Assembly (NCBI GenBank): GCA_905236245.1 | Contig: CAJOPC010000030.1 | Location: forward strand, 1 to 35,287 | Length of the DNA: 35,287 bases | Origin: an uncultured Alphaproteobacteria bacterium | GTDB taxonomy: Bacteria > Pseudomonadota > Alphaproteobacteria > CAAHEQ01 > UBA3637 | Direction of reading: 5' to 3' | Shown here: one piece after another, positions 1-35,287 of the stretch | Layout: each line of letters begins with the position of its first letter | How positions within the stretch are numbered: the first letter of the stretch is position 1 | Notes under the pieces: generated by a model | The model's input: only the letters and a program-made list of their open reading frames with translations | What the model was told of the DNA's origin: nothing | Databases searched by the model: none | Made by a program: the position numbers and the translations under genes

Positions 1-86
1 AGATGGTCGAGTGGTTTAAGGCACCGGTCTTGAAAACCGGCGTGGGGGTTCCCCCACCGAGGGTTCGAATCCCTCTCTCTCCGCCA
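1..86 (+). tRNA. tRNA-Ser (anticodon UGA), 5' end cut by window edge
   Basis: The cloverleaf is clear. The anticodon stem CCGGT/ACCGG (24-28/36-40) encloses the loop CTTGAAA with anticodon TGA at 31-33. A long variable arm (GGGGG/CCCCC) marks a class II tRNA, and the T-arm reads GGTTCGAATCC. The 3' acceptor strand TCTCTCC is followed by discriminator G and an encoded CCA at 84-86. The first base visible corresponds to about acceptor position 5, so roughly four bases lie outside the window. It reads UCA and UCG/UCU-type serine codons. Confidence 0.96.
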
Positions 87-119
87 GTATTTTTGTTTCA
101 TGCAATAAAGGAGAGACAA

Positions 120-383
120 ATGCGTGAAAATTTATTTCCCTTCCCAGAAAATTTCAATATGTATGCAATTTTAGATCATTGCCGTGAAATCCAGATTTTG
201 ACAGATCAACAGAGAATCTTGAAAGCGACAAATGGTGCTAAAAAGAAAGATTTCAATTTATTGTCCCAGAAATTAAATGGTGAATTGGCTGATTTGTATC
301 TGTTTTTGGAAAATTACTTTATGGACAGACAAGATATTGTAAAAGCCCGCAGAGAAAAAGTAAGAAGTTATAACAAAAAATAA
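120..383 (+). CDS. Small hypothetical protein (87 aa) behind tRNA-Ser
   Basis: I chose the ATG at 120 because a good ribosome-binding site (AAAGGAGAG) lies just upstream and anything further upstream would read through the tRNA. The product is a soluble, charged, probably helical 87-aa protein with no signal peptide or membrane segment. It starts MRENLFPFPENFNMYAILDH and ends in a very basic tail (KARREKVRSYNKK). The gene begins only 33 bases after the tRNA CCA with no visible terminator between them, so it may be co-transcribed with the tRNA. I do not recognise the family and assign no function. Confidence 0.6.
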   Translation: MRENLFPFPENFNMYAILDHCREIQILTDQQRILKATNGAKKKDFNLLSQKLNGELADLYLFLENYFMDRQDIVKARREKVRSYNKK

Positions 384-481
384 TCTTATTTAGGTATGCT
401 AAATTGTGAAACAGAATTCTAGTCTGCCAGTAATTAGATTATTTGATTTGAAAATTTTTTATTTGCTACGACGCGCTACGG

Positions 482-676
482 CTAAAATCGGAATTTTTCC
501 AGTTCATCTTTCGTGATTTTTTGCAGGAATATAAGCGCTTGCAAACTGCGCACAAGATGTAAACCTTCTAACAACGCTTTGATGTTTTCTAGTTCAGGGA
601 AAAGGTACTCCACTATGGCGTGTTTGTCTATGGATTGCATCTTTTTTGCTTTAATGGGCACACTTGCTTTTGTCAT
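482..676 (-). CDS. Small hypothetical protein (64 aa)
   Basis: This is a 64-aa basic protein on the minus strand, starting MTKASVPIKAKKMQSIDKHA and rich in Leu and Lys in its second half, which looks amphipathic-helical. AAGGAG lies at good spacing before the ATG, and a well-formed -35/-10 pair lies upstream (708-736). A short dyad, GAATC-GTTT-GATTC (693-706), sits in the 5' leader and could be an operator or a small hairpin. No domain is recognised. The good initiation signals, more than the sequence itself, make me believe it is real. Confidence 0.5.
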   Translation of the reverse strand: MTKASVPIKAKKMQSIDKHAIVEYLFPELENIKALLEGLHLVRSLQALIFLQKITKDELEKFRF

Positions 677-707
677 TTAAATACTCCTTTTTGAATCGTT
701 TGATTCT

Positions 708-736
708 ATACTAAAGCATATGAATTTAAAAATCAA
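708..736 (-). promoter_or_regulatory. Sigma70-type promoter for the 64-aa gene
   Basis: On the minus strand TTGATT (731-736) is separated by 17 bases from TAGTAT (708-713), pointing at the small gene that starts at 676. Confidence 0.5.
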
Positions 737-784
737 GTGAAAAATGTAAAATTATTAAAAATAAACTTATTAGTTGTATTTGGT

Positions 785-821
785 TAATAAAAAATATCCC
801 CCGACACGTAACGTTCGAGGG
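785..821 (-). terminator. Rho-independent terminator of the 814-aa gene
   Basis: On the minus strand CCCTCGA pairs with TCGGGGG (one G-U pair) around a 10-base loop and is followed by ATATTTTTTATT. It lies about 100 bases downstream of the stop codon of the Cys-rich gene. Confidence 0.7.
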
Positions 822-921
822 AGGTTATTAATTTGTTTATCAAACAGCTTTAATTGTTTGTATTCGGTATACAAAGAGCATAATATGGATTATAGTCATT
901 TGTTAAATAAAAATAAAATAT

Positions 922-3366
922 TTAATCATTTGGAACACATAGAACTGGATATCCAGGATATTCATTCAGAGTGTTCATTATGTGGGAATAATAATCCATT
1001 AGTATTGCATTTGCACGACCATTGCCTAAAGTATTTCCTGTCCAAGAATATATAACTCCAAATTCTCTTAATGCAACAATAACAGGGCTGTATTCAGCTT
1101 CGTGCTCACTATCCATTACGTTCTCATTCCAGTAATTTCTCCAGTCCCCGCACGAATATCCATAAGCACAACAATTCCCTTGACTTTGATTCCCAAAACG
1201 ATAAGTGTCAGCGTAACAATCTAATTCATTCACAGTAATTGCCCGCATATTTTGCGCAGAACACCAGTTCATGGCTGCCCACCAGGATGCCATATTATTA
1301 TTAATACTTCTCCTAACAACACCTAATAAAGATGTAATGCGATCTTCTTCATTGGAATCTATATAATCTCCAATCTGTTTGCAAGAGCCCATCGTTGGTG
1401 AAGTGGCTCCACCAACATAATCAGCGGACAAACTGCAATAATTGTTATCACCAAATTGATTGCAATCCTCATTTGTTTTACATCCTGTAAAGTTTTCAGA
1501 GAAACATATGTCTGGTCCGTCGATAACTAGGTTGCTTGTCACGGTGCCGGCACAGCAACTTGTATACATGCAATTGCCATTTTGGTCGCGTTGGGTGCAG
1601 TATGGTGTCTGCCCCGTCGGACAGCATACATCTGCCCCGTCGCGCCCTTTCCCTTTATATACAGTCCCGTTACAACAATCATATACGCATCCGTAACTAA
1701 AACGATTGGCGCAATAAGCAGTTGAACCTTGCTCACAACACATACTTCTTTCACATACTCCATTTTCATATTCTTCAGTACAGGAAATATTACAATTTTC
1801 GGGACCACATCTATATTCTGTACAATTACCATCAATATCGCGTCGACTGCAATATGCAGCTTCTCCCTTGTGGCAACACAAGTCTCCTCCGCTGGAATTT
1901 CCCATGTTTTCATATACCGTGCCATCACAGCAACCAGGCGCACCACAACGGCCGCGATCACGATAATTGCAATAAAGAGTATATCCTTTGTTACAACAAG
2001 CAGCCATCAGACACACACCATTTTCATCTTCGTTGGCACAAAGAATATTTTGGTCTTGAGGGCAACAACTGGTAGATGTGCAATTGCCATCCTCATCACG
2101 ATATGAACAGTAACCAACGCTGTTTGCTGGACAACACGCGCTCGCTTGACATACACCATTTTCATATTCATTTATACAGGTAGGTGTACAAGTACTTCCA
2201 TGATTAGAACACTCCGCTCGGGTGCATTTCCCTTCACGATTGTAAAGCATGCAATAAGGCGCGCTATAAGAACTGCAACATGCTGTCACATTATCAAAGT
2301 CAGTCATTGTGTTGCCGTATTGGGTATAACAACAATTTGTATATTGGCAGACGCCATCGGCATTGCGTTGATAACAATATGGTGTAGTTCCTTCTGAACA
2401 ACAAACACCAGTTCCATCAAATTCTGTAAGGTGCTCAGGGATGCAACAACCGCTTCCGTAACAGCTGGCATCATTATTTCGACCATAGCAGTATCCTTTA
2501 TCTCCTGTTTGACAGCATACATCTGCTCCATTATAACCAACACCTTCTGTTATTTCTCCATCACAACAACCGGTACTGATACATTTTCCATCCATGTCAC
2601 GTTGGGCACAATATGGTGTTGTTCCTGCATCACAGCAAGCAACTACATCATCAAAATATTCTTTAACGCGATCTGGTGTACAACAGCCGGTTGACATAGA
2701 AAATTCGGTTGTCCCCTTTGGACAACACCAATAATTGCCTAGCAAAGCTTCATCCGCTTCACAACAACGTCCGTCTGCAGCGGCCAATCCCTCTGAATCG
2801 TTCGGGCAACATTGCGCTTGGATATAACCGGAGCCAGATCCAGAACTTGAACCGGCGTATTCTGCACTCGACAACCATGTGCCAGTGGGACAACATTCTC
2901 CTTGGCTTGCATTATAACCAACAGATCCAACATCACAACAAAGTGTGTTGTCAACAACATCTTCCTCTTCGTCGTAAGCACAGCAATAGCTATTGTCTAC
3001 ACAGATATTACCTGTGCCACAACAAACTTGATTGGCGCCTGAGCCACAAAGCCTGTCCGCTGGACATTCGGCAAAACAAGCAGTTTCGTCCGCTACACAA
3101 GTTCCTGAAATATGGCACCAAAACTTTCTTTGTTCTTCGCACTCAAATCGAGTAATGGAATTTTCAATATTTTTTCCACCACCATTTCCGCCAATATGCA
3201 CGCCGATGGAATCAACGCCTGTGCCACGATAAACGGAAGATTTGCGACTTTTACCACCACCACCAAAGGCATATGCAGAAGATGCAACCAAAATTGCCAG
3301 AGAAAATACAAAAATAGCTTTATAAATCAGATGATTAGAACATTGTCCGGTGGATTCTGTGTGCAT
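922..3366 (-). CDS. Secreted cysteine-rich repeat protein, 814 aa
   Basis: The N-terminus has a signal peptide with a hydrophobic core (AIFVFSLAILVASSAYA), probably cut before FGGGG. Next comes SRKSSVYRGTGVDSIGVHIGG, nearly identical in the Cys-rich paralogue at 25.9-28.7 kb. The body (about residues 75-650) has many short units with CC pairs, such as TPYCxQRDxDGxC and DVCC. I count about 95 Cys in 814 residues, so extensive disulfide bonding outside the cytoplasm is expected. A C-x-TNEDC...NYCSL...GSC unit (about 655-690) leads into a C-terminal domain with WWAAMNWC and later YSWTG, reminiscent of Lcl/C-type-lectin-like folds (inference). The ATG is supported by AAAGGAG and a strong promoter. 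No outer-membrane anchor is visible. Surface adhesion or a protective coat is plausible but unproven. Confidence 0.9.
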   Translation of the reverse strand: MHTESTGQCSNHLIYKAIFVFSLAILVASSAYAFGGGGKSRKSSVYRGTGVDSIGVHIGGNGGGKNIENSITRFECEEQRKFWCHISGTCVADETACFAECPADRLCGSGANQVCCGTGNICVDNSYCCAYDEEEDVVDNTLCCDVGSVGYNASQGECCPTGTWLSSAEYAGSSSGSGSGYIQAQCCPNDSEGLAAADGRCCEADEALLGNYWCCPKGTTEFSMSTGCCTPDRVKEYFDDVVACCDAGTTPYCAQRDMDGKCISTGCCDGEITEGVGYNGADVCCQTGDKGYCYGRNNDASCYGSGCCIPEHLTEFDGTGVCCSEGTTPYCYQRNADGVCQYTNCCYTQYGNTMTDFDNVTACCSSYSAPYCMLYNREGKCTRAECSNHGSTCTPTCINEYENGVCQASACCPANSVGYCSYRDEDGNCTSTSCCPQDQNILCANEDENGVCLMAACCNKGYTLYCNYRDRGRCGAPGCCDGTVYENMGNSSGGDLCCHKGEAAYCSRRDIDGNCTEYRCGPENCNISCTEEYENGVCERSMCCEQGSTAYCANRFSYGCVYDCCNGTVYKGKGRDGADVCCPTGQTPYCTQRDQNGNCMYTSCCAGTVTSNLVIDGPDICFSENFTGCKTNEDCNQFGDNNYCSLSADYVGGATSPTMGSCKQIGDYIDSNEEDRITSLLGVVRRSINNNMASWWAAMNWCSAQNMRAITVNELDCYADTYRFGNQSQGNCCAYGYSCGDWRNYWNENVMDSEHEAEYSPVIVALREFGVIYSWTGNTLGNGRANAILMDYYSHIMNTLNEYPGYPVLCVPND

Positions 3367-3396
3367 AGCATCTCCTTTTGTTTAAACAATGCCTCT

Positions 3397-3425
3397 TTTT
3401 TACTCTAATACCCAAGTAATGTCAA
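3397..3425 (-). promoter_or_regulatory. Sigma70-type promoter for the 814-aa gene
   Basis: On the minus strand a perfect TTGACA (3420-3425) is followed after 17 bases by TAAAAA (3397-3402), about 30 bases upstream of the start codon. The paralogue's promoter has the same layout. Confidence 0.65.
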
Positions 3426-3488
3426 GAAAAAAGTTTGCATTTTATTGCGGAATACGGATTTTATCTTATCTATTGTGAAGGGGATGTT

Positions 3489-4406
3489 ATGAAGGAATAT
3501 GTATTATCCATTTTGGCGGTGTTTTGTTGGAGCTTTAATGTCATCGTTGCCGATGTATTGGTCGGAAATTTAACCCCTTGGCAAATTGCCGGACTGAGAT
3601 GGTTTATTCCTTCAATCATTATTTTGCCTTTTACTTTCAATATATTAAAAAAGTATAAGGAAACAATTTTGCGTCATAAGGCATGGCTTGCTTGGACTTC
3701 ATTTTGGGGGATAACTGTTAGCAATACTTGTGTTTATTATGCCGCATATACGGTTAAGCCCATTGCCCTTTCATTAATTGGGGCAACGGGGCCTTTGTTC
3801 TTGATTTTGTTTTCGTGGGGATTAAAGCATGTCAGGTTGTATAAACAGCAAGTTTATGGCCTTTTAATAACTTTATTTGGTGTTGCCTTAATTGTTTTGA
3901 ATGGACACTCTGGTTCCATGCAAATGGGAATTTTACCGGGAGACTGGTGGATGTTTATGACGGCTATTACTTTTGGATATTATAGTTTTCAGATTGCCAA
4001 TAAACCGGCCTCCCTACCCCATTTGCCATTATTGGTTTGCTGCCTGGTTTTAGGGGCGGTATTTTGTTTGCCAATGTTTGTTTGGGATACAATTCATAAC
4101 CCTTTAAATTTAAAAACAAATTTTACGCCGATAATTATTTGGATTATGCTTGGATTGGGGATATTTAATTCGTTGATTGCCTATTTGTGTTGGAATCATG
4201 CAGTGGAAAAAGGAAATCCTGTTAAAATAGGTATGACTTACTACTTAATGCCGATTTTTTCGACGATTGAAAGTTGGTTGATCCTTTCCGAAAAAATTCG
4301 TTTGATCCATTTGGTTGGTGCTATAATTATTTTTGTAGGCATTTTTTATAGTAATAAGAAAACACATCTTTCTTTTTCATCTAAGAAAAATCGGCAGCTA
4401 TCATAG
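3489..4406 (+). CDS. EamA/DMT-family drug/metabolite transporter
   Basis: This is a 305-aa inner-membrane protein with about ten hydrophobic segments in two halves, the duplicated EamA (DUF6) layout. The first half has the family's PWQIAGLRWFIPS stretch, and the second has AYLCWNHAVEKGNP followed by PIFSTIESWLILSE, both typical of the group. Such proteins export amino acids, metabolites or drugs by secondary transport; the substrate cannot be read from sequence. I prefer the ATG at 3489 over the upstream one at 3435 because GAAGGGG precedes it and the protein then starts directly at the first membrane helix. A basic tail ends the protein. Confidence 0.85.
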   Translation: MKEYVLSILAVFCWSFNVIVADVLVGNLTPWQIAGLRWFIPSIIILPFTFNILKKYKETILRHKAWLAWTSFWGITVSNTCVYYAAYTVKPIALSLIGATGPLFLILFSWGLKHVRLYKQQVYGLLITLFGVALIVLNGHSGSMQMGILPGDWWMFMTAITFGYYSFQIANKPASLPHLPLLVCCLVLGAVFCLPMFVWDTIHNPLNLKTNFTPIIIWIMLGLGIFNSLIAYLCWNHAVEKGNPVKIGMTYYLMPIFSTIESWLILSEKIRLIHLVGAIIIFVGIFYSNKKTHLSFSSKKNRQLS

Positions 4407-4424
4407 AGCTGCTAAGAATCCGTC

Positions 4425-4453
4425 TTGCATTTTCCATTTTTTTAGGATACAAT
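4425..4453 (+). promoter_or_regulatory. Sigma70-type promoter for mutL
   Basis: TTGCAT (4425-4430), a 17-base spacer and TACAAT (4448-4453) lie just before the mutL start codon. Confidence 0.5.
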
Positions 4454-4470
4454 GACACAAGAGGTTATTC

Positions 4471-6246
4471 ATGTTAAGATTATTGCCACAAACACTTATC
4501 AATCAAATTGCTGCTGGTGAAGTGGTGGAGCGTCCTGCAAGTGCTATTAAGGAACTGATTGAAAATTCTATTGACGCGGGAGCAAATCGGATTGATATTC
4601 GAATTGAACAAGGCGGTAAATCTTATTTCTCTGTTATAGATAATGGTAAAGGTATGACAAAGGATGAGCTTGCGTTGGCGGTGGAACGTCATGCGACCAG
4701 TAAGCTACCCGATGATAACCTTGTCAATATTACTTTTTTAGGGTTCCGAGGTGAAGCTCTGCCATCCATAGCGTCTGTGGCAAAAATGAAGATTGTTTCC
4801 CGCCCCCAGGAAACGACAAGTGGCTGGATGATTGAAGTAGAAGGTGGTCATAAAAAGGATCCGGTGCCAGCGCCCGCAACCTATGGGACCGCCGTGGAAG
4901 TTCGAGATTTATTTTATGCAACCCCTGCCCGATTGAAATTTTTAAAGTCAGAACAAAGTGAGCAATTGGCCGTTCGGGAAATTGTGGATAGATTGGCTAT
5001 GTGTTATCCAAATATTTCCTTTTCTTTAGAGAATGAAAACAAAAAGTTGCTTTCTTATCCTGCAACAGACAGTTTGTTTGATCGTGTTGCTATGGTTATT
5101 GGCCATGAGTTTAAAGATAATGCTTTGCCAATTCAAACGGAATATGATGGTATTAAATTGGCTGGTTTTGTCGGTTTGCCGACTTATACGCGAGCCACTA
5201 GTTCGGATCAATACCTTTATGTCAATGGTCGTAGTGTTAAAGATAAAGTGTTATTGGGGGCTATTCGTGGCGCTTATCAAGGTCTAATGGGCCATGGTTC
5301 GGATGGCTATCCGGTATTGGCACTTTTCCTCTCTGTCCCATGCGACCAAGTGGATGTTAATGTGTCGCCGGCTAAAACTGAAGTGCGTTTTTCGGATGCG
5401 GGCAAAATTCGCGGTCTTTTAGTTGCCAGTATTCGGAATGTTTTGGCCGAAAATGGGCAAAAGACTGCCACAATATTGAATATTGGTTCCTTGGGAAGTG
5501 TTGAACAAACTCCATCGTATGTAGCGCCTCAAAAACATAGCTATAGTGCGCCATGGCCAAATTATAATTTTTATAAAACTGTTCAAAAACAAGAATCTTT
5601 AAATTTATCAGATAGTTATAGCGTCAAATCGGAAAAGTCGCTACTGGAGCCCGTTGTGGAACAAAAATTGCCTCCATTAGGCTTTGCAAAAGCTCAAATT
5701 CATAAGACATATATTGTGTCGCAAGCCGAGGATGCAATTTTAATTGTAGATCAACATGCGGCCCATGAACGTTTGACCTATGAAAAGATGATGCAAAATT
5801 TTGGAGACAAACCACAAACACAATTATTGCTGGTCCCGGAAATCATTGATTTGAAACCAGAGGAAGTTAGTTTGATTTCAGCCCGTTCGGAAGAATTAAA
5901 AGAGCTGGGCTGGATTATCGAAGCTTTTGGTTCTGATTGTGTGGCCGTTCGGGAGCTTCCTGCTCTATTAGATAAGACGGATATTAAAAAGACGGTCCAG
6001 GATTTGGTGGACACCTTAAAGACTTTTGACGATACTATATTATTAAAAGATAAAATGAAAGACATCTGTGCGCGGATGGCTTGTCACGGCTCTGTGCGCG
6101 CTGGCCGCGTTCTTACCATTGACGAAATGAATGCTCTTTTACGCCAAATGGAATCATGTGGTACCTCCGGACAATGTATCCATGGTCGGCCCACCTACAT
6201 CACTTTGAAATTGGATGATATTGAAAAGATGTTTGGTCGGAAATAG
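4471..6246 (+). CDS. mutL: DNA mismatch repair protein MutL (endonuclease type)
   Basis: MutL links mismatch recognition by MutS to strand removal. The N-terminal GHKL ATPase half is plain: IAAGEVVERPASAIKELIEN, then DNGKGM and GFRGEAL. The C-terminal half carries the nicking motifs DQHAAHERLTYE (from about residue 427), ACHGSVRAG (about 536) and CIHGRP (about 569). These match the metal-binding endonuclease signature of MutL proteins from bacteria without MutH, so this MutL probably nicks DNA itself. At 591 aa it has the usual length, with a poorly conserved linker at about 335-405. Weak AGAGG lies before the ATG. It has its own promoter and stands between unrelated genes. Confidence 0.97.
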   Translation: MLRLLPQTLINQIAAGEVVERPASAIKELIENSIDAGANRIDIRIEQGGKSYFSVIDNGKGMTKDELALAVERHATSKLPDDNLVNITFLGFRGEALPSIASVAKMKIVSRPQETTSGWMIEVEGGHKKDPVPAPATYGTAVEVRDLFYATPARLKFLKSEQSEQLAVREIVDRLAMCYPNISFSLENENKKLLSYPATDSLFDRVAMVIGHEFKDNALPIQTEYDGIKLAGFVGLPTYTRATSSDQYLYVNGRSVKDKVLLGAIRGAYQGLMGHGSDGYPVLALFLSVPCDQVDVNVSPAKTEVRFSDAGKIRGLLVASIRNVLAENGQKTATILNIGSLGSVEQTPSYVAPQKHSYSAPWPNYNFYKTVQKQESLNLSDSYSVKSEKSLLEPVVEQKLPPLGFAKAQIHKTYIVSQAEDAILIVDQHAAHERLTYEKMMQNFGDKPQTQLLLVPEIIDLKPEEVSLISARSEELKELGWIIEAFGSDCVAVRELPALLDKTDIKKTVQDLVDTLKTFDDTILLKDKMKDICARMACHGSVRAGRVLTIDEMNALLRQMESCGTSGQCIHGRPTYITLKLDDIEKMFGRK

Positions 6247-6247
6247 C

Positions 6248-6276
6248 TTGACAAGAAACTCCTTTTAATATACAAT
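6248..6276 (+). promoter_or_regulatory. Sigma70-type promoter downstream of mutL
   Basis: TTGACA (6248-6253) and TACAAT (6271-6276) are 17 bases apart, starting directly after the mutL stop codon and driving the 123-aa gene. Confidence 0.6.
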
Positions 6277-6307
6277 ATTTCGCACTGAAAAAATGAAAGG
6301 AATTTTT

Positions 6308-6679
6308 ATGTCATCTATTCAAAAAAATAACACAGATTCTAAAATGTTGGAAGGAACGGTTGTTCTTTTGTGTGCTTTGGCGGCTGGTGCGGCCTTAACT
6401 TATCAGGCGCGAGAGCTGAATCATACACGTAAAGAAAAGGAAGCGTTGCAACAATATGCTGATGTGGCTCAAAATTTTGCAAGGCGTATTCAGCCGGATA
6501 TCCCAGATGTTTTAAGAAAATTTGAGTATTGTGATAGACCTGAAGATTGTATGACCTGTCGTGCGGTTAAAGGTGGTAATGAGATGGCCGAAATAGCATA
6601 CAGTAATGCCCTTAAGACATTGAAAATTAATCCAAATGTGCTAAGCGCTTTAAAGAATGGCCCGCTTTTAACTCCATAA
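6308..6679 (+). CDS. Small membrane-anchored hypothetical protein (123 aa)
   Basis: I place the start at ATG 6308 because GAAAGGAA lies 6 bases upstream; ATG 6293 would put that site inside the gene. The protein has one hydrophobic segment near the N-terminus (VVLLCALAAGAALTY) followed by a charged, probably helical part. It ends in a short Cys-containing stretch, YCDRPEDCMTCRAV. A single-pass topology is likely, but the side cannot be decided. It is a one-gene unit with its own promoter and terminator. No family is recognised. Confidence 0.65.
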   Translation: MSSIQKNNTDSKMLEGTVVLLCALAAGAALTYQARELNHTRKEKEALQQYADVAQNFARRIQPDIPDVLRKFEYCDRPEDCMTCRAVKGGNEMAEIAYSNALKTLKINPNVLSALKNGPLLTP

Positions 6680-6693
6680 TTATGCGATAAAAT

Positions 6694-6720
6694 CCCTGAG
6701 CTTGTCTCAGGGTTTTTATT
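6694..6720 (+). terminator. Rho-independent terminator
   Basis: CCCTGAG (6694-6700) and CTCAGGG (6706-6712) form a perfect 7-bp stem with loop CTTGT, followed by TTTTTATT. Confidence 0.9.
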
Positions 6721-6781
6721 ATATTGCTTTCCTGTTGTATTATGGGTATTCAAAATAAAAGGTATTGGACGGAAATATCTC

Positions 6782-6810
6782 TTGATTTCTATATAAAAAT
6801 AGGCTAAAAT
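6782..6810 (+). promoter_or_regulatory. Sigma70-type promoter for valS
   Basis: TTGATT (6782-6787), 17 bases, then TAAAAT (6805-6810), about 33 bases before the valS start codon. Confidence 0.55.
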
Positions 6811-6843
6811 GGCTCCGTTTAATTTTTAACAAACGAGGAAAAA

Positions 6844-9438
6844 ATGTCTAAATATAAAGAAACAAAAGGGTTGGATCAGCGCCTAAACGCTGCTGAAATT
6901 GAAAATAAATGTATTCAATTTTGGGAAGATAATAAGGTATACGCCTATGATAAAACAGCTTCCCGTGAAAACACTTTTGTAGTAGACACTCCTCCTCCCA
7001 CCGTATCTGGTTCTTTGCATATTGGCCATATCATGTCTTATACTCAAGCTGAAATTATGGTTCGTTATCAACGCATGATGGGTAAGTCCATTTTCTATCC
7101 AATCGGATGGGATGACAATGGTTTACCAACAGAACGTCGTGTTCAAAACTATTTTAATATCGCTTGTAATCCGGCAATCCCCTATGATCCGAATTTCAAA
7201 CCGCAACATATTGAAAAGGATGAGCGCCCTCGTCAAGAGGTATCTCGTGATAATTTTATTGAGGCTTGTGAAGAATTAATTAAGGTGGATGAAAAGGCTT
7301 TCTATAATATTTTCCATCGTATTGGCCATTCTTATGATTGGGATATTACATATTCCACTATTGGTAAGAGTGCTCGTGCAGTGAGTCAGGCGTCCTTCCT
7401 GGATTTAGCAGAAAAAGGATTAGTTAAATCTATTGAAGCGCCGACTATGTGGGATGTGGATTTTGGTTGCGCTATTGCTCAGGCCGAGATTGAAGATCGT
7501 GAAATGGATAGTTTCTTCCACGATTTAAAATTCAAGATTAAGGATTCTGATGAATATTTAACTATTGCAACAACACGTCCGGAATTTTTGCCGGCCTGTA
7601 TCGCTGTTGTGGCCAATCCGGAAGATGAGCGTTATAAGCCATACTTTGGTAAAACAGCCATCGTTCCCGTGTTCGATATTGAAGTGCCTATTTTGGCGTC
7701 CGAACATGCCGTTATGGATAAAGGAACAGGTATTTTGATGGTTTGTACTTTTGGTGACGCGGATGACGTTGCTTGGTGGAAAAAGTCAGGTTTACCCATT
7801 AAACAAATTGTTGGTTTGGATGGTCGTATTATTGATCAAGAATATGGCGTGGCCCCCTTTACCAGTATGAATCCGGAAAAGGCAAAGGCTGCTTATGATC
7901 AAATGATTGGTCTTAAAATGCCAGCTGCCAGAGAAAAAGTTGTGGCAATGTTGCGCGAAAGTGGTGATTTATTGGCCGAACCAAAACCAATTCGTCACCC
8001 AGTGAAATTCTATGAAAAAGGATCCCATCCGTTGGAATTTGTCTCGTCTCGTCAATGGTTTATCAGTTTGTTGCCGCATAAAGCCGACTTGTTGGCTCAA
8101 GGTCGTAAAATTAAATGGACGCCGGCCCACATGCAATCGCGTTATGAAGCATGGGTTAATGGCTTAAATCAAGATTGGTGTATTTCACGCCAACGCTATT
8201 TCGGTGTGCCGTTCCCAGTTTGGTATCCGATCAAGGATAATGGGACTATTGATTACGAAAATCCGATTTATGCCGATAAGAATTCTTTGCCGGTAGATCC
8301 GATGAGTGATGTTCCGGCTGGTTATACAGCGGATCAACGTGGTGTGCCAGGTGGCTTTGCCGGAGATCCAGATGTGATGGATACTTGGGCGACCAGTTCT
8401 GTGACACCTCAGATTGCGATGGCAACCGAGAAAGGCCAAGGATTGGGTTTGCCGTTTGATATGCGTCCACAAGCACATGACATCATTCGGACATGGGCAT
8501 TCTATACAATCGCAAAAGCATGGTTCCATGACAAAGAAATTCCATGGAAACAAGCACTTATCAGCGGTTTCGTGTTGGACCCGGATCGTAAGAAAATGTC
8601 TAAGTCTAAAGGAAACGTGGTGACCCCAATGAATCTGTTGGAAAAACATTCTTCTGATGCGGTGCGTTATTGGGCCGGTCGTGCTAAAATTGGTATTGAT
8701 GCCTTGTTTGAAGAACAAGTGATGGAGCAAGGTCGTAAGTTGACCATGAAGTTGTTTAATGCTTCCAAGTTTGTGTTTATGATTTTGGAAAAGGCCGGGG
8801 TTACCAATGCCCTCTCCCAATCTGATATCACAAATCCGTTAGACAAGTCATGGTTGGCACAGTTAAAGGAAACGATTGAAACGGCAAACCGTTCCTTCAA
8901 AGAGGATGACTATGCGTTTGCTTTGGAAATGACAGAAAAGACATTCTGGAATTTCTGTGACAATTATTTGGAAATTGTAAAGGGGCGTGCGTATGAGGCA
9001 GATAAGTCTGCGTTGGCCAGTTTGCAGTTGACATTAGATACCTTGTTGCAATTGTTCGCTCCATTTTTGGTGTTTACAACAGAGGAAATTTGGCAATCTC
9101 GTCCATGGGGTGCCGATGAAAAGTCTATTCACGTACGGCATTTTCCGCAACCTGAAGATTTGACTGTGTCCACAGATACCGCTTTATATAATACAGTGTT
9201 GAATGTGGTTGATTTGATTCGTAAGGCAAAGGCCGAGAACCAAAAGTCTTTGAAGACGCCGATTGTCGAGTTGGCAATGACGGCGCCGAAAGCTGCCCTG
9301 CCCTTGATTGATCAGGCAAAACGTGACATTGTTAATGTGTCAAATATTCAAGGTGATGCCTTTACAATGGCGGAAGCTGCGGAATATGCAATGACGAATT
9401 GTGTATTTGGTGAAAACGAACCAAAGACGCAAGCATAA
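6844..9438 (+). CDS. valS: Valyl-tRNA synthetase, archaeal/rickettsial-like form
   Basis: This class I synthetase charges tRNA-Val. The HIGH motif is HIGH at residues 59-62 (after PPPTVSGSL), and KMSKS is at 584-588 followed by KGNVVTP. The CP1 editing region lies between, with TTRPEFLPACIAV. At 864 aa it is shorter than standard bacterial ValRS. It ends without an obvious C-terminal coiled-coil arm. The active-site context (DNGLPTERRVQ, PFDMRPQAHDIIRTWAFYTI) fits the archaeal-like ValRS known from Rickettsiales. That assignment rests on remembered family features; a tree would settle it. GAGGAAAA precedes the start. Confidence 0.95.
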   Translation: MSKYKETKGLDQRLNAAEIENKCIQFWEDNKVYAYDKTASRENTFVVDTPPPTVSGSLHIGHIMSYTQAEIMVRYQRMMGKSIFYPIGWDDNGLPTERRVQNYFNIACNPAIPYDPNFKPQHIEKDERPRQEVSRDNFIEACEELIKVDEKAFYNIFHRIGHSYDWDITYSTIGKSARAVSQASFLDLAEKGLVKSIEAPTMWDVDFGCAIAQAEIEDREMDSFFHDLKFKIKDSDEYLTIATTRPEFLPACIAVVANPEDERYKPYFGKTAIVPVFDIEVPILASEHAVMDKGTGILMVCTFGDADDVAWWKKSGLPIKQIVGLDGRIIDQEYGVAPFTSMNPEKAKAAYDQMIGLKMPAAREKVVAMLRESGDLLAEPKPIRHPVKFYEKGSHPLEFVSSRQWFISLLPHKADLLAQGRKIKWTPAHMQSRYEAWVNGLNQDWCISRQRYFGVPFPVWYPIKDNGTIDYENPIYADKNSLPVDPMSDVPAGYTADQRGVPGGFAGDPDVMDTWATSSVTPQIAMATEKGQGLGLPFDMRPQAHDIIRTWAFYTIAKAWFHDKEIPWKQALISGFVLDPDRKKMSKSKGNVVTPMNLLEKHSSDAVRYWAGRAKIGIDALFEEQVMEQGRKLTMKLFNASKFVFMILEKAGVTNALSQSDITNPLDKSWLAQLKETIETANRSFKEDDYAFALEMTEKTFWNFCDNYLEIVKGRAYEADKSALASLQLTLDTLLQLFAPFLVFTTEEIWQSRPWGADEKSIHVRHFPQPEDLTVSTDTALYNTVLNVVDLIRKAKAENQKSLKTPIVELAMTAPKAALPLIDQAKRDIVNVSNIQGDAFTMAEAAEYAMTNCVFGENEPKTQA

Positions 9439-9465
9439 AGCATAATATATATAATATAGAGTAAT

Positions 9466-9606
9466 AAAAAAACCCCCGCTCATCGTGGCGGGGGTTCGCA
9501 GTTGCGAGAGAAAAAAGGGGGAGGTAATCTCGTCAACCGCTGCAGATGTCTGTTGATATAGGGAGACTAAATGACACAAACATCTGGTCCTGCTTCTTCG
9601 CAGGAT
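9466..9606 (-). ncRNA. Candidate small RNA with C-rich anti-Shine-Dalgarno loops
   Basis: A strong minus-strand promoter and a perfect terminator bracket about 140 bases with no convincing reading frame. Predicted pairings, 5' to 3' on the minus strand: hairpin 1 CCTGC/GCAGG (9589-9604); hairpin 2 CAGATGT/ACATCTG (9543-9586) with a loop containing TAGTCTCCCTA; hairpin 3, 12 pairs with one bulge (arms 9528-9540 and 9498-9509), whose loop reads TTACCTCCCCC. The terminator is CCCCCGC/GCGGGGG (9473-9494) followed by TTTTTTT. C-rich loops of this kind in alphaproteobacterial sRNAs such as AbcR and the Rhodobacter CC-motif RNAs pair with ribosome-binding sites. Family membership is inference. Confidence 0.7.
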
Positions 9607-9612
9607 GAGTAT

Positions 9613-9641
9613 ATTTTAACCGATTGTTTACAATTTGTCAA
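9613..9641 (-). promoter_or_regulatory. Strong sigma70-type promoter of the small RNA
   Basis: On the minus strand a perfect TTGACA (9636-9641) is followed after exactly 17 bases by TAAAAT (9613-9618). Transcription should start near 9606. Confidence 0.75.
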
Positions 9642-9807
9642 GACTTTTTTAATATTTTTTGTTTTTCCCCTACTCTATATCATATATAGGGTTGATTTTT
9701 TTCGTTGGGAATTTTTAAATTATAAAAAATAAAATAAAATAACTATTTGATTTTAAAATTTATTTTTTTGTATTGGGGGGATAAAAATTTTTTTTGAGAA
9801 AAAAGAG
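9642..9807. other. AT-rich intergenic stretch between divergent promoters
   Basis: This segment is dominated by runs of T and A and holds no reading frame or stable hairpin that I can see. It separates the minus-strand sRNA promoter from the plus-strand adhesin-operon promoter and could carry UP elements or nucleoid-protein sites. Confidence 0.4.
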
Positions 9808-9836
9808 TTGACATTATTAAAATACATCTATATGCT
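9808..9836 (+). promoter_or_regulatory. Sigma70-type promoter of the adhesin operon
   Basis: TTGACA (9808-9813), a 17-base spacer and TATGCT (9831-9836) lie about 35 bases before the lipoprotein start codon. Confidence 0.7.
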
Positions 9837-9869
9837 GACTATGTTGCAATTTTATTACAAGGAGTAACA

Positions 9870-10346
9870 ATGAATTCAAAAGCAATTTTTTTGATCTCAG
9901 CATTGTTGATTGGTGGATGTGCAACGGAACCGAAGCGGGCTCCGGTGTGTTCTGGCGACACGATATTGGGATGTAAGCCGGTGGTTTACTTTGCCGAAGG
10001 ATCTGATGTGATTGCATCCGACCAAAAAGAAACGCTTGAATGGACATACAACAAATTAACACGTTGGCCAAGAAAGCATATTAAAGTGACTGGTCATACC
10101 GATTCCCGGGGACATCCGGATGAAAACCTAAGACTTTCTAAGAATCGTGCTATGGCTATCAAAAAATACTTTATTTCACGCGGAATTGATGCCGATCGTA
10201 TTGTCATAGACTTTAAGGGCGAAGCTGAACGCGTGTGCGTAACCAGTAAGTGTTATGAGTTGAATCGTCGAGCAGAGATTGAATTTTTCTCGAAAATTAG
10301 TGAATGGAATGTTTCAGAATGGACTTCTGGCAGTTCAACTAAATAA
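9870..10346 (+). CDS. OmpA-domain (Pal-like) lipoprotein, first gene of adhesin operon
   Basis: The 158-aa product begins with a lipoprotein signal peptide and lipobox LIGGC (Cys17), so it should be lipidated and sit in the outer or inner membrane facing the periplasm. Residues about 35-150 form an OmpA C-terminal peptidoglycan-binding domain: VTGHTDSRG, NLRLSKNRAMAIKKYF and LNRRAEIEF are the family's conserved positions. The next two genes follow after 11 and 19 bases, the last encoding a trimeric autotransporter. Small OmpA-domain or lipoprotein partners help assembly or anchoring of such adhesins (TpgA with Ata in Acinetobacter; SadB with SadA in Salmonella). I infer a similar role. AAGGAG precedes the start. 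Confidence 0.88.
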   Translation: MNSKAIFLISALLIGGCATEPKRAPVCSGDTILGCKPVVYFAEGSDVIASDQKETLEWTYNKLTRWPRKHIKVTGHTDSRGHPDENLRLSKNRAMAIKKYFISRGIDADRIVIDFKGEAERVCVTSKCYELNRRAEIEFFSKISEWNVSEWTSGSSTK

Positions 10347-10357
10347 GGAAATATAAT

Positions 10358-10738
10358 ATGGATATTAAAATTCGTTTCACAAAAAAGGCGGGCATCATTT
10401 TAGGTGCAATCGTCGTTTGTGGACTAATAGGTTTGGGGTGTTGGAGTTCCAGCACCTTCAAAGCACGTCAAGATATTAAAGCAACATGTCAAAACAATTG
10501 CGGTTGTTTTGGTAATGTTGTTGATTATCGCTTGACGAAAAAACAGGTGCGCTTGTTCGCTCAGTTCGTGAAGGAATTACAAAAGCGTAAAGACGCGAAT
10601 GTATTAGAATTCATGGATGTAGCTGAAGCGGTGGCTATTCAACGGGCATTTGCCATTTGCCAACCGCATGTTGAGCCAACACCCACCCCAAAAGCGCCAG
10701 AGTCAGCACAACCTGCTCCGGCTAAAAGCAAAAAATAA
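10358..10738 (+). CDS. Small anchored periplasmic protein in adhesin operon (126 aa)
   Basis: One hydrophobic segment (about residues 11-28, GIILGAIVVCGLIGLGCW) follows a short basic start, giving an inner-membrane anchor or an uncleaved signal with the rest in the periplasm. CQNNCGCFG adds a Cys cluster soon after. The middle is helical and charged, and the tail is a Pro/Ala/Lys-rich low-complexity linker (PTPTPKAPESAQPAPAKSKK). The GLGC sequence does not fit a good lipobox. I do not recognise a family. The tight operon with the OmpA-domain lipoprotein and the adhesin suggests a role in adhesin export or folding. Confidence 0.75.
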   Translation: MDIKIRFTKKAGIILGAIVVCGLIGLGCWSSSTFKARQDIKATCQNNCGCFGNVVDYRLTKKQVRLFAQFVKELQKRKDANVLEFMDVAEAVAIQRAFAICQPHVEPTPTPKAPESAQPAPAKSKK

Positions 10739-10757
10739 ATAACAGAAAGGAAAAAAC

Positions 10758-13634
10758 ATGAACTTAAAACTTTCAAAAACAGCAATTCGCGAGCTCACAC
10801 GCTTATATAGGGGCGTATTGGTTGCCGCGATTATTGCCTCTACAGTAGCCGCCACAGGCGCTAAGGCTGCTGACACATTTGCAGGTGCTATAACAGCAAC
10901 AACTGCTTTTATGGATAATTTACATACAGCTGACCCCTCATGGGACCGTGATAATGGTGTAGTTACTGGTTGGGGTGTTGATCAGATTTTAGGTATTATG
11001 TCCCCCGCTGCAGCAAATATAGATAGTGTTGTTTCTGCAGTAAACAATACAACAACAGGTTTGGCTGCAACATATACACTTGCTGATTCTGCAGTTCAAA
11101 CGGTACAAGTTAATGGAACAGCTCTGACGGAAACTGACGGGGTTGTGAATATTACTGTTGCAACTGGTAGCGATAATGGTACGATTAAAGTTAATGGAGC
11201 GGACGTTGCAGTTGCAGGTTTAGGTACGATGGCCTATGAAACCGCAACTGATTACAAAGTTAAAGATTCCGGTGATGGTTTGACCAATACCTCTGGCACA
11301 GTTTCTGTGAATGCTGGCAATGGTCTTGGTATCAATGGTACAAGTAAAGCTGTTGAAGTTGTGGCTGGTAATGGTATCGAAGTTGGTGCTTCAGGCGTTG
11401 CTGTAAAAGCCGCTGATAGTACGATTAGTGTGACTTCTGGAGGTGTGAAGGTTGGTACAATTACCGATTCTAACATCGCTGATGCCTCAATTAGTCAAAG
11501 CAAAATCAATGGCTTGGGTGATGCTTTGGATGCTAAGCAAGACGCTTTGGTTGCTGCTAATGGTGGTAGTGGTATCACTGTCGCAGCTGCTTCAGGAAGT
11601 GATCCTGCAACAATTTCTGTGAATGCTGGTAATGGTCTTCAAATTAATACCAGTAATGCCGTTGAAGTCAAAGCTGGTAACGGTGTCGAAGTTGGTGCTT
11701 CTGGCGTTGCTGTAAAAGCTGCTGATAGTTCAATCACAGTTGCTGCTGGTGGTGTGTCTGCCAATGTTTATGCTGATGGTGGATTACAAACAACCTCAAA
11801 CGGTATTGAAGTTAAAATCAATGGTAATGGTTTAGCCAAAGGTTCTGACGGATTGTCCGTTGTTGCTGATAATTCTACATTAGAAGTTGGCACCAGTGGT
11901 TTACAAATCAAAGATGGTGGTGTGACTGCTACACAATTGGCCGCTGATGCTGTAGAAACAGCTAAAATCAAAGATGGTGCAGTGACCGGTGATAAATTGG
12001 CTGCTGCTGTGTCAAACAACCTCTTAGATGCTGCTACAACCAGCAATGGTTTGGTTATCACGGCTGGTACTGATGCGACAGCTGCGAATATTGCCTTGAA
12101 GTTGGCTGATGCTTCATTGCAGGAAACAACAGATGGTTTGTCCGTTAAGTTGGCAGATACAACAACAACCAAGTCTGGTTTGCAAGTGGACGCCAATGGA
12201 TTGTCCATTAAGACTGGTGACACAATGACTGTGACCAGTGAGGGCTTCCTCAATATTAATTATAAAGCTACTCAATTTGAAGCTAATGCAACAGATGGTT
12301 TGAAGATTTTGGCCGGTGGTATTGGTACGACTGAATTAGCTAATTCTTCTGTGACATCAGACAAAATTGCTGATGGCAATGTGACTTTGGCAAAATTGGC
12401 TTCTGATGTTGCTACAACAACTGCTACGGCTGATAGCACGAAGTTGATTACTTCCGGTGGTGTTTATACCTTAGTCAATGTTACCGGTACAAACAACTAT
12501 ATTGCTAATGGTACGGATGTTGCGGGCAACTTGATTGCTTTGGATGCACAGACTAAGTCTAATGCAGACGATATTGCTCAAAATGCGTCTGATATTGCTG
12601 ACATTAATGCAGCAATCACTGTGGCAGCAAATGGTAACTACATTAAGGCTGCTGATGATGTGAAGACAAACCTTGCATCTTTGGATACTGCAATTGGTAG
12701 TATGGCTGATTTTGCTAGTCAGAACTATGCAACGAGTACAACAAGTGTTGCGGCTAACTTGACAGCTTTGGATACTCAAGTTAAAACCGTCGTTGATGAT
12801 ATGACAGTTGCAGCTGGTACTTATAGCTACATTACTGCTGGTACAGGTGTCGGATCTAACTTGATCGCTTTGGATACTCAAGCTAAGGCTATCGTCGATG
12901 ATATGACAGTTGCAGATGGTACTTATAACTATATTACAGCTGGTACTGGTGTTGGGGCTAACTTGATTGCTTTGGATACTCAAGTTAAGGCCAATGCTGA
13001 TAAGAATGATGTCCAAGACACTGGTTTGGGCAACATCGTTGCGGCTTTGAATGGTGGTACATACACCGTTGCTGATGGTAGCATTGCTGGTGGAGATACT
13101 TTGTCTGGCTTTACAGCAACAAACTTAACAGCTGCTGCTAATGAGTTGATGACAGACATCACAGTGGCTTCTGATGGTAATTACATCACAGCTGGTGCAG
13201 ATGTTGCTGGTAACTTGAGCGCTTTGGATGATCAAGTTAAGACAAATGCTGACTCTATTGGTGATCTTAGCCAATTGGTTGACAGTAATTATGCTGCTGA
13301 TACAGATAATACTGCTGACGCCGTTATGGCTTTGGACAGCAACTTGGGTCGTGTGGAAGGCCGTGTAGATGCCTTAGACAGACGCGTGCATAAGATGCAC
13401 CATGAGATGAAGTCCGGCTTTGCTAGCTTAGCCGCTTTGTCCGGTTTGGTGCCAAATGCTCGTTCTGCAGGCGATACGCAAATTTCCGTTGGTACAGGTT
13501 ATTACCGTGGTACAACAGGATTTGCTTTGGGTGCCTTCCATCACCTCAACGACAGTGTGATGTTGAATGCTGGTGCTTCCTATGCAGGAAACGGCACTGC
13601 CATCTTCAAAGGTGGTGTCACCTTCGGATTCTAA
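10758..13634 (+). CDS. Trimeric autotransporter adhesin (YadA-like, type Vc secretion)
   Basis: The 958-aa product starts with a long signal peptide (basic start, hydrophobic core, GAKAAD cleavage region). The passenger (about 40-870) is built from Gly/Asn/Val-rich repeats. Examples are two copies of a NAGNGL..EVGASGVAVKAADS unit (about residues 185-335) and near-identical NYITAGTGVGxNLIALDTQ units (about 665-745), as in head and stalk segments of trimeric adhesins. The last part has coiled coil (RVEGRVDALDRRVHKMHHEM) then a membrane anchor with SAGDTQISVGTGYYRGTTGFALG and a terminal Phe, the YadA anchor signature. It should trimerise and display the passenger on the surface. AGAAAGGA precedes the ATG; a terminator follows. 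Confidence 0.93.
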   Translation: MNLKLSKTAIRELTRLYRGVLVAAIIASTVAATGAKAADTFAGAITATTAFMDNLHTADPSWDRDNGVVTGWGVDQILGIMSPAAANIDSVVSAVNNTTTGLAATYTLADSAVQTVQVNGTALTETDGVVNITVATGSDNGTIKVNGADVAVAGLGTMAYETATDYKVKDSGDGLTNTSGTVSVNAGNGLGINGTSKAVEVVAGNGIEVGASGVAVKAADSTISVTSGGVKVGTITDSNIADASISQSKINGLGDALDAKQDALVAANGGSGITVAAASGSDPATISVNAGNGLQINTSNAVEVKAGNGVEVGASGVAVKAADSSITVAAGGVSANVYADGGLQTTSNGIEVKINGNGLAKGSDGLSVVADNSTLEVGTSGLQIKDGGVTATQLAADAVETAKIKDGAVTGDKLAAAVSNNLLDAATTSNGLVITAGTDATAANIALKLADASLQETTDGLSVKLADTTTTKSGLQVDANGLSIKTGDTMTVTSEGFLNINYKATQFEANATDGLKILAGGIGTTELANSSVTSDKIADGNVTLAKLASDVATTTATADSTKLITSGGVYTLVNVTGTNNYIANGTDVAGNLIALDAQTKSNADDIAQNASDIADINAAITVAANGNYIKAADDVKTNLASLDTAIGSMADFASQNYATSTTSVAANLTALDTQVKTVVDDMTVAAGTYSYITAGTGVGSNLIALDTQAKAIVDDMTVADGTYNYITAGTGVGANLIALDTQVKANADKNDVQDTGLGNIVAALNGGTYTVADGSIAGGDTLSGFTATNLTAAANELMTDITVASDGNYITAGADVAGNLSALDDQVKTNADSIGDLSQLVDSNYAADTDNTADAVMALDSNLGRVEGRVDALDRRVHKMHHEMKSGFASLAALSGLVPNARSAGDTQISVGTGYYRGTTGFALGAFHHLNDSVMLNAGASYAGNGTAIFKGGVTFGF

Positions 13635-13656
13635 TCGAATCCAGAACACAAAAATT

Positions 13657-13688
13657 CAGGGGAAGTTCGCTTCCCCTGTTTTTTTTAT
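13657..13688 (+). terminator. Strong terminator of the adhesin operon
   Basis: CAGGGGAAG (13657-13665) and CTTCCCCTG (13670-13678) form a perfect 9-bp stem closed by a TTCG tetraloop, followed by a run of eight T. Confidence 0.95.
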
Positions 13689-13713
13689 ATCCCCTGCTCT
13701 AAATTTATCCAAT

Positions 13714-13743
13714 TAAAAACTCCGTCCAAATTCATGGGCGGAG
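13714..13743 (-). terminator. Terminator of aspS
   Basis: On the minus strand CTCCGCCC pairs with GGACGGAG (8 bp, one G-U), followed by TTTTTAATT. The plus strand also has CTTTTTG after the hairpin, so it may work both ways. Confidence 0.75.
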
Positions 13744-13762
13744 CTTTTTGTACTTATTTGCT

Positions 13763-15529
13763 TTAACGCAATTTGATGTGTACTTCGCGCAGCTGTGTTT
13801 CTGTCACAGGAGACGGCGCATGCATCAATAAATCTTGCGCTTGTTGGTTGAACGGGAAAGCAATCACCTCACGGATATATTCCTCATTTTCCAACATCAT
13901 CACAATGCGGTCAAAACCGAACGCGGCACCGCCGTGTGGTGGCGCCCCATATTTGAAGGCATTCAGCATGCCACCAAACTTGCGTTCTACAACCTCAGGA
14001 CCATAACCGGCAATTTCGAATGCCTTATACATAATGTCCGGTCTATGGTTACGAATAGCGCCAGATAGCATTTCCAAACCGTTTCCAACCATATCAAATT
14101 GATATGCTTTGATTTCTAACGGATTTTTGGTGTTTAATGCTTCCATTTCGCCTTGAGGCATAGTAAACGGATTGTGGTTGAAAACTGGCTTGCCAGTTTC
14201 TGGATCTTGTTCGTAGAACGGGAAATCCATAACCCAGCAGAAACGGTAAGCATTTTTTTCATATAAGTCTAATTCATGTCCTAGCAAATTACGCACTTTT
14301 CCGGCAAACAAGGCGGCTTTTTCGCCTTTGCCACAGACAAAGAATACGCTATCTCCCTGCTCTAAACCAGTTAATTCAAATAATTTGGCTAAACGAGCTT
14401 CATCTAATTTCTTAGCAATTGGTCCTTTATTACCATCGGCAGCACGAACAATATAACCCAGTCCGCCCATTTCGTTTTCAACGGCAAAGGCATTTAGTTT
14501 GTCAAACCAACTGCGTGGGCGTTCTTCGGTCTTTGGTGCTTTAATAGCACGAACGAAACCGCCATCAGCAACTGTGTTAGCAAAAATACCGAATTCAGAC
14601 CCAGCAAATACCTCTGAGACATCCACAATACGTAGTGGGTTGCGTAGGTCTGGTTTATCCGTTCCAAATGTCAGCATTGCTTCATCAAACGGGATTCGCT
14701 GGAATGGCGCTTCGCTAACCGTTGCAGTTGGAGCAAATTCTTTAAAAATAGAAGTAATTAGCTTTTCGCCGACTTCCAAAATTTCGTCTTGTGTCACAAA
14801 AGACATTTCCCAGTCGATTTGATAAAATTCTCCAGGAGAACGATCGGCACGGCTGTCTTCATCACGGAAGCATGGAGCCAATTGGAAATAGCGGTCAAAA
14901 CCCGCCACCATCAGTAATTGTTTAAATTGCTGTGGAGATTGTGGTAACGCATAAAATTCACCTTTGTGAACACGACTTGGAACCAAATAGTCACGAGCGC
15001 CCTCCGGGCTGGAGGATGTCAAAATAGGTGTTTGAAATTCCGTAAAGCCCATTTCCCACATGCGGTCACGCACAAATTTGTTTAAACGGTTACGCATTAA
15101 AATGTTGGCATGCGGTTTTGCCCGGCGTAAATCCAAGAAACGGTAAGTTAAGCGTTGTTCTTCGCTTAGGTCGGCGGAATCTGATGTAATTAAAAATGGC
15201 AATACTTGAGCTTCGCTTAATACATCCACCTTTTCCACGCTGACTTCAATTTCGCCAGTTGGCATTTTGGGATTGACGGTTTCGGATGTTCTGGTTAAAA
15301 CTTTTCCTTCAATACGAACAACCGCTTCTGGCCGAGCCTTTTCCAAGGTCTCAAAGCATGCACTGGATGTATCTACCACACACTGGGTAATTCCATCATT
15401 GTCGCGCAAGTCCACAAACAACAAGTTTCCATGGTCACGTTTGGTTTGTATCCATCCGGACAATGTTACTGCTTCACCGGCGTTTGCAGCACGCAATTCG
15501 CCGCACATTTTTGTTCTATAAGTTTGCAT
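13763..15529 (-). CDS. aspS: Aspartyl-tRNA synthetase
   Basis: This class IIb synthetase charges tRNA-Asp, and in organisms lacking AsnRS often tRNA-Asn too. An OB-fold anticodon domain occupies about residues 1-110. Motif 1 is near [11 protein letters not shown] (161-171); motif 2 is [20 protein letters not shown] (220-239) with a Ser-Pro-Gly insertion that I associate with alphaproteobacterial AspRS. The bacterial GAD insertion domain lies in the middle. Motif 3 is GAAFGFDRI (534-542). The length of 588 aa is normal for the bacterial enzyme. AAAGGA precedes the ATG. A structured 170-base leader lies directly upstream. Whether it is discriminating for tRNA-Asp cannot be read here. Confidence 0.97.
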
Positions 15530-15539
15530 TTATTTAATC

Positions 15540-15708
15540 CTTTCTTTTTGTTAAGTGCAAGGGCGGATTTCGTCCGCTGTGCCACCTTGCTTCAGGGTCG
15601 CATGAACCCCCTTAAACACGCTGTAACGGGCGCGCCCGAAGGGTTCTAATAAGTCATCATAAGACCGTTCTTCCCTTATGCTCCCCTGTGTCATCAGGAT
15701 CAAAGCAA
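15540..15708 (-). ncRNA. Candidate structured leader RNA or small RNA upstream of aspS
   Basis: This segment is much richer in G+C than its surroundings and full of complementary arms: CATAAG/CTTATG, GAACCC/GGGTTC, and the palindrome CGGGCGCGCCCG. The 5' end CTTGCTT can pair with AAGCAAG near the 3' side. The same 3' sequence (GCAAGG) can instead pair with CCTTGC around an inner GCGGA/TCCGC hairpin, so two exclusive folds are possible. It starts about 6 bases after a good promoter and ends 11 bases before aspS. It could be a cis-acting leader of aspS or an independent RNA. I tried 6S and SRP RNA and could not match either. A 54-63 aa frame crosses it, but no ribosome-binding site supports it. 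Confidence 0.5.
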
Positions 15709-15713
15709 GATTC

Positions 15714-15742
15714 ATTTTATCAGATATAAAAACAAATTGCAA
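15714..15742 (-). promoter_or_regulatory. Sigma70-type promoter of the leader RNA/aspS
   Basis: On the minus strand TTGCAA (15737-15742), 17 bases, then TAAAAT (15714-15719). Only 8 bases separate its -35 from the divergent plus-strand -35 at 15751. Confidence 0.6.
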
Positions 15743-15750
15743 CTTTTTTC

Positions 15751-15779
15751 TTGACGAGAATGTAAATAAAACATATTGT
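15751..15779 (+). promoter_or_regulatory. Sigma70-type promoter of the 388-aa secreted protein
   Basis: TTGACG (15751-15756), 17 bases, TATTGT (15774-15779), back to back with the aspS leader promoter. Confidence 0.55.
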
Positions 15780-15804
15780 AGGTATATTAAACATGGGGGA
15801 ATTT

Positions 15805-16971
15805 ATGAAAAATAAGTTTTTTTTAAGTTATACGTGTATTTCTGTTTTATTTCTTTTATCTCCGACTTTGGCTTCTGCTAAAACATGTCTTTCAAATTCG
15901 GATTGTTTGCGCAATGAATTTTGTTCTATTCCCGGTCCCGAGTATTGCTTTGATGCAAAAACAAAAAATAAATTTAAAGAGCTGACAAATGTTAGCTATA
16001 AGGGAGTTTGTAGTCCTTTAGGTGAGTCCAAAACTGTAGGGCGTTATACAACTTCTGTCACTTATTTGGGCATGAGTTGGTGGGCGGCTAAGAATTGGTG
16101 TGAACAACAAAATTTAGCTTTGGCCCCTGCTCCGACAGATGGATATGTTCGCCTTGAGGAAGTAGCCCCTCCTGAAATAATGGCATTAGGAAACGGGTTG
16201 GTTCAAGGTATGGAAAGAGCAACATTTCAGTTGACGGCAGCGATGGGGGCTCCTTCTCAGAGGGCCAAAAGAGAAGCGCCAAAGCCAAAAGGAAACATGT
16301 CCAAGCAGACCTTAGTTACGAGAGCCACAAGTGCATTGGAACAGCTTTTTCAGGCAATGTGGTGGTGGTCTGAGAAAGACACAACGACGCCCAGTTTAAA
16401 GGTTTTAGAAACGGCACCTTTGGCATTTTTATTTGATTACGAATCTTTACAGGGAATTCGAAAGGCTGCTCAGCGTTTTGGAAATTGTATTATAAAAACA
16501 AAAAATCTTGGCGCTTGTGAAAAGCAGGGAAAAATGTGGGAAGAAGCTCTTCCTCGCCTTAGATCCTCAAGACAGAGTCAAGCAATTGCAGCTCTGTCAG
16601 ATGCTCCTAGGGATGAAGATCGTCCGGCTATCTTTTGGTTGAATCATAATGCAGATAAGGATCCTTGTGCTCGTTATAGAATTTTAACGATCTTTTCATC
16701 CACAAATAAAGGACCTAACCAAAGTTCATATTCTCAAATTTCAAAGACAGAGGATGCAAATCCGATGGATGGGCGTCCGTCGGCAACGAGTATTCCTTAT
16801 GAAATATGGGACAGTGAGGAAAACCGGGAAGTTTACATGGATTGGGTAGAAGATATTACAGACGATGAAAGCGCTAACTTTGATTACACCGTTACGGAAT
16901 CAGAACCATTTCTCACAGTTGATTCAAACTTTGATATCGTTGGAACTAAGCCATTGTGTGTTTCAAAATAA
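15805..16971 (+). CDS. Secreted protein with Cys-rich-family modules (388 aa)
   Basis: The start at 15805 is preferred over 15793 because GGGGGAA precedes it and the signal peptide then begins MKNKFF, with a hydrophobic core and a likely cut after TLASA. The mature N-terminus, CLSNSDCLRNEFCS...GVC, matches the short unit before the C-terminal domain of both large Cys-rich proteins (TNEDC...NYCS, SNDDC...YFCN). SWWAAKNWCEQQNL then matches the start of that C-terminal domain (WWAAMNWC, WWMANDWC). The rest diverges, with an Ala/Lys-rich insertion and an acidic C-terminal part ending in GTKPLCVSK. It is a compact relative lacking repeats and the YRGTGVDSIGVHIGG motif. Function unknown. Confidence 0.85.
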   Translation: MKNKFFLSYTCISVLFLLSPTLASAKTCLSNSDCLRNEFCSIPGPEYCFDAKTKNKFKELTNVSYKGVCSPLGESKTVGRYTTSVTYLGMSWWAAKNWCEQQNLALAPAPTDGYVRLEEVAPPEIMALGNGLVQGMERATFQLTAAMGAPSQRAKREAPKPKGNMSKQTLVTRATSALEQLFQAMWWWSEKDTTTPSLKVLETAPLAFLFDYESLQGIRKAAQRFGNCIIKTKNLGACEKQGKMWEEALPRLRSSRQSQAIAALSDAPRDEDRPAIFWLNHNADKDPCARYRILTIFSSTNKGPNQSSYSQISKTEDANPMDGRPSATSIPYEIWDSEENREVYMDWVEDITDDESANFDYTVTESEPFLTVDSNFDIVGTKPLCVSK

Positions 16972-16988
16972 AATGAATCAATGAGTTA

Positions 16989-17756
16989 TTATCTGAGCAC
17001 GTCTTTATAGTCTTTTAATTGGACAAACTTGAAGCCTTCTTCTAGGAGCTTTGGTAGCACTCTCATAACCCCCTTGCCGGTTTCTTTTTCCGGATGGTTC
17101 ATATGACAGATGATAATATCTCCGGGCTTTGCTTCTAAAAAAGCTTTTTCAACTTCTTCTGCGCTGTAAGTTGCACCTTTATCACCCAAGATTGCAAATC
17201 CAATACTTTGGAAACCCATGGATTCAATCATTTCTGTTGCGCCTTCATCGTAATAGGCAGTTCCAGAACGATAAAAAATTGGACGACGACCAATCAATTT
17301 TTCTATTTTATCCGCATTTTTTTTGACTTCGTCATATAACTCGCCGGCATGTGCAGTTCCTTTAATACCGTAAATAGAATTGCCGTTCAAGGATGCTGGC
17401 CGGTGTTCTTGGCCATGGTTTTCTATTTCAATTAAAGGATTTTGTGCTAATTGTTGAAATTTTTCAGGATATTTGTCGATCCAGCGGCCGGTAATAAAAA
17501 CAGTTGCTGGAATTTTGTTTTCAGTTAAAAAAGCAATTAAATCTTCATCTAAACTGTCTCCCTTGCTGCCACAAGCATCCATGGTTAAAGCCAAAATCTT
17601 ATCATTGGTTTCTATGCGTGTTTTGACACGATCGGTCGTTTCAGACCATTGTTGTGGAACAAAATCGCGATAATGCCAACGGTATGACAATTTTTCCCAT
17701 TGCCCTACAACAAGAAATACTACACAAATGCATACAACAGCTAGTTTCTTTTTCAT
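16989..17756 (-). CDS. NodB-type polysaccharide deacetylase family protein
   Basis: The 255-aa protein has an N-terminal hydrophobic segment (about 5-18), so it is exported or anchored in the inner membrane facing the periplasm. The NodB fold is recognisable: motif 1 is TMDACG (Asp60), motif 2 is NHGQEHRP (His114, His118), then FYRSGT and the late GDIIICHMNHP. In canonical enzymes motif 1 is TFDDG, with the first Asp catalytic and the second binding metal. Here the second is Ala, so metal binding may differ or be lost. The substrate (peptidoglycan or another polysaccharide) is unknown. AAAGGAG precedes the start. It faces the 388-aa gene tail to tail. Confidence 0.85.
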   Translation of the reverse strand: MKKKLAVVCICVVFLVVGQWEKLSYRWHYRDFVPQQWSETTDRVKTRIETNDKILALTMDACGSKGDSLDEDLIAFLTENKIPATVFITGRWIDKYPEKFQQLAQNPLIEIENHGQEHRPASLNGNSIYGIKGTAHAGELYDEVKKNADKIEKLIGRRPIFYRSGTAYYDEGATEMIESMGFQSIGFAILGDKGATYSAEEVEKAFLEAKPGDIIICHMNHPEKETGKGVMRVLPKLLEEGFKFVQLKDYKDVLR

Positions 17757-17953
17757 AAAGTCTCCTTTAATTGTTTATGTCAATTTATTATCCCGATAAA
17801 ATTACTTGCGTCAAGTAAAAATTAATTTTTGGAAAAATATTTATAAAGACGGATGGAGATCTTATTGATTTTACTCTCTATTTCTTTTAAATCATATTTT
17901 TCTTGATTTTTGACTTTGTTTGTTATAGACTGTCACAATAAAAAGGAGAACAG

Positions 17954-18565
17954 ATGCAATCTATTCAAGTATTCCCCGGTGATTTGCCCGCAAACATCAA
18001 GTGGCCTAAGATGGTGGCAATTGACACGGAAACAACCGGGTTAGATATTGTTAAAGATCGTTTGTGTTTGGTTCAAATTGGTGATGGCAAAGGAAATGCT
18101 TGGTTAGTTCAAATAAAGAAGGGTGTTCAGTATCCTAATTTAAAAAAATTATTGACCAATCCAAAAATTTTGAAAATTTTTCATTTTGCCCGGTTTGATG
18201 TGGCCAAGTTAAGGGTTGCTTTTGGCATTGAAACTTATCCTGTTTATTGTACCAAAATTGCCCATAAATTGGTGTGGCCAAATAGAAAACATTCTCTTAA
18301 AAATTTGTGTGAAGATATGTTGAACATTACTTTGGATAAAGAACAACAGTGCTCTGATTGGACACGTAAACATTTAGAGGAAGCACAAATTCGTTATGCA
18401 GCCAATGATGTGATGTATTTACATGCATTGAAGGCTATTTTGGATAAGGAACTGAAAAAAAAGAAAAAAGAAAGCTTGGCTGTTTCGTGTTTCCAATTTT
18501 TAAACACCCGAGCTGAATTGGATATTTTGGGTTATAGTGACCCTGATTTATTTAGTCATCATTAA
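17954..18565 (+). CDS. rnd: Ribonuclease D-like 3'-5' exonuclease, catalytic domain only
   Basis: This 203-aa protein has a DEDDy exonuclease domain: Asp24 and Glu26 in AIDTETTGL, Asp82 in HFARFD, and Tyr148/Asp152 in YAANDVMYL. It lacks the HRDC domains of E. coli RNase D, as is usual for the short alphaproteobacterial form. It probably trims the 3' ends of structured RNAs. It stands 12 bases before kdsD and heads the LPS gene block, an order common in Alphaproteobacteria. AAAAGGAG precedes the ATG. The 197 bases upstream contain possible but not convincing promoter boxes. Confidence 0.92.
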   Translation: MQSIQVFPGDLPANIKWPKMVAIDTETTGLDIVKDRLCLVQIGDGKGNAWLVQIKKGVQYPNLKKLLTNPKILKIFHFARFDVAKLRVAFGIETYPVYCTKIAHKLVWPNRKHSLKNLCEDMLNITLDKEQQCSDWTRKHLEEAQIRYAANDVMYLHALKAILDKELKKKKKESLAVSCFQFLNTRAELDILGYSDPDLFSHH

Positions 18566-18577
18566 AAAGGAAATACC

Positions 18578-19549
18578 ATGACACCACAAGAAATTAAAAA
18601 TTCTGCAGTAAAAACTTTTAATTGTGAAAAAGTTGCCTTGGAGTTAATGAGCGCTCGTATAGATGATGTGTTTGTTAATGTTGCCGAGAAAATATTAAAT
18701 TTATCCGGTCGTGTTGTTGTAACCGGTATGGGTAAGCCGGGACATATTGGGAAAAAAATAGCGGCTTCACTTGCGAGTACTGGAACTCCTGCTTTCTTTG
18801 TTCATCCTGCGGAAGCTAGCCACGGTGATTTGGGAATGATTACAAACAATGATCTTGTTTTGGCTCTTTCTAACTCTGGCGAAAGCAAAGAATTATTTGA
18901 TATTATTAACTATTGTAAACGTTTTGCTATTCCGTTAGTTGCTATTACAAGTGCCCCAGAAAGCACTTTAGGTAAGGCGGCAGATTATATTTTGCAAATT
19001 CCGAATAAGCAAGAAGCTCCTGAGGCTTGTCCGTTTAATATGGCTCCGACAACCTCGATGGCGACGACTTTGGCTATGGGGGATGCGTTGACGGTTGCCC
19101 TTATGAATATGCGAGGTTTCACCAAAGAGCTTTATCATGATCGCCATCCGGGTGGCAAATTAGGTAATATATTGGTGAAAGTTAAAGATATAATGGCTAA
19201 AGGGGATGCCTTGCCCGTTGTGCCGGATAACGTGGATATGGCCAGCGCATTGATCGTGATGTCAAAGAAAATGTTGGGTTGTATTGGCGTGTTGAATGAT
19301 AAAGGAAATTTGATTGGCATGATTACCGATGGAGATTTGCGCCGGCATATGAGCCCAGATTTAATGACTAAGCCGGTGGTTGATGTTATGAATCCAAAAC
19401 CAACGACTATTTTGGAGGATGTTTTGGGATCAGAGGCGTTGAATATCATGAACAATAAGAAGATTACGAATATTTTTGTCGTGGATTCTGAAAATAAACC
19501 AATCGGGTTAATTCATATGCATCATTTATTACAGGCCGGAGTTGCATAA
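18578..19549 (+). CDS. kdsD: Arabinose-5-phosphate isomerase (KpsF/GutQ family)
   Basis: The enzyme interconverts ribulose-5-phosphate and arabinose-5-phosphate, the first step to the Kdo sugar of LPS. The 323-aa protein has an N-terminal SIS sugar-isomerase domain (about residues 35-170, with VVVTGMGKPGHIGKKIAAS and ALSNSGESKEL). Two CBS domains follow (about 205-260 and 270-323, with GMITDGDLRR and NPKPTTI). It contains the family's HPAEASHGDLGMI. AAAGGAAAT precedes the start. The fused lptC-lptA gene begins 4 bases after the stop, so these genes are co-transcribed. Confidence 0.95.
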   Translation: MTPQEIKNSAVKTFNCEKVALELMSARIDDVFVNVAEKILNLSGRVVVTGMGKPGHIGKKIAASLASTGTPAFFVHPAEASHGDLGMITNNDLVLALSNSGESKELFDIINYCKRFAIPLVAITSAPESTLGKAADYILQIPNKQEAPEACPFNMAPTTSMATTLAMGDALTVALMNMRGFTKELYHDRHPGGKLGNILVKVKDIMAKGDALPVVPDNVDMASALIVMSKKMLGCIGVLNDKGNLIGMITDGDLRRHMSPDLMTKPVVDVMNPKPTTILEDVLGSEALNIMNNKKITNIFVVDSENKPIGLIHMHHLLQAGVA

Positions 19550-19552
19550 GAA

Positions 19553-20560
19553 ATGTTTACCAAGCGTTCTTTATTTTTAAAAAAACATTCACGGCGCGTC
19601 TTTATTTTTAAACATACCCTGCCCGTTTTTGCTTTTTTATTTGCGGCATTGCTTGTGATATGGCCAGCTTTTAAGGCTGAAAAGGAAAAGTTTGATATAG
19701 CGATTCAAAAAACAGATTTAAAAACACCCTCCATTGATATGGAAAATATTCGTTTTTTTGCCCATGACGATAAAAATCGTTTTTTAACAGTTTCTGCGGA
19801 GGCAGTAAAAGAGGTAGATGCCTCTAACCGTTTGGTGCGTATGGATAAGCCTTCGGCCATTTACACGATGGCTGATGGAGATGTTGTGACAAGTCAGACT
19901 CCATATGGATTGGCGTATCAAAACGAAGAATATTTTTTATTTGAAAAAAAGATGATTTCAACCAGTAAATCCGGTTATACGGCGTATACAAGCGGTGTAA
20001 AGGCTACATATGCAGGGATTGTCGATTCAAATCAGCCTGTTGAGATTTCTGGACCGGCAGGTTCGTTGAAGGCCCAGGGAATGCATTTAGAAAAAAAAGG
20101 CAATTTTGCCCATTTCTTAGGACATACTGTTATGCATATAAAATCTGAGCAAGGCCAGTTTGATATTACGACGGAGGATGGCGTTGTTATTGATCAAACA
20201 CAGAAAACAATTGTGGGTAGAAAAGATGTTCTTATTATCCACAATGAAAATCACTTGACAGCTGATAAAATTACTTTATACTATCAAAAGGATTCGAAGG
20301 ATAAGGTTAAAAAGGTTGTTGCAGAAGGCCAAGTAATATTGGATAATGGGAAAAATAAAATAACGGGGGATAAGGGAGAATATGATCCTATGACTGAAAA
20401 GATGAAAATGAGCGGCGATGTTTATCTGTATCAAGGAGATAGCTTTGTGAAGTCTGATGAGGCTACTCTTGATATGAAAACGGGACAAAGCGATTTAAAA
20501 ATCAATCAGCCAGGAGGAAGAATCAAGGGAACCCTTTCTCCTCAGGATTTAAAAAAGTAG
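19553..20560 (+). CDS. LptC-LptA fusion protein of the LPS export bridge
   Basis: LPS export normally uses a membrane-anchored LptC and a separate, secreted LptA that together form the periplasmic bridge from LptB2FG to LptD. Here one 335-aa frame carries both. Residues about 20-40 are a membrane anchor and 45-195 an LptC beta-jellyroll, with MENIRFFAHDDKNRFLTVSA and DSNQPVEISGPAGSLKA. Residues 205-330 form an OstA/LptA repeat domain, with DGVVIDQTQKTIVGR, HLTADKITLYY, VVAEGQVIL, NKITGDKGEYD and GGRIKGT. There is no second signal peptide or start at the junction. A separate LptA elsewhere is not excluded. lptB follows after 8 bases. Confidence 0.88.
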   Translation: MFTKRSLFLKKHSRRVFIFKHTLPVFAFLFAALLVIWPAFKAEKEKFDIAIQKTDLKTPSIDMENIRFFAHDDKNRFLTVSAEAVKEVDASNRLVRMDKPSAIYTMADGDVVTSQTPYGLAYQNEEYFLFEKKMISTSKSGYTAYTSGVKATYAGIVDSNQPVEISGPAGSLKAQGMHLEKKGNFAHFLGHTVMHIKSEQGQFDITTEDGVVIDQTQKTIVGRKDVLIIHNENHLTADKITLYYQKDSKDKVKKVVAEGQVILDNGKNKITGDKGEYDPMTEKMKMSGDVYLYQGDSFVKSDEATLDMKTGQSDLKINQPGGRIKGTLSPQDLKK

Positions 20561-20568
20561 GATAAGCT

Positions 20569-21303
20569 ATGTCGACAAAAGAAAGCGGACTTGTTGTTAG
20601 TAATCTTAGTAAAAGCTATAAAAAGCGTGTTGTTTTACGTGATGTCTCCTTGTATGTCAAGCAAGGAGAAGCCGTTGGATTGTTAGGACCAAATGGTGCG
20701 GGTAAAACGACATGTTTTTATTGCATTACGGGACTGATTGCACCTACCCATGGTGTTATCAGTTTAAATGGTTCCACAATCACAAAATTTCCGGTGTATC
20801 AGCGAGCACGTATGGGAATTGGTTATTTGCCACAGGAAGCTTCTATTTTCCGTGGTTTAAATGTGGAAGATAATATCCGTGCAGTATTAGAATTGACACA
20901 AAAAGATCCGGATAAGCGTGAGCAAGAATTAGATACACTATTAAAAGAATTTGCTATTGAACATTTGCGTTTTTCTCCCTCTAGGGCTTTATCTGGTGGT
21001 GAACGTAGACGTTTAGAAATTGCACGGGCGTTGGCTGGACATCCGTCTTTTATTTTATTGGATGAACCTTTGGCAGGTATTGATCCGATTGCTGTTGCAG
21101 ATATTAAAGACTTAGTTGGGCAATTAAAACACAGAGGGATTGGTGTTTTGATTACCGATCATAATGTTCGAGAAACATTGAGTATTATTGATCGAGCCTA
21201 TATTTTGCATGATGGAGTTGTTTTGAAACAAGGGACTCCTAATGAAATTATTAAAGATGAAAAGGTTCGTAAAACTTATTTAGGACAAGATTTTTCGTTA
21301 TAA
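20569..21303 (+). CDS. lptB: LPS export ABC transporter ATP-binding protein
   Basis: LptB is the cytoplasmic ATPase that drives LPS extraction by LptFG. The 244-aa protein has Walker A GPNGAGKTT (40-48), signature LSGGE (141-145), Walker B FILLDE (161-166) and the switch His198 in ITDHNV. The length and the YLPQEASIFRGL stretch are typical of LptB. It follows lptC-lptA in the standard order. In many Alphaproteobacteria rpoN comes next; here a phosphofructokinase gene follows after 12 bases. Confidence 0.96.
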   Translation: MSTKESGLVVSNLSKSYKKRVVLRDVSLYVKQGEAVGLLGPNGAGKTTCFYCITGLIAPTHGVISLNGSTITKFPVYQRARMGIGYLPQEASIFRGLNVEDNIRAVLELTQKDPDKREQELDTLLKEFAIEHLRFSPSRALSGGERRRLEIARALAGHPSFILLDEPLAGIDPIAVADIKDLVGQLKHRGIGVLITDHNVRETLSIIDRAYILHDGVVLKQGTPNEIIKDEKVRKTYLGQDFSL

Positions 21304-21315
21304 TAAGGGGGCAAC

Positions 21316-22404
21316 ATGAAGAAAGTAATCAAAAGAATTGGTGTGCTGACAAATGGTGGAGATTGTTCTGGATTAAATGCCGCTATTCGTGCGGTAACGT
21401 TTGCTTCTGTTGCAAAAGGTTGGGAAGTATATGGCATTCATAATGGTTCTAATGGTCTTATCGTGCGCCCCATGGAGTATGAACGCTTAACTTTGGGAAG
21501 TTTTGAATTCCCCTATGCTACAATGGGGGGAACGATGTTGGGAACGAATAATAGCCCTATTTTAGCTCATGATAATGGTTTGCGTGAAAAAATTGATGAA
21601 GCCTCTATTAAAACTCGTTTTAAAGAAGGTGTGGATCAATTGCGCTTAGATGCTTTGGTTGTGATTGGTGGCGATGGTTCAATTCCTATTTTTGCAGATT
21701 TATGTAAGTATGCAAAAATTGCTATGATCGGAATCCCCAAAACAATTGATAATGATGCTCCAGGAACAGATTTGTCGATTGGTTTTTCTACGGCACGTGA
21801 GGTTGTGACAGATGCAATGGATAAATTGGATACAACCGCTTCCAGTCATCATCGTGTCATGTTGGTAGAAGTTATGGGACGCAGTGCCGGGCATTTGGCA
21901 TTGCAATCTGCCATTACGGGTTTTGCTGATGCTGTATTAATTCCAGAAATCCCCTATTCATACCAAAATTTGGTTAAGCATTTACGGGCGACCCAGAAAA
22001 AAGGTCGTGGTCATGCCTTGGTTGTTATCGCAGAAGGTATTAAGAAACCGGATGGCGAATGCTCTTTATCAAATAATTCTTTAACTTTCAATGGGGTATC
22101 GCAATATTTTGAACAAAAACTTAAACGTGATGGCTTTGAGGTTCGTACCAACATTTTGGGTCATATTCAGCGTTCTGGGACTCCTGTGGCAGCTGATAGG
22201 TTGTTGGCTTCTGCCTTTGGTGTGCATGCAACGGAACTTTTGGCAAAAGGAAAAACAAATCGGGTTGTTGTTCATCAAGCTGGTGTTGTAACAGATATTT
22301 CTTTACGGGATAGTATAAAACTGGGAACAACTGGTGTGAATCGCAAAAGCGAAATTGTTCGTACAGCTCGTGCTTTGGGTATTTATGTCGGTGATATTAA
22401 ATAA
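21316..22404 (+). CDS. pfkA: 6-phosphofructokinase with mixed active-site signature
   Basis: This 362-aa enzyme phosphorylates fructose-6-phosphate in glycolysis. The fold is secure: LTNGGDCSGLNAAIRA, VVIGGDGS (117-122), PKTIDND (141-147) and MGRSAGH. In classical ATP enzymes the two phosphoryl-donor positions are Gly (GGDGS) and Gly (PGTIDND); pyrophosphate enzymes have Asp (GGDDT) and Lys (PKTIDND). This protein has Gly121 with Lys142, the combination known from ATP-dependent relatives of the PPi clade such as trypanosomatid PFK. ATP use is therefore likelier but not certain. AAGGGGG precedes the ATG. Its stop codon abuts that of the opposing glycosyltransferase gene. Confidence 0.9.
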   Translation: MKKVIKRIGVLTNGGDCSGLNAAIRAVTFASVAKGWEVYGIHNGSNGLIVRPMEYERLTLGSFEFPYATMGGTMLGTNNSPILAHDNGLREKIDEASIKTRFKEGVDQLRLDALVVIGGDGSIPIFADLCKYAKIAMIGIPKTIDNDAPGTDLSIGFSTAREVVTDAMDKLDTTASSHHRVMLVEVMGRSAGHLALQSAITGFADAVLIPEIPYSYQNLVKHLRATQKKGRGHALVVIAEGIKKPDGECSLSNNSLTFNGVSQYFEQKLKRDGFEVRTNILGHIQRSGTPVAADRLLASAFGVHATELLAKGKTNRVVVHQAGVVTDISLRDSIKLGTTGVNRKSEIVRTARALGIYVGDIK

Positions 22405-23310
22405 TTATTGATGTTTTAATCGCCATAAACGCCAACGAGTTTTCAAGAATAAATCTTTTTTAGAAAGAATATTATCGCTGTATAAGGCGTTTGTTTCTTT
22501 TAACAACAAGCTGGTTAGTTCTTTATCTTTTGCGCGATATACTTTGTTTACTAAAATTTTGAAAGCAATTGCCATCCTTTTACGAGCATAGATCAGTTGC
22601 TTTGAATCTTTAAATGCTTCGAAAACGGTGCGTATGCCTTGGATATAACTTTCTACTTTTCTGATGGAAAAAGAACTGCGGGTTATACTAATGTTATCCT
22701 CACGATAAATATAACAAGGAATATCCGTTGTGACATATTTATCTGTTCGACCAAACAAAATAGTCATAATTGGCCAATCTTCAAACAACATGCCCTTAAC
22801 AAAACGTTGAGATTTAAATAGTTCTGCAGAAAAAAGTTTGTTCCATGCGGATGAAAATATTTTAGGATCCTCTGCAAAATCTGGCAGGCCATTTCCGATT
22901 TTTATGCTTTGCATGTAGTTTGTTGGGAGATTTTGTTTTTCACCCATTTTTAAACGGCCACGACTGGCCACAATTTGGGCGCCTGTTTCATCTGCTATAT
23001 CATTTAGTAATTTGATGGCATAAGGTGGTATGGCATCATCTGAATCAAGGAACATAATTTTTTGCCCGGTAGCTACGTCTAAACCTGTATTTCTGGCGGC
23101 AGAAAGTCCTTGATTTTCTTGGGTAAGCACCTTTATACGAGGATCTTTTTGGGCATATTCTTGCAAAATTTGTGCGGAATTATCCGGACTGCCATCGTTG
23201 ACACAAATAATCTCTAAGTCATTGAAAGTTTGATTTAAAACAGAATCTAAACAGTTAGCCAAATACTTTTCGGTTTTATAGACAGGAATAATCACGGATA
23301 TTTTTGTCAT
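22405..23310 (-). CDS. Family 2 glycosyltransferase
   Basis: This 301-aa cytoplasmic or membrane-associated enzyme has a GT-A domain in its first half: ISVIIPVYKTEKYLANCLDS, VNDGSPDNS, NQGLSAARNTGL and the metal-binding DSDD. It transfers a sugar from a nucleotide donor, probably to a surface polysaccharide or LPS; donor and acceptor cannot be read. The C-terminal half is basic and less conserved, ending in KTRWRLWRLKHQ. I prefer the second ATG (23310) because AAAGGA sits 6 bases before it and abuts the first ATG at 23316. It is convergent with pfkA with no bases between the stop codons. Confidence 0.88.
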   Translation of the reverse strand: MTKISVIIPVYKTEKYLANCLDSVLNQTFNDLEIICVNDGSPDNSAQILQEYAQKDPRIKVLTQENQGLSAARNTGLDVATGQKIMFLDSDDAIPPYAIKLLNDIADETGAQIVASRGRLKMGEKQNLPTNYMQSIKIGNGLPDFAEDPKIFSSAWNKLFSAELFKSQRFVKGMLFEDWPIMTILFGRTDKYVTTDIPCYIYREDNISITRSSFSIRKVESYIQGIRTVFEAFKDSKQLIYARKRMAIAFKILVNKVYRAKDKELTSLLLKETNALYSDNILSKKDLFLKTRWRLWRLKHQ

Positions 23311-23384
23311 ATGCATTCCTTTCAGTGATCTTTTTATACGCTAGCTGATTTTGCCTTGTCTGTCAAGAAAAACAAAAATTTTCC

Positions 23385-23413
23385 TTGAATCTGTGGTAAA
23401 AATTTGCTATACT
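23385..23413 (+). promoter_or_regulatory. Sigma70-type promoter for pta-ackA
   Basis: TTGAAT (23385-23390), 17 bases, TATACT (23408-23413), about 28 bases before the pta start codon. Confidence 0.65.
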
Positions 23414-23440
23414 CCAGCCATCATTTTGAAAGGACAAAAT

Positions 23441-24439
23441 ATGGTATCAATTCCAGAATTTGAATCAAATTTAATTAATAAAGCAAAATCCGACAAACAA
23501 CGCATTGTATTGCCGGAAGGCGATTGTGAACGCGTTCTAAAGGCTGCTGATGCTGCCTTAAAGCAAGATATCGCTGATATTATTATTTTGGGTAATCCTG
23601 CGGCTATTCAAGCTAAGGCGGTTGAATTAGCTTTAGATTTATCTCGTGCGCAGGTTATAGATTATTTGAATGCCCCTGAGTTTGAAGATTATGCCAATAC
23701 TTTGGCGGAATTGCGCAAAGCAAAGGGTTTAACATTGGAAGAGGCTCGTGATATGATGAAGGACGGTGCTTATTATGGCACTATGATGGTATACAAGGGT
23801 GTCGCCGACGGAATGGTATCCGGAGCGGAACATACCACAGCTAATACTATTCGCCCTGCTCTGCAATTTGTAAAAACTAAGCCGGGAGCAACCATGGTGT
23901 CTGGGGCATTTTTAATGTGCTATAACGGTCAATTGCAAGTGTTTGCAGATTGTGCAGTGACACCAAATCCAACATCAGAACAGCTCTCCGAAATTGCTGT
24001 AACCACGGCCGAAACAGCTAGACTTTTTGGATTAGATCCGAAAGTAGCCTTTTTATCTTATGGTACAGGAGAATCTGGCAAGGGTCCATCCGTTGATTTG
24101 GTAAAAGAAGCGGTTCGTTTAACAAAAGAAAAGAATGTAGATTTTGCCTTTGAAGGCCCAATTCAATTTGATGCTGCTGTGGATCCAGAAGTTGCAAAGA
24201 CTAAATTACCGAATAGCCCGGTTGCTGGTCATGCCAATGTGTTTGTATTTCCGGAATTAAATACAGGAAACTGTTGTTATAAAGCTATTCAACGTGCCCT
24301 TGGTGATAATTGTTTAGCGGTTGGTCCAATTTTGCAAGGACTTAATAAGCCGGTCAACGATCTGTCTCGTGGCGCAACAGTTAAAGATATTGTTAATACA
24401 ATCGCCTTTACGGCGGTATTTGCTCAAAAGAAAGGATAA
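23441..24439 (+). CDS. pta: Phosphate acetyltransferase
   Basis: Pta converts acetyl-CoA and phosphate to acetyl phosphate. The 332-aa protein is the short, single-domain form, with RIVLPEGDCERVLKAA near the start and FLSYGTGESGKGP plus FVFPELNTGN later. The start at 23441 has AAAGGA upstream and a promoter just before it; the longer frame to 23351 would begin upstream of that promoter. ackA follows after 3 bases, making the pair that yields ATP and acetate in fermentation or overflow metabolism. Confidence 0.95.
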   Translation: MVSIPEFESNLINKAKSDKQRIVLPEGDCERVLKAADAALKQDIADIIILGNPAAIQAKAVELALDLSRAQVIDYLNAPEFEDYANTLAELRKAKGLTLEEARDMMKDGAYYGTMMVYKGVADGMVSGAEHTTANTIRPALQFVKTKPGATMVSGAFLMCYNGQLQVFADCAVTPNPTSEQLSEIAVTTAETARLFGLDPKVAFLSYGTGESGKGPSVDLVKEAVRLTKEKNVDFAFEGPIQFDAAVDPEVAKTKLPNSPVAGHANVFVFPELNTGNCCYKAIQRALGDNCLAVGPILQGLNKPVNDLSRGATVKDIVNTIAFTAVFAQKKG

Positions 24440-24442
24440 AAT

Positions 24443-25648
24443 ATGACAAAGATTTTAGTCATCAACTGTGGTTCATCCACAATTAAATATCAATTATTTA
24501 ACATGGACACAAAGGAAGTTTTGTGCTCAGGCTTGGTGGAAAAAATCGGCGAATCTATCAGCCGCATTACCCATAAGAAATTTCCTGATACAGATCAGGC
24601 CACCAAAACGGTTATTGAAGAACAATTTCCAACCCATGCAGAAGGTATGAAAAAGGCCGTTGACATGATGATGAATGGCAATACGGCTGTGATTACAGAT
24701 ATCAATGAAATTGGTGGCGTAGGACATCGTATCGTGCATGGTGGGTCATACTTTAAACCGATGATCGTGACGCCGGAAGTTGTGGAGAACTTGCGCAAAG
24801 TAATTCCTTTGGCGCCTCTTCATAACCCAGGCCATTTGATTGGTATTCAAGTGGCTCAAGAGATTTTCCCAAGTGCTACGCATGTGGTTGTGTTTGATAC
24901 AGCTTTCCATCAAACCATGCCGCCGGAAGCGTTTATGTATCCCCTTCCCTATGAGATTTATGAAAAGTATGCGGTGCGTAAATATGGTGCACATGGTACC
25001 AGCCATAAGTATGTGGCACGTAAAGCGGCCGAATTATTGGGTAAACCATTAGAGCAAACAAATTTGATTACTTGCCATATTGGTAGTGGCTCATCCATTT
25101 CTGCTATCAAAAACGGTAAATGCATTGATACTTCTATGGGCTTGACGCCATTGGATGGTTTGATGATGGGTACACGCTGTGGATCCATCGATCCTGCTAC
25201 CGTTGGCTTTTTAATGCGTAATGCCGGCTTGGATATCGATGCAGTTGATAAGATGATGACTAAACAAAGTGGCCTTTTGGGTGTTTGTGGTGTCAATGAT
25301 ATGCGTGATGTGCATGCTAAGATTGCCGCCGGAGATGAACGGGCGAAGATGGCTTTGGACATGCTAACCTATCGTATCCGTGGTTTTATCGGCAATTATT
25401 TTGCCCAGTTAAATGGTCAATTAGATGCTTTAGTCTTTACCGCTGGTGTGGGGGAAAATGACGAAATTGTGCGCCGTGAAGTTATCAATGGTTTGACAGG
25501 TTTAGGCTTTAAGTTAAACGAAGAGGAAAACGACAAGCGCCCAGGTGAATATGCCTTGATTTCAGCTCCAGATTCCAAGTTCAAGATTTATGTCATTCGC
25601 ACAAATGAAGAATTGGAAATCGCTAACGAAACTTTGGCTTTAATGTAA
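24443..25648 (+). CDS. ackA: Acetate kinase
   Basis: AckA uses acetyl phosphate and ADP to form acetate and ATP. The 401-aa protein has the usual length and signatures: VINCGSSTIKYQLF at the start, FDTAFHQTMP, RKYGAHGTSHKYV and LITCHIGSGSS. It is translationally close to pta (3-base gap, AAAGGA at the end of pta). A terminator follows. Together with the phosphofructokinase gene upstream this suggests a sugar-fermenting, acetate-producing metabolism. Confidence 0.97.
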   Translation: MTKILVINCGSSTIKYQLFNMDTKEVLCSGLVEKIGESISRITHKKFPDTDQATKTVIEEQFPTHAEGMKKAVDMMMNGNTAVITDINEIGGVGHRIVHGGSYFKPMIVTPEVVENLRKVIPLAPLHNPGHLIGIQVAQEIFPSATHVVVFDTAFHQTMPPEAFMYPLPYEIYEKYAVRKYGAHGTSHKYVARKAAELLGKPLEQTNLITCHIGSGSSISAIKNGKCIDTSMGLTPLDGLMMGTRCGSIDPATVGFLMRNAGLDIDAVDKMMTKQSGLLGVCGVNDMRDVHAKIAAGDERAKMALDMLTYRIRGFIGNYFAQLNGQLDALVFTAGVGENDEIVRREVINGLTGLGFKLNEEENDKRPGEYALISAPDSKFKIYVIRTNEELEIANETLALM

Positions 25649-25670
25649 AATAAAGTATTAAAAACAAATT

Positions 25671-25705
25671 TCCCCGACGCCTAATGCTCGGGGAGTTTTA
25701 TTTAT
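25671..25705 (+). terminator. Terminator of pta-ackA, perhaps bidirectional
   Basis: CCCCGA (25672-25677) pairs with TCGGGG (25688-25693), followed by AGTTTTATTTAT. The other side is A-rich (AAAAACAAATTT), so it may also stop the convergent Cys-rich gene. Confidence 0.8.
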
Positions 25706-25710
25706 ATATT

Positions 25711-26058
25711 TCAGTCTGCGTCTACGCATATAGCGCAATTTTCTCCGCTATTACTACCATCTTGATGATTAAGATGCCAAATTTCGCCAGTACTACCATT
25801 ATTTCTCGGATTTAATGCATATGCCTTACAGGTAGTCGTGCGCGTTGTTGTCCAATACCAACAGCTAGTAGATATTGCATTTCTTAATGCAGCCCAATCC
25901 GCACCTATACAGCTAGAAGTAGAACATTGATTTTCATACCCGCCAGTTATATTGAAATCTGCTAAACTTGGCATCCGTTTTCCTTGGGCTTTACACCAAT
26001 TGTTTGCAGCCCAATAACTTTTTTTATTACCACTGTAAATATTTCTTGAGATTGACCA
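25711..26058 (-). CDS. C-terminal domain of the Cys-rich protein, in the -1 frame
   Basis: This open frame has no start signal of its own. From about 26019 it reads SYWAANNWCKAQGKRMPSLA, then a domain with CIGADWAALRNA, CWYWTT and CAICVDAD. This is the same W-x-A-x-x-W-C-x-A-Q module as in the middle of the upstream frame (WWMANDWCKAQG) and at the end of the 814-aa protein. It therefore looks like the true C-terminus of the gene upstream, displaced by one base. Joined after the seven-A run it adds 102 residues for a product of about 1010 aa. It could be reached by -1 frameshifting, by tract-length change, or not at all if it is a mutation or a sequencing error. Confidence 0.75.
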   Translation of the reverse strand, partial: WSISRNIYSGNKKSYWAANNWCKAQGKRMPSLADFNITGGYENQCSTSSCIGADWAALRNAISTSCWYWTTTRTTTCKAYALNPRNNGSTGEIWHLNHQDGSNSGENCAICVDAD

Positions 26059-28742
26059 TTAAGGGTTAGTGTGCCGTGTGCAACAGAACCAATCGCCACA
26101 CAAGTACCAGACGTTGGAGAGGAACAACTTGATGCTTTCAAATTACAGAAATATCCTTCACCACAATCATCATTACTGACACATCCTGTAACGCTGTATT
26201 GGCATGGATCAGAATAATAAGGCAAATACACTTTGCCATTTTCACAAATAGAACATGTACCATCTCGTGTACTGCGAGAGATGCCCGCAGGGCATGGATC
26301 TGTATCTTCACCACTAACAGAGGCCACAGCACCGCACACGCCATTATTAAATGTTGCGCCAAAACATTGCTCACAACTATCAGCCGAGGTAGCACTCGCC
26401 ATATCGGAAGGACACAACTTACACTTATTTCCGTCAGAGGAATCTATATAGCGTGGGTACCCATATTGTGCACACACAGAGCATTCCTCCACAGTTGATG
26501 GCGATGTGTAATTACTACAAGCACGACATGTTCCTGTATCTGCATGATATTTACCCTCACCACAATCTTTTGGTGCACAGTAATAAGTGGTAGCGTTTCC
26601 GTCCTCTACAGCAAATACTTTGCGTTGATCTCCGCACAAAGCGCATTCAGCTGGTGTTGCCGCAGCCGCCGTTGAATAAGTAGCCGGATCACAAGCCTTA
26701 CAATCGCCCGACGAAATATGGAACTTACCTTCGGCGCACGGGTTCTTACAGGCAGATCCCGTCCAATAACCGCCCGGCGTACAGGCCAAACAGACATATT
26801 CGGTGTTTTTGGCGGCCAAAGTACTTGGGCAAGTTTGGCAAATGCCACTTTCATCACGGTATTGCGTGCTTTCGCATTTAGTCACACAAGCATTATTATA
26901 CTTCTCATACCCTTCGGCGCATTCGTCACAATTATCACCGGTATAGCCATCCGGGCATGTCGGAGTTGTGTTATCGTTAGCACAGAGGGCATAGCCATTG
27001 TTGCTGCTACGGGAATAGTAGTAAACATAACCAATTTCGGAGTGTACACCAAACGCAAAGCTAGAATTACTGCTTGAGTAATCAGATGCCGTCCAAAAAT
27101 ATCCACCAATTCCGAATGCGTTTACCAATGCTCTTAATATGTTGCTATACTTTAATTTGTTATCATTCGTGTACCAATTCTCGTTATAATTACAGCTCTG
27201 CCCTTTGGCACAACATCCACCGGCATAGGCTGATCCTTCTATCACTAATGTGGTTTGGCCCGTGCGATAACATTCGAATTTGCTGATGTCTATTAAATTC
27301 ATTCCTTGTGCTTTACACCAATCATTTGCCATCCACCATGTCATACTACTTTTACTTCTTCTGACGACGCCCAATCCTGTTACATTTGCTTCGATGTAAT
27401 CACTTGCGGTAACTTGTTGGCATACTCCTTCGCTATTTCTATAGTACCCAGTTACACATTTTTCAACACAGTCATTATCATATATTTCATACCCTTCGGC
27501 ACATTCATCACAATTATCGCCGGTATATTCTTCGCTGCAAGAACACATCCCATTTGAGTCGCGTTCCTGTCTTTCAGTACATTTAGCCACACAGGCATTA
27601 TTATACATTTCGTAACCATCGGCGCATACACAAACATTGTCTTTGATAACTTTATTTTCACCTTCGCATGACAAGCAATTACCAGCATCGCCATAATATC
27701 CGTTGCTGTTATCACAAATACAATTATTGTTAGTATCTCTAATTTCGTTTGTGTTACACTTCAAATAACACGTACCACTTATCGTGTCATAATCAGAAGA
27801 ACAAACACAGTCGTTATTATTAATAATTTTGCCGGTTCCAGAACATTGTTGACAACTGCCGGCTGAACCATAGTACCCATTTGCATTATCACAGATACAG
27901 TTATTTCCGCTATCACGTGTTTCTCCATCATTACATTTTGGATAGCATGTTCCCCCTATATTATCATGCTCAGAGTCACAAACGCATTGATTATCGCTAA
28001 TGATTTTCCCTTCTCCCTCACAAGATTGACAGCTGCCGGCTGAGCCGTAATATCCGTTGTTGTTATTACAAATACAGTTGTTATTGCTGTCTCTGGTTTC
28101 GTTAGCATTACATTTTGGATAGCATGTGGTGCCTATTGTGTCATAGCTCGAGGAGCAAACACAGCTATTGTTTTGAATAATCTTACCCGTGCCGGAGCAT
28201 TGTTGACAACTACCGGCCGAGCCATAATATCCTTCACCATTATCACATATGCAATTATAGCCCTCATCTCTGGTTTCGTTGGCATTACATTTTAAATAGC
28301 AAGTGCCATTTATATCATCGTATTGAGAATCACACACACACTGATTATTCCTGATGATTTTTCTATCGTCATCGCATAATTGACAGCTGCCTGGAGAACC
28401 ATAATATCCATTATTGTGATTGCAAACACAGTTGTTATTATCATCTCGAGTTTCTGCCGCTAAACAGCTTTCCAGACAATCTCCATCGATATCATCGTAG
28501 CCATCAACGCATACACAAACACCATTTACGCGCACTCTGTTTTCGGGGCAAGATTTTTGGCCGCCGATATGTACACCAATGGAATCCACACCCGTTCCAC
28601 GATAAATAGAGGTTTTTCGACTACCCCCATGGCCACCAAAGGCAAAAGCAGAAGACGTGACAAGAATTGCCAAGGAAAATGCAAAAATAGATTTATATAT
28701 CAGTTGATTGCCCGGTTTTGTTCGACATTGTTTAGCACACAT
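25962..28742 (-). CDS. Secreted EGF-like repeat protein, Cys-rich family (926 aa before frameshift)
   Basis: The signal peptide (IFAFSLAILVTSSAFA) is followed by FGGHGGSRKTSIYRGTGVDS and then IGVHIGG, shared with the 814-aa paralogue. Residues 93-388 are five repeats of exactly 59 residues containing ETRDxxNNCICD, NGYYGSAGSCQ and CVCSS, EGF/laminin-like in their Cys pattern. More EGF-like units (EYTGDNCDECAEGYEIY) flank a W-x-A-x-D-W-C module at about 450-590. Further Cys units, like growth-factor-receptor or Giardia-type CXXC repeats, fill about 600-850, ending with VSNDDC...YFCN...GTC. The frame then runs into the last module but shifts at a seven-A run and stops 18 codons later. AGAGGAA precedes the ATG. 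Surface display is likely; the anchor is unknown. Confidence 0.9.
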   Translation of the reverse strand: MCAKQCRTKPGNQLIYKSIFAFSLAILVTSSAFAFGGHGGSRKTSIYRGTGVDSIGVHIGGQKSCPENRVRVNGVCVCVDGYDDIDGDCLESCLAAETRDDNNNCVCNHNNGYYGSPGSCQLCDDDRKIIRNNQCVCDSQYDDINGTCYLKCNANETRDEGYNCICDNGEGYYGSAGSCQQCSGTGKIIQNNSCVCSSSYDTIGTTCYPKCNANETRDSNNNCICNNNNGYYGSAGSCQSCEGEGKIISDNQCVCDSEHDNIGGTCYPKCNDGETRDSGNNCICDNANGYYGSAGSCQQCSGTGKIINNNDCVCSSDYDTISGTCYLKCNTNEIRDTNNNCICDNSNGYYGDAGNCLSCEGENKVIKDNVCVCADGYEMYNNACVAKCTERQERDSNGMCSCSEEYTGDNCDECAEGYEIYDNDCVEKCVTGYYRNSEGVCQQVTASDYIEANVTGLGVVRRSKSSMTWWMANDWCKAQGMNLIDISKFECYRTGQTTLVIEGSAYAGGCCAKGQSCNYNENWYTNDNKLKYSNILRALVNAFGIGGYFWTASDYSSSNSSFAFGVHSEIGYVYYYSRSSNNGYALCANDNTTPTCPDGYTGDNCDECAEGYEKYNNACVTKCESTQYRDESGICQTCPSTLAAKNTEYVCLACTPGGYWTGSACKNPCAEGKFHISSGDCKACDPATYSTAAAATPAECALCGDQRKVFAVEDGNATTYYCAPKDCGEGKYHADTGTCRACSNYTSPSTVEECSVCAQYGYPRYIDSSDGNKCKLCPSDMASATSADSCEQCFGATFNNGVCGAVASVSGEDTDPCPAGISRSTRDGTCSICENGKVYLPYYSDPCQYSVTGCVSNDDCGEGYFCNLKASSCSSPTSGTCVAIGSVAHGTLTLNGQSQEIFTVVIKKVIGLQTIGVKPKENGCQV
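27579..28466 (-). repeat. Five tandem 177-bp (59-aa) EGF-like repeats
   Basis: Equivalent cysteines lie at residues 93, 152, 211, 270, 329 and 388, a constant 59-residue step. Units 2 and 4 share QQCSGTGKII and CSSxYDT, while units 3 and 5 share SCEGExK, so the array also has a two-unit (354-bp) higher-order period. Such a regular array can change copy number by recombination. Confidence 0.9.
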
Positions 28743-28773
28743 AGAATTTCCTCTTATTCAAGATTATACCTCT

Positions 28774-28802
28774 CTTTTAATGCAATTTGATTTTCTTGTC
28801 AA
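28774..28802 (-). promoter_or_regulatory. Sigma70-type promoter of the EGF-like repeat gene
   Basis: On the minus strand a perfect TTGACA (28797-28802), 17 bases, then TAAAAG (28774-28779). It has the same layout as the promoter of the 814-aa paralogue. Confidence 0.6.
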
Positions 28803-28889
28803 GCACTTTTTTATAAGGAAATAGTATTGACATAGGAATTTTTTTGAAGTTAACTATTTAAGTATTCATTTTTTATGAAAGGAGTTAAA

Positions 28890-29210
28890 ATGAAGAAAAT
28901 TTTATCAGTTATTTTGATTTGTTCAGCCTTGTGTGCTTGTCAGCATACACAATTTGCCTTTTCAACTCATGCACCTGCACAACCGTCTGCAACACGCACT
29001 TTGCACTATGTGTTTTGGGGAAAGAAAGCAACTATTGACCCAGTTCGGGTTTGTGGATCCGCCGACAATGTTGCTTTAGTTGAAGAAAAAGAGACAACAG
29101 GCCAAAGCTGGTTGCGTTGGTTAACCGCCTGTATTTATCAACCTGTGACAGTTAACGTGTATTGTAAACAACCTGTCAGATCTAGTTATCAAATCCAACA
29201 ACCTAGATAA
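28890..29210 (+). CDS. Bor-family lipoprotein
   Basis: The 106-aa product has a lipoprotein signal peptide with lipobox LCAC (Cys17). The mature part resembles phage lambda Bor (Lambda_Bor family): LHYVFWGKKATIDPVRVCGS aligns with Bor's HHFFVSGIGQKKTVDAAKIC, and CIYQPVTVNVYC with GIYTPLEARVYC. Bor is an outer-membrane lipoprotein linked to serum survival in E. coli; its role here is unknown. I use ATG 28890 because AAAGGAG precedes it and the signal peptide then starts MKKIL. A TTGACA at 28827-28832 is a possible -35, with a weak -10. It is divergent from the EGF-like gene. Confidence 0.85.
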   Translation: MKKILSVILICSALCACQHTQFAFSTHAPAQPSATRTLHYVFWGKKATIDPVRVCGSADNVALVEEKETTGQSWLRWLTACIYQPVTVNVYCKQPVRSSYQIQQPR

Positions 29211-29229
29211 TTAAGGGATTTGTATTAGT

Positions 29230-29265
29230 AAAAGGTGCTTTTACATCTGTGAAAGCACCTTTTTT
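29230..29265 (+). terminator. Terminator of the Bor-family gene
   Basis: AAGGTGCTTT (29232-29241) and AAAGCACCTT (29252-29261) form a perfect 10-bp stem with T-run TTTTTT at its end; the A-rich left side makes it symmetric. Confidence 0.9.
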
Positions 29266-29300
29266 GTAGCTGAAATTCGTATTTAGCTATTCGAGCTCGT

Positions 29301-30143
29301 TTAAGGAGTTCGTGTTTCTTTGGTTGATCCTGTTAACCTTTTGATTTTTTTTGAAATTAAATTCAGAAATCCCCCTGATGTTTTAGGCGTTTTTTTGCTC
29401 TCTGAATAATGTCCTTGTAAGGCGGGAGACAAGTTATATTTTTTCCCGTCAAATTCAAATTCCTTAACTTGTTTTGATTGGCAAAGACGTTTTGGATCTA
29501 AAATATGCAAATCTTTATCAATTATTCCATTTTCAACCAATTCCAACATAGATAGTCCCAAAGGAACTCCTTTCAGACTTAAAAATTGTTGAGCATCTTT
29601 TTTGCTGATTTCTCCAGACAAAATACGTCCGATATATGAGAAACAATCCATAAATTTATAAACCAAACGAAAATCATTAACTGTTCTGGATAAAGCAATA
29701 CCCATTTCCATTAAAAATTCAGGAGCAAGTTCTCTCATATCTCTTATGAGTTTTGGAAAAATACGGTGGTTAAGTCGTGTTAACTGTTCTGGATTTGGCT
29801 CTCTACTGAAATTATAACCTTTTTTTAGCCCGAATTTTTTAATAGTTTCCTCAGCAAATCCATGAAGTACATCATCTGTCAACAGCAGGCCTTTGTTTAA
29901 TGAAGGAGATACCTTTTGACCAAAATATTTGACGGCATCTTCAAGCTCCGGATACATGCCAAAAGCATAATCTTGTTGATAGGTTTCCCCTAGCAGCCCT
30001 AATGGTGACAAGGTTGGTAACTTCGCGAAAAGATCTAGAGATTTATCAAATTCCTGTCCATCGTTATAACCACTATGATAACGCGCATTGGTCACAATAT
30101 ATAGGATGTGCTCTGTTTTAGATTCAAAATCTGTTTTTGTCAT
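29301..30143 (-). CDS. Hypothetical cytoplasmic protein (280 aa)
   Basis: The protein has no signal peptide or membrane segment. It is mixed charged with predicted helices, for example LIRDMRELAPEFLMEMGIAL and LLTDDVLHGFAEETIKKFGL. It has a Lys-rich C-terminal stretch (LNLISKKIKRLTGSTKETRTP) that could be disordered or bind nucleic acid or membranes. AAAGGAG lies well spaced before the ATG, and a promoter lies at 30178-30206. I do not recognise a family and give no function. It may belong to the accessory block that continues to the right. Confidence 0.75.
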   Translation of the reverse strand: MTKTDFESKTEHILYIVTNARYHSGYNDGQEFDKSLDLFAKLPTLSPLGLLGETYQQDYAFGMYPELEDAVKYFGQKVSPSLNKGLLLTDDVLHGFAEETIKKFGLKKGYNFSREPNPEQLTRLNHRIFPKLIRDMRELAPEFLMEMGIALSRTVNDFRLVYKFMDCFSYIGRILSGEISKKDAQQFLSLKGVPLGLSMLELVENGIIDKDLHILDPKRLCQSKQVKEFEFDGKKYNLSPALQGHYSESKKTPKTSGGFLNLISKKIKRLTGSTKETRTP

Positions 30144-30177
30144 TGTATATCTCCTTTATAAGGTTGCCTATTCTTTG

Positions 30178-30206
30178 AAAATAACATATTTAGATAATGC
30201 GTGCAA
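30178..30206 (-). promoter_or_regulatory. Possible promoter for the 280-aa gene
   Basis: On the minus strand TTGCAC (30201-30206), 17 bases, TATTTT (30178-30183), about 35 bases before the start codon. Confidence 0.4.
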
Positions 30207-30469
30207 TTATTTTTTAAACTATGCGATTGACATTTATTCTGGAGCATTTTTATTGAAGATCAGTTTTGTGTGTAAAAGTTATTAAAAGGTTTTCGAAATT
30301 TAAAAGTATATGAATTTTAAAGTAATGATAACCAATTGAAAATAAATAAAAACATCTTTCAAGGCGAATTTTCGTTTGATGGTTGTAAAGATAGCCCTTC
30401 AATCAAGGAAAAGACATCACCCAGAAATATCTGTTTCCTTATAACACAATTGCATTGAAATATAAAGAT
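30207..30469. other. AT-rich intergenic stretch without a gene
   Basis: I see no supported reading frame or clear terminator in this stretch. A plus-strand TTGACA at about 30227 has only a weak -10 and no gene behind it. Confidence 0.4.
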
Positions 30470-31114
30470 CTAAAATTTGTTATAGATTTTTAGGTAATCT
30501 AATAAAAAATTTTTTTCTTTTTCTGGCGTTGTAAATTTTTTTTGAAAAACTGTTTCAATAAATTTTTTTCGAGTAATAACTAATATATCTCTTTCTGATC
30601 CATATTTTGATACCTTGATATGATTAATCTTTACAGCGCCACATTTTGTGTTTAATTGATATGATGGTAAATTTTTAGGGTAAATTGTTAGATAAATTTT
30701 GTCATCAAAATTTAAAAAATAATAAGCCAATAAGCTTTTCTCTGCTTCAAAAGCATACCCTTTATGCTCATAATCTGGTGCTAGAAAAATACCCAGATCA
30801 CTACTAATTTTTTTGTTTGGATTATGAATAAAACCAATATATCCAATAATGTATCCATTTTTTAAACAAATATTCAACCGTTTTATTATTTTGGGAAATA
30901 TGGACTTTTCTGCACTTGTTAAAAGACTTATGGCCGCATTTGTCAAGTCGGCATCAGTTTTTGCTGAGTTATAATCAAATCGTGCATATAAAAAATAGTC
31001 GGGATTTTTCGCTTTTGCGCTGCGCATATTTTTTGCAATTTGGACATAGCGCGGAATATCCTTTTTGTTCAAGGGAGCTAAATATAATCGTTCTGTGTGA
31101 ATGATGTCTTTCAT
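30470..31114 (-). CDS. GNAT-family acetyltransferase (RimJ/RimL-like)
   Basis: The 214-aa protein starts with IHTERLYLAPLNKKDIPRY, the typical opening of the Acetyltransf_3 (RimJ/RimL) group. It continues with IIGYIGF and DLGIFLAPDYEHKGYAFEAE, the acetyl-CoA-binding strand and loop, then the late NLPSYQLNTKCGAVK. Acceptors of this group include ribosomal protein N-termini, amino groups of small molecules and antibiotics; the target here is unknown. A Lys-rich tail extends beyond the domain. AAAGGAGAG precedes the ATG. Its A+T content is even higher than that of the core genes to the left, in keeping with an accessory region. Confidence 0.8.
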   Translation of the reverse strand: MKDIIHTERLYLAPLNKKDIPRYVQIAKNMRSAKAKNPDYFLYARFDYNSAKTDADLTNAAISLLTSAEKSIFPKIIKRLNICLKNGYIIGYIGFIHNPNKKISSDLGIFLAPDYEHKGYAFEAEKSLLAYYFLNFDDKIYLTIYPKNLPSYQLNTKCGAVKINHIKVSKYGSERDILVITRKKFIETVFQKKFTTPEKEKNFLLDYLKIYNKF

Positions 31115-31213
31115 GTCATCTCTCCTTTAATTGCTTTGAGTTTAAAATAAACTGCAATACAATACAAGTATTTTCACCAAAAAATATAATTAAATTACTT
31201 TAGGTAAAAAATA

Positions 31214-31239
31214 ACATAGCAGGTATGCACATACTATGT
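31214..31239. repeat. Imperfect inverted repeat upstream of the ThrRS unit
   Basis: ACATAG (31214-31219) and CTATGT (31234-31239) enclose a further GTATG/CATAC pair with a small bulge. No T-run follows on the plus strand, so an operator or recombination site is likelier than a terminator. Confidence 0.4.
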
Positions 31240-31312
31240 TTATGTATTTGGTCGGATTGACCTCCTCTAAATTAGAAAACAGATACCACCCCAAAAACAT
31301 ACAAAAAAATAA

Positions 31313-31341
31313 TTGACATATATTGAGGTTTGTGTTATACT
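31313..31341 (+). promoter_or_regulatory. Strong sigma70-type promoter of the Thr leader and thrS
   Basis: A perfect TTGACA (31313-31318), 17 bases, then TATACT (31336-31341). The predicted transcription start (about 31347-31348) falls on the A of the leader-peptide ATG, so the leader mRNA may be leaderless. Confidence 0.8.
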
Positions 31342-31347
31342 CAAGCC

Positions 31348-31455
31348 ATGTTAAATGAAAGAAACAACTTTTCTAAATTATTTGAACAGAACTTTGAAAA
31401 AAGCTCTGTGTTGTTTCGTGTGGCTTTGACCTTAACCACAACCACCACCGCCTAA
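31348..31455 (+). CDS. Threonine leader peptide (35 aa) of an attenuator
   Basis: The 35-codon frame starts MLNERNNFSKLFEQNFEKSS and ends ALTLTTTTTA. Six of the eight codons before the final Ala are Thr (five ACC, one ACA; 31429-31449), far above chance. This is the hallmark of ribosome-mediated attenuation, as in E. coli thrL. The stop codon lies inside a terminator hairpin, and the gene that follows encodes a threonyl-tRNA synthetase. No ribosome-binding site is visible; the ATG appears to lie at the transcription start, as reported for the leaderless trp leader of Sinorhizobium. The peptide itself probably has no function. Confidence 0.88.
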   Translation: MLNERNNFSKLFEQNFEKSSVLFRVALTLTTTTTA

Positions 31456-31477
31456 GCGCGGTGATACTTTTTATTTT
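31446..31477 (+). terminator. Attenuator terminator of the threonine leader
   Basis: CACCGC (31446-31451) pairs with GCGGTG (31458-31463) around CTAAGC, followed by ATAC and TTTTTATTTT. The 5' arm is made of the last Thr and Ala codons, so a ribosome waiting at those codons would cover it and let transcription reach thrS. A second pairing, TGTGG/CCACA, lies just upstream. Confidence 0.82.
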
Positions 31478-31542
31478 CTGGATTTTAAAATCCATACACA
31501 CAATTTCAAGTTTAACAATTCTAATAGTAAAGGTTAAAAAAA

Positions 31543-32814
31543 ATGAATAATAATAATGAAAAACAAAGTTTATCCGAAAACGACCACCGTCGTATCGGTA
31601 AAGAATTAGATTTATTTTCTTTCAGTGAATATGTCGGTTCTGGTTTGGCCTTATGGCATCCAAACGGCGCAATTATAAGAAACGAAATTGAATCTTTTTG
31701 GAAAAAAGAACATCAAAAAGCTGGATATAAATACGTTTATTCTCCCGTTGTCGGATTAAAACAACTGTGGGAAAAATCCGGTCATTTGGATCATTTTGCG
31801 GATTGTATGTATCCGCCAATGGATATGTCCTTAAAAGATAAGGAAGAACAAGGGGCTTATTACGTCAAACCAATGAGTTGCCCTTTCCATGTCGCGATTT
31901 ATAATGCTTCTGTGCATTCATACAAAGAATTGCCGATTAAATATTGCGAATTGGGAAATGTTTATCGTTACGAAGCATCCGGCGGCCTGCAAGGGTTGTT
32001 GCGCGTGCGTTGTATCACGCAGGATGATGCGCATATCATTTGCCGTCAAGATCAATTTATGGAAGAATTGTCAAAAGTCTTTGATTTCGGCTTTGCCATT
32101 AACAGAGTCTTTGGTTATGACAAATTCAAAGTTTATTTTTCCATACGTGATATGAAAAATAAAAAAGACAAATATATTGATAATGAACCCATTTGGAAAA
32201 TGGCAGAACAGTCCATCGAACAAGTGTTAAAAGACAAAAACATTCCGTACGATATTGATGTCGGTGGCGCAAAGTTTTATGGTCCGGCAATAGACGTTTA
32301 TGCGATTGATAAAAACGGAAAGGAATGGCAATGTATGACGATACAATTGGATATGAATCTACCGGAAAAATGGGGAATGTTCTATATTGGGGAAGACGGA
32401 GAAAAACATGTTCCCGTTATGTTGCATCGTGCTATATTGGGTGCTATTGAGCGCTTTATAGGTGTGTACTTGGAACGATGCAAAGGCAAATTACCTGTTT
32501 GGTTGTCACCTATTCAGGTTGAAATATTGCCTGTATCGGATAAACATCAAAAAGCGGCCGAACAAATCCAACAACAATTATTGGAAAATGACGTCCGCGC
32601 GGAAGTTGACATTTCCGGTAACACGGTTTCTTATCAAATCAGAAACGCTGTCAAGAAAAAAGTCCCTTACATCATTGTCGTGGGTGACAAAGAAATTGAA
32701 AGCAACAGCATTTCTGTTCGTTTAAGAGATGGGCAGCAAATGAACAATATTCCTTTGCTTGACTTCATAAAACGTGTATCAGAAAAGATAAAAAACAGAA
32801 GCTTGGATTTGTAA
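31543..32814 (+). CDS. thrS: Short threonyl-tRNA synthetase without TGS and editing domains
   Basis: At 423 aa this ThrRS is about 220 residues shorter than the usual bacterial enzyme. It begins directly at the catalytic core (HRRIGKELDLFSFSEYVGSG), so the N-terminal TGS and Ser-tRNA editing domains are absent. The zinc and threonine ligands are kept: Cys113 (KPMSCPFH), His164 (TQDDAHI) and His295 (VMLHRAILG). Motif 2 reads RVRCITQDDAH where RVRGFTQDDAH is usual. The anticodon domain covers about 320-423. Editing-less second ThrRS copies are known, for example in cyanobacteria and crenarchaea. Whether a full-length thrS exists elsewhere is unknown. AAAGG precedes the ATG; its expression should rise when Thr-tRNA is scarce. 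Confidence 0.93.
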   Translation: MNNNNEKQSLSENDHRRIGKELDLFSFSEYVGSGLALWHPNGAIIRNEIESFWKKEHQKAGYKYVYSPVVGLKQLWEKSGHLDHFADCMYPPMDMSLKDKEEQGAYYVKPMSCPFHVAIYNASVHSYKELPIKYCELGNVYRYEASGGLQGLLRVRCITQDDAHIICRQDQFMEELSKVFDFGFAINRVFGYDKFKVYFSIRDMKNKKDKYIDNEPIWKMAEQSIEQVLKDKNIPYDIDVGGAKFYGPAIDVYAIDKNGKEWQCMTIQLDMNLPEKWGMFYIGEDGEKHVPVMLHRAILGAIERFIGVYLERCKGKLPVWLSPIQVEILPVSDKHQKAAEQIQQQLLENDVRAEVDISGNTVSYQIRNAVKKKVPYIIVVGDKEIESNSISVRLRDGQQMNNIPLLDFIKRVSEKIKNRSLDL

Positions 32815-32820
32815 AAATAA

Positions 32821-32849
32821 AATCCCTCACTTTTGTGGGGGATTTTTTT
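32821..32849 (+). terminator. Terminator of thrS
   Basis: AATCCCTCAC (32821-32830) and GTGGGGGATT (32835-32844) form a 10-bp stem with one G-U and a TTTT loop, followed by a T-run to 32849. Confidence 0.92.
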
Positions 32850-32901
32850 GGTCGGAATGAATGCGCAATTTACGAACCCATTCTATGTTTAATTTATACA
32901 A

Positions 32902-32934
32902 TAAAAAAGATAGGAACCCAAAAGAGTTCCTATC
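32902..32934 (-). terminator. Terminator of the 40-aa gene
   Basis: On the minus strand GATAGGAACTC pairs with GGGTTCCTATC (11 bp, one G-U) around TTTTG, followed by TTTTTTATTG. Confidence 0.9.
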
Positions 32935-32946
32935 TATTATGAGCTA

Positions 32947-33069
32947 CTATCTGACTTTTAATGGAAAAGCAACTCTACCATAATGTCGAGCATAAATGCG
33001 TCGACCTTTTACGGTAATCCATTTTACGAAACGTATTTCGTAGTCATGTTTTGAAGAGTTTTTAATCAT
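32947..33069 (-). CDS. Small basic protein (40 aa)
   Basis: The ATG at 33069 is preceded by AAAAAAGGAGTT, a strong ribosome-binding site, so the longer frame to 33177 is not needed. The protein starts MIKNSSKHDYEIRFVKWITV and ends RHYGRVAFPLKVR, with a core KGRRIYA. It is strongly basic, with aromatic residues and no membrane segment, which suggests nucleic-acid or ribosome contact, but I do not recognise it. It has its own terminator and lies divergent from a predicted small RNA whose 5' part can pair with its ribosome-binding site. Confidence 0.7.
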   Translation of the reverse strand: MIKNSSKHDYEIRFVKWITVKGRRIYARHYGRVAFPLKVR

Positions 33070-33118
33070 ATTAACTCCTTTTTTAAGTTCCCTACATTTC
33101 ACAATCTTATCAAAGTTG

Positions 33119-33147
33119 TTGACAAGTAAACTAAAAAGGGTTATATT
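33119..33147 (+). promoter_or_regulatory. Strong promoter of a plus-strand small RNA
   Basis: A perfect TTGACA (33119-33124), 17 bases, TATATT (33142-33147). An inverted repeat ACTAAAAAGG (33130-33139) / CCTTTTTAGT (33163-33172) flanks the -10 box and the start. Confidence 0.7.
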
Positions 33148-33153
33148 ATTATC

Positions 33154-33240
33154 GCTGTAAATCCTTTTTAGTGACACCTAGTAGTAGGTTTAACTAGAGT
33201 GATTTCTATGAAGGCTGTTATCCCATTAACAGCCTTTTTT
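33154..33240 (+). ncRNA. Candidate small RNA (about 87 bases) next to ImmA gene
   Basis: The RNA would run from the promoter at 33119-33147 to a perfect terminator: GGCTGTTA (33213-33220), loop TCCCAT, TAACAGCC (33227-33234), then TTTTTT. No supported reading frame lies inside. Its 5' part contains AATCCTTTTTAGT, complementary to the AAAAAGGA ribosome-binding region of the divergent 40-aa gene. Its terminator touches the stop codon of the immA-like gene on the other strand. Confidence 0.65.
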
Positions 33241-33808
33241 ACTGCCAATTAAGTTGCTGTAATTTCTGCCTCCTTGTCTCTGCTGCGGAAAATGATACAC
33301 CGCACGATTTGATTATTTCCTGTGTACTCATGTTTTTAACCATGGGATATGGCATTAGAAGTTCAGCGGCAAAAACATCTGCTTGCCACTCGGAATCTCT
33401 CCATGGCTCTAAAAATTTTGGAAAATCTTTTGTTTGACGAGAAAATGAAATATCTTCTTTGTGTCCTAAAGATAAATGTCCTAATTCGTGTGCAATAGTA
33501 AATCTTGATTGTCCATCTCCCTCACAAGCTTTATTATAAACACTTTCTTTTATACGAATAATTTTATCTTGTGGAAATGTTTCTGCAAATTTACCTTTTA
33601 ATACAGGGTCAGTGTCAGAAATAATTTCATACCCATAATCTGGTAAATAATCTGATCCAAAGTATTCCATGATTTGAACAATATCACAATACACGTGATT
33701 TGTTATCCCAAAAATATGTCTAATATTAGATGCTACTGCACGAATATCTACAATTCGTTTGGGCGAAACAGGAATACCACTACTTCTTATCATACCTAAA
33801 CTAGTCAT
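33239..33808 (-). CDS. ImmA/IrrE-type metallopeptidase
   Basis: The 189-aa protein has the zinc-binding HELGH at residues 107-111 in FTIAHELGHLSLGH, with a downstream EWQADVFAAELLMP helix supplying the third ligand, as in ImmA/IrrE/DUF955 proteases. Such proteases cleave a partner XRE-type repressor to switch on a mobile element or stress genes. The preceding gene encodes just such a repressor, and the two abut (TAAATG), so they are co-translated. GGAGG lies inside the end of the XRE gene. The C-terminus ends shortly after AAETRRQKLQQLNWQ. Confidence 0.93.
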   Translation of the reverse strand: MTSLGMIRSSGIPVSPKRIVDIRAVASNIRHIFGITNHVYCDIVQIMEYFGSDYLPDYGYEIISDTDPVLKGKFAETFPQDKIIRIKESVYNKACEGDGQSRFTIAHELGHLSLGHKEDISFSRQTKDFPKFLEPWRDSEWQADVFAAELLMPYPMVKNMSTQEIIKSCGVSFSAAETRRQKLQQLNWQ

Positions 33809-34183
33809 TTATTTTTCCTCCAGTATAGCCTTAATTGCTTTTTGTTGTTCATCTGATAATTCATTAATTTTACGTGCAAAGCTATATGCTAAGGACTGAA
33901 TTTCGGCATTAGAGGTATTTATTTTTAAATTTATTCTATTTTTTTGTTTTAACTCCTCTTCACGAGTCTTAGCAATAGCTTCTTCGAGAGCAGAATATTG
34001 TTCTTTTGAAATTTGGTAGTTTTGTATAAATCTATCTACAAAATTTACCGGGATACTTTTCTTCCCTGTTTCCATGGCAGACAGGAAAGAAGATGAAATT
34101 TCCAAGGTCTTACTCATATCGTATAATTTTATTCCCAACATAATACGAAATGTCTTTAACCATTTTCCAAATTCTGTGTTCAT
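33809..34183 (-). CDS. XRE-family repressor, partner of the ImmA-type protease
   Basis: The 124-aa protein has an N-terminal helix-turn-helix (about residues 5-60), in which LYDMSKTLEISSSFLSAMET is the typical XRE two-helix segment. A charged, coiled-coil-prone C-terminal half follows (KTREEELKQKNRINL, INELSDEQQKAIKAILEEK). It likely binds operator DNA as a dimer and is cut or removed when its ImmA partner is activated, as for ICEBs1 ImmR/ImmA. A consensus promoter and an inverted repeat over the ribosome-binding site suggest autoregulation. The start has AAAGGAG. Confidence 0.9.
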   Translation of the reverse strand: MNTEFGKWLKTFRIMLGIKLYDMSKTLEISSSFLSAMETGKKSIPVNFVDRFIQNYQISKEQYSALEEAIAKTREEELKQKNRINLKINTSNAEIQSLAYSFARKINELSDEQQKAIKAILEEK

Positions 34184-34205
34184 TGTAAATCTCCTTTCAT
34201 TTACA
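34184..34205 (-). promoter_or_regulatory. Inverted repeat around the XRE ribosome-binding site
   Basis: TGTAAAT (34184-34190 and, inverted, 34199-34205) forms a perfect 7-bp dyad with an 8-base centre holding the GAAAGGAG ribosome-binding site. It may be an operator, or an mRNA hairpin presenting the site in its loop. Confidence 0.55.
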
Positions 34206-34211
34206 GAAATT

Positions 34212-34241
34212 ATTATAGAGATAAAAAAAACGAAATGTCAA
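34212..34241 (-). promoter_or_regulatory. Consensus sigma70 promoter of the XRE-ImmA pair
   Basis: On the minus strand TTGACA (34236-34241), 18 bases, TATAAT (34212-34217): both boxes are perfect consensus. Confidence 0.85.
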
Positions 34242-34348
34242 CCCTTTTTGTAAAAAAAATTCACCTATAAGGTTAATTTTTAAATAATTTCAATAAAATC
34301 AATGTATTATAATTTTGTTTTTTTATTCACAACACGAGTAAATTAACT

Positions 34349-35287
34349 TTAAGCTGCTTCCAAAGGTAAATAATTAACAAGAAGTCCGACTGGATGAGCT
34401 ATTTTATCAAATTCATGTAAATGGGTGCTGATATAGTCTGGAACCTCATTTTTAACATCCACATTCATAAAAGCAGAAAATGGTGGACGAATATTATATT
34501 TTAATTTATCACCATCTAAAACAGCATCCTGAATCAAAAGCCTTAATAACTGATTTTGTACCTTCGGATCGGCTGTTTTCATGATATTTGAAAGATTACC
34601 CACGATTTCAACAATCCTTTCCACCGTATCCTTAATTTCAGAAGTGATAGCAACATATTTTTGATCCTTTGATTCTAATTCAGCAATTTTGGTTTCCATT
34701 TCAGTTTTGGCTTCTTGATATTCTTCCTTAGTAATATCCTTATCTAAAAATGCGTTAAACAAATTCCTTTTTCTGTTTTTTAATTCTTCCAGCTGTATTG
34801 TATTTTCACGTTTTACAGCAGCACTAATCTTTGAATCTTCTTCTAATCTCATTTTTACATTACTTTTAAGAGCTAACAATATATTTTCCGGTATTTGTAG
34901 TTTAGAAAATACTTCTTGTTCCAACTGATTTAATAATTTAGATTCAGGAACAGGCTTTTGATGGCAATTCCCTCTCATGTGGCTGCATCTTAGATAACGA
35001 AACACAAGACCGCTTTTTTTAGTATGCTGTTCAGAAGTAATACAACACCCACAAGTTGCACATCTGACTAATCCACGAAAAATAAATGCTTTCTTTCCAT
35101 AGATTTGTTGGTGTGGAATAATATTTTTTTTACCACGGTCATCTAATACCTTTTGAACCATATCAAACAATTCTGGTGTAATAAGTTTTGGATGTATATG
35201 TGGATATGCTTTATTCTTAACAACCATAATGCCACAGTAAAATGGATTACGTAAAATATCATTGATTTTATGCCGGCTGATTGGATG
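34349..35287 (-). CDS. Large serine recombinase, C-terminal part (cut by window edge)
   Basis: The frame is open to the right edge, reading HPISRHKINDILRNPFYCGI before the first internal Met at 35227, so the true start and the catalytic resolvase domain lie outside. What is seen is the recombinase domain (NPFYCG...HPKLITPELFDMVQ) and the zinc ribbon (RCATCGC...LRCSHMRGNC). A long coiled coil follows (about 170-250 of the visible part), then a C-terminal tail. Large serine recombinases of this kind integrate and excise phages, ICEs and resistance elements. Together with the XRE-ImmA pair it marks the end of a mobile element or a remnant of one. Confidence 0.92.
   Translation of the reverse strand, partial: HPISRHKINDILRNPFYCGIMVVKNKAYPHIHPKLITPELFDMVQKVLDDRGKKNIIPHQQIYGKKAFIFRGLVRCATCGCCITSEQHTKKSGLVFRYLRCSHMRGNCHQKPVPESKLLNQLEQEVFSKLQIPENILLALKSNVKMRLEEDSKISAAVKRENTIQLEELKNRKRNLFNAFLDKDITKEEYQEAKTEMETKIAELESKDQKYVAITSEIKDTVERIVEIVGNLSNIMKTADPKVQNQLLRLLIQDAVLDGDKLKYNIRPPFSAFMNVDVKNEVPDYISTHLHEFDKIAHPVGLLVNYLPLEAA

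Follow-up and report, generated by a model that had tools for sequence, protein, structure and literature searches.

Attenuation through a leader peptide has already been described for aminoacyl-tRNA synthetase genes, and several known systems share features with the locus considered here. In Escherichia coli, the thrL–thrABC leader (RF00506) governs biosynthesis and works via an antiterminator, and the pheM–pheST attenuator is a switch of the trp type. At E. coli pyrBI, the ribosome blocks the terminator directly with no antiterminator, and the response is to UTP-dependent pausing of the polymerase. An auxiliary, antibiotic-resistant tryptophanyl-tRNA synthetase of Streptomyces, trpRS1, is reportedly also under attenuation, and its role in resistance is said to have been established by Vecchione and Sello in 2010. 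Leader-peptide attenuation is known as well for Streptomyces leuS and trpS (PMC1262725), and PMC8079986 proposes an attenuator for Streptomyces lividans thrS, which is preceded by the Thr-containing leader MKRVRPFLETTPGFVPAR, and describes leader-peptide attenuation for alaS. With respect to a second threonyl-tRNA synthetase (ThrRS), cyanobacteria possess an editing-impaired enzyme, T2, that is induced by zinc shortage and for which the constitutive ThrRS, T1, edits in trans (PMC4787780). Our literature search found no work that brings thrS and threonyl-tRNA synthetase together with attenuation by a leader peptide; Lopatovskaya et al. (2010), which according to its citation in PMC4833913 covers attenuation of aminoacyl-tRNA operons, could include thrS examples. 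What is new in the locus described below is the combination of a terminal Thr run embedded in a terminator, a spare ThrRS devoid of editing domains and broad comparative support.

The window, by which we mean the whole 35,287-nucleotide stretch that was analyzed, is contig 30 of a 1.12-Mb alphaproteobacterial genome that is 85% complete. A first-pass annotation of this DNA had claimed a promoter, a 35-codon Thr leader, a terminator built from the Thr codons and a ThrRS lacking TGS and editing domains, and a check of the sequence found every one of these elements in place, all on the forward strand. Specifically, a consensus scan locates the promoter at 31313–31341, with a −35 box TTGACA (31313–31318), a 17-nt spacer and a −10 box TATACT (31336–31341); the match to consensus is 11 of 12, a TG precedes the −10 box, and relatives of the locus keep the boxes at a near-constant distance from the leader ATG. 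The leader open reading frame (31348–31455) translates as MLNERNNFSKLFEQNFEKSSVLFRVALTLTTTTTA, 35 codons ending in ALTLTTTTTA, with its ATG at 31348 and a TAA stop at 31453–31455. Since this ATG is only 6 nt downstream of the −10 box, the leader mRNA is probably leaderless. The putative regulatory codons span 31429–31449 and comprise Thr (31429–31431), Leu and five further Thr (31435–31449; ACC ACA ACC ACC ACC), Thr accounting for 6 of the 8 codons that precede the final Ala. A scan predicts an intrinsic terminator at 31446–31477, in which CACCGC (31446–31451) pairs with GCGGTG (31458–31463) in a 6-bp stem followed by a U-rich tail, ATACTTTTTATTTT. The leader’s stop codon sits in the loop of this stem, whose 5′ arm is made of the Ala codon and the last part of the Thr tract. 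Within the leader, an internal hairpin recognized from an alignment of 14 loci (31387–31408; CAGAACTT/AAGCTCTG) is a candidate RNA polymerase pause hairpin.

The interval between the terminator and the gene contains an A+T-rich hairpin that is seen in most relatives (31479–31494; TGGATTTTAAAATCCA) and a weak Shine–Dalgarno-like AAGG (31530–31533). The ThrRS gene itself (31543–32814) encodes 423 residues and was assigned from Pfam, NCBIfam, relatives in the PDB and individual residues; direct reading of the sequence places a further terminator 3′ of it (32820–32849), AAATCCCTCAC-TTTT-GTGGGGGATTT with a T run after it. The short thrS is adjoined by genes for an ImmA/IrrE-like M78 peptidase, an HTH regulator and a recombinase zinc-ribbon protein (33239–35227), a group looking like a mobile-element remnant. 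Elsewhere in the window, a valyl-tRNA synthetase (6844–9438) is matched better by the NCBIfam ‘exception’ model alt_ValS than by the usual bacterial valS models.

That the Thr run and hairpin should be a chance arrangement has a practically negligible probability. Shuffling the upstream 400 nt by dinucleotides reproduced the leader and hairpin, defined as a leader with at least five Thr among its last nine codons and a stem at the stop, in 0 of 4000 trials. A leader of this kind with a stem at its stop is also unique in the whole window when both strands and any amino acid are considered. The string Thr-Thr-Thr-Ala-stop occurs three times genome-wide, two of these being the leaders of the genome’s two thrS genes, and the arrangement recurs upstream of thrS genes that lack the TGS domain. 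Conservation, described next, rules the chance explanation out.

A scan of genome contigs recovered 13 further genes of the short-ThrRS clade, 71–89% identical to the window gene. Across the order to which the window genome belongs, the short copy is found in 1 of 43 genomes, namely the window genome itself; one of the 13 relatives, at 71% identity, resides in a genome of another order. Judging from isolate names and in part by inference, the relatives that have names probably stem from Alphaproteobacteria living in ruminant and termite guts. In every one of the 14 clade genes, an open leader frame ends in a Thr run and a hairpin lies at its stop codon. Loss of the Thr run or hairpin from relatives that keep the gene had been named in advance as the outcome that would speak against attenuation of an editing-less ThrRS by way of Thr codons, and its complete absence from the clade lends that proposal support at the level of sequence. 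The parts, their order and their spacing can likewise be read from the sequences: the leader is 31–36 codons long in 14/14 loci, a short translatable frame whose run of cognate codons ends in Ala (Phe in one), the stop codon falls within or beside the hairpin loop, and the terminator stem measures 5–8 bp. A U-rich tail follows in nearly all loci, L130 and L132 having poor tracts (5–6 of 12). By these features, a sequence-predicted intrinsic terminator stands between leader and gene. Some 6–9 nt separate the end of the −10 box from the leader ATG across the clade loci, which points to leaderless mRNA throughout the clade.

The internal hairpin is similarly maintained, with 91.7% of cells in the 14-locus alignment paired and three of its eight pairs changed on both sides, and the covariation score of the whole two-helix structure was reached by 0 of 500 shuffles. 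Among Thr codons of the 14 leaders, ACC makes up 59 of 71 (22 of 29 when the last three are left out), versus 20% in the genes of the window; given this bias, it may be the tRNA(Thr) decoding ACC that the leaders sense. The flanking genes differ between lineages and only the leader and the gene are held in common, and we therefore conclude that the two move together. Phages and plasmids yielded no relative of the short ThrRS above 60% identity and viral contigs yielded none, so that an origin of the gene in phages or plasmids was set aside.

We put at roughly 0.85 the probability that the locus is a self-contained cassette that moves horizontally, made up of promoter, Thr leader, terminator and editing-less ThrRS and controlled by ribosome-mediated attenuation through direct occlusion. 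From the arrangement we infer that the mRNA starts leaderless, that the polymerase pauses and terminates, and that read-through takes place and responds to charging. In the proposed sequence of events, RNA polymerase would make a leaderless leader mRNA and would probably pause at the early internal hairpin, allowing the first ribosome to load and catch up. With Thr-tRNA(Thr) plentiful, the ribosome would clear the Thr codons and exit at the stop, and the terminator would form and end transcription. With Thr-tRNA scarce, be it through low threonine or through an inhibited or limiting main ThrRS, the ribosome would stall within the Thr run and mask the terminator’s 5′ arm with its front edge, and polymerase would continue into the spare ThrRS gene. 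Taking the ribosome front as the A site +12, we found that a ribosome with a Thr codon in its A site overlaps the 5′ arm partly or fully in all 14 loci, the exceptions being one or two Thr codons at the start of the run. A ribosome stalled on the first Thr codon would thus leave the 5′ arm free, which speaks against occlusion at that position. The placement of the stop codon in the terminator loop could have a further consequence, as a terminating ribosome would briefly block the hairpin and permit high basal read-through.

No conserved antiterminator partner for the 5′ arm was found upstream in the clade loci, where the possible duplexes are weaker than the terminator and vary in position. 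An antiterminator hairpin of the trp-type switch was rejected on this basis, and we therefore describe the locus as a direct-occlusion attenuator rather than filing it under the trp type. In this respect it resembles pyrBI, in which the ribosome also blocks the terminator directly, but the pyrBI cue is not codon starvation. The thrL–thrABC leader shares the run of Thr codons and the terminator, whereas the leader in the window precedes a ThrRS gene, has no antiterminator and has no Rfam match. The pheM–pheST attenuator, which is annotated in L240, likewise places a leader peptide upstream of a synthetase gene but concerns Phe and a different enzyme. Searches with the T-box, Thr_leader (RF00506) and other Rfam families gave no match at gathering score and none of relevance at a relaxed threshold; lacking covariance-model matches, the T-box riboswitch and the Rfam Thr_leader were both dismissed as classifications. 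A translational operator of the E. coli thrS type was also rejected, as the TGS and editing domains are both absent from the short ThrRS. The T-box and this operator were the known thrS controls listed by the first-pass annotation, a list that leaves out S. lividans. As far as the available part of PMC8079986 goes, S. lividans thrL–thrS is similar in having a leaderless Thr-containing leader peptide upstream of thrS; it differs in that thrL has two Thr codons only, no terminal run and no U-rich terminator, and it was proposed without comparative support.

Two other modes of action for the leader were considered alongside occlusion. The leader might act on translation or mRNA stability, with a stalled ribosome protecting or opening the message and the hairpin serving as a stability element. 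The extra A+T-rich hairpin ahead of the gene in the window would fit such a role, as would a related TGS-less group in which the hairpin has a poorer U-tract and is often followed by a second promoter-like site. Nevertheless, we regard it as unlikely, given the U-rich tail in nearly all short-ThrRS loci and the fact that the hairpin ends about 80–120 nt upstream of the ThrRS start, leaving the ribosome-binding site uncovered. It is also conceivable that a product of the leader, be it the peptide or the terminated RNA, works in trans, cis regulation of thrS being secondary, a possibility with precedent in the alphaproteobacterial leaderless attenuator RNA of Sinorhizobium, for which both peTrpL and rnTrpL have trans functions (PMC7298713). 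The body of the peptide is only weakly conserved, however (pN/pS 0.87 overall and 0.72 without the tail), in contrast to its length, its Thr end and the hairpin, and the leader precedes thrS at the loci examined, which makes action in trans very improbable. Such low conservation is usual for leader peptides, and the pN/pS values provide no independent proof of translation.

In the short ThrRS, Pfam recognizes a class II core and an anticodon-binding domain and nothing else. It scores 512.5 against a thrS cut-off of 383.65 (TIGR00418), the match beginning at position 164 of the 565-position profile. The zinc ligands C334, H385 and H511 of the E. coli enzyme are kept as C113, H164 and H295, and R363, Q381, D383, Y462, Q484 and R520 (E. 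coli numbering) are all retained. Two positions that are invariant in 73/73 other ThrRSs, A460 and K465, are replaced in all 14 short enzymes (A460K and K465A, versus 0/73), and Y313F and L493W are likewise fixed in the clade. The exchange of K465 for Ala raises the question of whether the protein has ceased to charge tRNA and serves another role. We consider this quite improbable, as the zinc ligands and the six other residues are intact, a lysine is present five residues away at position 460, and a Thr-responsive switch suits a charging enzyme. Structure prediction for the short ThrRS, run from too shallow an alignment, reached a mean pLDDT of 58 and was set aside.

On the tree, the short ThrRSs form a single clade of 14 with support of 100, outside the alphaproteobacterial enzymes, and because of this placement the gene was presumably gained horizontally at some point; the tree gives no firm sister group, and its branches here are long. 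Descent from the host’s own thrS was discarded on the same placement and an identity of 42%. Two further observations concern short or divergent ThrRSs elsewhere. L010 (G017 contig 8) is a further divergent second ThrRS, found within the same family of genomes, about 600 residues long, 47% identical to the short one and on a very long branch, and it is without a Thr leader. In Kribbella (L154–L164), short ThrRS frames of about 412–434 residues are too short for an editing domain, and the detector found no Thr leader there.

The fixed substitutions suggest a possible tolerance of inhibitors. Ala460 forms part of the obafluorin pocket (PMC11252418), and the residue matching Y313 falls in the borrelidin subsite (PMC4389257). 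The short ThrRS could accordingly be an inhibitor-tolerant copy that is induced when the main ThrRS is inhibited, a tentative idea that is compatible with the attenuator and to which we give a minority chance. It would be in keeping with the four pocket changes A460K, K465A, Y313F and L493W, with the monophyly of the clade and with the fact that 12 of the 13 other host assemblies also encode a full-length ThrRS. On the other hand, the usual residues are kept (G247 and L273 of the short enzyme) at both positions that are exchanged in ObaO, G463, whose importance has been demonstrated, and L489, so that the short ThrRS is not of the obafluorin-resistant ObaO type (G463S with L489M); furthermore, the locus is linked to no producer or inhibitor, and the attenuator would answer equally to simple threonine shortage. 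Streptomyces trpRS1 offers a parallel in being a spare synthetase under ribosome-mediated attenuation with a housekeeping copy alongside. It differs in concerning Trp and Actinobacteria, and for the short ThrRS resistance is a possibility raised by sequence.

The first-pass annotation had called the enzyme a possible backup and had suggested a search for a full-length thrS. A second thrS does occur in the same genome, encoding 578 residues with the editing residues kept, which fits the backup role; it too is without TGS. An error-prone enzyme, as also put forward, need not translate into cellular errors: with its editing residues intact, this second ThrRS could supply editing in trans, in the way that T1 serves T2 (PMC4787780). 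The likeness to cyanobacteria extends to a stress-induced, editing-impaired second ThrRS next to an editing one, but T2 has a degenerate editing domain with an insertion and is under Zur/zinc control (PMC4787780). Having no editing domain at all and forming its own clade, the short ThrRS was not assigned to the T2 type; cyanobacterial plasmid ThrRSs are about 42% identical to it. Threonine synthase (thrC, TIGR00260) was not found in the host genome (G000, an assembly that is 85% complete) and was present in 14/14 controls. As no thrC was found, the threonine supply may be external, and threonine auxotrophy of the host is possible.

The second thrS of the host has a Thr leader of its own, MKKANCFYLYTTCVTTTA (ending YTTCVTTTA), which lies just past a −10 box and has a long U-tract. 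Such a leader is not restricted to the short copy but also stands before other thrS genes. The second thrS genes of the 12 other host assemblies comprise five that contain TGS and have no leader, six that lack TGS and have a leader, and one without upstream DNA. In a survey of 141 classifiable alphaproteobacterial genes, which counts our own gene twice (L001 and L043) and a few other loci likewise with the picture unchanged, a Thr leader with a hairpin at its stop accompanied 86 of 94 TGS-less thrS genes versus 2 of 47 TGS-containing ones, the count being drawn largely from one family of closely related genomes. With the detector set to any other amino acid, it returned at most 5, and two of the eight TGS-less misses show a Thr run and a weaker stem. 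When TGS loss and the leader are mapped on the tree, only about three to four independent pairs carry information, and almost all of them point the same way (p ≥ 0.125); because the pairs are so few, the association is suggestive and not proven. The two TGS-containing genes with a leader and hairpin, L119 and L239, come from a single small-genome family within another order, and may be intermediates. Upstream of the TGS-less genes L051–L053, L073–L099 and L200–L238, the hairpin takes the form ACCCC-NNNN-GGGGGT and is followed in many by a promoter-like site. This site, TTGCGN-17/18-TATAAT, overlaps an inverted repeat and scores at least 9 of 12 in 58 of 81 loci, as if these genes had a second, unattenuated promoter.

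Taken together, these comparisons indicate that a device of this kind precedes the majority of housekeeping thrS genes without TGS in related Alphaproteobacteria, where it would presumably serve the same function, and the joint occurrence of TGS loss and leader, in few phylogenetically independent cases, suggests the replacement of one regulatory device by another. A broader and more doubtful synthesis, which we would not favor at present, would treat the locus as a ‘sense and replace’ cassette that is mobile among gut Alphaproteobacteria. Here, the occlusion attenuator would release a rebuilt ThrRS (the lysine moved from 465 to 460 and the inhibitor pocket altered) upon failure of the main ThrRS and act as an inducible gene for tolerance of ThrRS inhibitors, and TGS-less lineages would run their main thrS through the same kind of Thr attenuator. 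Alongside the T-box and the translational operator of E. coli, both well known as controls of thrS, the Thr-codon leader would represent another kind, backed by comparison over many alphaproteobacterial genomes, small-genome lineages included. The fixed active-site exchanges of the clade pose a concrete biochemical question about inhibitor tolerance. Moreover, with a spare ThrRS devoid of editing placed under a putative sensor of Thr-tRNA charging, the question of why an unproofread synthetase is kept becomes a testable one, the prediction being that such an enzyme would be produced only upon failure of charging.
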